DNA from: Gammaproteobacteria bacterium
GTDB lineage: Bacteria; Pseudomonadota; Gammaproteobacteria; SZUA-140
NCBI GenBank assembly: GCA_021648525.1
Contig: JAKISP010000021.1
Coordinates: 1 to 61,194 of the forward strand
Length of the DNA: 61,194 bases
Direction: 5' to 3'
Every line of letters begins with the position of its first letter. Within the stretch, counting starts at the first letter, position 1. Made by a program: the position numbers and the translations under genes. The notes beneath the pieces were generated by a model. That model saw nothing but the letters and a program-made list of their open reading frames with translations, was not told the DNA's origin and searched no databases. This document shows positions 1 through 61,194 of the stretch, one piece after another.

Positions 1-6
1 CCTAAT

Positions 7-66
7 CCTCTTGGTTTGTGGTTTTTTGTTCAGACTCTAAACTTAACAAATCCAAGAGGGTTTTTT
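7..66 (+). terminator. Possible intrinsic terminator at the left edge
   Basis: The 8-base arms cctcttgg and ccaagagg can pair across a loop of about 35 bases, and a run of six T follows the second arm. This would end a plus-strand transcript entering from the left of the window. The loop is long for an intrinsic terminator, so the call is tentative. Confidence 0.35.
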
Positions 67-178
67 AACCGATTACAAGAATATTTCTTTATTTTTCATG
101 GTATTGAAGATTTCTGGATGGGCACTAACTAGCTAGATAATATGATTTTTTATAGTTTTTCATCATGCATATTAAAGA

Positions 179-207
179 TTGACCGATAACCGCTCATAAC
201 ATAGATT
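179..207 (+). promoter_or_regulatory. Candidate sigma-70 promoter for the HDOD gene
   Basis: TTGACC (179-184) is followed after a 17-base spacer by TAGATT (202-207), a fair match to -35 and -10 elements. It lies about 50 bases before the HDOD start codon at 260. The -10 box matches only four of six consensus positions. Confidence 0.35.
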
Positions 208-259
208 TAATTAAAATCTTTTTTGGTGGTATCAATAAGCCTTACATACAACATTAGAG

Positions 260-1114
260 ATGTGCACTACAACCCCTGGAGAACTGGTCAATGGCATTAG
301 TGAGCTAGTATCACTGCCAGAGGCATGTATTCGCATCAATGAAATGGTCGATGACCCCCGCTGTTCCGCTGACGATATTGGTAAAGTCATCAGCAGCGAC
401 CCCGCATTAACCGTACGTACCCTAAAAATTGCTAATAGCCCTTTCTACGGCCTTTCAGCAGAAGTAGATACCGTTAGCCGCGCAATAACCATTTTAGGTA
501 CAGTACAGCTGCGCGATCTGGTACTTGCATCCTCAGCCTGCAAAACCTTTGATGGGATCCCTAATGACCTCATGACAATGGAAGATTTCTGGTATCACAG
601 CGTCTTTTGTGGCATCACGGCACGCAAACTAGTCAACAGTTGTATGCTTGGTAGAGGTGACGCTCTCTTTGTCGCAGGCCTGTTGCATGATGTCGGACAG
701 TTAATTCTCTTTAACCAATGCCCCGTCAACTCCAAAAAAATTTTACTAAAATCAAGAATTACTCACAGCGAGTCTGAGCTATACCTGATTGAACAACAGA
801 TCCTCGGCTTTGACCACACAGACGTCGGTGCAATGCTTACCAAACAGTGGAAGCTACCACCATGCCTGCAGGAATGCGTTAATTTCCACCATACACCATC
901 CAGGGCCAACACCTTTCCGCAGGAAGTTGCTGTTGTTCATATCGCACAGGCAATCACAAATTATGCAAGTAAAGAGTCTATTGAAGGCCACGATTTAAGT
1001 GAAATAGAAGAAGGCGCATGGGAGGCCGCTGGGTTATCTGAAGATATCATTGGGCAAACAATCAAAGAGGTCAAACTTGAGATCCCAGAAGTCTGGGCAA
1101 TGTTTTCAAGTTAA
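260..1114 (+). CDS. HDOD domain signalling protein
   Basis: A 284-residue protein made almost entirely of one HDOD domain (about residues 8-210), a catalytically inactive relative of HD phosphohydrolases. Typical features are the SDPALTVRTLKIANSPFYG segment near residues 45-63 and the GLLHDVGQLILFNQ segment near 140. HDOD proteins usually act as regulatory or scaffold modules in motility, biofilm or stress signalling; the partner here is unknown. It stands alone, with a tRNA gene facing it downstream. The Shine-Dalgarno is weak (tagag), so the exact start is less certain than the frame. A second HDOD protein, joined to an EAL-like domain, lies at 37.4-38.6 kb. Confidence 0.9.
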   Translation: MCTTTPGELVNGISELVSLPEACIRINEMVDDPRCSADDIGKVISSDPALTVRTLKIANSPFYGLSAEVDTVSRAITILGTVQLRDLVLASSACKTFDGIPNDLMTMEDFWYHSVFCGITARKLVNSCMLGRGDALFVAGLLHDVGQLILFNQCPVNSKKILLKSRITHSESELYLIEQQILGFDHTDVGAMLTKQWKLPPCLQECVNFHHTPSRANTFPQEVAVVHIAQAITNYASKESIEGHDLSEIEEGAWEAAGLSEDIIGQTIKEVKLEIPEVWAMFSS

Positions 1115-1177
1115 GAGAATAGTTACAGAGAATTATTTACAGCCTCGAAAATAACCATATTCAACAATAAATAAAGA

Positions 1178-1197
1178 CTAGCAAATTACTTTGCTAG
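1178..1197 (-). terminator. Terminator after tRNA-Arg
   Basis: Perfect inverted repeat of ctagcaaa and tttgctag with a 4-base loop, lying 14 bases past the 3' end of the tRNA-Arg gene. In the minus direction it is followed by a T-rich tract. It may also stop the HDOD transcript coming from the other side. Confidence 0.6.
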
Positions 1198-1210
1198 CCT
1201 TTGGTGTAAA

Positions 1211-1287
1211 TGGCGCGCCCGGAAGGATTCGAACCTCCGACCGCCTGGTTCGTAGCCAGGTACTCTATCCAGCTGAGCTACGGGCGC
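1211..1287 (-). tRNA. tRNA-Arg (anticodon ACG)
   Basis: Read on the minus strand, the 77-base gene starts GCGCCCG and ends CGGGCGC-G-CCA, so the acceptor stem pairs fully and CCA is encoded. The anticodon arm is CCTGG-CTACGAA-CCAGG, giving anticodon ACG (A34 expected to be edited to inosine by TadA). The T arm carries GGTTCGAATCC. It lies with tRNA-Ser and csrA in an order common in gammaproteobacteria. Confidence 0.95.
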
Positions 1288-1603
1288 ACTCTGAGGTTGC
1301 GAATTATATGTGGTTTAAAAACTGTGTCAAGAAGCTATTAAATTTATTATCTATTTTTTCAAATTTAGTGCTCACACTGATTTTTAAGGCTTAAATTCAC
1401 TTGTGACATATAAGTTAACGAGCCTCCTCTATGGAAATGATAGCTTATATCAAGAGTCGATTTAGTTACTCATTCACAATTTGAATTATAACTATTCAGC
1501 ATAGTGAAAAATTAAATAGTCACTGTTCAGATTGAACTTATGAGCCGACCATTATTCAAAATTGACAGGCATAAAAAAACCACCAGACGGTGGTCAGTTT
1601 ATA
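1288..1603. other. Intergenic gap between the two tRNA genes
   Basis: AT-rich, about 315 bases. Apart from the terminator of tRNA-Ser at its right end I see no gene or repeat. A promoter for tRNA-Arg is expected here on the minus strand, but I could not pick one with confidence. Confidence 0.5.
1579..1594 (-). terminator. Intrinsic terminator after tRNA-Ser
   Basis: In the minus direction accacc, loop, ggtggt form a 6-bp stem with a 4-base loop, followed directly by seven T (the A run at 1573-1579 on the plus strand). It lies 10 bases past the CCA end of tRNA-Ser, a textbook Rho-independent terminator. Confidence 0.8.
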
Positions 1604-1696
1604 TGGCGGAGAGAGAGGGATTCGAACCCTCGATGGAACTATAAATCCCATACTCCCTTAGCAGGGGAGCGCCTTCAGCCGCTCGGCCATCTCTCC
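1604..1696 (-). tRNA. tRNA-Ser (anticodon GCT)
   Basis: Minus-strand gene of 93 bases with a long variable arm, as expected for serine tRNAs. It begins GGAGAGATGGCCGAG and ends with encoded CCA. The anticodon arm CTCCC-CTGCTAA-GGGAG gives anticodon GCT, reading AGC/AGU codons. It sits directly downstream of csrA but is separated from it by a strong terminator hairpin. Confidence 0.95.
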
Positions 1697-1801
1697 GTTA
1701 AGTTTACCCAGATACACAAAACTTTACACACCTTAAGCAACGGCCCTTTTGACCCTTGTTTCAAGGTGCGCATAGAGTACCAAGTTTTTGCCTTCGTGCC
1801 A

Positions 1802-1842
1802 AAAAAAAATGAGCCAAATGTAACATTTAGCTCATTTTTTTC
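1802..1842 (-). terminator. Terminator after csrA (bidirectional shape)
   Basis: Arms atgagc and gctcat, extended by aaatgt and acattt inside, form a near-perfect long stem flanked by an A run on one side and a T run on the other. It lies about 90 bases past the csrA stop codon and would end the csrA transcript on the minus strand; the A/T flanks would let it work in both directions. Confidence 0.75.
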
Positions 1843-1928
1843 TATCTTTAATGGATTACACGTTTTCAACACACCACCAGAAAAAATTATGGTGACCGGG
1901 TACTATAAAAAAACAGAGAAAAACTGGG

Positions 1929-2114
1929 TTAGGTAGAACCCTTGTCAGCCTTCTCTTTCTGAATACGCTCGTAGATCTCTTCGCGATGAACGGTAACCTC
2001 TTTAGGTGCATTAACGCCGATTCGAACCTGATTGCCTCGCACTCCCAGGACAGTCACCGTCACTTCATCACCGATCATTAAGGTTTCACCCACACGCCTT
2101 GTCAAAATCAGCAT
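1929..2114 (-). CDS. csrA: Carbon storage regulator CsrA
   Basis: A 61-residue RNA-binding post-transcriptional regulator. It shows the family start [16 protein letters not shown], the [17 protein letters not shown] core and the [10 protein letters not shown] helix. CsrA dimers bind GGA motifs in mRNA leaders and control carbon flux, motility and biofilm; in many gammaproteobacteria they affect flagellar gene expression, relevant to the flagellar cluster in this window. A strong Shine-Dalgarno (aaggag) precedes the ATG. Gene order lysC-csrA-tRNA-Ser matches other gammaproteobacteria. Confidence 0.97.
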
Positions 2115-2283
2115 TGTTGTCTCCTTACCAAAATACCTTTTAAATTTTTCTTATAAAAACAACCAACTTCCAATAAATTTCTTATCGACCACCCTATCAT
2201 TAACTATAGAATTTTTCCTTATTCCTGGTTTGTTATAAGCTCTAACACGTTAAATACCATCAAATAAGGAGGTAAACCATCAT

Positions 2284-3507
2284 TTACGCCAGCTGATCCA
2301 ACCCAAAAGCCTCATGCAAGGCCCTTACACTCAATTCCAGATACTTTTCGTCCACTACTACTGAAATCTTTATCTCGGATGTCGAAATCATTCTAATATT
2401 GACACCTTCTTTTGCCAACGTCTCAAACATAGTGCTTGCAATACCTGCGTGTGAGCGCATTCCTACACCAACAATTGACACCTTAACAATCTTCGAATCT
2501 CCCGTCACCTCTCGTGCCCCCAGTTTATTGGCGGTCTCTTCCATGATCGCGAGGCTTTTATCAAAATCATTGCGGTGCACAGTAAAGGTGAAGTCAGTGG
2601 TGGCATCTTCAGCAACATTCTGAATAATCATATCCAGCTCGATATTGCTATCGGCAATCGGCCCTAATATCTTATGCGCAACACCAGGTTGATCGGGCAC
2701 ACCTAGCATCGTCACTTTTGCCTCATCGCGATTAAATGCGATCCCCGAAATTAACGCCTGTTCCATCTTCATTTCCTCAGCTGAAATCAATGTTCCTGTC
2801 ACCTTCTCTTCAAATGAAGAGAGCACTCGCAGTGGCACACCATACTTACTGGCAAATTCTACCGAACGAATCTGCAATACTTTAGCTCCCAGGCTCGCCA
2901 TCTCCAACATCTCTTCGTAGGTGATGTGATCGAGACGTCGTGCTTCAGGAACAACTCTAGGATCCGTGGTGTATACACCATCAACATCCGTATAGATCTG
3001 GCACTCATCCGCCTTCAGTGCAGCCGCCAGTGCGACTGCGGAGGTATCTGATCCGCCACGCCCCAACGTAGTGATATTACCCGCTCCATCCATCCCCTGA
3101 AAGCCAGCGACCACCACCACTCGCCCTCGCTCCAGGTCCTCGCGGATACGTTTATCATCGATATCAACAATACGCGCCTTGTTGTGTACGCTATCGGTAC
3201 GAATGTGCACCTGATGACCTGTGTACGAGCGTGCAGTACAACCACGTTTTTCCAGCGCCATGCTCAATAGTGCAATCGTTACTTGCTCACCCGTTGATAA
3301 CAACACATCCAACTCACGCGGTACCGGCTGTTCCTGAATAGCCTGGGCCATCTCAACCAGGCGATTGGTTTCGCCACTCATTGCCGACACAACCACCACG
3401 ATATCGTGACCATTGTCACGCCAGCTCATCACTTTATCAGCAACATGTTCGATACGCTCAACCGTGCCGACCGAGGTACCACCATATTTTTGTACAATTA
3501 AACTCAT
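2284..3507 (-). CDS. lysC: Aspartokinase
   Basis: A 407-residue aspartate kinase catalysing ATP-dependent phosphorylation of L-aspartate, the first step towards lysine, threonine, methionine and diaminopimelate. The kinase domain starts with VQKYGGTSVG (residues 5-14) and contains the FQGMDGAGNITTLGRGGSDTSA nucleotide/substrate region near 135-155. Two C-terminal ACT domains (about 265-407) fit a feedback-controlled monofunctional enzyme. The length is that of the short, monofunctional class. It starts 23 bases after the alaS stop, so the two are probably cotranscribed. Confidence 0.95.
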   Translation of the reverse strand: MSLIVQKYGGTSVGTVERIEHVADKVMSWRDNGHDIVVVVSAMSGETNRLVEMAQAIQEQPVPRELDVLLSTGEQVTIALLSMALEKRGCTARSYTGHQVHIRTDSVHNKARIVDIDDKRIREDLERGRVVVVAGFQGMDGAGNITTLGRGGSDTSAVALAAALKADECQIYTDVDGVYTTDPRVVPEARRLDHITYEEMLEMASLGAKVLQIRSVEFASKYGVPLRVLSSFEEKVTGTLISAEEMKMEQALISGIAFNRDEAKVTMLGVPDQPGVAHKILGPIADSNIELDMIIQNVAEDATTDFTFTVHRNDFDKSLAIMEETANKLGAREVTGDSKIVKVSIVGVGMRSHAGIASTMFETLAKEGVNIRMISTSEIKISVVVDEKYLELSVRALHEAFGLDQLA

Positions 3508-3530
3508 TTTGTTTCCATTACCAGGCCGCG

Positions 3531-6155
3531 CTATGCGCTACGCTCTTCAACCCATCTTTTCACCGAGGCCAGTGCCGCATCAAGCCCGGCGGGTTCTGTG
3601 CCACCAGCCTGCGCCATGTCAGGGCGGCCACCACCTTTACCACCGACCTGTTGTGCAACATGCTTTACCAGATCACCCGCCTTTACCTGCCGGGTCAGAT
3701 CCGCAGTGACACCCACAGTTAACGACACTTTTTCGCCCACCACTGCACCCAGTACAATCACCGCAGAACCGAGTTTATTTTTTAGCTGATCAACGGTGTC
3801 ACGTAATGTCCTGGCATCCGCCCCCTCAAGCTTCGCCGACAATAATTTAATCCCATTCACCTCGACCGCCTGCTCTGCTAGTTCAGAACCCTGACTGCTG
3901 GCGAGCTTACCTTTAAGTTGTTCCAGCTCTTTTTCTAGCTTACGACTCTTATCTGCCAACTGCTGAACTTTATCCAGCGTATCTTCTCGACCAGCTTTCA
4001 CCAACACAGAAACTGCTGCAAAGTTAGACTCCAGCTGTTCCAGCCATGCCACCGCATGCTCACCTGTCACCGCCTCAATACGACGCACACCTGCGGCAGT
4101 ACCCGTTTCTAATATGATTTTAAACAATCCGATGTCTCCAGCACGTTCCGCATGGATACCACCACAGAGCTCAGTTGAAAACTCACCGATGCTCAACACC
4201 CGCACTTCTTCAGTGTATTTCTCACCAAACAGCGCCATCGCACCCACCTCAACAGCATCCTCGTAATTCATGAGTCGCGTTTGAACAGAATTATTGGCGC
4301 GCACCTCCGCATTCACAATACGCTCAATCTCTTGCATCTGCTTTTTAGTCACGGGTTCAAAATGTGAAAAATCAAAACGCAAACGATCAGCTTCAACTAA
4401 AGACCCTTTCTGCATCACATGTTCACCCAGCACCAGACGCAATGCCGCGTGTAGTAGATGAGTAGCAGAGTGATTCAGAATAATTGACTGGCGACGTATT
4501 TGATCCACATCCGCTGTTAACGTCATACCCACTTTAATTTCACCCATATTCACTGTGCCAATATGGCCATTCACGCCACTCAGTTTACGTGTATCAGAAA
4601 CCGAAAATTCAACACCATTTAAAGACAAAACACCACGATCACCCGCCTGCCCGCCCGACTCAGCATAAAAAGGGGTTTTATCGAGGATCACCATCCCTTC
4701 TTCGCCAGCATTCAAACTATCGACCTGTGATTCACCGCTAATTAGCGCGATCACATTCGCCTGTCCAGCGACATGCTTATAGCCAGTAAACTCGGATGCC
4801 ACATCAATCTCAACAGATGCAGCGTAATCAATTCCAAACTGACTGGCAGAACGGGCGCGTTCACGCTGCGCCTCCATCTCACGTGCAAAACCAACGTCAT
4901 CAATTATCAGGCCACGTTCGCGTGCAATATCTGCGGTAAGATCAGCAGGAAAACCATAGGTATCATAAAGTTTGAAGACGGTAGCCCCCGGAATCTCTTT
5001 TCCTTTTAAGCTGGCAATCGCAGACTCAAGGATTTTCATCCCCTGATCCAGCGTCTCAGCAAAGCGCTCTTCTTCTAGCGTTAGCACCTTTTCAATCTGT
5101 GGTTGTGCCTTTGCAAGCTCAGGATAGGCTGCGCCCATCTCACTCACCAACGGCGCGACTAATTTGAAATAGAAAGTTTCATTTACACCCAGTTTATAGG
5201 CATGACGAATCGCACGACGAATCACTCTGCGTAACACATAACCACGCCCTTCGTTCGACGGCAGCACCCCATCAGTAATTAAAAATGAACAGGAGCGGAT
5301 ATGATCGGCAATCACGCGCAATGAATTATTTTTGAGATCGTCAGTATTGGTGACCCGGGCAATCGCCTTGATCAAATTCGCAAACAGATCGATTTCGTAG
5401 TTACTATGCACACCCTGCATCACTGCAGCAAGACGCTCCAGCCCCATGCCGGTATCAACCGAAGGCTTAGGCAACTTCGCCATTGTGCCATCCGCACTGC
5501 GGTTGTACTGCATAAAGACCAAATTCCAGATCTCGATATAACGATCGCCATCTTCGTCCGGGCTGCCCGGTGGCCCACCCGCAACATCGTCACCGTGGTC
5601 ATAAAAAATCTCAGTACAGGGGCCACATGGCCCCGTGTCACCCATCGACCAGAAATTATCGCTTTCGTGGCGCTTACCACCAGGCTTATCACCAATACGA
5701 ATCAACTGCTCTGGCGCAACGCCGATCTCTTTAAGCCATATGTTGGCGGCTTCATCATCTCCATCATAGACCGTGACCCACAGACGCTCTTTAGGCAGAC
5801 CAAGATCCTGGGTTAAAAATTCCCACGCAAAACGGATCGCATCGTGTTTGAAATAGTCACCAAAACTGAAGTTACCCAACATCTCAAAAAAGGTGTGATG
5901 ACGCGCAGTATAACCGACGTTTTCAAGATCATTATGCTTACCACCGGCTCGCACACAGCGTTGTGAGCTGGCCGCGCGGGCATAAGAGCGTGTTTCCTGG
6001 CCCAGAAAAGTCTCTTTAAACTGCACCATACCGGCATTGGTAAAAAGCAATGTTGGGTCATTTCCTGGCACGAGTGGGCTACTCGCCACTACTTCATGTC
6101 CCTGGCGGGCAAAATAGTCGAGAAATTTTTGTCGTAAAGCTGCTGTTGAAGTCAT
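3531..6155 (-). CDS. alaS: Alanyl-tRNA synthetase
   Basis: An 874-residue class II synthetase that charges tRNA-Ala. The order is the catalytic core (about 1-240, with [13 protein letters not shown] near 70), the tRNA recognition domain, the editing domain with the zinc-binding [11 protein letters not shown] and [11 protein letters not shown] motifs, a coiled-coil stretch near 730-760, and a glycine-rich C-Ala domain ending with [15 protein letters not shown]. Length and motif order are normal, with no sign of truncation. Confidence 0.97.
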
Positions 6156-6300
6156 CTAGGTAATTACACTTTAAAAATATGGCTCTCGAGCAAAGTTTTA
6201 ATTCAACGGCCCGGTCCAGTCCTAAGTTGATTATTGTTATTCCGTTGTTTTTATACTGTCTTATCAGTTTTTTAACACACTTTTCAGTGAGAGTATAAAC

Positions 6301-6729
6301 CTAATTAAAGTTTTTCAATATATGTTTTGTCTGATCAGAGGTAAAACCGCGATATTGCAGGAACTGCAATTGCTTTGCACGTGCCTTCATATCCTCGGGG
6401 AATTTACCACCAAACCGCTTTTGCCAGGCATTTCTGGCCGTTTCACTCCAACATCGATCCTGAAAATCGACATATTCATTCACTATTTCACTCGTCACAC
6501 CGCGCTGACGTAGCTCTTCACGTATCCGCACCGGGCCAAACCCTTTATTCATCCGAAAGCGCACATAACTCTCGGCGTAACGCGCATCGCTAAGTAATCC
6601 ATCATTGACCAACTGGGCAAGAGCTTCATCGACAAAAACCTCCTCAAAGCCTTTATTAACCAGTTTACAGCGTAATTCCATCACCGCATGCTCACGCCGA
6701 GAGAGCAGATCCATCGCACGTTTACGCAC
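6301..6729 (-). CDS. recX: Regulatory protein RecX
   Basis: A 142-residue RecA modulator that binds RecA filaments and limits recombinase activity. It shows RecX repeats, for example LLSRREHAVMELRCKL near residues 8-23 and GLLSDARYAESYVRFRMNKG near 43-62. The GTG at 6729 is chosen from its fit to family N termini; the reading frame is open back to the recA stop codon and no good Shine-Dalgarno is visible, so translation could start a few codons earlier. It lies about 60 bases after recA and is probably coupled to it. Confidence 0.9.
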   Translation of the reverse strand: MRKRAMDLLSRREHAVMELRCKLVNKGFEEVFVDEALAQLVNDGLLSDARYAESYVRFRMNKGFGPVRIREELRQRGVTSEIVNEYVDFQDRCWSETARNAWQKRFGGKFPEDMKARAKQLQFLQYRGFTSDQTKHILKNFN

Positions 6730-6788
6730 GCCCAGAACATTATTATTGGCCTCGTTCTGAGCGTTATTGCGAGAATTTTGCTTTTGAA

Positions 6789-7832
6789 TTAGCCCTTCGC
6801 CCCAGACTCATCGCCCTCTTCACCTTCCACTGCCTCACCAGCCACAGGCAACAGACGTGCGCGAATTGCACTTTCAATTTCATCTGCAGTTTCTGGATGC
6901 TCTTTCAGGTAGTTACGCACATTTTCTTTACCCTGGCCAACACGGTCACCATTGTAGCTATACCAGGCTCCCGCCTTATCCACTAACCCTTCTTTGACAC
7001 CCAATGAGATAATCTCACCTTCACGCGAGACACCCTCTCCATACAGAATTTCAAACTCAACCTGCTTAAATGGCGGCGCGACTTTATTTTTGACCACTTT
7101 GACACGAGTCTCATTACCGACCACCTCATCGCCCCGCTTGATGGCACCGATACGGCGGATGTCAAGACGCACAGAGGCGTAGAACTTCAGCGCATTACCA
7201 CCAGTCGTCGTTTCAGGATTGCCAAACATCACACCAATTTTCATGCGAATCTGATTAATAAAGATCACCAGCGTATTGGAGCGTTTGATGTTACCGGTCA
7301 ATTTACGTAGCGCCTGAGACATTAGACGTGCCTGCAGTCCCATATGTGAATCACCCATATCACCTTCGATTTCGGCCTTCGGTGTCAGTGCCGCTACCGA
7401 ATCGATGACGATCACATCAACCGCGCTCGAACGTACCAGCATATCGGTAATCTCCAGCGCCTGTTCACCGGTATCCGGCTGCGAGACCAGCAGATTATCA
7501 ATATCGACACCCAGCTTACCCGCGTAAATGGGATCAAGTGCATGCTCTGCATCGATAAATGCGGCTGTACCACCGGCTTTCTGCGCCTCTGCCACCACCT
7601 GCAGAGCAAGCGTTGTTTTACCTGAAGACTCCGGCCCATAAATCTCAACCACGCGCCCTTTTGGTAGACCACCAATACCCAGCGCAATATCAAGCCCCAA
7701 AGAACCGGTAGAAATAGTATCAATACCGCGCGTAACACCCTCGTCACCCATGCGCATCACTGAACCTTTGCCAAATTGTCGTTCGATCTGGCCTAACGCC
7801 GCATCCAGTGCCTTTTGCTTATTTGCATCCAT
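6789..7832 (-). CDS. recA: Recombinase RecA
   Basis: A 347-residue ATP-dependent strand-exchange protein for homologous recombination and the SOS response. Walker A is GPESSGKT at residues 66-73; Walker B lies in [10 protein letters not shown]; the [21 protein letters not shown] loop region (L2) is intact; the acidic tail ([15 protein letters not shown]) is typical. recX follows on the same strand. I found no CTGT-N8-ACAG LexA box in the 225 bases upstream. Confidence 0.98.
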
Positions 7833-7890
7833 CGTATTGAGCCCTCTACTAAAATTCTATAACTATCAAAAAACATTTAAATTCATCGCC

Positions 7891-7919
7891 TCACTGATCC
7901 CCAACCTGACCATCAGTGA
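7891..7919. repeat. Inverted repeat upstream of recA
   Basis: A perfect 8-base inverted repeat (tcactgat and atcagtga) with a 13-base spacer lies about 60 bases before the recA start. It is not a LexA box of the CTGT-N8-ACAG type. It could be a terminator-like hairpin for pncC or an operator; the sequence does not decide. Confidence 0.4.
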
Positions 7920-8057
7920 ATATTGACGCAAATTATCACATAGATACCAGCACCATCCTAGCGCTCTTTTTAACCCACAAATGACAGCACAAAACAATGG
8001 TAACACCGTACGGCTACCAACCACTCATCCAGAGAGTCCATGTACATCTGCTAAATA

Positions 8058-8558
8058 TCAACAATCAGCTTTTGATTCACAAAGACGCAATATCCCACGT
8101 AATCCACAGGCAATAGCCTGCTCACGGATAGAATTACGATCACCTTTAAAAACAATCAGTTTGGAAGAATTCTTAATGTTATTTAGAGCCCATGAAAAAC
8201 ATACTGTACCAACAGGTTTTTCCAATGAGCCACCACCCGGCCCCGCGATACCACTAATTGCTAATGATGCCTGAGCTGCACTATGAACCAGCGCACCCTG
8301 CGCCATCGCCTCCACCACTGCCAATGAAACCGCTCCGTGAGAGGCAATCAAGCCAGCCTCAACACCTAACATCTCCTGCTTGGATCGATTACTGTAAGTG
8401 ACAAAGCCCCGCTCAAACCAGTCCGAACTTCCTGCTAGTGATGTTAAGGCGTGCGCCACGCCTCCGCCCGTACAGGACTCAGCTACCACCAGCATCAATT
8501 GGCGTGTTAATAGCTCATCCGCGACCTTCACAACAATCTGCGCTATCTCATCATTCAA
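8058..8558 (-). CDS. pncC: Nicotinamide-nucleotide amidase (CinA C-terminal type)
   Basis: A 166-residue PncC/CinA-C domain protein, the stand-alone form. It hydrolyses NMN to nicotinate mononucleotide in pyridine nucleotide recycling. The catalytic serine motif ESCTGG is at residues 27-32, followed by FERGFVTYSN and SGIAGPGGGS, all hallmark segments. It lies just upstream of recA on the same strand, the usual arrangement in gammaproteobacteria, where both are often cotranscribed. Confidence 0.95.
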   Translation of the reverse strand: MNDEIAQIVVKVADELLTRQLMLVVAESCTGGGVAHALTSLAGSSDWFERGFVTYSNRSKQEMLGVEAGLIASHGAVSLAVVEAMAQGALVHSAAQASLAISGIAGPGGGSLEKPVGTVCFSWALNNIKNSSKLIVFKGDRNSIREQAIACGLRGILRLCESKADC

Positions 8559-8688
8559 CTCACCACCGCCTTATATTCATTATCGTCGTAAAACGCTTGC
8601 CTGTCGCTTTTACCATCGCGTATCCTTACGCCCGACCTCCGCAACTCCACCTTCAATCTGTGTTCATACAACTAAAAGAAGAGTAATC

Positions 8689-9573
8689 GTGCGCTATTTA
8701 AATCACATATCAATCCTGTTGCAATATATTTTGCCTCACCACTTTTTGACCTGGTGTATCCGTAGTATCACTCGCATTCGCTTTGCTCCCTTTAAAAGCA
8801 CCGTGATCAAGCTTTTTATTCACGTCTTCAAAGTAGATATGAGCATCGCCCTGGAAGAAAACCCGAGTGCCTATCCCGATTTCAACAGCTTCTTTACTCG
8901 CCCACTCAAACCCGGTGCGCGTCCGCTCAGCAACGCACCAGGTGAGATCGCCTGCCCGGTAGATGGCGCCATTAGTCAGCTCGGCGAAATCACCAGTGAA
9001 GGCCGTATTTTTCAGGCCAAAGGCCATGACTATTCGCTTGAAGAGCTACTAGGCGGCTCAAAAGAGATGGCTGCACTCTTCGAACAGGGTTCTTTCGCTA
9101 CCATCTATCTATCACCAAAAGATTACCACCGCATTCATATGCCACTGCAGGGCAAGCTACAGGAAATGGTGTACATCCCAGGGCGACTCTTCAGCGTTAG
9201 TAAATTCGCAAGCGAGCATGTACCTCGATTATTTGCGCGAAATGAACGCCTCGTCAATCTATTTGAAACCGAAGCCGGTCCAATGGCGATGATTATGGTC
9301 GGCGCACTAAACGTGGCAGGTATGGAAACCGTCTGGGCAGGCAATATTCCAGACAAAGTGAACTGGGAAATCAAGAAATGGAACTATCAAGATCATTCCG
9401 CTGAAAAAACGATTGAACTCTCACATGGGGAAGAGATGGGGCGTTTCAATATGGGCTCTACTGTAGTACTACTATATGCCAACAATCGAATTAAATGGAA
9501 TAAATCGATTTCAGCAGAGTGCCCCGTCCGGATGGGGCAACATCTTGCTTCCACTCACCAGAGTGAGGGATAA
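8689..9573 (+). CDS. psd: Phosphatidylserine decarboxylase proenzyme
   Basis: An inner-membrane enzyme that makes phosphatidylethanolamine. The frame is open further left, but only as antisense to pncC; I place the start at GTG 8689, preceded by agaagag, giving 294 residues, which matches the family. The Ser in NMGST (Ser257) is where self-cleavage creates the pyruvoyl cofactor, leaving a 38-residue alpha chain. The histidines of KDYHRIHMP (about residue 146) belong to the active site. The usual LGST reads MGST here, a mild variation. It is transcribed divergently from pncC. Confidence 0.93.
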   Translation: MRYLNHISILLQYILPHHFLTWCIRSITRIRFAPFKSTVIKLFIHVFKVDMSIALEENPSAYPDFNSFFTRPLKPGARPLSNAPGEIACPVDGAISQLGEITSEGRIFQAKGHDYSLEELLGGSKEMAALFEQGSFATIYLSPKDYHRIHMPLQGKLQEMVYIPGRLFSVSKFASEHVPRLFARNERLVNLFETEAGPMAMIMVGALNVAGMETVWAGNIPDKVNWEIKKWNYQDHSAEKTIELSHGEEMGRFNMGSTVVLLYANNRIKWNKSISAECPVRMGQHLASTHQSEG

Positions 9574-9576
9574 CAA

Positions 9577-9747
9577 TCACTTTGGCAATCCTGTTGTGCC
9601 TGAAAAGTTGCCAGGCAAAGCGAGAGGAGAGCACAGCCCGGTCATTCCAGATAAACAAGAGCCTGCGCAGCGAGTACGGTGAGTACGAACAACGTAATCT
9701 GGCGTTTTTTTCAGGTACAACCCGAAGGGCCGGAACTCACTTTTCAC
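9577..9747 (-). other. Repeat-like intergenic block with a doubtful 56-codon ORF
   Basis: Between psd and the PilZ gene lies a non-AT-rich block. On the minus strand a frame starting with GTG at 9747 encodes 56 residues including LKKTPDYVVRTHRTRCAG; a second minus frame is also open here. Small palindromes occur (tgcctg/caggca at 9597-9617). No Shine-Dalgarno is visible and no family is recognised. Two overlapping open frames and the palindromes suggest a dispersed intergenic repeat rather than a gene; this is inference. Confidence 0.25.
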
Positions 9748-9856
9748 CCTCAGCGTTGTCGCTCACTGTCTGTGGAACAACAACCACACCAAACTTAATG
9801 GATTAAAGTGAGCGCCTACAGGACTATCAAAATGCATGCTCCACCCCTGGAACTTG

Positions 9857-10222
9857 CTAGTGAGTATGCGTTACTGAATCACTCGCCTCAGTACTAGCTG
9901 GCACACGGTGGCCCTGCACATAATGCAGCACTTCCTGCAATGAGCGAAAAGTTCCGGCATCGAAATCACAAAACATCATTCCAAGACCGCCGTCACATGC
10001 GCGCGCAACGGTAGCGCGAATTCTGTGCTTTGTATCTAAGCCAGCAGCTCTGATCTTAAACTTCAGTTCAACTACCGTATCACGAGGGAATACTTTTTCG
10101 ATTTCAATAAATAAGCCTCCCATACCAATATCTTTCACCTTACATCCAGAGACTATTTCTCCATGAAAGGAAAGATCGACATCCAGGTCGGCTCGCGTTC
10201 GCGGGCTCCATCTTTGTTCCAT
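9857..10222 (-). CDS. PilZ domain protein
   Basis: A 121-residue single-domain PilZ protein, a family that binds cyclic di-GMP and controls motility, alginate or type IV pili. The arginine motif is present (R4xxxR8), but the second motif reads DIGMGG at 31-36 instead of the usual D/N-x-S-x-x-G, with glycine in place of serine. Binding may therefore be weakened. The start ATG has a gga-rich upstream stretch. It is a lone gene between psd and epmA. Confidence 0.85.
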   Translation of the reverse strand: MEQRWSPRTRADLDVDLSFHGEIVSGCKVKDIGMGGLFIEIEKVFPRDTVVELKFKIRAAGLDTKHRIRATVARACDGGLGMMFCDFDAGTFRSLQEVLHYVQGHRVPASTEASDSVTHTH

Positions 10223-10448
10223 TCCAATCCTCCAGTTTCTAAATTATATTTGTAATAAAACACCAGGCGCACCAAAGAGACTTAATGCAAAATTTACGCC
10301 AAAAACAGATCGACGATCAGGTCAGTCATAAATATCAACCAGTTAACCATTTGCTCATTTTAAATATCATAACTAAATATCAACACGTCTTAGACGACTG
10401 TAAAAAAAACTGACCACAAAACCATACACATAGTTATAATCTAGCACC

Positions 10449-11429
10449 CTATGCATTTGCAACTGTAAAAATCACCACTCCGCTGATTGAATCACGCCCT
10501 GCTGCCAGCATTAACAAGCGGTCAAAACCAAGTGCAACCCCCGCTGACTCAGGCAATCCAGACTCAAGCGCCGCGCTCAACCGGTGATTAATTCCAGGTA
10601 CAAAACCCCCATTATTCTTTCGCTGCAAAGTATCTTGCTCAAAACGTCGCGAAAATTCATCGTCATCACACAACTCATGATAACCATTCGCAAGTTCAAC
10701 ACCTGTGATGTAGAGCTCAAAACGTTCTGCTAACGCCACCTCGCCAGGCCTTACTTTTGCCAATGCCGCTTGTGATGCCGGATAGTCATAAATAAAGAGG
10801 GGAGCAGACTGCCCAAGATGCGGCTCTATTAAATGGCTCATCAATAGATCAAGCCAACCATCACGTTCAGTCTCGATTTCATTGAGATCAATAGAAATTC
10901 CGCTATCATTCGCACAACGCATCAAATCATCAAGCGGAGCACGGTGTGGATCCAGCCCCAGATAACGCTCAAAAATTGCCTGATAACTCATCTTCTCAAA
11001 TTCGCAATCTAGATCAAGCAACGTTTTAACCAGGGCCTCGACCTCATCCATTAACGTGAAGTGATCAAAGCCAACGCGGTACCACTCCAGCATAGTAAAT
11101 TCCGGATTATGGTGTGTGCCAGACTCACCATCACGAAAGGCCTTACAGACTTGATAAATGGAACCACTACCAGCCGCCAAAAGACGCTTCATTGCCGCCT
11201 CAGGTGAGGTTTGCAGATAAAACAGGGTATCTGGAGGCAATCCTGGACCGTTATAGCGTGTGACAAAGCTTTGCAGATGAGGGTCACTGGCCGTAGCCAC
11301 AGAGAGGAGTGGCGTTTCAACTTCCAGTACATCGCGCGCAGCAAAAAATTGCCGGGTCCTGGCCAGCAGTTCTGCACGCAAACGGACGTTTTCGATCGAG
11401 GCCGTTGGCCGCCAATCATCACACAACAT
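10449..11429 (-). CDS. epmA: EF-P--(R)-beta-lysine ligase EpmA
   Basis: A 326-residue homologue of the lysyl-tRNA synthetase catalytic core lacking the anticodon-binding domain. EpmA attaches (R)-beta-lysine to a lysine of elongation factor P. Class II motifs are visible: motif 2 in KAFRDGESGTHHNPEFTMLEWY and motif 3 in GVALGFDRLLML near the C terminus. The ATG shares one base with the efp stop codon (TAATG), so translation is likely coupled. With efp and epmB it forms a complete EF-P modification cluster. Confidence 0.96.
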   Translation of the reverse strand: MLCDDWRPTASIENVRLRAELLARTRQFFAARDVLEVETPLLSVATASDPHLQSFVTRYNGPGLPPDTLFYLQTSPEAAMKRLLAAGSGSIYQVCKAFRDGESGTHHNPEFTMLEWYRVGFDHFTLMDEVEALVKTLLDLDCEFEKMSYQAIFERYLGLDPHRAPLDDLMRCANDSGISIDLNEIETERDGWLDLLMSHLIEPHLGQSAPLFIYDYPASQAALAKVRPGEVALAERFELYITGVELANGYHELCDDDEFSRRFEQDTLQRKNNGGFVPGINHRLSAALESGLPESAGVALGFDRLLMLAAGRDSISGVVIFTVANA

Positions 11430-11998
11430 TAATTTTTGACACGGGAGACGTACTCTCCAGTGCGAGTATCCACCTTTAACAGATCATCAATATTCACAAA
11501 CAGCGGCACACGCACGACTGCGCCTGTTTCAAGTGTCGCTGGTTTGCCACCACCACCCGAGGTATCACCGCGCACACCTGGATCAGTGTCAGTCACCGCC
11601 AGCTCAACAAAATTAGGTGCCGCAACAGAAAGCGGTACACCATTCCATAATGTCACCAGGCACTCTTCCTGCCCTTTAAGCCATTTGGCTGTCTCGGCCA
11701 TCGCTGTTTCACTCACCGCATGCTGTTCAAAGCTCTCAGGCTCCATAAAATGCCACTGCTCGCCATCTGAATAGAGAAACTGCATCTCAGTATCCATCAC
11801 ATCAGCGGCCTCAACCGATTCACCCGACTTATAGGTTCTCTCATAAACCTTACCACTCTTCAGGTTACGCAGTTTAACGCGGCAAAAAGCCTGCCCCTTA
11901 CCCGGTTTAACAAATTCATTTTCGATAATCGAGCAAGGATCGCCATCAATCATCAGTTTCAGGCCACCCCTGAATTCATTGGTACTGTATGTCCCCAT
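11429..11998 (-). CDS. efp: Elongation factor P
   Basis: The translation factor that relieves ribosome stalling at polyproline. I place the start at ATG 11998 (189 residues); the frame can be extended two codons to a TTG at 12004, but the ATG gives the usual length and puts the modified lysine at position 34 in the [10 protein letters not shown] loop, as in E. coli. Presence of that lysine and of EpmA and EpmB next door indicates beta-lysylation rather than rhamnosylation. Three beta-barrel domains of normal length follow. Confidence 0.96.
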
Positions 11999-12088
11999 TT
12001 TCAATCCAATCTCTTTAAGTGATCACAAGCGCACTATTGTATACAACAATCCCTTACCAATAAAACGCAACTGCTCTAAACTTACCAG

Positions 12089-13123
12089 ATGAAGCCAATA
12101 TCGACTATTTCACCACTAAAAACTTCCGATCCTGCCCAACCGTGGCAACAAACACTCGCAAATGCAATCCGCACCCCCGAGGCATTATTGGCGGCACTCG
12201 AATTAAGTGCCGAACAGTTACCCGCTATTTTTAATGGCAGTGATAAATTTCCGCTACGGGTTCCACACAGCTTCGTCACAAAAATGAAAAAGGGGGACCC
12301 CAATGATCCCTTACTACGCCAGGTGCTACCACTTGATGAAGAAAACAATTTCACCCTCGGATACTTTGTTGACCCAGTAGGTGACCTGAACGCCAGCGAG
12401 ATCCCCGGTCTGCTGCACAAATACCATGGCCGCGCATTGATGATCACCACCGGTGCATGCGCCATCCACTGTCGCTACTGTTTCAGGCGTCACTTTCCCT
12501 ATGCTCAGCAAAATGCCGCAGCCAATGAGTGGGATGAAGCACTCAACCATCTCAATCAGGATAAATCTATCAGTGAAGTGATCCTGAGCGGCGGCGACCC
12601 CCTTACACTCAGTGACCAGCGCCTAACCACACTACTTGAGCAACTCGCGAAAATCCCACACCTTAAGCGCCTGCGCATCCACACCCGCCTACCGGTTGTG
12701 ATACCCCAACGCATCACTGACTCACTCATCACCTTACTCACTGAGTGCAGACTTCCCCCAGTCATAGTCATCCATGTCAATCATGCTAACGAAATTGACA
12801 ACGAGCTATGCACAGCGCTCAAAAAGCTTCAAACCATCCCCAACATCACCCTGTTAAACCAGAGTGTACTACTGCGCGGTATCAACAATAATCACGAGGC
12901 ATTGATCACACTCAGCGAAGCACTGTTTGCCTGCGGTGTGCTACCGTACTACCTGCATCTGCTAGACAAAGCACAGGGCACCGCCCATTTTGATGTACCA
13001 GCCACACAGGCAATTAAGTTATTGAATGAAATACACGCCAGATTACCGGGATATCTCGTGCCACGTCTCGCTCATGAAGAAGCCGGTGCCTCAGGAAAAA
13101 CACTGATCAGCTACTCACAATAA
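12089..13123 (+). CDS. epmB: EF-P beta-lysylation protein EpmB (lysine 2,3-aminomutase family)
   Basis: A 344-residue radical-SAM enzyme that converts (S)-alpha-lysine to (R)-beta-lysine, the substrate EpmA uses on EF-P. The 4Fe-4S cysteines are Cys124, Cys128 and Cys131 in CAIHCRYCFRRHFPY. The VILSGGDPLTL segment and the LRIHTRLPVVIPQRIT segment are typical of lysine aminomutases. The length suits EpmB rather than the longer catabolic enzymes. It is divergent from efp, sharing an 84-120 bp promoter region. Confidence 0.95.
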   Translation: MKPISTISPLKTSDPAQPWQQTLANAIRTPEALLAALELSAEQLPAIFNGSDKFPLRVPHSFVTKMKKGDPNDPLLRQVLPLDEENNFTLGYFVDPVGDLNASEIPGLLHKYHGRALMITTGACAIHCRYCFRRHFPYAQQNAAANEWDEALNHLNQDKSISEVILSGGDPLTLSDQRLTTLLEQLAKIPHLKRLRIHTRLPVVIPQRITDSLITLLTECRLPPVIVIHVNHANEIDNELCTALKKLQTIPNITLLNQSVLLRGINNNHEALITLSEALFACGVLPYYLHLLDKAQGTAHFDVPATQAIKLLNEIHARLPGYLVPRLAHEEAGASGKTLISYSQ

Positions 13124-13227
13124 AGAAAACAAATAATAAACAATACTATTTTAAACTTTAGCCTCATTAACAAGGACAAATAGTGAGCAGTTGCTCTTCC
13201 TGGCAACCATCCTGAATCAGAAATAAA

Positions 13228-13252
13228 AAAGGCCTCTATCTCAGAGGCCTTT
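13228..13252. terminator. Bidirectional terminator between epmB and htpX
   Basis: Perfect 10-bp stem (aaaggcctct and agaggccttt) with a 5-base loop, flanked by A on the left and T on the right. It lies between the converging epmB and htpX genes and can end both transcripts. Confidence 0.85.
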
Positions 13253-13273
13253 TCCAACGTAACCGCAGTAAAA

Positions 13274-14161
13274 TTACTGGTTCGCTTTCAATGCCGCGAT
13301 ACGCTCTTCAAGCGGCGGGTGGCTCATAAACAATTTTTTGATGCCACCACCAATGCCACCCGCGAAGCCAAAAGCCGCCAGTTGATCAGGGAGATCTTCT
13401 GTCGCGCCACTGGAACGCTGTAGCGCTTCCAACGCTGAAATCATCTTGGATCGGTCAGAGAACTTTGCACCGCCTTCATCAGCTCGGAATTCACGTTTAC
13501 GGCTAAACCACATCACAATCATCGATGCCAATATACCGAGGATCATCTGTGCGGCAAACATCGTGACGTAAAAACCAATGCCATGCCCCTGGTTGTTCTT
13601 TAGGATCACGCGATCAACAAAATGACCAATAATACGTGCGAAGAACATCACAAAGGCATTCAGTACACCCTGAATCAACGCCAGCGTAATCATGTCACCA
13701 TTGGCAACATGCGCTATTTCATGACCCAGCACCGCTTCGACTTCATCACGACTCATGTTATCAAGTAGCCCTTCACTCACCGCGACAAGTGCCTTATTAC
13801 GACTCATTCCTGTGGCAAACGCATTCGGTGCTGGCGATGGAAATATCGCCACTTCCGGCATGCCGATACCCGCCTGCTCTGCCTGGCGCTGTACTGTTGC
13901 CATCAGCCAGCGTTCAGTGTCATTAGCAGGTTCTTCAATCACTTTTGCACCGGTAGAGCGTTTCGCCATCCATTTAGAGATCGCCAACGATATAAACGAG
14001 CCGCCCATGCCAAATACCGCGCTGAAAACCAGCAGTGCAGGGATGTCCAGATTTATCCCCTCCGCATCCATATAGCCCTCGAAGCCAAACAGGCTCAGCG
14101 CAATGCTCAGAATCAACATGATGGCTATATTAGTCATCAGGAAAAGAAATACACGCTTCAT
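13274..14161 (-). CDS. htpX: Membrane zinc protease HtpX
   Basis: A 295-residue M48 family inner-membrane metalloprotease for quality control of misfolded membrane proteins. The HExxH zinc site is H147-E148-I-A-H151, and the third ligand is the glutamate in RKREFRADEGGAKF near 225. Two N-terminal membrane helices (about 5-25 and 40-62) and two more after the active site are visible. Length and layout are those of E. coli HtpX. It ends against epmB and shares a terminator with it. Confidence 0.96.
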   Translation of the reverse strand: MKRVFLFLMTNIAIMLILSIALSLFGFEGYMDAEGINLDIPALLVFSAVFGMGGSFISLAISKWMAKRSTGAKVIEEPANDTERWLMATVQRQAEQAGIGMPEVAIFPSPAPNAFATGMSRNKALVAVSEGLLDNMSRDEVEAVLGHEIAHVANGDMITLALIQGVLNAFVMFFARIIGHFVDRVILKNNQGHGIGFYVTMFAAQMILGILASMIVMWFSRKREFRADEGGAKFSDRSKMISALEALQRSSGATEDLPDQLAAFGFAGGIGGGIKKLFMSHPPLEERIAALKANQ

Positions 14162-14428
14162 GCAAAACTCCGGTTTTCAGTATAAATTGACATTAAACTT
14201 AATGATCTCGAATTATACGATGTATGGGCCAATTTGTCAGGATTCAAGGTACTATCCCATCTCTTTTCCACGTTTGACGGCACATGCGCCTCGTCCAACA
14301 CAGATCATCGGATTTATCCGGGTAAACCTTATACGTTTAGCGAATCGCACTCACAAACAACTCAATTGAAACAACAGCTCACCCACTATAAGATGAAGGA
14401 CTATCTCCCAAACGCTAAGTAAAACACC

Positions 14429-15277
14429 ATGCCGACACACTTAATCGCCCCCCTTCTCCTGCTACTTACGCTAACCGGCTGTGGCAGCGCTGATCATGAC
14501 AACCATAAGGCTGGTGCGCATAACCATGGAGATGGCATGGAACATGACCATAGCGGTGATGATGAACATGTCGATCGCTCATCACATGTCGTCAACTTCA
14601 ACGAGAATAATGAACTCTTCCTGCAATACGAAACATTAGTAGCGAAACGTGATGCCGTTTTCCTCGTACACATCACTGATCTCACCCATTACACCCCCAT
14701 TCCCGGCGGTTTTATCACAATCATCCTTTCAGGGGGGGGCGTGCCCGATGAAATTTTCAGCGGCAAACGCCCTGTTCGTGATGGTATTCACATTGAGGTG
14801 GCACTGCCGCAATACGCAGGCGAACGCCAACTATCACTTCGCTTCGAAACTGACACCACGCAAATCACCCACGACTTAGGCAAGATCATCGTCTACCCAG
14901 ACTACGCTAGCTCAAAAAACAGTGCCGCACGCCTCATCCCGGAGAATGCCATCTATATTGAAAAAGAAGCACAGTGGAAAACGGGGTTAATCATCCAGGC
15001 ACCCACCATCGATAAACAACAACTGACACTGCCGGCCTCAGCCATTCACCAGAATAATAATGAAAAATTAATATATGTTATGAGTGGTGCTGAATTTTTT
15101 GAGCCCAGAAAAGTCACCACAGGTGAAGCCCATCATGGCCGGGTAACCATCCTGTCTGGGGTCACAGCAGATGAATATGTCGTCATTAAAGAAGGTCGTG
15201 CGCAGCTGTCTGATGACAGGAGCACCCCACTGGAAATGCCCGGCCATAATGATGACCTATCTGCTCACGACCATTAA
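14429..15277 (+). CDS. Histidine-rich lipoprotein resembling a shortened RND efflux adaptor
   Basis: A 282-residue predicted lipoprotein: signal peptide with lipobox LTGC, lipidated Cys18, then a segment (about 20-55) rich in His and Asp that could bind metal. Residues 57-130 resemble the N-terminal domain found before some CzcB/CusB-type adaptors (ELFLQYETLVAKRDAVFLVH). Residues 160-270 resemble the adaptor core start (EAQWKTGL) and its membrane-proximal end (EFFEPRKVTTGE, VTILSGVTADEYVVIKEG). The barrel-sandwich and helical hairpin normally between them are missing. No RND pump or outer-membrane channel gene is nearby. A run of eight G lies at 14732-14739. It could be a periplasmic metal-binding protein. 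Confidence 0.6.
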   Translation: MPTHLIAPLLLLLTLTGCGSADHDNHKAGAHNHGDGMEHDHSGDDEHVDRSSHVVNFNENNELFLQYETLVAKRDAVFLVHITDLTHYTPIPGGFITIILSGGGVPDEIFSGKRPVRDGIHIEVALPQYAGERQLSLRFETDTTQITHDLGKIIVYPDYASSKNSAARLIPENAIYIEKEAQWKTGLIIQAPTIDKQQLTLPASAIHQNNNEKLIYVMSGAEFFEPRKVTTGEAHHGRVTILSGVTADEYVVIKEGRAQLSDDRSTPLEMPGHNDDLSAHDH

Positions 15278-15586
15278 ATGCATAACAGCTAAGCGCTTAA
15301 TTAAAACCTTTGCACAAGCAGGGATTTTATTCTCTGGTCAAGCAAAAGCACACGGAATGACGAAGTTTGTAACTATCAATGACCGATATCAGTACGCCTA
15401 TATCACCGCTAGAGGTCAAATGAACAATCGTACGAAGGTATCTAAGTAATACCTTCGTTCTTGACAGAAACCAGCCAAATAGTTAACTTGAATTTCATAT
15501 GGCTATTCGTAATGTCAAAAACATGCAAAAATTTCACTTATACTTTGAGCTGTAGCCATGAAAAATAAATCTTAAGGGAACTAACA
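15278..15586. other. Intergenic region before the GMC operon
   Basis: About 310 bases with no convincing gene. An open frame ends at 15449 but overlaps the lipoprotein gene and resembles nothing I know. The right part is AT-rich and should hold the promoter of the downstream three-gene unit. Confidence 0.5.
15432..15458 (+). terminator. Hairpin after the lipoprotein gene
   Basis: A perfect 10-bp inverted repeat (acgaaggtat and ataccttcgt) with a 7-base loop lies 155 bases past the lipoprotein stop codon. Only a short T-rich stretch follows, so it may be a weak terminator or a transcript-stabilising hairpin. Confidence 0.5.
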
Positions 15587-18500
15587 TTGAACAAGCTTTC
15601 GTCTCATATCGAACAGATTAAACAACACTACACCGTAGTCGTGATTGGTTCTGGTTACGGCGGTGGCATCTCGGCATCACGCATGGCCCGAGCAGGACAA
15701 TCCGTCTGCGTACTTGAGCGTGGCAAAGAATTCCTGCCCGGTGAATTCCCTGATACATTAGCCGAAGCTGGCGCCGAAGTTCAGGTAGACGCCGGTGAAA
15801 TTCACCTTGGCAGTGAAACCGGGCTTTACAATCTACAAATCAATGATGACATCAACGTATTGACCGGCTGCGGCCTGGGCGGCACTTCATTGATTAATGC
15901 CAGCGTCTTAATCGAATCAGACCCGCGTATCTTTAATGACCCTGCATGGCCACGCGACTTTGTCAACGATGTGGAGACCTCACTTAAAGACGGCTATCAA
16001 AAGGCGCGCACCATGCTAGGTAGCACCACTTATCCCGATGGTAACAACGGCTTTCCAGTGCTTAAAAAGACCGAGGCAATGCGCCAATGCGGTAAAGCGA
16101 TGGGCGTCGAAACCAGACTAACGCCGCTAGCAGTTAACTTTGAAATACATGTCAATGGCGTCAACCATGTCGGTGTTGCGCAAGCCCCCTGTAACCTTTG
16201 TGGTGACTGTACCACTGGCTGTAATTTCACCGCCAAAAACACCACCCAGATGACCTACCTCCCTGACGCTACAAACCACGGCGCTGAAATTTTTACTCAG
16301 ACCAAAGTCAGTCACCTCTCTCGCAAAGATGACCACTGGGTGGTTCATTACGCAGTCAGCAATAACGGCAGCGATGCCTTTGATGCACCGGATCAATTTG
16401 TACATGCCGATATTGTGGTGCTTGCGGCAGGTACACTAGGCTCAACTGAAATCATGCTACGCTCAAAGGAACGCGGCCTTGCAACATCTGATAAAATTGG
16501 CGAACGCTTTTCCGGTAATGGCGATGTGCTCAGCTTTGTCTACAACTGCGACCAGGAAATTAACGGCATAGGACGTGGTAGCCGTGAGCTAGATGCCGAC
16601 AACCCGGTTGGCCCCTGCATCACATCAGTCATCGATACCCGTACCAGCGCTGATAATTACAAAGATGGCATGACCATCGAAGAAGGCAGCCTGTCAGGCG
16701 CCATGGCACCACTATTACCCAGTACCTTTTCAAAGCTCGCAGCCATCTCAGGCAAAGACTCAGATAGTGGCATAATGGATTTTCTCGCTGAAAAGAAACG
16801 TAGCATCGAAAGTTTGCTGCGCGGCGCGTATCATGGCGCACTAGACAACACCCTCACTAATCTGGTGATGAGCCACGATAGCGCATCCGGCCGTATACGA
16901 CTAAAAGAAGATAACCTCTGTATCGAGTGGCCAGGCATCGGCAATGAAGCGATCTTTGGCAAGGTCAATGATACACTCGAATCAATGAGCAAAACCCTTG
17001 GTGGTACTTACGTCAAAAACCCCATCAGCCACGACCTGATGGGCAATGACCAGGTAACTGTTCATCCACTCGGTGGTTGCTGCATGAGTGACGATGCCAG
17101 TAGTGGCGTGGTCAACCATAAAGGGCAGGTTTACTCATCAAGCAGCAGCAACGCCGTTTATGCTGATCTGTATATCGCAGATGGTGCAATCATACCCACC
17201 GCCATCGGCACCAACCCACTGCTCACCATCAGCGCAATTGCCGAACGCAATGCCAAACTCATGGCCAGCGAACGCGAATGGAGTTTCGATACAGAGCTCC
17301 CTTCTCGCCCAGCCAACGGTGCAGTGATCACGGTGGCCAAACCCGGCATCCAGTTTACTGAAACCATGACTGGCTTTGTCACGCTAGACCCGAAAGTTGA
17401 TTACGAGCAGGGTTTCGATCGGGGCAAACAGAACAACACCTCGTTCGAATTCACCCTCACGGTAGTCTCTCAGGATCTTGATGCGATGTTAACGGACAGC
17501 AACCATCAGGCAGCTATTTACGGTATTGTGAAAGCGCCGCTGTTATCACCCACCCCTCTCACAGTCACCGAAGGCGTGTTTAATCTATTGGTTAAAGATG
17601 CCGAAATCGTTGATACCCGTCGCATGGATTACAACCTGACCATGACCGCAGAAAATGGTGACGTGTTTTACATGGAAGGTCATAAAATTATTCATGATGA
17701 CCCCGGCTTTGATATGTGGAAAGATACCACCACGCTTTTTGTCACAGTAACAACAGCTAAGGCCGATCCTTCAACCGCTATCGGCCGCGGCATCCTTGAA
17801 ATCACTCCAGTTAACTTTGCCAGACAGCTCACCACGATTAAAGTACCCAATGTTGAAAGCAATACCGACAGGCTCAAATATATCGCTCGCTTTGGTGCCT
17901 TCTTTGCAGGTGGGGTATTTGATATCTTTGGCGGGGTTGCCACCGGCCTTAACTACTTCTCTGAGGAGAATCAGCCACGTAAACGACGCCCACTGGCAGC
18001 ACCAGTGCCGTCTCTGCATCACGTGGTAACTGAAGATGAGGTATCGATTCGCCTCACCCGCTATCAGGGTGGTAATAAAGGGCCGGTGATTCTTTCTCAC
18101 GGCCTCGGCGTCTCCAGCAAGATTTTTTCCACCGACACACTCGACACCAATCTGCTCGAATACCTGATCGCCCATGGTTATGACGTATGGCTACTCGATT
18201 ACCGCGTGAGTATCGAACTAGCAGCATCACAAACGGCCTCAACAGCAGATGAAGTTGCGCAATACGACTACCCTGCTGCCGTTGCCAGAGTAATTGAAGT
18301 GACTGGCAAAGAGTCAGTACAGATGGTCGTTCATTGTTACGGCGCCACCACCTGGACCATGTCGATGCTAGGTGGACACCTTAAAAACGTGCGTTCAGCA
18401 GTCGTCTCACAGATATCAACGCATATAAAAGTACCGTTACTGAGCAAAATCAAAACGGGCCTTTATGTGCCAGAGCTATTAGATCAGCTGGGTATTGATT

Positions 18501-19018
18501 CGCTTACCGCCTACACCGCTAAGGAGTCCAGCTGGCAAGATAAGCTGTTAGACAAGGCACTGAAGCTCTACCCTATCCAGAAAGAAGAGCAGTGCAAAAA
18601 CCCCGTCTGTCGCCGCGTGACATTTCTATATGGCCAGCTTTACGAGCATGACCAGCTCAATGTCATCACCCATGATAATCTGCATGAACTGTATGGTGTT
18701 GCCAACATGCGTTCGCTGGAACATTTAGCCATCATGACGCGTAAAGGGAATATTACCGACGCGGATGGAAATAACAGCTACCTGCCTCATCTTGATCGTA
18801 TGGCACTACCGATCACCTTTATCGTTGGCGAAGAAAATGAATGCTTTCTGCCAGAGGGCCTCGAAAAAACGTATCAAACACTGAGCGATAGAAATGGTGC
18901 GTCGCTTTACGGTTTTCATAAAATCCCTGACTACGGCCACATCGACTGTATACACGGGAAAAATGCACATCAGGATGTCTATCCACATATTCTCAGGCAA
19001 CTAGAAGCGACACTGTAG
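15587..19018 (+). CDS. GMC oxidoreductase fused to an alpha/beta hydrolase
   Basis: An 1143-residue two-enzyme protein. Residues 15-570 form a GMC flavoenzyme of cholesterol-oxidase-like type: dinucleotide motif GSGYGGG (21-27), HPLGG at 493-497 and the GTNP active-site loop with Asn543. A four-cysteine motif CxxCxxCxxxC (Cys202, 205, 208, 212) resembles a 4Fe-4S ligand set; I believe related actinobacterial GMC proteins share it. After a linker domain (about 580-790), residues 820-1143 form an alpha/beta hydrolase whose nucleophile elbow reads VHCYGA, with Cys917 where serine is usual. No signal peptide is visible. The start is TTG with Shine-Dalgarno aaggga 7 bases upstream. It probably oxidises a sterol-like or other hydrophobic alcohol and cleaves an ester or thioester; the substrate is not known. 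Confidence 0.85.
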   Translation: MNKLSSHIEQIKQHYTVVVIGSGYGGGISASRMARAGQSVCVLERGKEFLPGEFPDTLAEAGAEVQVDAGEIHLGSETGLYNLQINDDINVLTGCGLGGTSLINASVLIESDPRIFNDPAWPRDFVNDVETSLKDGYQKARTMLGSTTYPDGNNGFPVLKKTEAMRQCGKAMGVETRLTPLAVNFEIHVNGVNHVGVAQAPCNLCGDCTTGCNFTAKNTTQMTYLPDATNHGAEIFTQTKVSHLSRKDDHWVVHYAVSNNGSDAFDAPDQFVHADIVVLAAGTLGSTEIMLRSKERGLATSDKIGERFSGNGDVLSFVYNCDQEINGIGRGSRELDADNPVGPCITSVIDTRTSADNYKDGMTIEEGSLSGAMAPLLPSTFSKLAAISGKDSDSGIMDFLAEKKRSIESLLRGAYHGALDNTLTNLVMSHDSASGRIRLKEDNLCIEWPGIGNEAIFGKVNDTLESMSKTLGGTYVKNPISHDLMGNDQVTVHPLGGCCMSDDASSGVVNHKGQVYSSSSSNAVYADLYIADGAIIPTAIGTNPLLTISAIAERNAKLMASEREWSFDTELPSRPANGAVITVAKPGIQFTETMTGFVTLDPKVDYEQGFDRGKQNNTSFEFTLTVVSQDLDAMLTDSNHQAAIYGIVKAPLLSPTPLTVTEGVFNLLVKDAEIVDTRRMDYNLTMTAENGDVFYMEGHKIIHDDPGFDMWKDTTTLFVTVTTAKADPSTAIGRGILEITPVNFARQLTTIKVPNVESNTDRLKYIARFGAFFAGGVFDIFGGVATGLNYFSEENQPRKRRPLAAPVPSLHHVVTEDEVSIRLTRYQGGNKGPVILSHGLGVSSKIFSTDTLDTNLLEYLIAHGYDVWLLDYRVSIELAASQTASTADEVAQYDYPAAVARVIEVTGKESVQMVVHCYGATTWTMSMLGGHLKNVRSAVVSQISTHIKVPLLSKIKTGLYVPELLDQLGIDSLTAYTAKESSWQDKLLDKALKLYPIQKEEQCKNPVCRRVTFLYGQLYEHDQLNVITHDNLHELYGVANMRSLEHLAIMTRKGNITDADGNNSYLPHLDRMALPITFIVGEENECFLPEGLEKTYQTLSDRNGASLYGFHKIPDYGHIDCIHGKNAHQDVYPHILRQLEATL

Positions 19019-19073
19019 CTATCAATACAACAGCACAAAAAACGATACCATAAAATACTCAGGGAGAAACGGA

Positions 19074-20558
19074 GTGAGCAATAAGGATACCAATACCAGT
19101 CAATGGTCACTTGTCGTACAGCGCGTCACCTCAGAGAGTGTGGAAGTATGGGTCGGCACGCTCTTTCCAACGCTTAAAAAACCAGACATTGCACGCGTTG
19201 AGCTAATCCACCCTGATGGTCGCAAACAGACCAGACGTATCACAAAGGATCAATGGCAACAGCCATTTAGAAAACTAAACCAGCGTTTCTTCAAAGTGAT
19301 TAAGTTCAATAATCTTACCCCTGGGAAAAATTATTCGCTGAACTTTATTCGTCGCGTAGAAGCTAATGGAAATGTCATTCCGCAGTCATGGCAGCACCTG
19401 CGTAGCGGTGCCTTTTCAACCCTGCCCAATAGAGTGCCACTTAAAGGCAAAAAACCGTTTACCATTGCGCTCGGCAGCTGTTTCTACAACCATCGCGATG
19501 GTGGACGCGCCGCTGCAGCCTACAAAGCACTTTATCAACGTGGAGCAGATAACGTTCGCCCTGACATCACCTTCTTAACCGGTGATCAGGTCTATCTCGA
19601 TATTGGTTTCGACTCATTATCACTTGTACGCGACGAAATCCGCCAGCGTATCGCCGATGACTACGCACTTCACTGGCAGGCAATGGGCAGCATTCTATGC
19701 AATGGTGGCACCTGGATGCTGCCGGATGATCATGAATTCTGGAACGACTACCCATTTTACAAATCAGCCATTCCTCAACTTCAGGCACTACGTCTGGGCT
19801 ACGTACGTAAAACATGGGATGCCGCCGCGACCGATGCGGTCAATAATATTCAGCGAAGCAAGCCTTTCGAAACCTTCAACATTGGTAAAGACCTATCAGT
19901 CTGCATCGCCGACTTACGTTCATTTAGAGATGAAAATGGCTTTACCAGCACGTCGGTTCTTAACAAAATCAAAAAGTGGGCTCACGAGCTACGTTCACCA
20001 GGCATCTTTGTTGCACCACAACCCTTTATCGTCGAAGAAAACGATACCGAAAAAAACCTGCTGAGTTACAAACAACAGTATGCTGGGCTTTTGCAGGCAT
20101 TCTCTGTTAGCGGACACGATATTGTACTGATGAGCGGTGATGTTCATTTTGGCCGAATTGCCACCACGCAACTCGGTAACGAAGCGAAAGGACCGCGCTT
20201 AATAGAAATAGTCGCCTCACCGATGTCAAACCTGACCTATTTAAATGGTATTGCGACAGACAAACCAAAATCAAAACCCATTAAATTTCCAGCACCTGAA
20301 ATCTGTCAATTGAATAACTGGAAACCCGCAAAAGTCACTTACAATAAGCTCTTCCAGGTCAGTACAAAAAAAGGCAACATCTTTTCTGCCTACCCAAAAA
20401 TAAGAACACGCGAGCATTTCATGACGATCAGCTTTAGCCGTAATACCACTGGCACCATTAATCTCAGTGCCAATGCGTGGCGTATTCGTGAAATTAAAGG
20501 GCCTAAAATGCTACCTGTAAAAGACTTTGATCGCACCTTTACCTTTAAACTAAAATAA
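19074..20558 (+). CDS. PhoD-like metallophosphatase/phosphodiesterase
   Basis: A 494-residue protein of the alkaline phosphatase D superfamily. Metal-site motifs are GSCFYNH near 137, FLTGDQVYLD near 165, PDDHEFWNDYP near 220 and LMSGDVHFGRI near 355. PhoD enzymes cleave phosphate mono- or diesters, including phospholipid or teichoic acid bonds. Unlike classic PhoD it has no Tat or Sec signal, so it is probably cytoplasmic. The start is GTG with agggag upstream, 55 bases after the GMC gene; the membrane protein gene follows after 5 bases. The substrate cannot be read from the sequence. Confidence 0.85.
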   Translation: MSNKDTNTSQWSLVVQRVTSESVEVWVGTLFPTLKKPDIARVELIHPDGRKQTRRITKDQWQQPFRKLNQRFFKVIKFNNLTPGKNYSLNFIRRVEANGNVIPQSWQHLRSGAFSTLPNRVPLKGKKPFTIALGSCFYNHRDGGRAAAAYKALYQRGADNVRPDITFLTGDQVYLDIGFDSLSLVRDEIRQRIADDYALHWQAMGSILCNGGTWMLPDDHEFWNDYPFYKSAIPQLQALRLGYVRKTWDAAATDAVNNIQRSKPFETFNIGKDLSVCIADLRSFRDENGFTSTSVLNKIKKWAHELRSPGIFVAPQPFIVEENDTEKNLLSYKQQYAGLLQAFSVSGHDIVLMSGDVHFGRIATTQLGNEAKGPRLIEIVASPMSNLTYLNGIATDKPKSKPIKFPAPEICQLNNWKPAKVTYNKLFQVSTKKGNIFSAYPKIRTREHFMTISFSRNTTGTINLSANAWRIREIKGPKMLPVKDFDRTFTFKLK

Positions 20559-20563
20559 AGTTT

Positions 20564-21487
20564 ATGGACAAAGAAAACACACAGCAACCTGAATCGCAAC
20601 ACGTCACAAGCCTTAATGGTTTTTTAAAAGATGTGATGCGCCTCGCTGTTTTTGCCGCTGAAAGCGGACAGCTCTCAGATGATATTCAGATGGATGAGTT
20701 GTATCGTATGTGGGAGATCAAAATCACTAAAAGGGAGATGCTTGCTGACGATGACATCGCCTATCTACAACACTGCTATCAAATACTCAGTATTCAACTG
20801 GCACCTACGACAGCTATTAGCTTACGCGCCACTGAAAACAAACAGATGAACAGTGGCCTCAGCCACATGCATACCGATGCCGGCAGGCATGTGCGAAATA
20901 TGTGGATTTGGTCGTTTGTCATTCTAGCAACCATTGTCGGCATCAACATCTACCAATACATGTTTGAAATGGCTGGCCCAACAATAGCACAGGAAAATCT
21001 CAGTGCATTTAATATCGCCAATTATATCTACACCTTTATTATCGACCTGACCCCATTTATGTACGGTGCCTTTGGTGCCTGTATTTTCATATTACGCCAG
21101 GCAGAAGAGCAGTTACGAGAACGCACCTTCGACCCAAGAAGACTGCCCGAATATCGAAACCGACTGGTACTCGGTACCCTTAGCGGTGGCGTCATCGTAC
21201 TGCTATATAGCAGTGGTGGCTCAGAGGCCAGTATTAAAATCACAGAAGCAGCGCTCGGCTTTATCGGTGGCTATAGCATCGACCTGCTCTTTTCACTGCT
21301 AGACCGTATCGTCAACACCCTCAAACCAGCAGAGAAAGTAACCAGAATCACCTCACCTCCACCCATTATATCAAGCATAAATCGCCCTCCACTAAAAAAG
21401 GGTGATAAAGAGAATTCACCACAATTAGTCCCGGTCATGAATAAGGAAAGAGATAGCCGGGTTGAAAAGCACTTAAATAAACCCTAG
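20564..21487 (+). CDS. Four-helix membrane protein of unknown function
   Basis: A 307-residue protein I do not recognise. The first 105 residues are polar and probably cytoplasmic. Hydrophobic segments lie at about 112-134, 155-178, 206-222 and 228-248. The last 60 residues are polar and proline-rich. The gene begins 5 bases after the PhoD-like stop codon, so the two are almost surely cotranscribed, and its function is presumably linked to the oxidoreductase/hydrolase and the phosphatase, perhaps as membrane anchor or sensor (inference). Confidence 0.75.
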   Translation: MDKENTQQPESQHVTSLNGFLKDVMRLAVFAAESGQLSDDIQMDELYRMWEIKITKREMLADDDIAYLQHCYQILSIQLAPTTAISLRATENKQMNSGLSHMHTDAGRHVRNMWIWSFVILATIVGINIYQYMFEMAGPTIAQENLSAFNIANYIYTFIIDLTPFMYGAFGACIFILRQAEEQLRERTFDPRRLPEYRNRLVLGTLSGGVIVLLYSSGGSEASIKITEAALGFIGGYSIDLLFSLLDRIVNTLKPAEKVTRITSPPPIISSINRPPLKKGDKENSPQLVPVMNKERDSRVEKHLNKP

Positions 21488-21708
21488 CTTTTTATCATGC
21501 CCCTGATTTTTAATTTTTTCAGTTCTTCTTATCGTGGTTTTTTCAGACACTGATAAGATGTTGGTCTTCGTTTAACTGAGCGTGATTCTATTCTCTATCC
21601 AGGCGCAGTATTTGACTGGTTTACTATGTATTACCAGGGAATTAATATGTTTTTCAAAGCTGATGAGTTACATGCAATTTATAATGAAATTTAAAATCAA
21701 ATCACAGA

Positions 21709-22164
21709 CTAACGAATTTTCAGCAGTTCAACATCAAACACCAACGTAGCATTCGGTGGAATAGAGCCTCCAGCACCCCGTGCGCCATAACCCAGCGATG
21801 ACGGAATGGTTAAGGTGCGCTGCCCACCGACTTTCATCCCTGCCACACCCTGATCCCAACCTTGAATCACCCGCCCGGCACCTAGTTTAAAGCCAAATGG
21901 CTGGCCACGGTCACGCGAGCTATCAAACTTTTTGCCTTGGTTGTTCGTAGCCGATTTATCATAAAGCCAACCGGTGTAATGAACCGAAACCATATCCCCT
22001 CTGGCGGCCTCTGCACCATCACCGACCTTCACATCCTTTTTAACCAGAACTGCAGCGCTCTCTGAGGTGTTAGTAGCCGAGACTTGTTCTGAACAACCAC
22101 TTAGTGCAGCCAATACGGCAAACAACATGACCAGGGGTAGAAAAATAAAACGGCGCTTCATCAC
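21709..22164 (-). CDS. FKBP-type peptidyl-prolyl isomerase lipoprotein
   Basis: A 151-residue protein with a signal peptide ending in lipobox LSGC (Cys24) and one FKBP domain (about 45-151). FKBP signatures [37 protein letters not shown] and [29 protein letters not shown] are intact. It probably catalyses proline isomerisation during folding of exported proteins while anchored to the outer or inner membrane. There is no dimerisation domain, so it is a minimal FKBP. It is divergent from the RIO kinase gene. Confidence 0.92.
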
Positions 22165-22320
22165 TTGCTATCTCCTAAAACAGAAAGGGAAAGCGTACCA
22201 TTACACCACCCTTATTTATAATGTGACCATTGTGGCCAACTCCCCAGATGGATTCAATAAGAACCACCTAATTTCAGCGGCTATCCGTTATAATACACCT
22301 TCTAATAAATGTAGCGTTCA

Positions 22321-23175
22321 ATGAAAATACCCAAAAGATTACACCCGTTACTCAACGATGGCCTGATCGACGAGGTGATCTGCCAGTTACAGAGCGGCAA
22401 AGAGGCCCAAGTTTATATGGTACGCTGCGGCGAGGCGGTACGCTGTGCGAAAGTCTATAAAGAGGCCAATAAACGCAGCTTCAAACAGGCAGTGCAATAT
22501 CAGGAGGGGCGTACGGGGCGCAATAGTCGGCGTAACCGCGCGATGCAGAAGCGTTCTAATTTCGGCCAAAAAGAGAGTGAAAAAGCATGGTTGAGCGCCG
22601 AGGTCGATGCGCTCTACCAACTCGCAGCGGCCGGTGTGCGTGTACCTCAACCCTACGGTTTTGTTGATGGCGTACTGCTAATGGAACTGGTTACCGATGG
22701 TGAAGGCCACGCAGCACCAAGACTTGCTGAAGTCGACTTTAACGAGGAGCTGGCACTTGACTACCATCAACGACTGATCCAGGACATTGTACGGATGCTC
22801 TGCGCTGGCCTGGTGCACGGTGATCTATCTGAGTTTAATGTGCTGGTCGATAAAGACGGCCCAGTGATTATCGATCTACCACAGGCAGTCAATGCAGCGG
22901 GGAATAACAGTGCGCCGATGATTCTAGAGCGCGATGTAAACAATATAAGCGATTTCTTTACACGCTTCGCCCCAGAGCTTGCAACAACCACTTACGGCAA
23001 GGAGATCTGGCACCTCTACGAAAAAGGTAGCCTCACTCCAGAGAGCGAGCTGACCGGTCACTTTATCGAGAGTACTATCGCCGCCGATGTGGATGATGTC
23101 ATGAAGGTGATTGATGCCGCCGCTGAAGAAGAGTTTGAACGTCGGCGGCGTGCAGAGGAAGCAGGAAAGGGTTAA
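22321..23175 (+). CDS. RIO1-family serine protein kinase
   Basis: A 284-residue atypical kinase of the bacterial RIO type. Kinase motifs are a glycine-poor nucleotide loop SGKEAQVYMV (24-33), the ATP lysine in RCAKVYKE, the catalytic loop HGDLSEFN at 166-173, and the metal-binding IDLPQ near 183. In bacteria these proteins are conserved, but their substrates are poorly known. The gene is single, with a divergent FKBP gene upstream and smc converging from the right. Confidence 0.9.
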   Translation: MKIPKRLHPLLNDGLIDEVICQLQSGKEAQVYMVRCGEAVRCAKVYKEANKRSFKQAVQYQEGRTGRNSRRNRAMQKRSNFGQKESEKAWLSAEVDALYQLAAAGVRVPQPYGFVDGVLLMELVTDGEGHAAPRLAEVDFNEELALDYHQRLIQDIVRMLCAGLVHGDLSEFNVLVDKDGPVIIDLPQAVNAAGNNSAPMILERDVNNISDFFTRFAPELATTTYGKEIWHLYEKGSLTPESELTGHFIESTIAADVDDVMKVIDAAAEEEFERRRRAEEAGKG

Positions 23176-23208
23176 ACCATGTGAAAGTGGTTTAACCAGA
23201 AACAGTCG

Positions 23209-26200
23209 CTAGACGGCTTCCACCAGCTGCATTGCTTCCGCCACATCTACCGCCACCAGGCGTGAAACACCTGGCTCATGCATGGTGACACCGACCAGCT
23301 GGTTGGAGATCTCCATCGTGATCTTGTTATGGGTAATAAAAATAAACTGCACTCGGTCTGACATCTCTTTAACCATCTGGCTAAAGCGGATAGTGTTGTT
23401 GTCATCAAGCGGTGCATCAACCTCATCAAGGATACAGAACGGTGCGGGATTAAGCTCAAAGATCGCAAAGACCATCGCCACTGCCGTCAGTGCCTTCTCC
23501 CCCCCCGAAAGCAGGTGAATACTGCTGTTTCGCTTGCCCGGTGGATGAGCCATGATGGTGACACCGGCATCCAGTACATCCTCACCAGTCATCTCCAGGC
23601 GAGCACTACCGCCACCAAAGAGACGTGGAAAAAGCTCCTGTAACTTCTCATTCACCTTCTCAAAGGTATCTTTAAAACGGGTGCGGGTTTCGTGATCAAT
23701 TTTACGAATCGCACTTTCCAGTGTCTCAAGTGCCTCGGTAAGATCAGCCAGCTGTGAGTCAAGGTAATTTTTACGCTCCGATTGCTCCGTGTACTCTTCA
23801 ATCGCGGCGAGGTTGATTGCGCCCAGACGCTGAATACGGCGTTCCATCTCTTCCGCCTGCTTCGCCCACTCTGCCTCATTGGCCTCGTCAGGCATCTCTT
23901 CGAGTAGCTGTGCTAATTCATATTGTGACTCTTCGATCTGCTCCAGCAGAGTTTGACGACGTACCTTGATCTCCTGCCACGCCATACGCATCTGCTCTAG
24001 TTCAGAACGGATCGCCAGTATCAATTGTTCAATCTCGCTACGACGACTGCCAAGCTGACGCAGTTGGTGGTCGCACGCTTCAACCTGACGACGTACTTCA
24101 GCCAGTTCACCTTCCACCAGCAGACGCCTTTCCAAAAACGCTTCCAGCTCCACTTTACTGCTCTCAAGCGGCTCAACCCCATCCTCCAGTGCAGTGGTCA
24201 ACTCTTCACGGCGGCGCTCAAGGTTACCCATCTGGCGCTGCATCCGCTCAGTACTGGTGGTCAATGTGCCCAACTGGGTGCGCATCGAGTCGATTCTCAA
24301 CATAAATTCACGTGCGGTATCACGATCGGTCTGTGCCTGCTGACGACGCTCATCTAGCATCACACTCAATTCTTCGCGCTGATCACCCAACAGAATGCGC
24401 TGCTCCTGATGCTCCATCATTTCTGCGATCATCATTTCCAGACGCTCACGCGCCACCACCAGCTCTTCGCTACCCTTTTCATTATGAGCACGAATCTCTT
24501 CAATCTCTTCCTGCAAGCGATGCTTTCTCGCTTCAACCTGCTCCAGACGCGCATTCTTGCTGCTCAGCTGTGAGCGTACCTCAGCATTTTTATGCGCAGC
24601 CTGGTTAATATTACTCTGCAAAGTTTCACGCTGCTCTTCCAGTGCCGCCAGCTTAAACTGCCCCTCTTCAAGCGCTTGCTCAAGCTGACAAAGATGCTCA
24701 TCAGCCTCATCTAATTTCTTCGAAACAAGTTTAAGCTCCTGTTCTCTAACAAGTACGCTCCCTTCTTCTTCACCACCACGAACCACACGCAACCAATCTG
24801 GGCCGATCCATATTCCGTCACGAGTCACGACTGATTCATGCGCTTCTAGCTGAGTGCGAAGTGCTAGCGCATCTTCCATGGTGTCAACCGCGTAGATACC
24901 GGCGAATAGTCCATCTAGTGCCCAGGTCGCCTCAACCTTACTAGCCAGCGACATACCGACCGGTCTGGACGTGGCATTGGATTTAGCCTGAGTATCAAAA
25001 ATACTCAACGTCCCCTGCTGCAATGAGGCAAGCCGATCGGTGACGCACTCAACACCCGCCACACAAAGCGCTTCAATATTCTGACCCAGCACGGTTTCAA
25101 CCGCACGCTCCCAGCCGTTTTCCACATTAAGGGTTTCAGCGAGACGGCGCATGCCATCAAGGTCATGCGCTTCCAGCCAGGTGGTTACCGCCCCCGCCTG
25201 CTTGCCAAGGGCAGCCTTTTGCAACGCATCAAGCGAGGCGTATTGCTTCTGTAACTCAACCAGATGACTACGTGCGTCCACCAGTTCGCGGGTGGTGCCA
25301 CTATTGGTTTCACGCTGCTGAGTAATCTCACTCAGCAGACCATGCACCTCCTGTTGCAGCCCTTCTAGCTGTGCACTGCTCTCGGCAGATTGCTCACTGA
25401 GGGTTGCGACCTCTTCTTTGAGATCACCGGCATCAAGTCCATGATGCTCCTCTTCCTGGCGCTGCAAGCGTTTCTGCTGACGCGCCATATCTTCTTCAAG
25501 GTGGATAATACGGGTACGCTCAACCTCAGATTGCTGGGTCTTGGCTGCCACCGCGCTATTGAATGATTCCCACTCTTCCTGCCAGTTTCGCTGGCTCTCT
25601 TCAATTTCACGTAGCGCCTCGGTCGAAATCTTCGCCTGCGCCTCTGCAGTCTCAAATTGTGGGTCACAGGTCTCTAGCGAGGCGTTGATCTCTTCGATCT
25701 GATGCTGATCATGCTCGATATGTACCTTACCTTCGGTCAGGGTCTGAATCGCCTTCTCAAGCTCTAGCTGATTCTCTTCGCGCTTTTCCTGTATGTGCTG
25801 AATACTTTGCTCAACACGCGCGATATCTGCGCCAATACTATAAAACTGCCCCTGTACCTGATTGAAGTGCTCATTCGCTTCGCTATGCGCGATACGCTGC
25901 TTCTCAATCTCAGTGTCGGTGGTGCACTGCTCAGCCAACTGCCCTTCAAGTGCAGTTTCCCGCCCCTGGATCGCCTGATCTTTCAGCTGCACCTCACCAT
26001 CCAGCCCCTGATAGCGTAACGCCAATAGCTGTGCTTTTACTAAACGCTCTTCTTCTTTAAGGGCTTTATACTTCTCAGCAGTCCTGGCCTGGCGCTGCAA
26101 TGTCTGTAGTCGTTTATCAAGTTCACCTACCAGGTCCTCGATTCGACTCATATTTTCTTTGGTGTGACGAATCCGCGTCTCCGTTTCACGGCGACGTTCT

Positions 26201-26763
26201 TTGTATTTGGAAATACCAGCCGCCTCTTCAAGGAATGCACGCAGCTCTTCTGGCTTCGCTTCAATCAGTCGTGTGATCATTCCCTGCTCGATGATCGAAT
26301 AGCTACGAGGCCCTAGACCCGTGCCTAGAAAAACATCAGTAATATCGCGACGACGGCATTTAGTACCATTCAAATAATAGTTGGATTTACCTTCACGATT
26401 GATCTGTCGCTTAACCGATAATTCAGCATATTTAGCGTATTCACCACCCAATCGCCCCTGGGAGTTGTTAAATACCAACTCAACCATCGCCGCACCGACC
26501 GGCTTACGCCCCGATGAGCCGTTAAATATGACGTCCGCGAGCGAGTCACCACGCAGGTTTTTGGCCGAACTTTCGCCCATCACCCAGCGTACTGCGTCGA
26601 TTACATTTGATTTACCACAACCATTTGGTCCAACAACACCGATCAACTGGCTAGGCAGTTCTAAGGTGGTGGGATCAACAAATGATTTAAAACCGGCGAG
26701 TTTAATTTTCTGCAACTGCATGGCAGAGGAAGATACATGATAAAGGCCACGTAAGACAAGCAT
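23209..26763 (-). CDS. smc: Chromosome segregation protein SMC
   Basis: A protein of 1184 residues with Walker A GPNGCGKS (45-52), two long coiled coils, a hinge near 520-650, and a C-terminal head with signature LSGGEKALTA and Walker B CILDEVDAPLDD. SMC dimers organise and separate chromosomes as a condensin. Most family members begin at the ATG 14 codons further in (26721, MQLQKIKLAGFKSF), but only the outer ATG has a Shine-Dalgarno (aagga), so I keep the longer form; the inner start remains possible. No scpA or scpB lies nearby. It converges on the RIO kinase gene. Confidence 0.95.
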   Translation of the reverse strand: MLVLRGLYHVSSSAMQLQKIKLAGFKSFVDPTTLELPSQLIGVVGPNGCGKSNVIDAVRWVMGESSAKNLRGDSLADVIFNGSSGRKPVGAAMVELVFNNSQGRLGGEYAKYAELSVKRQINREGKSNYYLNGTKCRRRDITDVFLGTGLGPRSYSIIEQGMITRLIEAKPEELRAFLEEAAGISKYKERRRETETRIRHTKENMSRIEDLVGELDKRLQTLQRQARTAEKYKALKEEERLVKAQLLALRYQGLDGEVQLKDQAIQGRETALEGQLAEQCTTDTEIEKQRIAHSEANEHFNQVQGQFYSIGADIARVEQSIQHIQEKREENQLELEKAIQTLTEGKVHIEHDQHQIEEINASLETCDPQFETAEAQAKISTEALREIEESQRNWQEEWESFNSAVAAKTQQSEVERTRIIHLEEDMARQQKRLQRQEEEHHGLDAGDLKEEVATLSEQSAESSAQLEGLQQEVHGLLSEITQQRETNSGTTRELVDARSHLVELQKQYASLDALQKAALGKQAGAVTTWLEAHDLDGMRRLAETLNVENGWERAVETVLGQNIEALCVAGVECVTDRLASLQQGTLSIFDTQAKSNATSRPVGMSLASKVEATWALDGLFAGIYAVDTMEDALALRTQLEAHESVVTRDGIWIGPDWLRVVRGGEEEGSVLVREQELKLVSKKLDEADEHLCQLEQALEEGQFKLAALEEQRETLQSNINQAAHKNAEVRSQLSSKNARLEQVEARKHRLQEEIEEIRAHNEKGSEELVVARERLEMMIAEMMEHQEQRILLGDQREELSVMLDERRQQAQTDRDTAREFMLRIDSMRTQLGTLTTSTERMQRQMGNLERRREELTTALEDGVEPLESSKVELEAFLERRLLVEGELAEVRRQVEACDHQLRQLGSRRSEIEQLILAIRSELEQMRMAWQEIKVRRQTLLEQIEESQYELAQLLEEMPDEANEAEWAKQAEEMERRIQRLGAINLAAIEEYTEQSERKNYLDSQLADLTEALETLESAIRKIDHETRTRFKDTFEKVNEKLQELFPRLFGGGSARLEMTGEDVLDAGVTIMAHPPGKRNSSIHLLSGGEKALTAVAMVFAIFELNPAPFCILDEVDAPLDDNNTIRFSQMVKEMSDRVQFIFITHNKITMEISNQLVGVTMHEPGVSRLVAVDVAEAMQLVEAV

Positions 26764-26961
26764 GAATTCCTTAATTTCGCACTAAACGAGATCCTGAATT
26801 GATTATCTGTTATTTTATCCGCTCTGATGATCTTAATTTTAATTAAAGGAGCGATATCGGGCATTCACCACAGCACATAAACTAGAAAATTAACATTTAC
26901 TTACAGCAGGTTAATAGTTACTTCTAGAATTTACTGTAGAAAAAGCACCGAAAGATAGCCC

Positions 26962-27351
26962 ATGCCCAGCACACCAGGTAAAGCACTCGAAACCTTTGAA
27001 AACCCCAACCAGGATCGCGATTACACCATCCGAATCCGCATCCCGGAATTCACCTGCCTCTGCCCAAAAACAGGCCAGCCAGATTTTGCTACCATCAAAA
27101 TCGACTATGTGCCAGAGCAGAGCTGCATCGAGCTAAAAGCCCTAAAGATGTACATCTGGTCTTTTCGTGACGAAGGCGCATTCCATGAGAAGGTCACCAA
27201 TCAGATGTTGAGTGATTTTGTCGCAGCCTGTGACCCTCGCTTTATGCGCGTAACCGCTGAGTTTAATGTGCGCGGCGGAGTCTACACCAACGTAGTTGCC
27301 GAACACCGCCACCCAGACTGGGTCGCACCTGAACCTGTACACCTACCGTAA
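26962..27351 (+). CDS. queF: NADPH-dependent 7-cyano-7-deazaguanine reductase QueF
   Basis: A 129-residue enzyme of the short (unimodular) QueF type that reduces preQ0 to preQ1 in queuosine biosynthesis. The catalytic cysteine is Cys34 in [13 protein letters not shown], and the conserved glutamate is Glu57 in [11 protein letters not shown]. Most gammaproteobacteria carry the long bimodular form (about 280 residues), so the short form is worth noting. A sugar kinase gene follows 30 bases downstream on the same strand. Confidence 0.95.
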
Positions 27352-27381
27352 AACTACATCACCTCAAATGGCAGCCTGATA

Positions 27382-28650
27382 ATGGCGCTCTTTCTGGGAA
27401 TTGATGTCGGCACCAGTGGCTGCCGTGCGGTTGTCATCGATGAACACGGCACCCAAATCGCGACGCACCATGTCACGATGGTCACCCCCAGTCAAAAGAA
27501 TGCCCAGCGCTCACAAAATGGCGTGATATGGTGGCAGGCAGTCTGCCTGCTATTGAAAGAATTCGGCAGCATGGTACCCATAAATGAAGTCTCCGCAATT
27601 GCGGTAGATGGCACCTCTAGCACGCTGCTGATCACGGATGAGAACGGCACCCCTCTCCACCACGGCCTCATGTACAACGACGCCCGTAGCCACAAAGAAG
27701 CAGAGCAGATTGCCGCCATCGCACCAGCAGAAAGCGCTGCGCACGGTGCCAGCTCAGCACTCGCCAAACTACTGTGGCTTCAAAAACAGGGAATACCGGA
27801 AAATGCCAGACACGTCTTACATCAGGCCGACTGGATTGCGGGGCGACTAAGTGGCCAATTTGGCATCAGCGATGAGAACAACTGCCTCAAGCTAGGCTAT
27901 GATGTGATCAACCGGTGCTGGCCAGAGTGGTTTGAACAACTAGGCGTTGATTGCTCACTACTACCAGAAGTGACCGTGCCTGGCACCACCATCGGTACCG
28001 TTCAAAATGAATTAGCTAACCAGCTTGGTCTTTCACCGCAAACAAGGGTCGTCAGCGGCACCACCGATAGCATCGCGGCATTTCTTGCCACCGGAGCATC
28101 TGAGGTTGGCGATGCGGTCACCTCACTTGGTTCAACATTGGTACTGAAGGTGTTGTCAGACAAACCTGTCTTTGCACCAGAATTCGGTGTTTATAGCCAC
28201 CGTCTCAATGACAGATGGCTGGTGGGTGGCGCATCAAACTGCGGCGGAACAACGCTGTTACAGCACTTCTCTTCAGAACAGCTGGCAGCCATGACACCTC
28301 AACTAAACCCCGACATACCGACAGGCCTGGACTACTATCCGCTGCCTTCAATCGGTGAGCGCTTTCCAGTCAATGACCCAGGACTCTCCCCTGGAATTAC
28401 CCCTCGACCAACTGATGACGTCCACTACTTTCAGGGACTACTTGAAGGAATCGCCACAGTAGAACAACAGGGTTATCGGTTATTGACTGAACTCGGCACA
28501 CCCTACCCCACTAAAGTTTTGACCATGGGTGGTGGCGCACAAAACCCAGCATGGAACAGAATACGGCAGAATAGACTCGGCATACCCGTTGAGGTGAACA
28601 AAAATACAGAAACGGCATTAGGCTCAGCCATACTGGCCCTCAACAGCTAA
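27382..28650 (+). CDS. FGGY-family sugar kinase (ribulokinase/xylulokinase-like)
   Basis: A 422-residue ASKHA-fold kinase. It begins with the phosphate loop LGIDVGTSGCRA (5-16) and has AVDGTSSTLLI near 74, SGTTDSIAAF near 230 and GGGAQNPAWNRIRQ near 383. It is shorter than XylB (about 480) and similar in length to the cyanobacterial/plant group reported to phosphorylate D-ribulose, so a pentulose substrate is likely but not proven. It probably shares a transcript with queF; no metabolic link between them is evident. Confidence 0.8.
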   Translation: MALFLGIDVGTSGCRAVVIDEHGTQIATHHVTMVTPSQKNAQRSQNGVIWWQAVCLLLKEFGSMVPINEVSAIAVDGTSSTLLITDENGTPLHHGLMYNDARSHKEAEQIAAIAPAESAAHGASSALAKLLWLQKQGIPENARHVLHQADWIAGRLSGQFGISDENNCLKLGYDVINRCWPEWFEQLGVDCSLLPEVTVPGTTIGTVQNELANQLGLSPQTRVVSGTTDSIAAFLATGASEVGDAVTSLGSTLVLKVLSDKPVFAPEFGVYSHRLNDRWLVGGASNCGGTTLLQHFSSEQLAAMTPQLNPDIPTGLDYYPLPSIGERFPVNDPGLSPGITPRPTDDVHYFQGLLEGIATVEQQGYRLLTELGTPYPTKVLTMGGGAQNPAWNRIRQNRLGIPVEVNKNTETALGSAILALNS

Positions 28651-28689
28651 CCCAGAGCAAAAAATCCAGCACAACTCGCTAATCTGGAA

Positions 28690-29070
28690 TTAGTCAACGC
28701 TTAATAAACGCCGCAAACCAGCAAGCAGCTTATCCGGCTTAACAGGCTTTGAAATCCAGCCCGTTGCTCTGACCTCACCGCCAATATGCCTGATCTCGTT
28801 CACTGGTTCAGCAGAGGCGAATAAAATAGGGGTAAACTGGTATTGAGAACAACGGCGCAGACAACTCACCAGACTATCGCCATCCATATCAGGCATGTGG
28901 AGATCGGTAATCACGATGCTATAATTCTGCTTCAGCGCCATCTCCAGCGCCTCAACGCCACACCTTGCCTCACTCACAAGATATCCCGCTTTACGTAAAA
29001 TAGCAGCCATCACAAGACGCGTTGAGTCGGAATCATCAACAATCAAAACAGATACAGATTGAACCATCAT
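28690..29070 (-). CDS. Single-domain response regulator (CheY-like)
   Basis: A 126-residue stand-alone receiver domain. Acidic pocket Asp12/Asp13, phosphoacceptor Asp56 (ITDLHMPDMDG), Ser86 in the switch position and Lys108 (ISKPVKP) are all present, so it should be phosphorylated. It has no output domain and no kinase gene next to it, so its partner must be encoded elsewhere. Unlike CheY of the flagellar switch it lies outside the flagellar cluster; a role in motility is possible but unsupported. Confidence 0.9.
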   Translation of the reverse strand: MMVQSVSVLIVDDSDSTRLVMAAILRKAGYLVSEARCGVEALEMALKQNYSIVITDLHMPDMDGDSLVSCLRRCSQYQFTPILFASAEPVNEIRHIGGEVRATGWISKPVKPDKLLAGLRRLLSVD

Positions 29071-29614
29071 CTCTCATCTCAAGGTTATAAATGAGCATCA
29101 TGCTCGATACGCATTTACGTCCCTATAAATGAAAAAACAGCCACTGTTCATTTCGTTATCGCATCAAACACAACTCCCACCTGGCTTGAGTGGTTAATTG
29201 CATTCACGTGAATCCTTAACGGCACTTAGTAGAAAGAACTAAAGTGAAAATTTCAATTGAATTCGAGCATCAGGGTAAGCATGGACTTACACCCAGACAA
29301 AGCATCTCTGACTCCCACCGATTAATAATAGAGGCTATAAAACACCTGTTTAATACCTTTTATCGTTAGTTAGATTTTTTCAACAACCGTTTCAACACAC
29401 CATTCACGCGATCCTCAATCCACTCAAAGCGGCTCGAAATAAACCTCTTTTTTTCTCGTCGAAGCCGATCAGTCCCTTCTTTATTTATTGTATCGGTATA
29501 ATTAAATGTTTTTTTAAAACCACATTAATCAGGTCATTTAACCTGAACACCTGGAAACTCCAAATTCACAAATATTGTGCATTTGAACAAAGCAGCAACC
29601 AATAGCGAGTACCA
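29071..29614. other. Long AT-rich intergenic region
   Basis: About 540 bases without a supportable gene. A minus-strand frame ending at 29366 is open for 53 codons with protein-like composition but has no start codon. A 6-bp hairpin (tcaggt/acctga, 29529-29546) may help end the DUF3422 transcript. A short palindrome gagcatcatgctc occurs at about 29093-29105 before the receiver gene. Confidence 0.5.
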
Positions 29615-30946
29615 TTAGTCATCCGATGCAAGACGACGCAACCGTCGTACCGAAATAAAAACAATGCCAAGCACAACGGGAATCGCCAGCCCAGTGGATA
29701 TCTCAACGTTAATCGACACACCACTCGATTTAAGCGCCTTCAGCGCATAGCCCACCATACCTAGAAGATAGTAACTCAACACCACCACTGACAGCCCTTC
29801 AACCGTCTCCTGCATCCGCAATTGCAGTTTTGCGCGCTTATCCATTGATGTAAGTAGATCGCGTGTCTGGCCTTCCATCGCGATATCCACCCGAGTTCGT
29901 AATAATGCAGAAGCGCGCGCCACACGAGTCGACAGCAGTTCAAGATTACTGTTAACCGAGTCACAGGTCGCCATTGCGGGTGAAAGACGCTGTTCCATAA
30001 ATTCATGAAACATCTGTAACCCCTGAATACGCTGTTCTCGTAATTCACTAATACGCATTTTGACAATATTGTAATAGGCAGATGACGCATTAAACCGCTG
30101 ATTAGTGACGGCTGAAATTCGCTCGATCTCTGCCGCAAGACGCGTCAGATCATCCAGTAACTGTTGCTCATCATCGTGGCTCTGACAATGACAATTATTA
30201 TCAGTCAATTCAGCAAGCTGTTTATCAAAATTAGCCAGTTCAGGAAGATACTTACGCGCCGTCGAAACCGGAATCAACGCCAACATGCGGTAAGTTTCAA
30301 CCTCCAGTAAACGCTGCACCAGTCGCCCTGCTTGACGGCGGCGAAGATCAACATCATGAATCAGGATTCGGCTAAAGCCATCGGCATGAATCTTATTATC
30401 AGTCCAGACAATCGCACTTCCTGCCACCACCTTTGCTCCAATGACCGTATTGGAAGCAAAGAGCGTCGAAAGCGCTTCAAGATTACGCTGAGGACGCGAT
30501 TTATGCTCAATAGCCAGGTGTGTCGCAGAGAGAATTTCTCCTGGCAAAGTCTCTAACCACTCTTTCGGGACATGCTTAATTGCTGGTTCCGCGAATGGCA
30601 CCTCAAAAGGCATTTTCACAAAAAAAGTATACATCGAAAATTCAGTGTGACGTTCCCATTTAAACCGGAACGATCCAAATTGTGCGCTAAAGTGGCGAGT
30701 TTCCAGCACCGGTGGGCTGACACTATACCGCTCGCACAACTGAGTAATCAGGCGCAACTCGTCGCTAATCATACTGTTATCAGAAAGCAACACCAACTGG
30801 GAAACCTGCATCGGGGCCTTAAGCAGCTCATGAGGCCGGGCATGAAGTTCGTTGTGAAGCTTTATCCGCTGTGCATACTCACTCACACCAACCACACGGC
30901 TACGCAGTGGGGCAATTTCATCAACTTCATCATTCATCGTTAACAC
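29615..30946 (-). CDS. DUF3422 family membrane protein
   Basis: A 443-residue protein with the DUF3422 signature near its start (KLHNELHARPHE, about residues 29-40; the family shows a similar N-D/E-x-HARP block). The body is soluble with coiled-coil-like stretches (about 255-370), and two membrane helices lie at about 378-398 and 412-434, leaving a short basic tail. The function of the family is unknown. It is a single gene with no operon partner. Confidence 0.85.
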   Translation of the reverse strand: MLTMNDEVDEIAPLRSRVVGVSEYAQRIKLHNELHARPHELLKAPMQVSQLVLLSDNSMISDELRLITQLCERYSVSPPVLETRHFSAQFGSFRFKWERHTEFSMYTFFVKMPFEVPFAEPAIKHVPKEWLETLPGEILSATHLAIEHKSRPQRNLEALSTLFASNTVIGAKVVAGSAIVWTDNKIHADGFSRILIHDVDLRRRQAGRLVQRLLEVETYRMLALIPVSTARKYLPELANFDKQLAELTDNNCHCQSHDDEQQLLDDLTRLAAEIERISAVTNQRFNASSAYYNIVKMRISELREQRIQGLQMFHEFMEQRLSPAMATCDSVNSNLELLSTRVARASALLRTRVDIAMEGQTRDLLTSMDKRAKLQLRMQETVEGLSVVVLSYYLLGMVGYALKALKSSGVSINVEISTGLAIPVVLGIVFISVRRLRRLASDD

Positions 30947-31067
30947 AACCCCATATTAAATCTACTCAATTTAGCTGCTACGCTAACATACTGACCTATC
31001 AAAAAATAACCACCATTCATGACGATCTGATAACATTCAAACGATTAGAGACCTTTCGATCACTGCC

Positions 31068-31529
31068 CTACACGAAGTGCCAGTGGTTAAACATCGCCGC
31101 CTGTCCATAGTAAGCACCATCGGCATCTGTGAGATTCCAGACTGTCGCCTGCTCTATATAGAAACGCCGTCCGCCTTTTGCAATACGAACCCCAGAATAA
31201 TCTTCGATATAACCCTTTTTCTTCACTTCACGCAACAGTTGTGAGCGCTGCTCACGATTAGATTGTTCGGCAGAATACTTTGATGCCAGTGCTGTGATTT
31301 CATCCCACGTCATATCAAACAGCCGCATCGCTGTTTTATTAGCATAATTAAAGACTGGCTCGGCCTCAATGCCATGAGAAATCAAAGCAAATGGCGCATT
31401 AAACACCGCCTTCGCAGAAATTTCTGGTTGACCATTGAACTCAATCATCAGTCCAGTCAACCGATAATAGCTTTCTAAAACAATAGAGACATGGTCGCAA
31501 CAATGCCCATTATTTCCGGCTGGTTTCAT
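31068..31529 (-). CDS. MEKHLA domain protein
   Basis: A 153-residue protein consisting of one MEKHLA domain, a PAS-like module. Characteristic parts are FNYANKTAMRLFDMTWDEITAL (about 80-101), YIEDYSGVRIAKGGRRF (about 122-138) and IEQATVWNLTDADG. Such domains are found in plant homeodomain factors and as stand-alone bacterial proteins with probable ligand or light sensing; the function here is unknown. The stop codon is about 120 bases from DUF3422, and the RbgA-type GTPase gene ends 32 bases upstream on the same strand. Confidence 0.85.
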   Translation of the reverse strand: MKPAGNNGHCCDHVSIVLESYYRLTGLMIEFNGQPEISAKAVFNAPFALISHGIEAEPVFNYANKTAMRLFDMTWDEITALASKYSAEQSNREQRSQLLREVKKKGYIEDYSGVRIAKGGRRFYIEQATVWNLTDADGAYYGQAAMFNHWHFV

Positions 31530-31561
31530 CCTCGACCTCCATAATGAAAGCGACTGTTAAA

Positions 31562-32452
31562 CTAATCGACAGGGTGTAAACTAGATTCAGACTCACCACT
31601 ATCTTGCTCTAGCACATCAAAGATAGCGGGTGTCTCAAGCGAAACCCCACCCAGCTTTCCTGACCTGAATTCTTTTAGCAATATTTCAGATGCCTTATGC
31701 AGATCCAGCACACCACCCGGCCGCAGGCAGCCTCGCTTTCGCCCAATCGCCTCTATTAATTCCGGCGCTTCCACTGGCAACTCATTCAACTTAAATCGTA
31801 TCATCAACGCTTGCGGATAATGCTGTAACAAAAATTCACCGGCATACAGCGCAATATCTTCAAAGGTGATCGCAGCATTTTTAATCGCACCGGTCACCGC
31901 CAACCGATAACCACAATTCAAATCTTCCATTCGCGGCCAAAGAATACCCGGTGTATCAGATAAAACAATCCCATTGCCAAGGCTAATACGCTGCTGCTGT
32001 TTCGTTACCGCAGGTTCATCGCCTACCTTAGCAATCGCGCGCCCTGCCAATGCATTGATCAAGGTCGATTTGCCAACATTGGGAATCCCCATAATCATAG
32101 TACGAACAGGCTCACCACGCTGCACTCTGAGCGGTACCATTTCACGGCATAGCCCTAATATTTTTCGTGACTCACCTTTACGCGTTGTGGTTAACGCAAT
32201 TGCGCGTATACCCTCTTGTTGTGAAAAATAATGTAGCCAGTCTGCTGTCACAGCAGGATCAGCCAAATCAGATTTGTTTAACACCTTGAGGCACGGACGT
32301 GGGCCGCGAAGCTCTTTTACCACAGGATTTTCACTACTGAATGGAATACGCGCATCCATTACCTCAATCACCAGATCAACTTGATGCATCACCTCTTTGA
32401 TCTGCTTCTGAGCTTTGTGCATATGCCCGGGATACCAGATTACCGCCATCAT
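31562..32452 (-). CDS. ylqF: Ribosome biogenesis GTPase YlqF/RbgA
   Basis: A 296-residue circularly permuted GTPase for late large-subunit assembly. The G motifs come in the permuted order: G4 NKSD near 59, then G1 GIPNVGKSTL near 120 and G3 DTPG near 167, followed by the C-terminal RNA-binding domain. The start MMAVIWYPGHMHKA matches the family, where the second Met may be the true start. Same strand as the MEKHLA gene and likely cotranscribed with it. Confidence 0.93.
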   Translation of the reverse strand: MMAVIWYPGHMHKAQKQIKEVMHQVDLVIEVMDARIPFSSENPVVKELRGPRPCLKVLNKSDLADPAVTADWLHYFSQQEGIRAIALTTTRKGESRKILGLCREMVPLRVQRGEPVRTMIMGIPNVGKSTLINALAGRAIAKVGDEPAVTKQQQRISLGNGIVLSDTPGILWPRMEDLNCGYRLAVTGAIKNAAITFEDIALYAGEFLLQHYPQALMIRFKLNELPVEAPELIEAIGRKRGCLRPGGVLDLHKASEILLKEFRSGKLGGVSLETPAIFDVLEQDSGESESSLHPVD

Positions 32453-32573
32453 TTACCCCAATAAAAAATTAGACACCAATGTAGCCTGCCCAGGCAAAAA
32501 ATACGAATTTAATTGACCAGAAAAACTGATAGATTTACATCGACAGCAGTACAAAATAAAAAATACCAGGGAA

Positions 32574-32975
32574 TTAATACCCTTCGACAATATGGTCAAT
32601 CGCTATCTGCAGCACTTTTTGCCACGACGCCTCTATTTGTGAAGTATATTCCACATCATATTCAGAAACAGCCTGAATCAGGCTACTTTTCCATAGCCCA
32701 TAAAAATGCGGTTCAATATTCAACCCTTCTCTGCAATGAGACTTGCGGATACGCCCTACCGCGTTCTTTGCAATTTTATTTTCCTGAGGAAACAAAATAA
32801 CCATATTCACTGACATCGCCAGCAACTCTTGCTGCTTTTCCAGGTCGGTGTTAACAAATTTTAGTGCGATGGCGCGATCACTCGCCAGGAAAATATCATA
32901 AAATTGAGGTAAAAACCCCGACCTGGAGATCGCTCTCCCGTAGCTAAGTCTCACCTTCGAAATGTCATCCTTCAT
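32574..32975 (-). CDS. Single-domain globin
   Basis: A 133-residue protein with the pattern of a bacterial globin. Phe40 fits the CD1 position (ALKFVNTD), a lipophilic E helix follows (LLAMSVNMVILF), and His80 in IRKSHCREGLNI fits the heme-binding proximal histidine, followed by PHFYGLW. There is no sensor output domain. A role in oxygen or nitric oxide binding is inferred. The start ATG overlaps the stop of the small membrane ORF upstream (ATGA), so the two are translationally coupled. Confidence 0.75.
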   Translation of the reverse strand: MKDDISKVRLSYGRAISRSGFLPQFYDIFLASDRAIALKFVNTDLEKQQELLAMSVNMVILFPQENKIAKNAVGRIRKSHCREGLNIEPHFYGLWKSSLIQAVSEYDVEYTSQIEASWQKVLQIAIDHIVEGY

Positions 32976-33163
32976 TCAAATTCCCCATTCAGCATCTGCA
33001 TTCGAAAACCGTAATATATTATTAGCCAGAAAATTAAACCGCTTAATGGTGGAAAGAAAGAGGAATACCTGATCCAGGAATGATCAAAAAGTGTTGATAC
33101 AAGAACAACTGACACGCGACTTATCACATCGACTCTCGATACTTCAGTATTACTTAAACTCAC
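32972..33163 (-). CDS. Small membrane protein, coupled to the globin gene
   Basis: A 63-residue ORF with one or two hydrophobic stretches (about 12-26 and 35-52). Its layout vaguely recalls DUF2892-type small membrane proteins, but this is weak. The 4-base overlap with the globin gene (ATGA) argues it is translated. Function unknown; it might hold or cooperate with the globin at the membrane (inference). Confidence 0.5.
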   Translation of the reverse strand: MSLSNTEVSRVDVISRVSVVLVSTLFDHSWIRYSSFFPPLSGLIFWLIIYYGFRMQMLNGEFE

Positions 33164-33395
33164 CTGACTTAAGATGAACTGACCATTACACCTGTAAAAG
33201 TAGGGATATATTCATTCAACTCTCTAGATAATATAAAAATAAAGGCGGGATTATAAGTACTACCGGCATAAAAAAAACAATGTAGTTTAATCAACTATTG
33301 CCTTTGAATAACAGCAAATCTGCATCTCCTCCCCAAATATGGATAGCCATGGGCAATTGTGGGCAGACACAGCCCCTGAGTATGCAAATTAAACA

Positions 33396-35420
33396 TCACT
33401 TAGAAGACAATCCCAGCACTGATTGCTGAGCTATATGGATTTCATCACGCAGCTTTGCCGCCGCCTCAAAATCGAGATCACGCGCATGCTGATACATCTC
33501 TTTTTCCAGTTGAGTGATTTTTTTCGCGAGTTGATCAGGTAACATCGTAGTATAATCAACACCATCCTCCGCAATTCGGGCATACGCCCTGGCGCGCTTT
33601 TGATCGGTCGCAACCCCGGCGTCCATCACATCCGTGATCGCTTTCTGAATTCCCTTCGGCGTAATGCCATGAGCTTCATTATGAGCAAGCTGTTTTTCAC
33701 GACGTCGTTCGGTCTCGTCCAGTGCACGCCTCATGGAGCCGGTAACTTTGTCTGCATAGAGAATGGCCCGTCCGTTAAGATTACGCGCTGCCCGTCCAAT
33801 CGTCTGTATTAATGAACGATCTGAGCGTAGAAACCCTTCTTTATCGGCGTCGAGGATCGCCACCAGCGAAACCTCTGGGATATCGAGTCCCTCTCGAAGC
33901 AGGTTAATACCCACTAGCACATCAAATTCACCCAGCCTTAAATCACGCAGAATTTCCATACGCTCAACGGTGTCAATATCTGAGTGCAGATAACGCACAC
34001 GAACACCATGTTCAGCAAGGTATTCAGTAAGGTTTTCAGACATGCGTTTAGTTAAGGTTGTCACCAGGACCCGCTCCTCTTTTTCCACCCGCAACCGAAT
34101 TTCTGAGAGTAGGTCATCTACCTGAGTCGTCGCAGGGCGAACCTCTATCTCAGGGTCAACCAATCCCGTTGGTCGCACCAACTGCTCGACCACTGCCTCA
34201 CCGTGCTCCTTCTCATAAGAGCCAGGTGTGGCCGAGACAAAAATCGCCTGCGGTGCGATACGCTCAAACTCCTCAAAGCACATTGGACGATTATCGAGCG
34301 CTGACGGCAGACGAAAGCCGTACTCAACCAATGTAGTCTTGCGCGAGCGATCACCCTTGTACATACCACCGATCTGTGGAATCGTCACATGGCTTTCATC
34401 AATCACCAGCAAAGCATTCTTTGGCAGGTAGTCAAACAACGTCGGCGGTGGGTCACCCGACTCACGACCAGAGAGATAACGCGAATAATTCTCAATACCA
34501 GAGCAGTAACCTAGCTCTTTGATCATCTCCAGATCAAATATAGTGCGCTGTTCCAGGCGCTGCGCTTCAACGAGCTTATTGGCCTTGTGCAGCTGCGCCA
34601 GGCGCTCACGTAGCTCATCACGAATTTTATCCATCGCCCCTACCAGCGTCTGCGCAGGCGTCACATAGTGACTCTTCGGATAAATCGTCAAACGAGGCGC
34701 ACGACGCAGTATTTCTCCTGTCAACGGATCAAAATAGCTGAGAGATTCCACTTCATCATCAAATAGCTCAATTCGCACCGCTTCAAAATCTGATTCAGCA
34801 GGAAAGATATCGATCACATCGCCGCGTACTCGGTAGGTCGCGCGGTGTAGCTCAACGTCATTGCGGGTATATTGCAGCTCTGCGAGACGGCGTAGAATAT
34901 CACGTTGATCAATCACCTCCCCCTTCGAGAGATGCAGCACCATACTCAGATAGGCACGCGGATCTCCCAGACCATAGATCGATGAAACCGAAGCGACAAT
35001 AATCGCATCCGGTCGTTCTAATAATGATTTCGTGGCCGACAGGCGCATCTGCTCAATATGCTCATTGATAGAAGCATCCTTCTCGATAAACATATCAGAG
35101 GAAGGCACATAGGCCTCCGGCTGATAATAATCATAATAAGAGACAAAGTATTCGACCGCATTATCCGGAAAAAAATCTTTCATCTCGCCATAAAGTTGCG
35201 CCGCCAGGGTCTTGTTCGGTGCCATGATGATGGTCGGACGCTGCACCTGCTGGATCACATTGGCAATCGAAAAGGTTTTACCTGAGCCGGTTACACCCAG
35301 CAGCGTCTGCGAGGCAAGCCCATCCTCCAGCCCTTCGACTAGCTGTCGAATCGCATTCGGTTGGTCACCGGCAGGTTTAAAACTGGATGAAATTGAAAAT
35401 CTTTGGGTTTTTTCGCTCAT
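33396..35420 (-). CDS. uvrB: Excinuclease ABC subunit B
   Basis: A 674-residue nucleotide excision repair helicase-like subunit. Walker A is GVTGSGKT at 42-49; the [10 protein letters not shown] beta-hairpin that inserts between DNA strands starts near residue 92; helicase motifs DESH and QTIGRAARN are present; a C-terminal UVR motif (about 635-670) binds UvrC. Length is normal. It is a single gene, divergent from the aminotransferase gene. Confidence 0.97.
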
Positions 35421-35503
35421 TAGGGATTCTGCAAACTGACTTTCTCAAGTATATTACAGACTGCCGCTAGAGGTTTAACAATTTGTGAGTAAGGATAAAA
35501 AAA

Positions 35504-36682
35504 GTGGAACTATCAGCCCGAGTACAGCGAGTCAAACCCTCCCCAACGCTAGCCATCACAGCACGTGCCGCACAGCTAAAAGCCGAAGGTAAAAACATCA
35601 TCGGTTTCGGTGCTGGCGAACCTGATTTTGATACCCCGGATCATATCAAAGCCGCAGCAATTGAAGCGATAAATGCCGGGTTCACTAAATATACCGCTGT
35701 CAATGGCACAATAGAGCTAAGAAAGGCCATCGTCGCCAAGTTCGCGCGCGATAACCAGCTGGAATACACTCCAGATCAGATCCTGGTCTCGGTCGGTGGC
35801 AAACAGAGCTTTTACAACATGGCTCAGGCGCTATTAGATGAAGGTGATGAGGTGATTATCCCCGCCCCTTACTGGGTCTCTTACCCGGATATGGTACTGC
35901 TTGCCGACGCGACTCCGGTGATTATCGAAAGCGGCCTGGAACAAGGCTTCAAGATTAGCCCTGCTCAACTGGAAGCGGCGATTACCCCCAAAACAAAACT
36001 AATGGTGATCAACAGCCCATCCAACCCAACCGGAGCAGCGTACAGCCACGCCGAACTAGCGGCTCTGGGAGAAGTACTGCGCAAGCACCCACAGGTGATT
36101 GTGGCAAGTGATGATATCTACGAGCACATCGGATGGTCCGATGAGCCTTTCAAAAACATTCTAACTGTCAACCCGGATCTCTATGAGCGCACGATTGTAC
36201 TTAACGGTGTCTCCAAGGCCTATTCAATGACTGGCTGGCGTATTGGCTATGCGGGCGGACCACTGTCGCTAATCAATGCGATGAAAAAAATTCAGTCGCA
36301 AAGCACCTCAAACCCCACCTCAATATCACAGGTCGCAGCACAGGCTGCTCTCGAGGGTGACCAGTCTTTTATCAAAGAAATGAACGTGCAGTTCAAGAAA
36401 CGCCATGATTTTGTGATTGAGGCCCTGAATCAAATCGAAGGCATTGAATGCCTGCCTTCAGATGGTGCCTTTTATGCATTCCCTAAAATGGACGCTGCGT
36501 ATGCAAAACTGGATAGCATTAACAATGATATCGAGTTTGGTGAGTTCCTCATCAATGAGGCTGGCGTGGCGCTCGTACCTGGCTCCGCCTTTGGTGCACC
36601 CGGCTATATGCGCCTCTCATTTGCCACCAGCATGGAAAATCTACAGGAAGGATTAACCCGGATAAAGAATGCACTCGAATAA
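35504..36682 (+). CDS. Class I aminotransferase (aspartate/prephenate type)
   Basis: A 392-residue PLP enzyme of fold type I, subgroup I-beta. The PLP lysine is Lys238 in VSKAYSMTGWRIGY; INSPSNPTG near 169 and SVGGKQSFYNMAQ near 100 are typical of AspC/AspB-like enzymes of Thermus and Bacillus type rather than the E. coli AspC type. It probably makes aspartate from oxaloacetate and may also act on prephenate. The GTG start has Shine-Dalgarno aagga 8 bases upstream. Confidence 0.9.
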   Translation: MELSARVQRVKPSPTLAITARAAQLKAEGKNIIGFGAGEPDFDTPDHIKAAAIEAINAGFTKYTAVNGTIELRKAIVAKFARDNQLEYTPDQILVSVGGKQSFYNMAQALLDEGDEVIIPAPYWVSYPDMVLLADATPVIIESGLEQGFKISPAQLEAAITPKTKLMVINSPSNPTGAAYSHAELAALGEVLRKHPQVIVASDDIYEHIGWSDEPFKNILTVNPDLYERTIVLNGVSKAYSMTGWRIGYAGGPLSLINAMKKIQSQSTSNPTSISQVAAQAALEGDQSFIKEMNVQFKKRHDFVIEALNQIEGIECLPSDGAFYAFPKMDAAYAKLDSINNDIEFGEFLINEAGVALVPGSAFGAPGYMRLSFATSMENLQEGLTRIKNALE

Positions 36683-36757
36683 GTAGCACCCTAGTATTCA
36701 CCGTCACGTCAGGTGAACCCCATCGATAATTAATTTCACCACAGCAAGGATGCTACC

Positions 36758-37336
36758 GTGATAATATTGCCCACTTACCACCGTGTCTCTCTACCAATAC
36801 CACGCCACGATTACCGCGGGTTCACATTGATAGAACTCGTCATCATACTGGCCATCTTTTCCATTCTGTTTCATCTGGCAGCACCAACTTTTCAGAACAT
36901 CGGTGCAAACAGCCGCATGACAACACAAATTAACAACATGGTCACCAGCTTCAATTACGCAAGAAGCGAGGCCATTAAGCGCCATTACAACATGGTCATT
37001 TGCCCCAATGATGACGGCAATTGCGCCCAACAACCCCACTGGCATCATGGCTGGCTAATATTTGTCGATGAAAATTTCAACCGGGAACTCGAACAAGGAG
37101 AGGAGGTTATTTATGTGGAAGCGGCAAAAAAAAACATTGAAATAACCTCTAGTCGCTATCGAAAACGCGTCGTTTTTCGCAGCAAAGGCTACTCTCATGG
37201 CAGCAATGCAAGTTTCATTTTTTGCGATCAAAGAGGCCCTGTCAGTGCTCGGGCGGTTGTCCTTTCGAACACTGGGCGCGCACGTGTTGCAGATAAGCAA
37301 TCAGATGGCGAAAACTGGAAATGTCTGGAGTGGTAA
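36758..37336 (+). CDS. Pseudopilin, GspH/FimT family
   Basis: A 192-residue protein with a type IV prepilin signal: a 21-residue leader ending in glycine, mature Phe22 and Glu26 at +5 (GFTLIELVII), followed by a hydrophobic helix and a GspH-like domain (ARSEAIKRHY segment near 68, C-terminal NTGRARV). This is a minor pseudopilin of a type IV pilus or type II secretion system. No other pilus gene lies next to it, so it is an orphan. GTG start with caagga upstream; an ATG at 36750 lies out of frame. Confidence 0.88.
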   Translation: MIILPTYHRVSLPIPRHDYRGFTLIELVIILAIFSILFHLAAPTFQNIGANSRMTTQINNMVTSFNYARSEAIKRHYNMVICPNDDGNCAQQPHWHHGWLIFVDENFNRELEQGEEVIYVEAAKKNIEITSSRYRKRVVFRSKGYSHGSNASFIFCDQRGPVSARAVVLSNTGRARVADKQSDGENWKCLEW

Positions 37337-37378
37337 AAAGTGCCTGCTAAGTAACCCTATCGACCGACTCAAACTGCC

Positions 37379-38593
37379 CTACCCCATTTCATCCGCCCAC
37401 GCAATGGCTTTGCAATAAAGTTCGGGGGTGCGCGCTTCATCTAGCCCGAATAACGTGACCATTTCAGTCACCTGATCCCAATCAGCCTGCTGGTAAGCGA
37501 TAATCAACTGCAACACATTTGCAGCGGGAGTACCACCATCGACCAATGCCTCTCTCACATCATCAGATATACAGATTTCATCTAGAATTTCGTCAATAGG
37601 ACGATTCACCAGCGCATCAACAACAGATAACATCCCGATGAAAAACAGATCTAACTCCTTTCCCTTCATCCCGACATCCACCGCAATCAATTCACAAAAT
37701 GATGCACGAACCAGCGAAGTAACCAGTAGCTCTGGTGGCTTATCTTCCGCAATACTAGAAAATGCCGCTAACGATGCCCATTTTTTCAGTGGCCTCTCTC
37801 CCAACATCACTAGTGCTTGTTTGATTGATTCAATTTCTTTCCGCCAACCAAAAGCAGCTGAATTAATATATCGTAATAATTTATATGAAAGTGCAATATC
37901 ATGTTTAATAATCGCCTCCATATGGGTGAAATCAAGATTAGGACTGTTCAGTTCCTGCAAGAAGCGCAAATAGTTTAACTTAAACCCAGGCACATCCTGA
38001 CGTGTGACTATTTCTGGTTTGCAAAAGAAATAACCCTGAAAATATGTAAAGCCCAACGCTAAAGCTTCATGGTATTCCTCATGATTTTCAATCTTTTCAG
38101 CCAGCATCAAAAATGGCTTATCTGCAAAACGCTGACACATCGCGGCACGTTCTTCTTTTGACGAAACGATAAAATCGATTTTAACGATATCAGCCAGATC
38201 TAATAACGGCTCAAACTTTTCCGCGTAGACAAAATCATCCAGCACCAGCTGATAACCATTTTTTTTTAATTTTCGACATGCCTCAATAACGGCTTCATCC
38301 GGCTCAATCGTCTCCAACACCTCAACAGCCACTAACTCTTTTGGAATAAGTGTCACCCACTCCTTTAGCAAAGCGGTACGTGTGAGGTTGATAAACGCAG
38401 TCTTACCGCCAGTTAAGTTATCCAGGCCAAAACTAAACATGCTGTTATTGATGACAGAAGAAGACGCCTCATCACCATCAGGATGAGAGAAATAATTATC
38501 CAGGCTAGATCGATACAGTAATTCATAAGCGTAAACTTGACCGTTCCGATCAAAGATGGGCTGTCGAGCAACATAAATAATTTGACCAGACAC
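37379..38593 (-). CDS. EAL-like/HDOD signalling protein (YuxH type)
   Basis: A 404-residue fusion: an EAL-like domain (about 3-200) and an HDOD domain (about 205-395). The signature EAL of active c-di-GMP phosphodiesterases reads ELL in YAYELLYRS, and the domain is compact, so it is probably not catalytic, as is known for several YuxH relatives. HDOD hallmark KLLRYINSAAFGWRKEIESI lies near 240. A CheX-like gene lies upstream on the same strand (75-bp gap), linking it to chemotaxis or motility signalling. Confidence 0.88.
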   Translation of the reverse strand: MSGQIIYVARQPIFDRNGQVYAYELLYRSSLDNYFSHPDGDEASSSVINNSMFSFGLDNLTGGKTAFINLTRTALLKEWVTLIPKELVAVEVLETIEPDEAVIEACRKLKKNGYQLVLDDFVYAEKFEPLLDLADIVKIDFIVSSKEERAAMCQRFADKPFLMLAEKIENHEEYHEALALGFTYFQGYFFCKPEIVTRQDVPGFKLNYLRFLQELNSPNLDFTHMEAIIKHDIALSYKLLRYINSAAFGWRKEIESIKQALVMLGERPLKKWASLAAFSSIAEDKPPELLVTSLVRASFCELIAVDVGMKGKELDLFFIGMLSVVDALVNRPIDEILDEICISDDVREALVDGGTPAANVLQLIIAYQQADWDQVTEMVTLFGLDEARTPELYCKAIAWADEMG

Positions 38594-38668
38594 TTCCTTT
38601 TCCTTCCCTCACAAGGCGAATACCACATATTTATCAGTAGCAAAAGACAGTGATATCGACACTATGCG

Positions 38669-39133
38669 TTAATCAGGCGCACACACTTCCACATAAAATT
38701 GACCCGCTTCAGTCGAAAACGGCATAATTAAGGTGACACCCTCGATACTATGTTTTACTTGATGTTCCTCACCGACTACAATTGATGGTAAGGTCAAATC
38801 AAAGTCATAACCGGCCTCCTGAAGGTTGGCCTTTGCACCACCAGCCACCATATTGGCCATTTCGCCGACCAGGTCTTTAATAATGTCATCAACCTCTTTT
38901 AACTCCATATGCATCATCCGGCTACCAATATCGAGTATCGCCTCTTTCGAAAAGGTCACCGCAACTGAAACCCTCGCGTCACGACCCGCCAGGTCAATAA
39001 AACCACTAATGACACCACGAGAAACATCATCCGCCTTAATCTCAGGCTTACCCGGCTGAGGTGTAATCTGTGCCATCGTTTGCAAGATATTGACCACGGC
39101 CTTTAGCACTGGATTGATAAATTTTGCATCCAT
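38669..39133 (-). CDS. CheX-like chemotaxis phosphatase
   Basis: A CheX/CheC-like protein. I choose ATG 39133 (154 residues, MDAKFINPVLKAVVN), preceded by taggtt; the frame stays open 21 codons further to 39196, but that stretch is hydrophobic and unlike the family. The phosphatase motif E-x-x-N is seen in GEMANMVAGGAK (about residue 93 of the short form). CheX dephosphorylates CheY. Unlinked to a che operon, it lies next to the EAL-like/HDOD gene. Confidence 0.87.
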   Translation of the reverse strand: MDAKFINPVLKAVVNILQTMAQITPQPGKPEIKADDVSRGVISGFIDLAGRDARVSVAVTFSKEAILDIGSRMMHMELKEVDDIIKDLVGEMANMVAGGAKANLQEAGYDFDLTLPSIVVGEEHQVKHSIEGVTLIMPFSTEAGQFYVEVCAPD

Positions 39134-39581
39134 GTAACCTAATCCATCCTTATCACCAATAATTACAATAAAATTCAATAAGTTAACTAAAATCACCGGT
39201 AATCATCACCAAACATAAAATCAGCATTGCAACCACAAATGCTATCGGCAATAAATGAGAGATCATCACTATCTCTGCTGATAGAATATGCGTTTTCCAA
39301 CACCATCACCTCAATCAGCACCATTAACCACGAGGTCACTTTGCCCTGCCAATAGAATGGGGTTGCCACACATAAAAACAAGGTACTGATAAACTTTTCA
39401 GAATAAACAATAAGATACAAAAAACAAGCGCATAACTAATTGATATTAGGTTAAGATAGTCATCTGCAATGTCGATATATAATTGCGACTGCCATCTGTA
39501 CTTTTCAGCACCAAATCAATGACAGTCACCCCCATGGACATCGCTTTTTACCACTCACAGAAATTTTTATAGGTTAGTACC
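39134..39581. other. Intergenic region before the giant surface protein
   Basis: About 450 bases, AT-rich. A 75-codon minus-strand frame (39193-39420) is open but shows no recognisable family and overlaps the extended CheX frame; I do not support it as a gene. Promoters for both flanking genes are expected here. Confidence 0.5.
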
Positions 39582-42500
39582 ATGCGGATATTTTCACTGA
39601 TTTTTGTATCACTGTTATCGTTAGCAATACTACCTCCTCACACCCAGGCTGCAGTCCCTACCGCGACTAACAGCACCATCACAATGAATGAAGATAGCAC
39701 TTATACATTTTCAGAGGCTGACTTTGGGTATTTTGATGCTGATGATGATGTTTTCACCAGCGTTCAGATTACAACGCTCGAAACCGCCGGTTTCTTACGT
39801 TTTTTTGGCAGCAACGTAACTCTCAATCAAAAAATTAATGTATCCAACCTTGCCAACCTCACTTTCAAATCCGCCTTAAATCTATCTGGAAACGGCTACT
39901 CCAGTTTCCAGTTTACAGTCAATGATGGTGTGGATAGTAGTTCCTCATCCAACACAATTACCATCGATGTACTGCCTGTAGACGACCCACCATTCTTCAG
40001 CACCCCGCCACTCTCAGCTATCGATGAAGATAGCCTCTACGATTTCACCCCAACGGTTGATGATGTAGACAGCAGCACCAGCCCTCTAATTTTTTCCATT
40101 GAAAACCAGCCAGCATGGATAACAACCTTCGATACTGATTCAGGGCGATTGAGCGGCACCCCTGAGAATGATGATGTTCGCCTTCATAGCAACATCATCC
40201 TCACTGTCGAAGATAGTGATGGTCTAATTACAATGCTTCCGACCTTTAGCATCACGGTCAACAACACCAATGATGCACCTACGATTGGCGGTACACCTGC
40301 AACTAGTATTAATGAAGATAGCCTCTACACTTTTATGCCTAACGTGATTGATGTTGATGCGGGTGATACAAAAATCTTCAGCATCACCAATAAGCCTGGG
40401 TGGGCAAACTTCAATACTAATAACGGCACACTTAGCGGCACACCAACAAATAAAGATGCTGGAGTCCACGCTAACATATCAATTAGTGTAACCGATTCAG
40501 GTAGTGCTAGTGACACACTCACATCATTTAAAATCACTGTCATCAATATCAATGATGCACCAACCTTTACCAACAGCCCACCCATCAGCATCAATGAAGA
40601 TACTAACTACAACTTCACCCTTACCGCGACCGATGTCGATAGTATCGTAGGTGAGCTGGTGTTTAGTATCACACCCGGCACATCCCTGCCAGACTGGCTT
40701 AACTTCGTGCCTTCTACTGGCGTGCTTAGCAGCGATGCTGGCCGCCCACATAACGGAGATGTTGGCACCTATAACAACATAAGCTTCACGGTGACCGATG
40801 ATAATGGCAAAAGCACCTCACTGCCCCTTTTCAGCATTACAGTAGTCAATGTTAATGACTCACCTACTGGCAGCATCGAGATCATTGGTGACCACAAAGA
40901 AAATAGTATACTCAGCGTAAGTGATGATTTAGCTGATGAAGATGGCCTTGGGGCATTTCGTTATCAGTGGCAACGAAATGGCATCAATGTTGGCACCAGT
41001 AGTCATTACCTGTTAGGCGATCCCGATGTCGGCCAGACCATTAGCATCACCATCAGCTATACGGATGGTCGTGGAACTGATGAGCCACCTATAGGTGACG
41101 AACTTACACGCGCGAGACTAAGAGGCCTGACTGGCGCTATACACGGTGTTAATGACCCCGTTTTAGGTGACGTCATCATTAGTGGACAGCCCCACATTGG
41201 TGAAACCTTAACAGCAGAAAATACCTTAAGCGATGCCGATGGGCTAAATACGTTTTCATACGAGTGGAAGCGTAATGGCACACCCATTACTACTGGCATT
41301 AGTAACACCTACCTGCTCAGTGTGGCCGATGAAGGTCAAACTATCACTGCCACAATCCATTACACCGATGGGCAGGGGTTTTCTGAAAATAAAGCGAGTA
41401 TCCCAACCGCACAAATCACAACCGCCCCAGACCCCAGCCTGGATAGTGATGGCGACGGTTTAACCGACATTTATGAAATTGAACACGGCCTTGATCCAAA
41501 CGTTTCAAATCTGGATGTTGATGGCGATGGCGTATCCAACCAGGACGAGCTCGATGCAGGAACTGATCCGATAAAAGATGATTATCCACCTGCGAACTTC
41601 ACTGTTCCAGCAGACAAAACCATCAATTCGACCGGTCTAGTAACAGCAGTAGACCCAGGTGTCGCCACGGCAGTTGATGGCAAAGATGGCGTTATTACTG
41701 CCATTCCCGATAACAGCGGCCCCTTCAGGCCCGGTATTCATGCCATTAGCTGGACCGCCACCGATGCAGCAGGTAATCCCACCACCGCCAGCACCACACA
41801 AACAATTAATGTCATACCGATGGTTAATTTTGCCATTGATCAAATCAGCAATGAAGGGTCTACTGTGACTGTGTCCGCCCTCCTCAATGGGAAAGCTCCA
41901 GTATATCCTGTCACCATACCATTTAGCGTCAGTGGCTCTGCAGTTAACCCGGATGATCATGATCTTAATAGTGGGGATATCATCATCACAGCAGGTTTAA
42001 CAGGTAATACCACCTTTGACATCGTCAGTGATGCCACCGCTGAAAATGATGAAACAGTGACTATCGCGATGGAGACATTAACCAACGCCATAGCCGGTAA
42101 TAAAACCACTCATACTATCATCATCACAGAACTAACCATCACACCGAAAATTTCCTTAAAGATGAAGCAAAACGGTGGATTACACACATCAACCGTGGTT
42201 GCCGTCACCACACCACCGACAGAGGCTCCTGATGAGAATGAGGTCAATGAGGTCGTCGTCACCGCCAATATAGTCCCAGCGCTAACTGCAAACGTGAAAC
42301 TAGACTGGAGCAAAAGTGACAATACGCTGATAGGCAGTGAAATTGACCTCATCAAAAACACCTTTACCTTTGACCCAGGCGGGTTAAATGTTGGCACATA
42401 CACCATTGTGGTTGATCTGCTCGAAATCATTGGTGTAGATAGCAAGGGAGAAGACATCACTAACCCTATCCCTGTCACAAGCCAAAAACACCGATTTAAA

Positions 42501-43259
42501 ATAGTGGTCAGCGTTCCGGTTGATGAAAACCACGAAGATAAAGACGATGATGGAATTGCCAATCAATATGATGAAATTGCACTAAGCCATGTCATCGCGC
42601 TACAACAGGCAGATCAATCACAACATCTGGTTGAAACAGAACCAGGCCTGCAACTACGCCTCGGGGCCATTGCCTTTGAATCTAACACCAATGGTCTGCA
42701 GGTAAGTACGTCTACCATCGAAACATATGCGACGAGCATTCGATCCCCAAATGATAACTACTTTAATGTAGGTGGACTATTCGATTTTGAGATTCATGGC
42801 CTCAGTCAAGCAGGCGATTCTGCTCTTGTGGTGATCCCATTACGAACGGCTATCCCGACCAGTCCACACTACCGAAAACTAATGTCCAACGGCTGGCAGC
42901 ACTTTATTGTTGATGAAAAAAATACGCTGACTTCCGCTTCCGGCAGTAACGGCAGTTGCCCCCCCCCCAACAGCAGTGCCTATCGCCCCGGGCTGACTCC
43001 AGGTCATCTGTGCGTACAGCTTCTGCTCGAAGATGGTGGCAGCAATGATGCCGATGGCGTCGCCAATGGCGCTATTATCGATCCGAGTGGTATTGCCGTC
43101 GCCCCGATTCCGAGCGAACAGCCGTCACCTCCGCAGCCCCTCCCCTTACCTGACATTGGCGGTGGTGCACCGTATGGAATTCTGCTTTTACTATTGGCAT
43201 CAACATGTGCGCGTTTATGCCGAGGCCGTGGCCATGCAGCCGCTCAAAGCGACATTTAA
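39582..43259 (+). CDS. Large secreted repeat protein with C-terminal sorting signal
   Basis: A 1225-residue surface protein. It has a Sec signal peptide (cleavage near residue 23-24, TQA/AVP), at least three cadherin/He_PIG-like repeats (about 125-430, each with INEDS.Y.F, SGTP and FSITV cores), two more Ig-like units (about 430-620), calcium-binding DxDGDG repeats (about 622-665: DSDGDGLTDIYE, DVDGDGVSNQDE), an HYR-like unit and a Calx-beta-like unit. The C terminus shows GGG, a hydrophobic run and basic residues (GGGAPYGILLLLLAST...RGRG), as in GlyGly-CTERM or related anchors. Probably an adhesin or matrix protein. A tract of ten C lies at 42959-42968, in codons 1126-1129. Confidence 0.85.
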   Translation: MRIFSLIFVSLLSLAILPPHTQAAVPTATNSTITMNEDSTYTFSEADFGYFDADDDVFTSVQITTLETAGFLRFFGSNVTLNQKINVSNLANLTFKSALNLSGNGYSSFQFTVNDGVDSSSSSNTITIDVLPVDDPPFFSTPPLSAIDEDSLYDFTPTVDDVDSSTSPLIFSIENQPAWITTFDTDSGRLSGTPENDDVRLHSNIILTVEDSDGLITMLPTFSITVNNTNDAPTIGGTPATSINEDSLYTFMPNVIDVDAGDTKIFSITNKPGWANFNTNNGTLSGTPTNKDAGVHANISISVTDSGSASDTLTSFKITVININDAPTFTNSPPISINEDTNYNFTLTATDVDSIVGELVFSITPGTSLPDWLNFVPSTGVLSSDAGRPHNGDVGTYNNISFTVTDDNGKSTSLPLFSITVVNVNDSPTGSIEIIGDHKENSILSVSDDLADEDGLGAFRYQWQRNGINVGTSSHYLLGDPDVGQTISITISYTDGRGTDEPPIGDELTRARLRGLTGAIHGVNDPVLGDVIISGQPHIGETLTAENTLSDADGLNTFSYEWKRNGTPITTGISNTYLLSVADEGQTITATIHYTDGQGFSENKASIPTAQITTAPDPSLDSDGDGLTDIYEIEHGLDPNVSNLDVDGDGVSNQDELDAGTDPIKDDYPPANFTVPADKTINSTGLVTAVDPGVATAVDGKDGVITAIPDNSGPFRPGIHAISWTATDAAGNPTTASTTQTINVIPMVNFAIDQISNEGSTVTVSALLNGKAPVYPVTIPFSVSGSAVNPDDHDLNSGDIIITAGLTGNTTFDIVSDATAENDETVTIAMETLTNAIAGNKTTHTIIITELTITPKISLKMKQNGGLHTSTVVAVTTPPTEAPDENEVNEVVVTANIVPALTANVKLDWSKSDNTLIGSEIDLIKNTFTFDPGGLNVGTYTIVVDLLEIIGVDSKGEDITNPIPVTSQKHRFKIVVSVPVDENHEDKDDDGIANQYDEIALSHVIALQQADQSQHLVETEPGLQLRLGAIAFESNTNGLQVSTSTIETYATSIRSPNDNYFNVGGLFDFEIHGLSQAGDSALVVIPLRTAIPTSPHYRKLMSNGWQHFIVDEKNTLTSASGSNGSCPPPNSSAYRPGLTPGHLCVQLLLEDGGSNDADGVANGAIIDPSGIAVAPIPSEQPSPPQPLPLPDIGGGAPYGILLLLLASTCARLCRGRGHAAAQSDI
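42959..42968 (+). repeat. Homopolymer of ten C inside the surface protein gene
   Basis: A run of ten C, encoding part of SCPPPN, about 100 codons before the end of the gene. Long homopolymers in surface protein genes can slip during replication and shift the frame. A shift here would remove the C-terminal anchor. Confidence 0.8.
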
Positions 43260-43263
43260 TTCT

Positions 43264-45009
43264 TCAGACCTCAATATACTCAATCATCAACTGTACCGTA
43301 CGTCGTCCCATATATTCATTCACATCAAGACGGTAAGCTGCGTGCAGTCGGTCGCCCGTCATTTCACCATGATTGAATGCAATCGCATCAATGGTGTGAT
43401 GGCTACCGACAGGCTGCAACACTAATTTCAGGTGTTTTTCACCAACAATACGCTGTTGTATCACCTCAAAGTCACCATCGAAAACCGGTTCAGGAAAGGT
43501 TTGTCCCCACGGACCACCGGCACGCAGTGCTTCGCCTAGCTCCAGTGAAAATTCATCGTGTTCGAGTTCACCATCGCTATATATCACATCCAGTAAAATT
43601 TCGTCATCGACACAACCACGCAACACCTGATTAAAAGCCGCTTCAAACGCAGCAAGATCTGATAATTTCAATGTCATTCCCGCGGCCATCGCATGACCAC
43701 CAAACTTGCTTAACAAACCCGGATGCCCGGCAGCAACGGCATCAAGCACATCACGCATATGCACCCCTTTGATAGATCGTGCCGAACCTTTAATTTCAGC
43801 ATCGTCACTTTTAACATCCGCACTGGCCAGTGCAAAGGCAATCACCGGACGATGATAACGATCTTTAATCCGTGATGCCACAATCCCTACGACGCCCTGA
43901 TGCCAGTTTTCATCAAACAGACACAGTCCTACGGGGGCGCTTTCATCATCGATATCAAGTTTGATATTAGCAAGGCAATCGAGTGCCTGCGTCTGCATCT
44001 CTCCTTCAATTTCACGCCGCTCACGATTAAGTTCATCAAGTCGCTGTGCCAATAAGGCGGCAGCATCAGAGTCATCCGCCAACAGGCACTCAATGCCGAG
44101 CGACATATCTTCCAAACGCCCGGCAGCATTGAGCCTTGGGCCAACGGCAAAACCGAGATCCGATGCGACAATATTAGCCGGATTACGTTTCCCCACGTTC
44201 AGCAATGCATTAATCCCCGCACAACAAGCACCACTGCGAATACGTGCCAATCCCTGCGAAACAAGGATACGATTATTATGATCAAGCGGCACCACATCCG
44301 CCACGGTGCCAAGTGCAACGATATCCAGTAATGTCACAAGATTTGGCACTGCAATTCCCTGCTGTTCAAACCAGCCAGACTCACGCAGGCTGGCTCTCAG
44401 GGCAAGCATCACATAAAAGATCACCCCCACCCCAGCCAGGTTTTTACTGGGAAATTCATCACCGGGTTGATTAGGGTTCACAATGGCATCGGCATCAGGT
44501 AACACCTCACCCGACAAATGATGGTCCGTCACTAACACCTTTATACCCAGATTTTTAGCGGCATTCACACCGTCGATGCTTGAAATACCGTTGTCTACCG
44601 TTACAATTAAATCGGGCTGCTGTTGACTTGCCAGTTCAACAATTTCAGGGGTTAAGCCGTAGCCATATTCAAAACGATTGGGTACCAGATAACTCACCTT
44701 TTCTGCACCCATTGCACGTAACGCGCGCATTGCAACGGTACAACTGGTAGCACCATCGGCATCAAAGTCCGCTACGATCATGATGTGCTGCTGTTCAGCA
44801 ACCGCCTGCGCTAATAGCTGAACCGCGCTATCAATGCCTTTTAACGCGGTAACCGGATGAAGTTTAGATAATGAATAATCAAGTTGCGCATCATCAACCA
44901 CCCCACGCGCAGCATAAACGCGTTGCATTAGTGGCGATAGCGCGCTATCAAAATTATGTTTCTTAGTTGAAGTGCTACGGCGAACAATTTCTTTATTTGA
45001 AGTCATCAA
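43264..45009 (-). CDS. recJ: Single-stranded-DNA-specific exonuclease RecJ
   Basis: A 581-residue 5'-3' exonuclease of the DHH family used in recombination and mismatch repair. Catalytic motifs: VADFDADG at 79-86, VTVDNGIS near 136, TDHHLSG near 157, and the DHHA1-associated GGHAMAAG near 476. Length is usual. It converges on the surface protein gene with only four bases between the stop codons. Confidence 0.96.
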   Translation of the reverse strand: MMTSNKEIVRRSTSTKKHNFDSALSPLMQRVYAARGVVDDAQLDYSLSKLHPVTALKGIDSAVQLLAQAVAEQQHIMIVADFDADGATSCTVAMRALRAMGAEKVSYLVPNRFEYGYGLTPEIVELASQQQPDLIVTVDNGISSIDGVNAAKNLGIKVLVTDHHLSGEVLPDADAIVNPNQPGDEFPSKNLAGVGVIFYVMLALRASLRESGWFEQQGIAVPNLVTLLDIVALGTVADVVPLDHNNRILVSQGLARIRSGACCAGINALLNVGKRNPANIVASDLGFAVGPRLNAAGRLEDMSLGIECLLADDSDAAALLAQRLDELNRERREIEGEMQTQALDCLANIKLDIDDESAPVGLCLFDENWHQGVVGIVASRIKDRYHRPVIAFALASADVKSDDAEIKGSARSIKGVHMRDVLDAVAAGHPGLLSKFGGHAMAAGMTLKLSDLAAFEAAFNQVLRGCVDDEILLDVIYSDGELEHDEFSLELGEALRAGGPWGQTFPEPVFDGDFEVIQQRIVGEKHLKLVLQPVGSHHTIDAIAFNHGEMTGDRLHAAYRLDVNEYMGRRTVQLMIEYIEV

Positions 45010-45175
45010 TCAATCTACGGGCTAAACGGACCCAGCGATTATATAGCTACGCCATCAACATCACAAACAGACTTCAAATCAACCGTCAGGAGACGGTCGA
45101 ACTCAGGTGACCGTGGCGAGGGAAAGAAAGCAATGGCCACCAGCGGTTACCTTCTACACCATCCGCTCAGTGACA

Positions 45176-46741
45176 CTATAAAAAATCAAATAATGAAAGG
45201 CCCTGAATACGTACAAAGGACTGTTGAGCCGCCTGCAGTGCGACCTCCTGCTGCTTAAGGCGCGTAACAGCCTCAATCATATCAAGGTCTTCAAATTCTG
45301 ATACGGTCTCTTTGATTCGCAGGATAAAATCTGCATTCAGGTTCTGCTGTGAATCAAGCGCATTCATTCGAGCGCCTATTCCTGCTCTTATGCCACGAAA
45401 ATTATCCATGGCACGATCAATATCCGAAAAGAAACGATTAATCGCATTATTAAGCTGAGCAGCGTCCGCAGCCGTCCCTGTCCCTCCATTCTTCAAAGCA
45501 AGCTCAAGATTCCGAACGGTGCTAAACACATCCTGATTAAGGCTCGGACTAATAACAAACTGATCACCAACGTTAGCAACACCTCTGATGCTTGTCTGGA
45601 TACCATTGAATGAAATAGAGCCACCACTCGTATAAGCATCAAATGTTTCAGCATTACCTGCACTATCTTCAACCAGATAAAATTCAGCAGCACTATTCAA
45701 CGTTGTCGTGACACTGGGCGTAGTCGTACCATTCAGGTTCGATCCAAAATAGCCCACCATACTGTCGAGGTCTCCATCCGAGGTGCCACCCATTGTCTCA
45801 GTAATTGTGATCGGGGTTGAGGCAGGCGAAGTATTAGCCAGATAGAGCGCACCACCATCCACATAAGCTCGCACACCCGTCGTAAGCGAATCATTATTAA
45901 TCTCAGCCGCCAGCTCAGCTAGAGAGCTCACAGGCGCCCCATCAGCTTCATCGGTTGTATAAACGGTTGTACCATTGATCGCTAGTGTATAATTAATATT
46001 ATCAGCGGTTGTCAGGTTATCACTATAAGCCACGCTCCCGGTTGCAGTAGTTGCCGCAAAGAAAGAGACGTTATAGCTATCTCCGTCAATCAATGTGGGA
46101 TCAGTGACGCTACCAGGGTCAATAATGCCACCACCCGTATTTGATTGATTATCAAAAGTGGTAAATGTTCCATTGCCATTGCGTATTTCGCGAAAAACAG
46201 AAGTACCCGAATCAGTTACCTCAAGCTGACGGTTCGTTCCAATCTGGATTGATCGCTGCCCATCGTCACCATTATAAATATACTGTCCGGATGCAGTCGC
46301 TGTGAATGGTTGAGTGTACCCCTGATAACCCGAAAACAAGTATTCACCACCTGGCCCCCTGCTATTAGAAAGTCCAAGCAGTGCATCCAGATTTTCTTTC
46401 ACCTCAAATGCAAGTGTATTACGATCTTCATTGGTAAGTGTCGCGCTATTCCCCTGAACTGCCAGTTCGCGTATTTTATCAAGTGCATCGGTAATGCCAG
46501 CAATCACCCCCTCTTCAAGTTCGAGGCGAGAACGGGAAAAATTAATGTTAGTCTGAAATTGTTCTGTAATTTTTAATGCCTGGTCAAGACCAACGATTTT
46601 AGCGGATGCAGCTGGGTCATCGGCTGGACTCAGAATGCGTTTCTGTGTCGATAGCTGTTGTTGTGTTCTCAGCAGCTGCGATTGCTGCTCCAGCATTCGA
46701 TTGAGTCCACTTAACTGTATCTGTCCTGTTGATATCCGCAT
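45176..46741 (-). CDS. flgL: Flagellar hook-filament junction protein FlgL
   Basis: A 521-residue FlgL (HAP3), longer than the usual 300-420. The N-terminal coil (MRISTGQIQL, ADDPAASAKI) and C-terminal coil (VTRLKQQEVALQAAQQSFVRIQGLSLFDFL-type end) are the conserved D0/D1 parts that join hook and filament. The central D2 region (about 200-400) is expanded: residues about 230-354 form an extra module with INGTTVYTTDE, TTGVRAYVD and GALYLAN, related to one in FlgK. The gene starts 2 bases after flgK. Confidence 0.96.
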   Translation of the reverse strand: MRISTGQIQLSGLNRMLEQQSQLLRTQQQLSTQKRILSPADDPAASAKIVGLDQALKITEQFQTNINFSRSRLELEEGVIAGITDALDKIRELAVQGNSATLTNEDRNTLAFEVKENLDALLGLSNSRGPGGEYLFSGYQGYTQPFTATASGQYIYNGDDGQRSIQIGTNRQLEVTDSGTSVFREIRNGNGTFTTFDNQSNTGGGIIDPGSVTDPTLIDGDSYNVSFFAATTATGSVAYSDNLTTADNINYTLAINGTTVYTTDEADGAPVSSLAELAAEINNDSLTTGVRAYVDGGALYLANTSPASTPITITETMGGTSDGDLDSMVGYFGSNLNGTTTPSVTTTLNSAAEFYLVEDSAGNAETFDAYTSGGSISFNGIQTSIRGVANVGDQFVISPSLNQDVFSTVRNLELALKNGGTGTAADAAQLNNAINRFFSDIDRAMDNFRGIRAGIGARMNALDSQQNLNADFILRIKETVSEFEDLDMIEAVTRLKQQEVALQAAQQSFVRIQGLSLFDFL

Positions 46742-46743
46742 AT

Positions 46744-49047
46744 CTACCTACCAATGCTATTTATCAATGTCTGAAACATTGAATCTGCTGCTGAAATGAC
46801 CTGAGCTGCCGCCTGATAGGCTTGTTGATACTGCATCATATTCGCGGCCTCTTCATCCAGATTTACCCCAGAAATAGATGCTCTCTCCTCAAGGTTTTGC
46901 TGTAAAATACTATTGTAGGCCTTACTACTGACCCCAGACTGAAACGTTTGAGATGCCACATCGGCAACTAACGTACCAAAGACATCCTCGTAGCTAGCCG
47001 TGCCGCCCTCAAGTGTGAGATTTGATTGTAATGCACCCAACAAGAGCGCATTACGATTATCACTAACACCATTGACATTATGGACAATGCTGAAATTGTC
47101 ACCACTGTTTGCCCCACCGCTAACGGTGGCCTCAATGCCATTAAATGCAATCGGATTGCCCGATGTGTAGGCACCACTGGTTTCGGTATTACCCGCACTA
47201 TCAAGCACAATATAACTATTGGCAGCACCACCATAGGTCTGTGTACTGGATGGTGCAGCACCCGTTAAAGCCGCTCCAAAATAACCTGTGACAGAATCAG
47301 CCACATCCAGTGGTGTCGCTCCGCTGTCGAGTAATTCTTCCGTCACGGTAAACGGCACCGCACTGGCCGGGTTTTGCGCCATAAACAGTGCTCCACTGAC
47401 ATTGTCCACATACGCTCTTACACCTGTCGTCGCAGTACTCAGGTTAATCTGTGCAGCCAGGGCATCCTGGTCTGCCAACAATGGATCGCCTTCATTTTGC
47501 GTATAGACCAGCGTACCATTAATCACTAAACGATATTGAAGTGCATTACCTGTTGTTGCATCATCATTGATTAAACCAATCGCGGCACCATCAGCATCAG
47601 CACTCGTGGTGTCTGCCATAATCACAGAATATGAGTCTGCAATATAGGCAGCAGAATTCACCACACTACCTGAGTTGATGGTACCATTACCGGTATTATC
47701 TAATGAACTCGTTGTACGTACGGGCACCGCTATCGCAATGCTCTGGGGATCAGACACCGACAACCCCATATTTTGCGCAGCATTGCGTACGGGTCTAATC
47801 AAAAAACTATCGCCGTTGGCAATGGTTCCTGAGTTTAAATTTAACGTCATACCCGCAACTGTTTCACTGGCACCAGGGAAAGTCGCTAAAAGAACGGTAC
47901 TATTATCATCAAGATTCGTTAGTGTATAGTTTGTTCCTGTCCGCTCAAGGCGATAGTTACTGCCTGTTAACTGGCTAATATCAGTCACATTCACTTCAAT
48001 TTGAGAAGCATCACTTACATTAGACTGGTTCCCCAGAACCTGTGGCACTGTGCTGCCTAGTGAATTGAAATAATCACCACCCAACGCACCGTTAAGATCA
48101 ATCCCTAGTCGATGCTGCTGATTAAAAGTTTCAGCCAGTCCCATCGCAATATACCCAAGGCCATCCTGTGCAGAATCAAGTAACTGTGACCTAAAACTCA
48201 ATAAACCGCCCAACGAACCACCACTAATCTGGCTTGAAATCTCAACCGCTCTCGATCCTGCAGAAAAGCCTATTTCAAGCTGTTCGGGATCGAATACATT
48301 GTTCATTGACAGAAGATCACGAGAATCAAAGCCCACGACTACCGATTGTCCAGTGCCAATAAAAACGTTAAGCGCGCCATTACCTTCTTCAACTGTCGAA
48401 ACCGACACATACTTTGAAAGATCTAATACCAGCTGGTCACGCTTATCGAGCAGGTCATTAGGTAGATTCCCATTACCCGCTGAAAGCGCGGTTGAAATTT
48501 CGCGGTTCATATCTGCTATCGCAGTGGTCAACCCATTGATAGCTCTAATCTCTGTCCGAATCGTCTGGCTGATGCTATCACGTGCATCAGTTAAGCCCTG
48601 GCTAAAACTCTTAAAACGTGCAACTAACGTTTCACTATCACTAAGCAATACCTGACGAGCAACATTATCACCGGGCGATTCAGAAACTAACTGCACAGAA
48701 TTAAAGAAAGCCTGCATGCTAGGCATCAGGCCCGCATCAGCATCAACCAGCAGGTTATTAACACGACGTGCCAGTGTATTAAATTCACTCGCCTGTTCAC
48801 TGGCGGAAGTGCTAGAACGCAATTGAGATGTCACAAACGAATCAAAAGTACGTTCGATCGAATTGATCTGAACACCGTTACCAACAAAGCCATAACCTGT
48901 TGCATCTGGCGTACGGGCAGCAAACTCAACACGCTGACGGCTATACCCTTCCGTATTCACGTTATTGATATTATTAGAGGTAACTGCTAATGCACGTTGA
49001 GCCGATAACAGGCCTGAAATCCCGGATGCTAGTATCCCGCCAGCCAT
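46744..49047 (-). CDS. flgK: Flagellar hook-filament junction protein FlgK
   Basis: A 767-residue FlgK (HAP1); usual members have 550-650. The rod-like start SGLLSAQRALAVTSNNINNVNTEGYSRQRVEF and the C-terminal NLDEEAANMMQYQQAYQAAAQVI motif are intact. An added module at about 480-610 (INGTLVYTQNE, TTGVRAYVD, GALFMAQNP) resembles the one in FlgL and, more loosely, flagellin hook IN motifs. It is followed by flgL after 2 bases and preceded by flgJ, in the standard order. Confidence 0.97.
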   Translation of the reverse strand: MAGGILASGISGLLSAQRALAVTSNNINNVNTEGYSRQRVEFAARTPDATGYGFVGNGVQINSIERTFDSFVTSQLRSSTSASEQASEFNTLARRVNNLLVDADAGLMPSMQAFFNSVQLVSESPGDNVARQVLLSDSETLVARFKSFSQGLTDARDSISQTIRTEIRAINGLTTAIADMNREISTALSAGNGNLPNDLLDKRDQLVLDLSKYVSVSTVEEGNGALNVFIGTGQSVVVGFDSRDLLSMNNVFDPEQLEIGFSAGSRAVEISSQISGGSLGGLLSFRSQLLDSAQDGLGYIAMGLAETFNQQHRLGIDLNGALGGDYFNSLGSTVPQVLGNQSNVSDASQIEVNVTDISQLTGSNYRLERTGTNYTLTNLDDNSTVLLATFPGASETVAGMTLNLNSGTIANGDSFLIRPVRNAAQNMGLSVSDPQSIAIAVPVRTTSSLDNTGNGTINSGSVVNSAAYIADSYSVIMADTTSADADGAAIGLINDDATTGNALQYRLVINGTLVYTQNEGDPLLADQDALAAQINLSTATTGVRAYVDNVSGALFMAQNPASAVPFTVTEELLDSGATPLDVADSVTGYFGAALTGAAPSSTQTYGGAANSYIVLDSAGNTETSGAYTSGNPIAFNGIEATVSGGANSGDNFSIVHNVNGVSDNRNALLLGALQSNLTLEGGTASYEDVFGTLVADVASQTFQSGVSSKAYNSILQQNLEERASISGVNLDEEAANMMQYQQAYQAAAQVISAADSMFQTLINSIGR

Positions 49048-49126
49048 TTCAAGCCACCCGGAACATGCGACTCAACGCCACGACTAATCTGAATTTATGT
49101 GCAAGTACATTCATATTATACCCTAC

Positions 49127-50056
49127 CTATATTAGCGGCTGATAGCCTGAAGTCTGAATCGGATCCGGCGTCTTCTTAATCACCTCAGACTCCATTATCG
49201 TATTGATTTTTGAAGCGTATTCTGGATCAGTAGCATAACCCGCCTGCGCTAGAGCGATAAGATATTGCTGCGGCATAGCCGCTACTGAAAGGGCATTTTC
49301 ATAACGTGGATTTGTCTGAATAAAATTAGCATAATCATTAAAACTCGCTTCATAAGAGTCATAAACACGAAACATATGAATCTCTTTTCTGGCAACGCCA
49401 TTTTCATATTCAATCGTCGGCACTGCCACACGTGCCCCCTGCCAACGGCCATCAGCCTTAATCCCAAATAAATTATGACTATTATTGCCGTTCGGATCCT
49501 GGATAATCGCCTTCCCCCAACCCGTCTCCAGTGCAGATTGAGAAATCAATACATCAGGTGAGACACCCAGTTCTTCTGCTGCACGTTCAGCAGCCGGCCT
49601 CATTCTGGCGACAAACTCACGTGGTGATTCAATTCGCTCTGCGCGGTATTCAATATTATTAGTCATGGTAACCACCTGAGCAGCCGCATGTTCAGGCCTG
49701 CGGTCAGGTAAGGAATTGAGAGTCATCTCACCACCAGTCTTAGCAGAGGGTACCTCCTCGGCTCCACCCAACTGACGAATCAACATCTCTTTCAAACCGA
49801 TGCCGCGTCCTTCAGACATTGAAAGCGATACCTGTTTATCAAACATTTCCTGATACATTTTGCTTTGATCATTATCAAACAGACCACCCTCAGTAGCGTT
49901 TGCATCACGCATGCTTTTTAACATCATTTGAGTAAAGATCGACTCAAACTGACGTGCGACCTGTTCAATTGATTCATTAGAAATCTCATTGCGCACATCC
50001 GCTTTAAGCTGCGATAATCCATGAAAATCAGTATAAACAGATGATGTTGAAGCCAT
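49127..50056 (-). CDS. flgJ: Flagellar rod cap protein and peptidoglycan hydrolase FlgJ
   Basis: A 309-residue bifunctional FlgJ. The N-terminal rod-capping domain (about 30-100; RQFESIFTQMMLKSMR) is followed by a linker and a C-terminal glucosaminidase domain (about 140-300) with catalytic Glu177 in SQSALETGWGKA. The enzyme opens the cell wall so the rod can pass into the periplasmic space. The two-domain form is common in beta- and gammaproteobacteria. Confidence 0.96.
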   Translation of the reverse strand: MASTSSVYTDFHGLSQLKADVRNEISNESIEQVARQFESIFTQMMLKSMRDANATEGGLFDNDQSKMYQEMFDKQVSLSMSEGRGIGLKEMLIRQLGGAEEVPSAKTGGEMTLNSLPDRRPEHAAAQVVTMTNNIEYRAERIESPREFVARMRPAAERAAEELGVSPDVLISQSALETGWGKAIIQDPNGNNSHNLFGIKADGRWQGARVAVPTIEYENGVARKEIHMFRVYDSYEASFNDYANFIQTNPRYENALSVAAMPQQYLIALAQAGYATDPEYASKINTIMESEVIKKTPDPIQTSGYQPLI

Positions 50057-50078
50057 TCTCGTCTTACTCCAGCAATCC

Positions 50079-51191
50079 TTAGATCACAATCAGCTCAGCG
50101 CGCAGTGCACCCGCTTCTTTCAATGCTTCAAGAATGGCAATCAGATCACCAGGTGCTGCACCCACCTGATTTACCGCCTGCACAATTTCATTCAACGAAA
50201 TACCAGGGCTAAACATAAACATACGGTTACTCTCCTGACTGATCTCAATATCAGAGGCAGGTACCACCACCGTAGAACCACCAGAAAACGCTCCGGTGGG
50301 TTGACTGACCGCAGTTTGTTCAACAATCGTGACCGTCAAACTACCATGTGAAACTGCAGCAGAAGTTACCCGCACATGACGTCCGATTACGACCGTGCCG
50401 GTTCGTGAATTAACAATAATTCTCGCCGAAGCCTCACCGGGTTCTAACGTAATGTTTTCAACAATCGATAAAAACATCACCCGTTGCGAATGTGATTTAG
50501 GGGCATTAACTTTAATTGATGATGCATCGACTGGATAAGCAGTACCCATCCCAATCGCGCTATTTATCGCCTCAGCAACACGTTTTGATGTGGTAAAGTC
50601 TGGGCCATGTAAATTTAATACAATACTGTCTTCCGATCCAAATGGTGTCGGTGCTGCACGTTCAACCGTAGCACCACCTGGAATACGACCCACACTTGGT
50701 ATGTTGACCGTAATTTTAGAACCATCGCTACCACCGGCACCAAAGCCACCAACAATTAGATTACCCTGTGCTATCGCATAAATATTCCCATCTGCCCCCT
50801 TCAGTGGGGCCATTAACAAACTACCACCACGTAGGCTCTTAGCATTACCAAGTGATGAAATAGTGACATCAAGTAATTGACCCGGTTTAGCAAACGCAGG
50901 TAATTTTGTGTGCAGCGATACCGCGGCAACATTTTTCAACTGTGGATTAGTACCAGGGGGTAAGGTGACACCAAACTGCGCCAACATACTCAACATACTT
51001 TGAATCGTAAATGGTGTTTGACTGGTTTGATCACCGGTACCGTCAAGCCCAACCACCAGACCATAACCAACCAGCTGATTGGAGCGCACCCCTGCTACTG
51101 TGGCAAGATCCTTGATTCTTTCTGCCTGTGCCACACCAGCCATTAAAATCAGCGTTAACATAAAAGGTGTTAATAGATATTTTTTATTCAT
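50079..51191 (-). CDS. flgI: Flagellar P-ring protein FlgI
   Basis: A 370-residue P-ring subunit with a signal peptide (about 1-23, ending AQA). The conserved start [32 protein letters not shown] and end [26 protein letters not shown] are typical. It forms the bushing in the peptidoglycan layer; its assembly needs FlgA, encoded at 59.1 kb. Lies between flgH and flgJ in the normal order. Confidence 0.97.
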
Positions 51192-51230
51192 TACATGAAA
51201 TCCTTCTATCGCTAAAATGGTTCACTTATC

Positions 51231-51950
51231 TTAAAAAGGCCACCAGATGCTATTAAAAATCTTAGCTAACCAGCCCATGTTATTGGCACTGGCAACAACC
51301 CCATCACCGCCGTATGAGATCTCAGCATTCGCCACCTGCGATGAAGAAATAGTGTTGTTTGAGCGAATATCAACCGGACGAATAATTCCTTTGATACGCA
51401 CATATTCATCGCCCTGATTGATGCTAATATTCTTTTCACCTTCAATCCGAAGATAACCATTTGGTAGAACCGCCGTCACCAACGCGGTAACACTACCGGT
51501 TAGCTGGTTACTCTGCGCACTATCACCTTCGCCTGAAAAAGATTTATTTGAGTCTAATGAAGATGCAAGCGTCATCGGACGGCCACTCAGTAACGAGGTA
51601 TTGATCATAGTCGGTAATCCCAATAAAGTGGGATTAGTGATATCAACATTATTCTCTTTTGATGTGCTGGTACTTGCAGAGGTAGTCGCATTGGTCTGCT
51701 CTGACAGCACAATGGTAATCATGTCTCCCACGTTACGCGCTTTAATATCTTCGAACAGTGCCATTCCTTGAGCAAACTGAAAAATTGAGCCGTTATCGAT
51801 TCGCTGTGGTGCAGACATCGCAAAGATCTCTTCTGCAGTTGCGATTTTATCTTTTGGCCCTGAGGCACATCCTGCTAATAATAGTATCCCTATCACACCT
51901 GCCATCAATTGAGTATTTTCAGCATTCATATACATCACCTTCTCTTTCAA
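51231..51950 (-). CDS. flgH: Flagellar L-ring lipoprotein FlgH
   Basis: A 239-residue outer-membrane L-ring lipoprotein. Lipobox LAGC gives lipidated Cys28 from this start; the first seven residues may not be translated because Met6 and Met8 also could serve. The family core includes DIKARNVGDMITIVLSEQTNATTSAST and SVTALVTAVLPNGYLRIEGEKNI. Ends 39 bases before flgI. Confidence 0.96.
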   Translation of the reverse strand: MKEKVMYMNAENTQLMAGVIGILLLAGCASGPKDKIATAEEIFAMSAPQRIDNGSIFQFAQGMALFEDIKARNVGDMITIVLSEQTNATTSASTSTSKENNVDITNPTLLGLPTMINTSLLSGRPMTLASSLDSNKSFSGEGDSAQSNQLTGSVTALVTAVLPNGYLRIEGEKNISINQGDEYVRIKGIIRPVDIRSNNTISSSQVANAEISYGGDGVVASANNMGWLAKIFNSIWWPF

Positions 51951-51968
51951 GCCATCTATCGCGTTAGA

Positions 51969-52757
51969 TCAAAGGTTGTTGTTAATAAATTGCAACATAC
52001 GATCAGATGCGGAGATCGCCTTTGAATTCATCTCATACGCGCGCTGTGCTTCAATCATACCAACCAGCTCTTCCACCACATTGACATTCGATGTCTCCAG
52101 CGAGCCCTGAGATAAAGTACCAATCCCAGTAACACCCGGTGTACCTGTTTGCGGTGAGCCGCTAGAGGCAGACTCCAGCAACATATTCTGCCCCATGGGC
52201 TGCAAACCGGTTGGATTAATGAAATCAGCCAGCTGAATGTTGCCAACATTAGTCGGTGTTGCATTACCCTGCTGAGTCACGCTAACGCTGCCATCCGCAC
52301 CAATGCTAATACTCAATGAGTTCTCTGGTATGGTAATTGCTGGCTGCAATACATTGCCACTTGCGGTCACAATTTGCCCCTGCGCATCCAGGTGAAAAGA
52401 ACCATCTCGGGTATACGCCTGTGTTCCATCTGGCAGTTGAATCTGAAAAAAACCGCGTCCTTGAATCCCCATGTCTAACGGGCTTTTAGTTTCGACACTG
52501 TTACCTTGTGTAAAGAGCTTCTCAGTTGCCACGGTACGTACACCCGTGCCCAGCATCAGTCCAGTCGGAAGTTTCCTGTCCTGTGATGACTGAGCACCGA
52601 CCTGGCGTACATTCTGATAGAGCAGATCTTCAAAGACAGCTCTGCCACGTTTGAAACCAGTAGTATTCACATTGGCAAGGTTATTCGCGATCACCGACAT
52701 ACGTGTCTGTTGTGCATCCAGCCCTGTCTTCGCTATCCAAAGTGCCTGACTTGTCAT
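51969..52757 (-). CDS. flgG: Flagellar distal rod protein FlgG
   Basis: A 262-residue rod protein. The start [41 protein letters not shown] and end [21 protein letters not shown] are standard for FlgG; the length of 262 is the usual one. Located between flgF and flgH, 18 bases before flgH. Confidence 0.97.
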
Positions 52758-52797
52758 AACATCGTCCTCTTTAATCGTCTAAATTCGTTGCCGCTTA

Positions 52798-53541
52798 TTA
52801 ACTCATACGCAATAACTGTGCCGACGCCTTATCATTATCTTCTGCGGACTTCATCATTTTCACACTCATCTCGAATTGACGTGATAACGCAATCATCCCA
52901 ACCATCGAATCAATCGCATTCACATTACTGCTCTCAAGCATGCCCGATGAGAGCGTGACCCTCGCATCTGCGATACTGGTTGTGCCATCATTAAGCTTCA
53001 TTACACCGTCACTGCCCTTCTGCATCGTGGCCGGATCTGGGTTAACCATCTTGACCCGGTCAATCACTACCAGCGTAGAGACTGCCTGCCCAATCGGGCG
53101 CGCAGAGACCGTGCCATCCGGCGCGATCTCAATTTTTTCCGAAGGTGGAATAATGATAGGCAAGCCACTATTTCCTAGCACCGGCTGACCACGATCTGTC
53201 TCAAGCTGGCCGCTTGAGGTGATACGAAAGTTGCCAGCACGAGTAAAACCTTCGCCACCACTTTTCACCTGTACGGCAAACCAGCCATCACCGTTAATCG
53301 CCACATCAAGCTCACGCCCTGTTGTCACCATGGCACCTTGCGAGAGGTTCACACCATTTCCTCGCGCCACGCTATAGACACGACTATCGTGCCCCGCTCC
53401 TTCTACTGGCACACTCTGGAAGACCGCAAGATCAGCCCGAAAGCTGGTAGTATTCACATTTGCTAGATTATTCGCATTCACTGCCTGCGCTTTCATCGTA
53501 TGGCTAGCGCTAGACATAGCAAGGTAGAGCATACGGTCCAT
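52798..53541 (-). CDS. flgF: Flagellar proximal rod protein FlgF
   Basis: A 247-residue proximal rod protein. N-terminal MDRMLYLAMSSASHTMKAQ and [18 protein letters not shown], and C-terminal NAIDSMVGMIALSRQFEMSVKMM are characteristic. Normal length. Between flgE and flgG, 40 bases before flgG. Confidence 0.96.
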   Translation of the reverse strand: MDRMLYLAMSSASHTMKAQAVNANNLANVNTTSFRADLAVFQSVPVEGAGHDSRVYSVARGNGVNLSQGAMVTTGRELDVAINGDGWFAVQVKSGGEGFTRAGNFRITSSGQLETDRGQPVLGNSGLPIIIPPSEKIEIAPDGTVSARPIGQAVSTLVVIDRVKMVNPDPATMQKGSDGVMKLNDGTTSIADARVTLSSGMLESSNVNAIDSMVGMIALSRQFEMSVKMMKSAEDNDKASAQLLRMS

Positions 53542-53570
53542 TTGCGGCCTCCTAAATAATCAATCCCGAA

Positions 53571-55199
53571 TTAACGAATATTGATAATTGCCTGAGTGAT
53601 AGTATCTGCAGTTGAAATCACCTGTGAATTCGCCTGAAAATTACGCTGAGCGGTAATCATGCCAACAAGCTGCTCCGTCAAATCGACGTTAGAGCCTTCC
53701 AGCGCACCCGATTGAATCAACCCTAAACCTGAGGAACCCGGCTGTGACACAACCGCCTGTCCCGATTCAAACGACTCAGACCAGGCGGTATCCCCTAACT
53801 GACGAAGCCCTTGAGGATTAGTAAAATTTGCCAGCTGAACCTGGCCAAGAATGCGGGTTTGTCCATTGGTAAAACGTGATAAAACGATTCCTGTATCACT
53901 GATGTCAATACCGCTGAGCTGTCCGGTAGAAAAGCCATCCTGCGTCAACGATGAAATACTAAATGCGCTACCAAATTGAGTAACACCCGATATATCCACA
54001 TCCATCGTTATCTGAGCGGCGCCACCACCCGGATTAAATGTGATCGCAGGCAACGAGGGAGTCGGTGTCTGTAATTGTCCGGATGTATCAAATTGAATTG
54101 ACTGCCCTGCTGATCCAACTGGCCCATCGGCTCGATTGCCGTTTGAAAATGTAAACACCTCCCATTGGTTAGCCTGTCCCGTTTTTCGATAATACGAAGT
54201 CAGCAGATGAGGGGTACCCTGAGAGTCAAAGATAGTCATTGAGGTTGAGTGGCTATAGCTGGTTGCATTCGTTTCATCAAAGGCAATCTGCGCTGAACCA
54301 TTATTCACAGTAGCGGCGGTACCAGCAGACGTATCTCCGTCAGCCGCAGCCGCCACTAACGTCATTGCCGTCAGGCTAGCAGATACCGTCACTGGATCTT
54401 GCGCACCTGTCGCAGTTGCAGGCACCCAGCCAAAATTTAGCGCGGCAGGCGATGCATTAGCACCACTCGTATCAATAGGTGCAGAACCTGGAAATGTATT
54501 TCCAGAGACATTGTCACGTAAAAGCGCAGTCCAGGTATTAGCGCCTGTGCGTGTATATTCAATTTGCACGGAGCGTTCAACCCCATAATTGTCTCTCATG
54601 TTAAAAGCCGCACCAACCAGGGGTACGCCCACCCCTCTGTCTTCATCCAGGATCGTCGTATTAGGCACTGTCAAACTGGATGATGGTGTTGCACCCGGCA
54701 CAGCGAGTGAAGAATTCAAATTAAATGCGACCTCCGCTTCGGTCGTTGCCTGAGGGCTAATATTTGAGAAATCAAGGCGTAAATCACCCGTGGTATTGGT
54801 CAGGTTGCCGTTTACATCCGCAATATCACCCTGCAAAATCTGTCCCGTACTATTGGAAATAAAACCACCACGGTCAACACCAAAAGCACCCGAACGGGTA
54901 TAGACATTCACACCGTTATCACTTAATACAAACATCCCCTGACCACTCACTGCTAGATCCAGGTTATTATCAGTAAAACCAATATTACCCTGTGAAAATT
55001 GTTGTGTAACCGACGCAATCTTTACCCCACTACCAATGGCATTGGATGCTGCACCCAAATTTGATGACGCAAAAATATCAGCAAACTCTGCTCGTGATTT
55101 TTTGAAACCCGTAGTACTGGCATTTGCCACATTATTACCAATGACACGAAGTTCTGCTGATGCGGCATTGAGTCCACTTAATGCTGTACGAAATGGCAT
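53571..55199 (-). CDS. flgE: Flagellar hook protein FlgE
   Basis: A 542-residue hook subunit. The start MPFRTALSGLNAASAELRVIGNNVANASTTGFKKSRAEF and end DLTEQLVGMITAQRNFQANSQVISTADTI are the conserved D0 segments. It is longer than the E. coli protein (about 400), with extra sequence in the surface-exposed middle (about 160-330), as in many polar-flagellum hooks. It starts 26 bases after flgD. Confidence 0.96.
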   Translation of the reverse strand: MPFRTALSGLNAASAELRVIGNNVANASTTGFKKSRAEFADIFASSNLGAASNAIGSGVKIASVTQQFSQGNIGFTDNNLDLAVSGQGMFVLSDNGVNVYTRSGAFGVDRGGFISNSTGQILQGDIADVNGNLTNTTGDLRLDFSNISPQATTEAEVAFNLNSSLAVPGATPSSSLTVPNTTILDEDRGVGVPLVGAAFNMRDNYGVERSVQIEYTRTGANTWTALLRDNVSGNTFPGSAPIDTSGANASPAALNFGWVPATATGAQDPVTVSASLTAMTLVAAAADGDTSAGTAATVNNGSAQIAFDETNATSYSHSTSMTIFDSQGTPHLLTSYYRKTGQANQWEVFTFSNGNRADGPVGSAGQSIQFDTSGQLQTPTPSLPAITFNPGGGAAQITMDVDISGVTQFGSAFSISSLTQDGFSTGQLSGIDISDTGIVLSRFTNGQTRILGQVQLANFTNPQGLRQLGDTAWSESFESGQAVVSQPGSSGLGLIQSGALEGSNVDLTEQLVGMITAQRNFQANSQVISTADTITQAIINIR

Positions 55200-55225
55200 A
55201 TTACTTCTCCTCGACTAAAAATAGA

Positions 55226-55888
55226 TTAAAGTACTTGTTTGATACCAGACATCGGCACCGATCGATCACTTGCAAGATCCAGTGTGATCCCGCCACTGCC
55301 CAAGGTGACACTTTCAACTCTCTCAGCGAGCAAAGTACCCAGCGCAATACTTTCAGTATTGGTGGTCGCAATCGCTTCAATGGTGTAATCACCAGCGGGC
55401 ATTAATTTACCTTTTTCATTACGCCCATCCCATGAAAAATCAACCGCACCGACATCTTGAGCGCCCTTATTCAGGGTTTTTACGACTTGTCCGGCATCAT
55501 CCAGGATATTGATCGTTAAATCATTGGTGGCATCGGGTACTCCGACCTTCCCAACCACTGGGTCTTCTCCATTGAACACCGCCTCACCCGACGGAATCAT
55601 TACCGTACGTCCTACCATGGTAGAGGCCTGTAAGGCCTGATTAGATTGCAATGCAGTGGCGACCTGGGCAAAGGAATTCTGTAAATCCTGAATCCCGGCA
55701 ACGCTACTAAATTGTGCAATCTGAGAGAAAAATTCACCACCTTCCATCGGCTTAGTCGGGTCCTGATTGTTCAGCTGAGTCGTCATTAATTTTAAAAATT
55801 CATCCTGACCAATTTTGTCACCACCTGCTGATTGAGGACGTTTTGATATATTTAAGTTATCTAATACACTTTGTTCAATTGCAGACAT
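55226..55888 (-). CDS. flgD: Flagellar hook cap protein FlgD
   Basis: A 220-residue hook assembly scaffold. The N-terminal DEFLKLMTTQLNNQDPTKPMEGGEFFSQIAQFS block and the C-terminal FLN-like and Tudor-like domains (VDFSWDGRNEKGKLMPAGDYTIEA) are the family features. Shed once the hook is complete. Sits between flgC and flgE. Confidence 0.96.
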   Translation of the reverse strand: MSAIEQSVLDNLNISKRPQSAGGDKIGQDEFLKLMTTQLNNQDPTKPMEGGEFFSQIAQFSSVAGIQDLQNSFAQVATALQSNQALQASTMVGRTVMIPSGEAVFNGEDPVVGKVGVPDATNDLTINILDDAGQVVKTLNKGAQDVGAVDFSWDGRNEKGKLMPAGDYTIEAIATTNTESIALGTLLAERVESVTLGSGGITLDLASDRSVPMSGIKQVL

Positions 55889-55917
55889 GTTAAATCTCCA
55901 GAATCATGCTAAAAAGT

Positions 55918-56328
55918 TTATTGGCCGAGCCGTAGCGTGTTGATCAACATCTGCTTTGAGGTATTCATCACTTCAACATTATTCTGGTAGGAACGTGAGG
56001 CGGAAATCATATTCGCCATCTCTTCCATCGCATTCACATTGGAACGATAAATATAACCTTCCTTATCTGCCATCGGATTTCCTGGCGAATACTGTTTCAT
56101 AATCGGTGCCTCACTTTTAACCACACCTGTCACATTCACCCCGCTGACCTCTCCGGTTAAGTGATTAATCACCGTTTCAAACACTGGCTGTCGAGCACGA
56201 TACGCATCTGCTTCACTACTGCTAACACTCTCAGAATTTGCAAGATTACTGGCAGTTGCGTTAAGCCTGACTGACTGCGCATTCATCGCAGAACTGGAAA
56301 TATTAAATACACTCATTAGTGACATCAT
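55918..56328 (-). CDS. flgC: Flagellar proximal rod protein FlgC
   Basis: A 136-residue rod protein. Family motif VFNISSSAMNAQSVRLNATASNLANSES and the end NAMEEMANMISASRSYQNNVEVMNTSKQ are present. Two ATGs in tandem follow the Shine-Dalgarno aaggag; either could be used. The first shares a base with the flgB stop, so translation is coupled. Confidence 0.96.
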   Translation of the reverse strand: MMSLMSVFNISSSAMNAQSVRLNATASNLANSESVSSSEADAYRARQPVFETVINHLTGEVSGVNVTGVVKSEAPIMKQYSPGNPMADKEGYIYRSNVNAMEEMANMISASRSYQNNVEVMNTSKQMLINTLRLGQ

Positions 56329-56729
56329 TATTCTCCTTTAAGAGCTGTCTTCAGACCTTTAATTCTACTGTTGAGAAAATCAAATGAGGCCTGGTACTCT
56401 ACTGAATTTTTAGCAAATGCTGCTTGTTCAACTTGCGCATTAACTGTATTACCATCCAGTGATGGCTGAAGAGGAACACGATATAGCAATGGAACTGTTA
56501 ACGTACTACCACCGGATCCCGTAATATGCCCAGCATGTGTACGTTTAAGGCTTGAAGCATCATTTCCCTGCTGCATTTGTTTCAACGCCGATTGAAAATC
56601 AATATCTTTAGCCTTGTAATTCGGCGTATCAACGTTGGCAATATTAGCAGCCAGCTGAGCAGTTCGTTTCGCACGTAATTTAAGTGCATCTCCATGCATT
56701 CCAAATGCGTTGTCTAGATTAAAAGCCAC
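56328..56729 (-). CDS. flgB: Flagellar proximal rod protein FlgB
   Basis: The first gene of the minus-strand flagellar unit. I choose GTG 56729 (133 residues; AFNLDNAFGMHGDALKLRAKR), 7 bases after a strong Shine-Dalgarno gaggag; an ATG six codons upstream (56747) has none. Family core QLAANIANVDTPNYKAKDIDF is intact. A sigma-54-type promoter lies just upstream. Confidence 0.95.
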   Translation of the reverse strand: MAFNLDNAFGMHGDALKLRAKRTAQLAANIANVDTPNYKAKDIDFQSALKQMQQGNDASSLKRTHAGHITGSGGSTLTVPLLYRVPLQPSLDGNTVNAQVEQAAFAKNSVEYQASFDFLNSRIKGLKTALKGE

Positions 56730-56768
56730 AACCTTGCTCCTCTTCATTTCGCTTACTCACGATACAAA

Positions 56769-56783
56769 GCAATGAACATGCCA
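56769..56783 (-). promoter_or_regulatory. Sigma-54-type promoter of the flgB operon
   Basis: On the minus strand TGGCAT-GTTCA-TTGCT, with exactly ten bases between GG and GC, fits the -24/-12 consensus. Transcription would start near 56757, leaving a short leader before flgB GTG at 56729. Sigma-54 control of early flg genes is known in polar-flagellated gammaproteobacteria. Confidence 0.75.
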
Positions 56784-56904
56784 AAACACATTAACCCTAT
56801 AAATTCAATTAGCTAAATAATATACAACGGAATAAGAATGGAGAGAAAAGGCAATATTTTGCAGAAGGTGGCAAGCTTTGTTACCGTGACCAATAAGGTA
56901 AAAC

Positions 56905-57747
56905 CTACTCTTTTAACTGATATATCAGACCGCTTTTTAAGCGCACAACATCAAAGCTGTCAGTATAATTTGCGGTAGACTCTGCACCACCGAGTATTAG
57001 ATAGCCCTTTGGATTTAAAGCGCTGGCAATGCGGAAAAATATATCTTTCTTAGTCTCAGCAGAAAAGTAGATCAGTACGTTCCGACAAAAGATAACATCA
57101 AACTTACCTAATGATGCATAGCTAGTCAGTAAATTAAACTCACGAAAAGTGATTCTTTGTTTTATCACATTTTTTATTTTCCAGGACTGACCAACTAACT
57201 CGAAGTGATGATTGATACGGGCCAGAGACATCCCTCTATCGAGCGACATTTTCTGGAAAACACCTTCTTTGGCATTATTTAATATCGCATGCGATATATC
57301 TGTCGCAACAATATTAACCGGATTGAGCGTACGACGTTTATGTCGTAAGAACTCCTCAATCATAATGCTAATAGAATAAGGCTCCTGACCAGATGATGAG
57401 GCCGCTGACCAAATTCGTAACGATCTATTGTCAGAAACCGCTTGCGGTAATAGTTGTTCAGTAAGAAAGTCATATGGATAACTATCACGAAACCAGGAGG
57501 TCTCATTGGTTGTCATCGCATCAACAACAGCCGTGTAAATCGGTGAACCTGGTCTTTTTTTCAGGTGACTAACTAATTCGACAAGCGACTCGATACCATG
57601 CTTATCCATTAAATTATCAAGACGGCTATTCACCAGGTACTGCTTATTTTCACCTAAAACGATGCCACAGATCGTTACTAAAAACTGGCAGAAATCATCA
57701 TACCCCTGCTGATCAGTCAGTTTTTTAGATAAAAAATCGCTGGGCAT
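56905..57747 (-). CDS. cheR: Chemotaxis protein methyltransferase CheR
   Basis: A 280-residue SAM-dependent enzyme that methylates glutamates of chemoreceptors. The small N-terminal helical domain (about 1-75) and the methyltransferase domain with SAM motif RIWSAASSSGQEPYSISI (about 118-135), NVIKQRITFREFNLL and DVIFCRNVLIYFS near 220 are visible. It lacks the C-terminal pentapeptide-binding beta insert length of long forms. Between cheV and flgB; cheV-cheR-flgB is the order in Vibrio and Pseudomonas relatives. Confidence 0.95.
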   Translation of the reverse strand: MPSDFLSKKLTDQQGYDDFCQFLVTICGIVLGENKQYLVNSRLDNLMDKHGIESLVELVSHLKKRPGSPIYTAVVDAMTTNETSWFRDSYPYDFLTEQLLPQAVSDNRSLRIWSAASSSGQEPYSISIMIEEFLRHKRRTLNPVNIVATDISHAILNNAKEGVFQKMSLDRGMSLARINHHFELVGQSWKIKNVIKQRITFREFNLLTSYASLGKFDVIFCRNVLIYFSAETKKDIFFRIASALNPKGYLILGGAESTANYTDSFDVVRLKSGLIYQLKE

Positions 57748-57777
57748 TATTTATCATTCCCTGTAAAAAACATAACG

Positions 57778-57922
57778 AGGCTGTAGAAAAACCTCTGCCA
57801 ATTAATTAGTCAAAAAATCGACTCCATGAGAAGCCTCCTAAGCCTTTATCTCCATGCAAGCAATGCATTTGATACCCCGAAATTCACATGTTTTTTAACT
57901 TCAGGGGTTTTCCTACAGCTTG
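57778..57922. mobile_element. Candidate MITE-like element between cheV and cheR
   Basis: Twenty-base terminal inverted repeats (left 57778-57797, right 57902-57921) agree at 17 of 20 positions and enclose about 105 bases without a coding frame. A short direct repeat aacg lies on both sides. Size and ends suggest a non-autonomous miniature element or a remnant of an insertion sequence of the GGCTGTAGAAAAACC type. No transposase is present. Confidence 0.45.
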
Positions 57923-57996
57923 AACGAATGCAACCTGCACCAGCACCGCCCCCATCTTGACTAAGTATCACTATTCAGGGCTATTTACCTACCCAT

Positions 57997-58959
57997 TCAT
58001 GCCGTCGTATCATGCGTATCAGAGAATCGTTTTATCTGTCCAAGCACCGCAGCACCTAAGATATCGGGATCATATTTTGAAATAAATGCATTAGCCCCCA
58101 CCTTCTCAACCATAGCGGTGTTAAATACCCCACTCAATGAAGTGTGTAAAACGATATAGAGTGAGGCGAGGCGTGGATCTTTTCTAATTTCAGTGGTTAA
58201 TGTGTAGCCATCCATTTCAGGCATTTCCACATCTGAAATCACCATCATAAGATGGTTCTCAATTTTGTCAGGCTCGTTGTCAGCCCAGCCCTGGAGCAGG
58301 TCTAACCCTTCACGACCATTTTTTGCCACCACTGAGGCAACGCCAAGCTGATCGAGAGTACGCTGAATTTGTTTACGTGCCACTACAGAATCATCAACCA
58401 CCAGCATAAATTTTTCAGTCAGATTAAAATTGCGACCTTCTTCAATCTTATCTTGAGATACATCCATTTGCATACCAATCACATCAGCCAATACCTTCTC
58501 TACATCAATAATTTCAACAAATTCATCATCAACAGAAGTAATTGCCGTCAGATAGCAGCCTGATCCCATCCCTTTCGGCGGCGGTTTAATCTCCTCCCAG
58601 TTCATATTGACGATTCGGTCCATGCCACTCACCAAAAACCCCTGAGTGACACGGTTATATTCAGCAACAACTAAAAAGCAGTTTTTTTCATCTGCCAGCG
58701 GCCGTTTACCTATCGCCATCGCCAGGTCAATCACAGACAGCGTCTTACCCCGGATATTCACAATCCCCCTCACAACGGGATTAGCGTTTGGTAACTTCGT
58801 CAAAGGAGGGCACTGAATCACCTCCTGCACCTTAAAAACATTAATCCCATAGCGCTGCTTGCCACCCAGGCGAAACATCAAAATTTCGAGCCGGTTATAC
58901 CCCGCTAACTGGGTACGTTGATTGACATCATCAAGCAGACTACTCATCAATTTCTCCAT
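57997..58959 (-). CDS. cheV: Chemotaxis coupling protein CheV
   Basis: A 320-residue fusion of a CheW domain (about 18-165; FRLGGKQRYGINVFKVQEVI) and a receiver domain (about 190-312). The phosphoacceptor aspartate is in VISDVEMPEMDG near 245. CheV couples receptors to CheA and can be a phosphate sink. Its gene lies upstream of cheR in the same orientation but is separated by about 250 bases including the MITE-like element. Confidence 0.95.
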   Translation of the reverse strand: MEKLMSSLLDDVNQRTQLAGYNRLEILMFRLGGKQRYGINVFKVQEVIQCPPLTKLPNANPVVRGIVNIRGKTLSVIDLAMAIGKRPLADEKNCFLVVAEYNRVTQGFLVSGMDRIVNMNWEEIKPPPKGMGSGCYLTAITSVDDEFVEIIDVEKVLADVIGMQMDVSQDKIEEGRNFNLTEKFMLVVDDSVVARKQIQRTLDQLGVASVVAKNGREGLDLLQGWADNEPDKIENHLMMVISDVEMPEMDGYTLTTEIRKDPRLASLYIVLHTSLSGVFNTAMVEKVGANAFISKYDPDILGAAVLGQIKRFSDTHDTTA

Positions 58960-59035
58960 TTAAGGTGTAAAGCATATTAGGGATATCGTCCTGCCACCTC
59001 TTAACCTTAAATACATTAAAGTAAGCGAGATAAAA

Positions 59036-59052
59036 TGGCGTGATAATTGCTT
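59036..59052 (+). promoter_or_regulatory. Sigma-54-type promoter of flgA
   Basis: TGGCGTGATAATTGCTT has GG and GC ten bases apart, fitting the -24/-12 consensus. Transcription would start near 59062, 13 bases before flgA. It is matched by the promoter before flgB. Confidence 0.75.
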
Positions 59053-59074
59053 AATATAAATTATAATCCAAATA

Positions 59075-59815
59075 ATGGCGTTTACCACAATGCATAAAAA
59101 AATGACAAAAATGATCAACACATTAGTTTGCACAAGCCTGATGTTATTGTATGCAGTGCCATCATTTTCCCTGAATTTTCAATCACATGATTCAATCAAA
59201 TCGAGTGCCGAAAAATTCCTGATGGGAAAACTAGCAAACAGGTCTCGCGGGGATATCGAGATTAACGTAATTATTAACCGGCTCGATCCCCGCCTTAAAT
59301 TACGGCAATGTGAGACATCACTAGAACCATTTTTGCCGACAGGGGCAAATCTTAACGGCAATACAAGTGTTGGCATTCGCTGCCAGGGTAGCAAGCCATG
59401 GTCTCTCTATGTTTCAGCAAAAATCATCAAATATGCGAAGGTATTTGTAACCACACGCTTCCTACCACGAGGCACACAACTCGAAGAAAATGATTTTATG
59501 CTTGAAAAGCACGACATCAGCAATCGATCCATCGGCTATATCACAGATATTAGCGCCATTAAAGGAAAAATATTACGCCGACCATTGCGTCATAACAGCA
59601 TCATTCCGCCCAACGCACTGACTGAAGCGATGCTGATTAAAAGGGGTGACAACGTCACCATATTAGCTCAGAACACAGTCGTGAAGGTTCATATGAAGGG
59701 GAAAGCACTCAAAAATGGCTCAAAAGGTGAAATCATTCGCGTTCAAAATCTCAGTTCCAAACGGGTTATTGAAGGCAAAGTACTGTCCGAAGGGGTTGTT
59801 GGTGTCCGATTATAA
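59075..59815 (+). CDS. flgA: Flagellar P-ring chaperone FlgA
   Basis: A 246-residue periplasmic chaperone for P-ring assembly. Signal peptide about residues 1-31 (cleavage near PSFS); SAF-type domain includes RGTQLEENDFMLEKHDIS (about 131-148), and the C-terminal RGDNVTILAQNTVVKVHMKGKAL and GVVGVRL end is typical. First of the divergent plus-strand unit flgA-flgM-flgN. Confidence 0.94.
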   Translation: MAFTTMHKKMTKMINTLVCTSLMLLYAVPSFSLNFQSHDSIKSSAEKFLMGKLANRSRGDIEINVIINRLDPRLKLRQCETSLEPFLPTGANLNGNTSVGIRCQGSKPWSLYVSAKIIKYAKVFVTTRFLPRGTQLEENDFMLEKHDISNRSIGYITDISAIKGKILRRPLRHNSIIPPNALTEAMLIKRGDNVTILAQNTVVKVHMKGKALKNGSKGEIIRVQNLSSKRVIEGKVLSEGVVGVRL

Positions 59816-59842
59816 ATTACATTTAGCACTAGCGGCGTTCGT

Positions 59843-59869
59843 TAAACGAATCCCCATGTATGCCGATAT
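59843..59869 (+). promoter_or_regulatory. Sigma-28-type promoter of flgM
   Basis: TAAA (59843-59846), a 15-base spacer and GCCGATAT (59862-59869) closely match the FliA consensus TAAA-N15-GCCGATAA. It lies 24 bases before the flgM start. A sigma-28 promoter before flgM, in addition to transcription from flgA, is a known arrangement. Confidence 0.8.
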
Positions 59870-59892
59870 TAGTCACATAAGGTTTATAAGTT

Positions 59893-60228
59893 ATGCCAAT
59901 CGAAGTTATTAATTTACCAACAACACAGCGTTCCAATGCCAGTACTACCACAGGCACTAATGAAGGGTCAGCAACAGGGCGAGCTCAGACCAACAACACC
60001 CCCTCAAATCGATCTGAGAATGAAACTGACAACGCGCCTTATACCGACACAGTGACATTCACAGAAACTGCAACACAATTGCAGGCAATCACAACTAAAA
60101 TTACAGATATTCCGGTGGTAAACATGGCTCGCGTCGAAGCCATGAAATACCGAATTGAAAGTGGTGAATTCGAGGTTGATACCCTTAAGCTGGCAGACAA
60201 TATATTGCGTCTTGAAACACAACTTTAA
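59893..60228 (+). CDS. flgM: Anti-sigma-28 factor FlgM
   Basis: A 111-residue FlgM: disordered, Ser/Thr/Asn-rich N half and a C-terminal helix region that binds FliA (VARVEAMKYRIESGEFEVDTLKLADNIL-type pattern; here MARVEAMKYRIESGEFEVD). Exported after hook completion, releasing sigma-28. Between flgA and flgN. Confidence 0.93.
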   Translation: MPIEVINLPTTQRSNASTTTGTNEGSATGRAQTNNTPSNRSENETDNAPYTDTVTFTETATQLQAITTKITDIPVVNMARVEAMKYRIESGEFEVDTLKLADNILRLETQL

Positions 60229-60255
60229 CTGCAACAAAAAAAAGGTGTCACTGCA

Positions 60256-60705
60256 ATGAAGAACAATCATCAATCATTCAAAGAAAATCTAATCAATGAA
60301 GAACTGAAAGGCGCTAGCGGATTACTTTCTTTACTCAAAAAAGAACATGAGGCTCTTTCTAACCCGCAAACAAGTGCTGCAGAAATTACCAGCCTGGCCA
60401 CACAAAAAGAGCAGCTAATAAAAATCCTGGAGAAAGTGAGTCAGAATAGAGTGGCTCAATTATCTTCTGCCGACCCAGAATTACTGACTCCACCACTTAA
60501 ATCTCAATGGCAGCAATTACAGGTATTAGCACACGATTGCCGGCAACAAAACCAGATTAATGGCATTATTATACATTCGACAAAAAATTTCATCGAACAG
60601 ACTACCGCCATCCTTCTTGGAAAAGGGCCTACTACAGAGCTCCTATACGGCAGTTCAGGTAAAACAATCAACCAGAATCAAGCACGCACGATTGCTAAAG
60701 CCTGA
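60256..60705 (+). CDS. flgN: FlgK/FlgL export chaperone FlgN
   Basis: A 149-residue mainly helical protein in the position of flgN, 27 bases after flgM. The amphipathic helices with EELKGASGLLSLLKKEHEAL and LATQKEQLIKILEKV fit the FlgN family. FlgN chaperones FlgK and FlgL for type III export; those two have unusual extra domains in this genome. Confidence 0.88.
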   Translation: MKNNHQSFKENLINEELKGASGLLSLLKKEHEALSNPQTSAAEITSLATQKEQLIKILEKVSQNRVAQLSSADPELLTPPLKSQWQQLQVLAHDCRQQNQINGIIIHSTKNFIEQTTAILLGKGPTTELLYGSSGKTINQNQARTIAKA

Positions 60706-61080
60706 ATATCGCGCGACGCTGGCAACTCGAAATTTTTGTCTATCTATCTGACTAAAGTAATCAATCGTAGCAGACGAGCATATGGGACATGGTCGTAAAA
60801 AAGAGGTTCTTCGTAGAACTGTATGAAAGCTATGGAGCCATATCCAGCCTGCCGCAGTAAAAAAATATACTATTTCTGAAGCCGCCGAATGAACGATAAC
60901 CTCTTGCATTCGCTTTAATAGTTTGAATCTTTGAATTCAATACCAGGGTGATGCTACGCCCAACAGCTGCCCATCATGTTCTTCCAGTTCCATCAATATC
61001 GACCTTGCTTAGATTACCGTGAGAATACTCTCAGTGTAACTGATTTTTCACACCGTTCTCCGAAGAGCCTTTAAAATAAA
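60706..61080. other. Intergenic region after flgN
   Basis: About 375 bases without a supported gene. A plus frame starts at ATG 60782, meets a TGA after 14 codons (60824) and stays open to 60892; it may be a pseudogene scrap. No terminator with a clear T tract was seen after flgN. Confidence 0.4.
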
Positions 61081-61194
61081 TGTAGCCCGATGAGATGGTC
61101 TCCTCCCACCTCCTAATCGGCGTCATAATGCGCCATGATGGGAGTGTAGATTCCGTCAAACAGAAGCAGGAGGAGACCACATGAAGATTACTAC
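61081..61194 (+). mobile_element. Left end of a probable IS110-family element (cut by window)
   Basis: Base composition changes here, a strong Shine-Dalgarno (aggagg, 61168-61173) precedes ATG 61181, and the visible codons read MKITT, the usual first residues of many IS110-family DEDD transposases. A perfect 11-bp inverted repeat (tggtctcctcc at 61096-61106, ggaggagacca at 61169-61179) covers the ribosome-binding site. The exact left boundary cannot be seen; 61081 is a guess. Confidence 0.45.
61181..61194 (+). CDS. Probable IS110-family transposase, first five codons only
   Basis: Only ATG-AAG-ATT-ACT-AC is in the window, encoding MKITT in frame. That matches the usual IS110 N terminus (MKITTxGxDLAK in memory of the family), and the strong upstream ribosome-binding site supports a start. 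The rest lies beyond the window, so the family assignment is inference. Confidence 0.4.

Follow-up and report, generated by a model that had tools for sequence, protein, structure and literature searches.

Within the window, the 61,194-nucleotide stretch of a gammaproteobacterial contig analysed here, we identified a protein that on sequence comparison unites three domains: a cholesterol-oxidase-like GMC domain, an unnamed domain of ~200 residues and an acid-lipase-like α/β-hydrolase domain. We tentatively propose, as one joint reading whose chances we put slightly short of even, that this fusion protein belongs to a widespread, uncharacterised family of cytosolic enzymes with two active sites, and that it acts as a dehydrogenase of lipid alcohols linked to acyl chemistry of the thioester type, with the PhoD-like metallophosphoesterase encoded downstream of it functioning in the same pathway. 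A preliminary description of this DNA had correctly recognized the union of a flavin oxidoreductase with a hydrolase but counted only these two parts, missing the domain between them. The arrangement that it gave for the locus, a gene for a 1143-residue protein followed within 55 and 5 bases by two others, agrees exactly with ours: three co-directional ORFs of 1143, 494 and 307 codons separated by 55 and 5 bp. The features of the locus are:

15458..15489, forward strand: conserved promoter-like block (TTGACA at 15461-15466, a 17-nt spacer, TAACTT at 15484-15489)
15587..19018, forward strand: fusion gene (GMC flavoprotein, barrel domain, Cys-type α/β hydrolase), 1143 aa, TTG start
15626..17281, forward strand: GMC oxidoreductase domain, residues 14-565, from Pfam and PDB profile matches, with the catalytic pair His493/Asn543
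16190..16222, forward strand: C-x2-C-x2-C-x3-C motif, Cys202/205/208/212, proposed Fe-S site
17342..17935, forward strand: middle domain, residues 586-783, predicted eight-stranded β barrel with C-terminal helices
18014..19006, forward strand: acid-lipase-like α/β-hydrolase domain, residues 810-1140
18335..18337, forward strand: Cys917, nucleophile position (Ser in gastric lipase), within HCYGA 916-920
18836..18838, forward strand: Asn1084, catalytic acid position (Asp in gastric lipase), aligned to GGKD; invariant in 25/25
18938..18940, forward strand: His1118, catalytic His position, aligned to NHLDFIW of gastric lipase; invariant in 25/25
19074..20558, forward strand: PhoD-like metallophosphoesterase gene, 494 aa, GTG start
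20564..21487, forward strand: membrane protein gene, 307 aa, ATG start

The GMC domain was recovered with both Pfam models of this fold, namely GMC_oxred_N (PF00732; 61.5 bits against a cut-off of 23, E 1.3e-16) and GMC_oxred_C (PF05199; 42.3 bits against 24.6, E 1.5e-10), and its best PDB profile matches are to cholesterol oxidase (3e-53) and the FAD glucose dehydrogenase 6a2u (4e-20). The FAD-binding glycine motif VIGSGYGG is present at the N-terminus, and the HPLGG and G-x-N-P blocks are found in nearly all homologues. The cysteine motif noted earlier reads CNLCGDCTTGC (residues 202-212) and, far from varying freely, retains all four cysteines in 29 of 31 homologues. Cys202, Cys208 and Cys212 match the C-x5-C-x3-C spacing of the cluster-ligand cysteines in GMC dehydrogenases of the FAD-GDH/FDH type, where the [3Fe-4S] ligands are Cys212/218/222 (PMC6719666). 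For the alignment columns, GMC proteins adjoining PF13618 genes served as the comparison set in place of the B. cepacia FAD-GDH, and their cysteines fall in the same columns as the motif of the fusion protein.

The hydrolase domain yields a full-length profile match to positions 13-346 of human gastric lipase (E 1.2e-15), while the Pfam model Abhydrolase_1 scores below its cut-off of 25.8 bits in the whole protein (24.3 bits) and above it for the domain alone (28.8 bits). Foldseek searches with the predicted structure, of mean pLDDT only 64, recovered dog gastric lipase (7.8e-14) and lysosomal acid lipase (1e-12) as top matches, and this same model places Cys917 between strand 111-116 and helix 118-128 (domain numbering). 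The position of this cysteine at the nucleophile site, as first described, is borne out by its alignment with the gastric lipase serine, and it too is held constant, being found in 27/27 homologues (25/25 aligned and two further ones). His916, Gly919 and Asp1120 are likewise invariant (25/25) across several phyla, including versions in which the hydrolase domain is coded by a separate gene. A 2024 survey of α/β hydrolases does not list Cys-Asn-His among its triads (PMC11878206). PHA synthase was a weak profile match of the domain (4e-4); membership in class III PhaC was rejected given the Asn at the acid position and a TIGR01836 score of 16.7 bits, where the cut-off is 365.

The middle domain was detected in 30 homologous proteins of the HMM set and matches no Pfam family. 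Its AlphaFold2 model (mean pLDDT 82, pTM 0.77) predicts a β barrel; Foldseek returned nothing under 1e-3 (best E 0.011), and in VIA comparisons Z reached 9.7 at most, against a variety of small barrels that included designed ones, a resemblance to generic small barrels only.

Orthologues of the same length as the fusion protein share 92-93% identity within the genus 68%, 49% and 47% in other gammaproteobacteria, and 43-49% in Persicobacter, Leptospira, Bernardetia, Azospirillum and Rhizobium. The three-domain family extends over Proteobacteria, Leptospira and Bacteroidota, with split genes in Chloroflexi and Nitrospiria. The split genes of a Nitrospiria genome run in the order GMC-MID, ABH, ADC-like, patatin-MID, which shows the domains to constitute one functional set even when unfused, and the patatin points to lipids. 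A hydropathy scan found no hydrophobic segment in either the fusion protein or the PhoD-like protein. All three domains fall into, or look like members of, known fold classes, but their combination is not described in the literature searched: queries on the fusion, on phosphoesterases together with GMC proteins and on Cys-His-Asn α/β hydrolases returned no relevant report.

The second gene of the locus had been described as coding for a metallophosphatase without a signal peptide, and indeed no signal peptide is apparent, while the PhoD motifs GSC (134), GDQVY (170), DDHEFW (218) and SGDVH (354) are present, although the PF09423 score (22.5 bits) falls short of the 27-bit cut-off. Among 339 class genomes its sole full-length relative outside the genus (44% identity), which passes the PF09423 cut-off with 30.9 bits, is found in G339. 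For the third gene product, earlier termed an unrecognized four-helix membrane protein, we likewise found four main hydrophobic segments (~113-129, ~146-176, 201-217 and 230-246), with a weaker peak at 71-87, and no Pfam family. Its distant homologues (in G071, G197, G051 and G195) lie in unrelated contexts, and the idea that it is an electron-transfer partner of the fusion protein found no support. A direct role in the chemistry of the fusion protein is not supported, the shared operon being its only tie.

We then considered the genomic context across the genus. Upstream of the fusion gene lies the promoter-like block, whose core, TTCTTGACAG, is kept in 8/8 genus genomes compared, with one difference in G013, and has a single match in the window where 0 are expected; it went unlisted by a generic sigma-70 scan because its second hexamer scores only 3/6. 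The block precedes the fusion gene in carriers and PhoD in genomes devoid of the fusion. With the fusion gene placed between this conserved block and PhoD, co-transcription of all three genes is probable in this genus. Directly 5' of the TTG start, AAGGGA is kept across most of the genus. The codon composition of the fusion gene (GC3 0.52 against 0.46-0.54 for neighbouring genes) shows no sign of recent import. All three genes co-occur in four genus genomes, one of them with a frame-broken membrane gene, and another genome has only the fusion and PhoD genes, the membrane gene being missing after PhoD at the locus L040. In three further genomes (G015, G017 and G018) the PhoD and membrane genes occupy the corresponding locus and no fusion gene accompanies them, which rules out a conserved three-gene operon. 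The expectation that the genes are conserved together holds only in part; the unit is restricted to one genus and is separable. On the gain or loss of the fusion, a genus tree did not reject the carriers as one clade (p-AU 0.136); the membrane-protein tree, which included the frame-broken G012 row, was left out.

Beyond the genus, contextual analysis revealed a recurrent association with phosphoesterases. A PhoD domain is fused to a homologue in G161 (by Pfam) and also in G177, G057 and two Ensifer genomes (by iterated HMM), and separate metallophosphoesterase genes adjoin homologues in three groups of loci (L051/L052/L068, L066/L072 and L071), whose products display DxH/GDxxD/GNHD/GHxH-type motifs and no significant mutual similarity. 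Thus, at least three unrelated metallophosphoesterase families, as judged by sequence, adjoin or are fused to homologues of the fusion protein, and we consider a functional link of the family to phosphoester hydrolysis likely on these grounds. Since the PhoD-like protein of the window bears only weak direct single-sequence similarity (1e-5) to the fused PhoD domains, the pairing is one of enzyme class and not of one family. No phosphoesterase was seen beside the homologues in G071, G339 and one G177 locus, or in Leptospira, Bernardetia, Rhizobium, Chloroflexi and Nitrospiria. The recurrent pairing points to an uncharacterised lipid pathway. The earlier suggestion of a dedicated pathway is thereby partly supported: neighbours in other bacteria favour a link between the fusion protein and a phosphoesterase, whereas an involvement of the membrane protein is left unsupported.

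In light of these observations, we posit that the GMC domain might oxidize a hydroxyl of a lipid-like alcohol, an Fe-S cluster handing the electrons on to some acceptor that is not oxygen. The barrel, of which the fold class is the only guide, could hold a hydrophobic substrate or position it between the two active sites, and the hydrolase domain would form an acyl-cysteine intermediate, acting as a thioesterase or acyltransferase and not as a lipase. The PhoD-like enzyme might supply or consume a phosphoester form of the same substrate, while the membrane protein would be a companion of PhoD, perhaps taking no direct part in the chemistry of the fusion protein. A more far-reaching formulation, in which these proteins constitute a bifunctional lipid-enzyme class channelling products of an Fe-S flavoprotein dehydrogenase via the barrel to papain-like Cys-His-Asn thioester acyl transfer on an acid-lipase fold, with unrelated phosphoesterases repeatedly recruited to it, strikes us as rather doubtful.

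Alternatively, the fusion gene might merely sit at the locus of an older pair of PhoD and membrane-protein genes, so that co-transcription is incidental and no pathway is shared. The pair does persist without the fusion: UP-PhoD-TM is contiguous in the three genomes with an empty site, in which no fusion was found elsewhere either (G015 is 99% complete). Moreover, the G071 homologue of the membrane protein is on another contig, and the G339 PhoD lies far from the fusion gene of that genome. Yet the order of promoter-like block, fusion and, after 55 bp, PhoD is kept in five genomes, the only full-length PhoD relative outside the genus resides in a fusion carrier, and homologues in other lineages have unrelated metallophosphoesterases as neighbours or fusion partners. 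We judge an incidental co-location to be somewhat unlikely.

Considerably less probable, in our estimate, is a sterol or hopanoid enzyme combining cholesterol-oxidase-like and cholesteryl-ester-hydrolase-like activities. The closest PDB relatives of the two catalytic domains would favour this, but the lipase triad is altered and the NCBIfam cholesterol oxidase model NF058674 reaches only 160.2 bits against a cut-off of 850, so that the protein is not its equivalog. The squalene-hopene cyclase N-terminal domain PF13249 is also absent from the genome of the window and two fusion-carrying relatives, so that nothing indicates that these bacteria make hopanoids in this way, while uptake of foreign sterols is still compatible with this. 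Scarcely better are the prospects of a hydrolase domain that is catalytically dead and acts as scaffold or lid to the GMC domain. In favour of this, neither the nucleophile nor the acid of the parent lipase family is retained, but the invariance of the Cys, Asn and His, and of the three residues accompanying them, argues against it, and PHA synthase and dienelactone hydrolase use cysteine as an active nucleophile (PMC5509742, PMC11878206).

The invariance of Cys-Asn-His across several phyla offers a clean test of the conversion of a lipase fold to cysteine chemistry. Sister genomes with an empty site, and phosphoesterases of unrelated families recruited time and again, provide a testable handle on an anonymous pathway carried by Leptospira, rhizobia, Bacteroidota and marine gammaproteobacteria.

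Compared with known systems, the fusion protein shares the GMC fold and cysteine spacing with the direct-electron-transfer FAD glucose dehydrogenase and fructose dehydrogenase (6a2u, 7w2j), but has a fourth cysteine at +3, making a [4Fe-4S] cluster possible, and its genome has no match to PF13618, the small subunit of known Fe-S GMC dehydrogenases. With the GMC-type cholesterol oxidases (1b4v, 4u2l, 1coy) it has the His/Asn-bearing blocks in common, whereas the cysteine motif, absent from the aligned cholesterol oxidases, the lack of an apparent signal peptide and the two extra domains set it apart. The PhoD-like enzyme resembles PF09423 phosphatases in motif set and weak profile match, and differs from them in lacking an apparent signal peptide, in its score below the cut-off and in belonging to a narrowly distributed subfamily. 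The hydrolase domain has a cysteine nucleophile like PHA synthase PhaC (9knj) and dienelactone hydrolase, but an Asn where these Cys-Asp-His enzymes have the acid. Relative to the gastric and lysosomal acid lipases (1hlg, 1k8q, 6v7n), its closest matches in full-length profile and structure, it is predicted to be cytosolic, is fused to or operonic with a flavoprotein, and replaces Ser-Asp-His with Cys917-Asn1084-His1118.

Examination of the open reading frames returned three genes at the coordinates, on the strand and with the spacings of the preliminary description:

15587-19018, + strand, gene for the GMC oxidoreductase-hydrolase fusion protein
19074-20558, + strand, PhoD-like gene, 55 bp after the fusion gene
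20564-21487, + strand, membrane-protein gene, 5 bp after the PhoD-like gene

The fusion protein exceeds the Pfam cut-offs for GMC_oxred_N and GMC_oxred_C, and its hydrolase region falls just under that for Abhydrolase_1 in the whole protein and over it when scanned alone. Both parts of the flavin oxidoreductase-hydrolase fusion described earlier are present, but a third, middle domain of ~200 residues between them, recovered in 30 proteins by an iterated profile, had been overlooked. The second gene matches PhoD below the Pfam cut-off and displays the motifs GSC, GDQVY, DDHEFW and SGDVH; the third has four main hydrophobic segments by hydropathy and matches no Pfam family.

The four cysteines of the GMC domain do not vary freely among relatives: the C-x2-C-x2-C-x3-C motif is complete in 29 of the 31 rows covering it in a homologue alignment spanning several phyla, and the two exceptions, both from Actinobacteria, are missing the second cysteine alone, which leaves C-x5-C-x3-C. 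The same C-x5-C-x3-C spacing separates the [3Fe-4S] ligands Cys212, Cys218 and Cys222 of the Burkholderia cepacia FAD glucose dehydrogenase (PMC6719666), and FAD glucose dehydrogenase 6a2u is a profile relative of the fusion's GMC domain (4e-20). As a bridge to Fe-S enzymes we used GMC proteins whose genes lie next to one of the small-subunit family PF13618; in several of them cysteines occupy the same columns of the alignment, and one matches C-x2-C-x2-C-x3-C exactly. Because of this shared spacing and these shared columns, the motif is probably an Fe-S site of a known sort with one extra ligand. PF13618 itself has no match in the window's genome. On the Leptospira borgpetersenii plasmid lbp2, the fusion gene is followed by a second, separate GMC gene (L064:9105-10523, absent from the PLSDB gene table), whose product bears the same motif, CLRCAECEFGC.

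AlphaFold2 models the middle domain (mean pLDDT 82) as eight strands reading as a barrel, followed by C-terminal helices. Foldseek returned no match below 1e-3, and VIA Z scores against assorted small barrels reach 9.7 over ~106 residues, close to values that the tool's own note describes as common. The middle domain occurs in patatin proteins too, and elsewhere has a gene of its own; on account of its modeled fold class and the company it keeps, we infer that this barrel probably accommodates a hydrophobic ligand.

Within the genus, the fusion gene with PhoD directly downstream occurs in five genomes (G000, that of the window, G011, G012, G013 and G016), and the membrane gene follows PhoD in all of them except G013 (contig L040), the G012 copy (L063:6612-7525) being frame-broken. 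Contigs of G015 (99% complete), G017 and G018 carry HtpX, a 282-codon gene, PhoD and the membrane gene in that order, the fusion being missing, and a search found none elsewhere in these three genomes. A promoter-like block (TTCTTGACAG ... CAAATAGTTAACTT in the window), absent from the promoters listed by a generic scan, keeps its core in 8/8 genus genomes in the intergenic alignment. It precedes PhoD at empty sites and the fusion gene at filled ones, and the simplest reading of these sequences is that the fusion occupies the first position of a pre-existing PhoD operon; the three genes would be co-transcribed. The genus tree does not reject the carriers as one clade (p-AU 0.136), and the fusion may have been gained once or may also have been lost.

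The 282-codon gene (14429-15277 in the window) is conserved and always upstream of the locus in the genus; its product starts like a lipoprotein, is rich in histidine over an N-terminal stretch, matches no Pfam family and might bind metal. Between it and the promoter-like block lies a degenerate copy, AACCTTTGCACAAGCAGGG (15305-15323 and further upstream), of a repeat, GAGACCTTTGCACNAG, with 21 copies in the window's genome (contigs C15, C22, C54, C55 and C72). Several sites carry two copies in inverted orientation, ~139 bp from each other, a pattern resembling a MITE family. In G012 the same interval contains a more extended form that has an inverted end. A further PhoD copy in G017 (L107:1944-3402) is interrupted by a frame break; an intact membrane gene follows it.

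Full-length fusions are present in other gammaproteobacteria and on large plasmids of Persicobacter, Leptospira, Bernardetia, Azospirillum, Rhizobium and Variovorax, and in Chloroflexi and Nitrospiria the parts are divided between neighboring genes, one for GMC-middle and the next for the hydrolase. Downstream of these, the Nitrospiria contig has genes for an acetoacetate-decarboxylase-like protein and for a patatin-middle-domain protein. The acetoacetate-decarboxylase-like family recurs at L045:11477-12346 (Pfam PF06314) and, as grouped by phmmer, at L057:6708-7580, L058:246-1208 and L072:13600-14646, adjoining a Cys-type hydrolase in the first three. Genes for a response regulator and a hybrid histidine kinase adjoin the fusion at L051:12255-14787 and L052:4500-7103; the L051 pair scores highest, though far below cut-off, with ErdR-like and NahK/ErcS-like NCBIfam models. 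ErdR and NahK/ErcS are known in the control of ethanol oxidation.

The main alternative to a functional connection is a promoter common to PhoD and the fusion and nothing more. Many other homologue loci show no phosphoesterase neighbor. Proteins of ~1900-2090 residues carry a C-terminal PhoD domain in G161 (by Pfam) and in G177, G057 and two Ensifer (by iterated profile), the best direct single-sequence match of the window's PhoD to these domains being only 1e-5. Separate metallophosphoesterase genes also directly adjoin the fusion gene or overlap it in L051, L052 and L068 (PF00149 in L051 and L068; L052 assigned through 74% identity to L051), in L066, where the gene is so annotated, with a relative of it in L072, and in L071; all three groups possess GNHD and further phosphoesterase motifs, with no significant mutual similarity. 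The search for full-length relatives of this PhoD outside the genus gave 1 of 339 genomes of the class, G339, which also encodes a fusion, not adjacent to it; taken together, these neighborhoods are suggestive of a link. Of the three-gene pathway envisaged earlier, about half survives: the fusion and a phosphoesterase probably belong together in function, and the membrane protein's probable partner is PhoD.

Along its entire length the hydrolase profile aligns with human gastric lipase (1.2e-15). It also matches the gastric lipase of dog and lysosomal acid lipase, these two being in addition the best Foldseek matches of a predicted model of modest mean pLDDT (64), better in its core. The lipase-box Ser, the Asp of GGKD and the His of NHLD of gastric lipase align to Cys917, Asn1084 and His1118 of the fusion, which are invariant in 25/25 rows of the homologue alignment, as are His916, Gly919 and Asp1120; two further homologues agree. 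Our preferred reading, at somewhat less than even confidence, is that the fusion is a cytosolic lipid-alcohol dehydrogenase with a cysteine acyl-transfer or thioesterase domain, phosphoester hydrolysis being a neighboring step. We consider a role in sterol or hopanoid metabolism less probable, as the fusion scores far under the cut-off of the cholesterol oxidase model and PF13249 is absent from the window's genome. Papain likewise combines Cys with Asn and His, and the Cys-Asn-His set of the fusion would suit acyl-enzyme chemistry on thioesters. Weaker matches outside the family carry either Ser or GxCxG, the usual box of PHA synthases. A survey of alpha/beta hydrolases lacks Cys-Asn-His among its triads (PMC11878206), Cys-Asp-His being the arrangement known in PHA synthase and dienelactone hydrolase (PMC5509742, PMC11878206).
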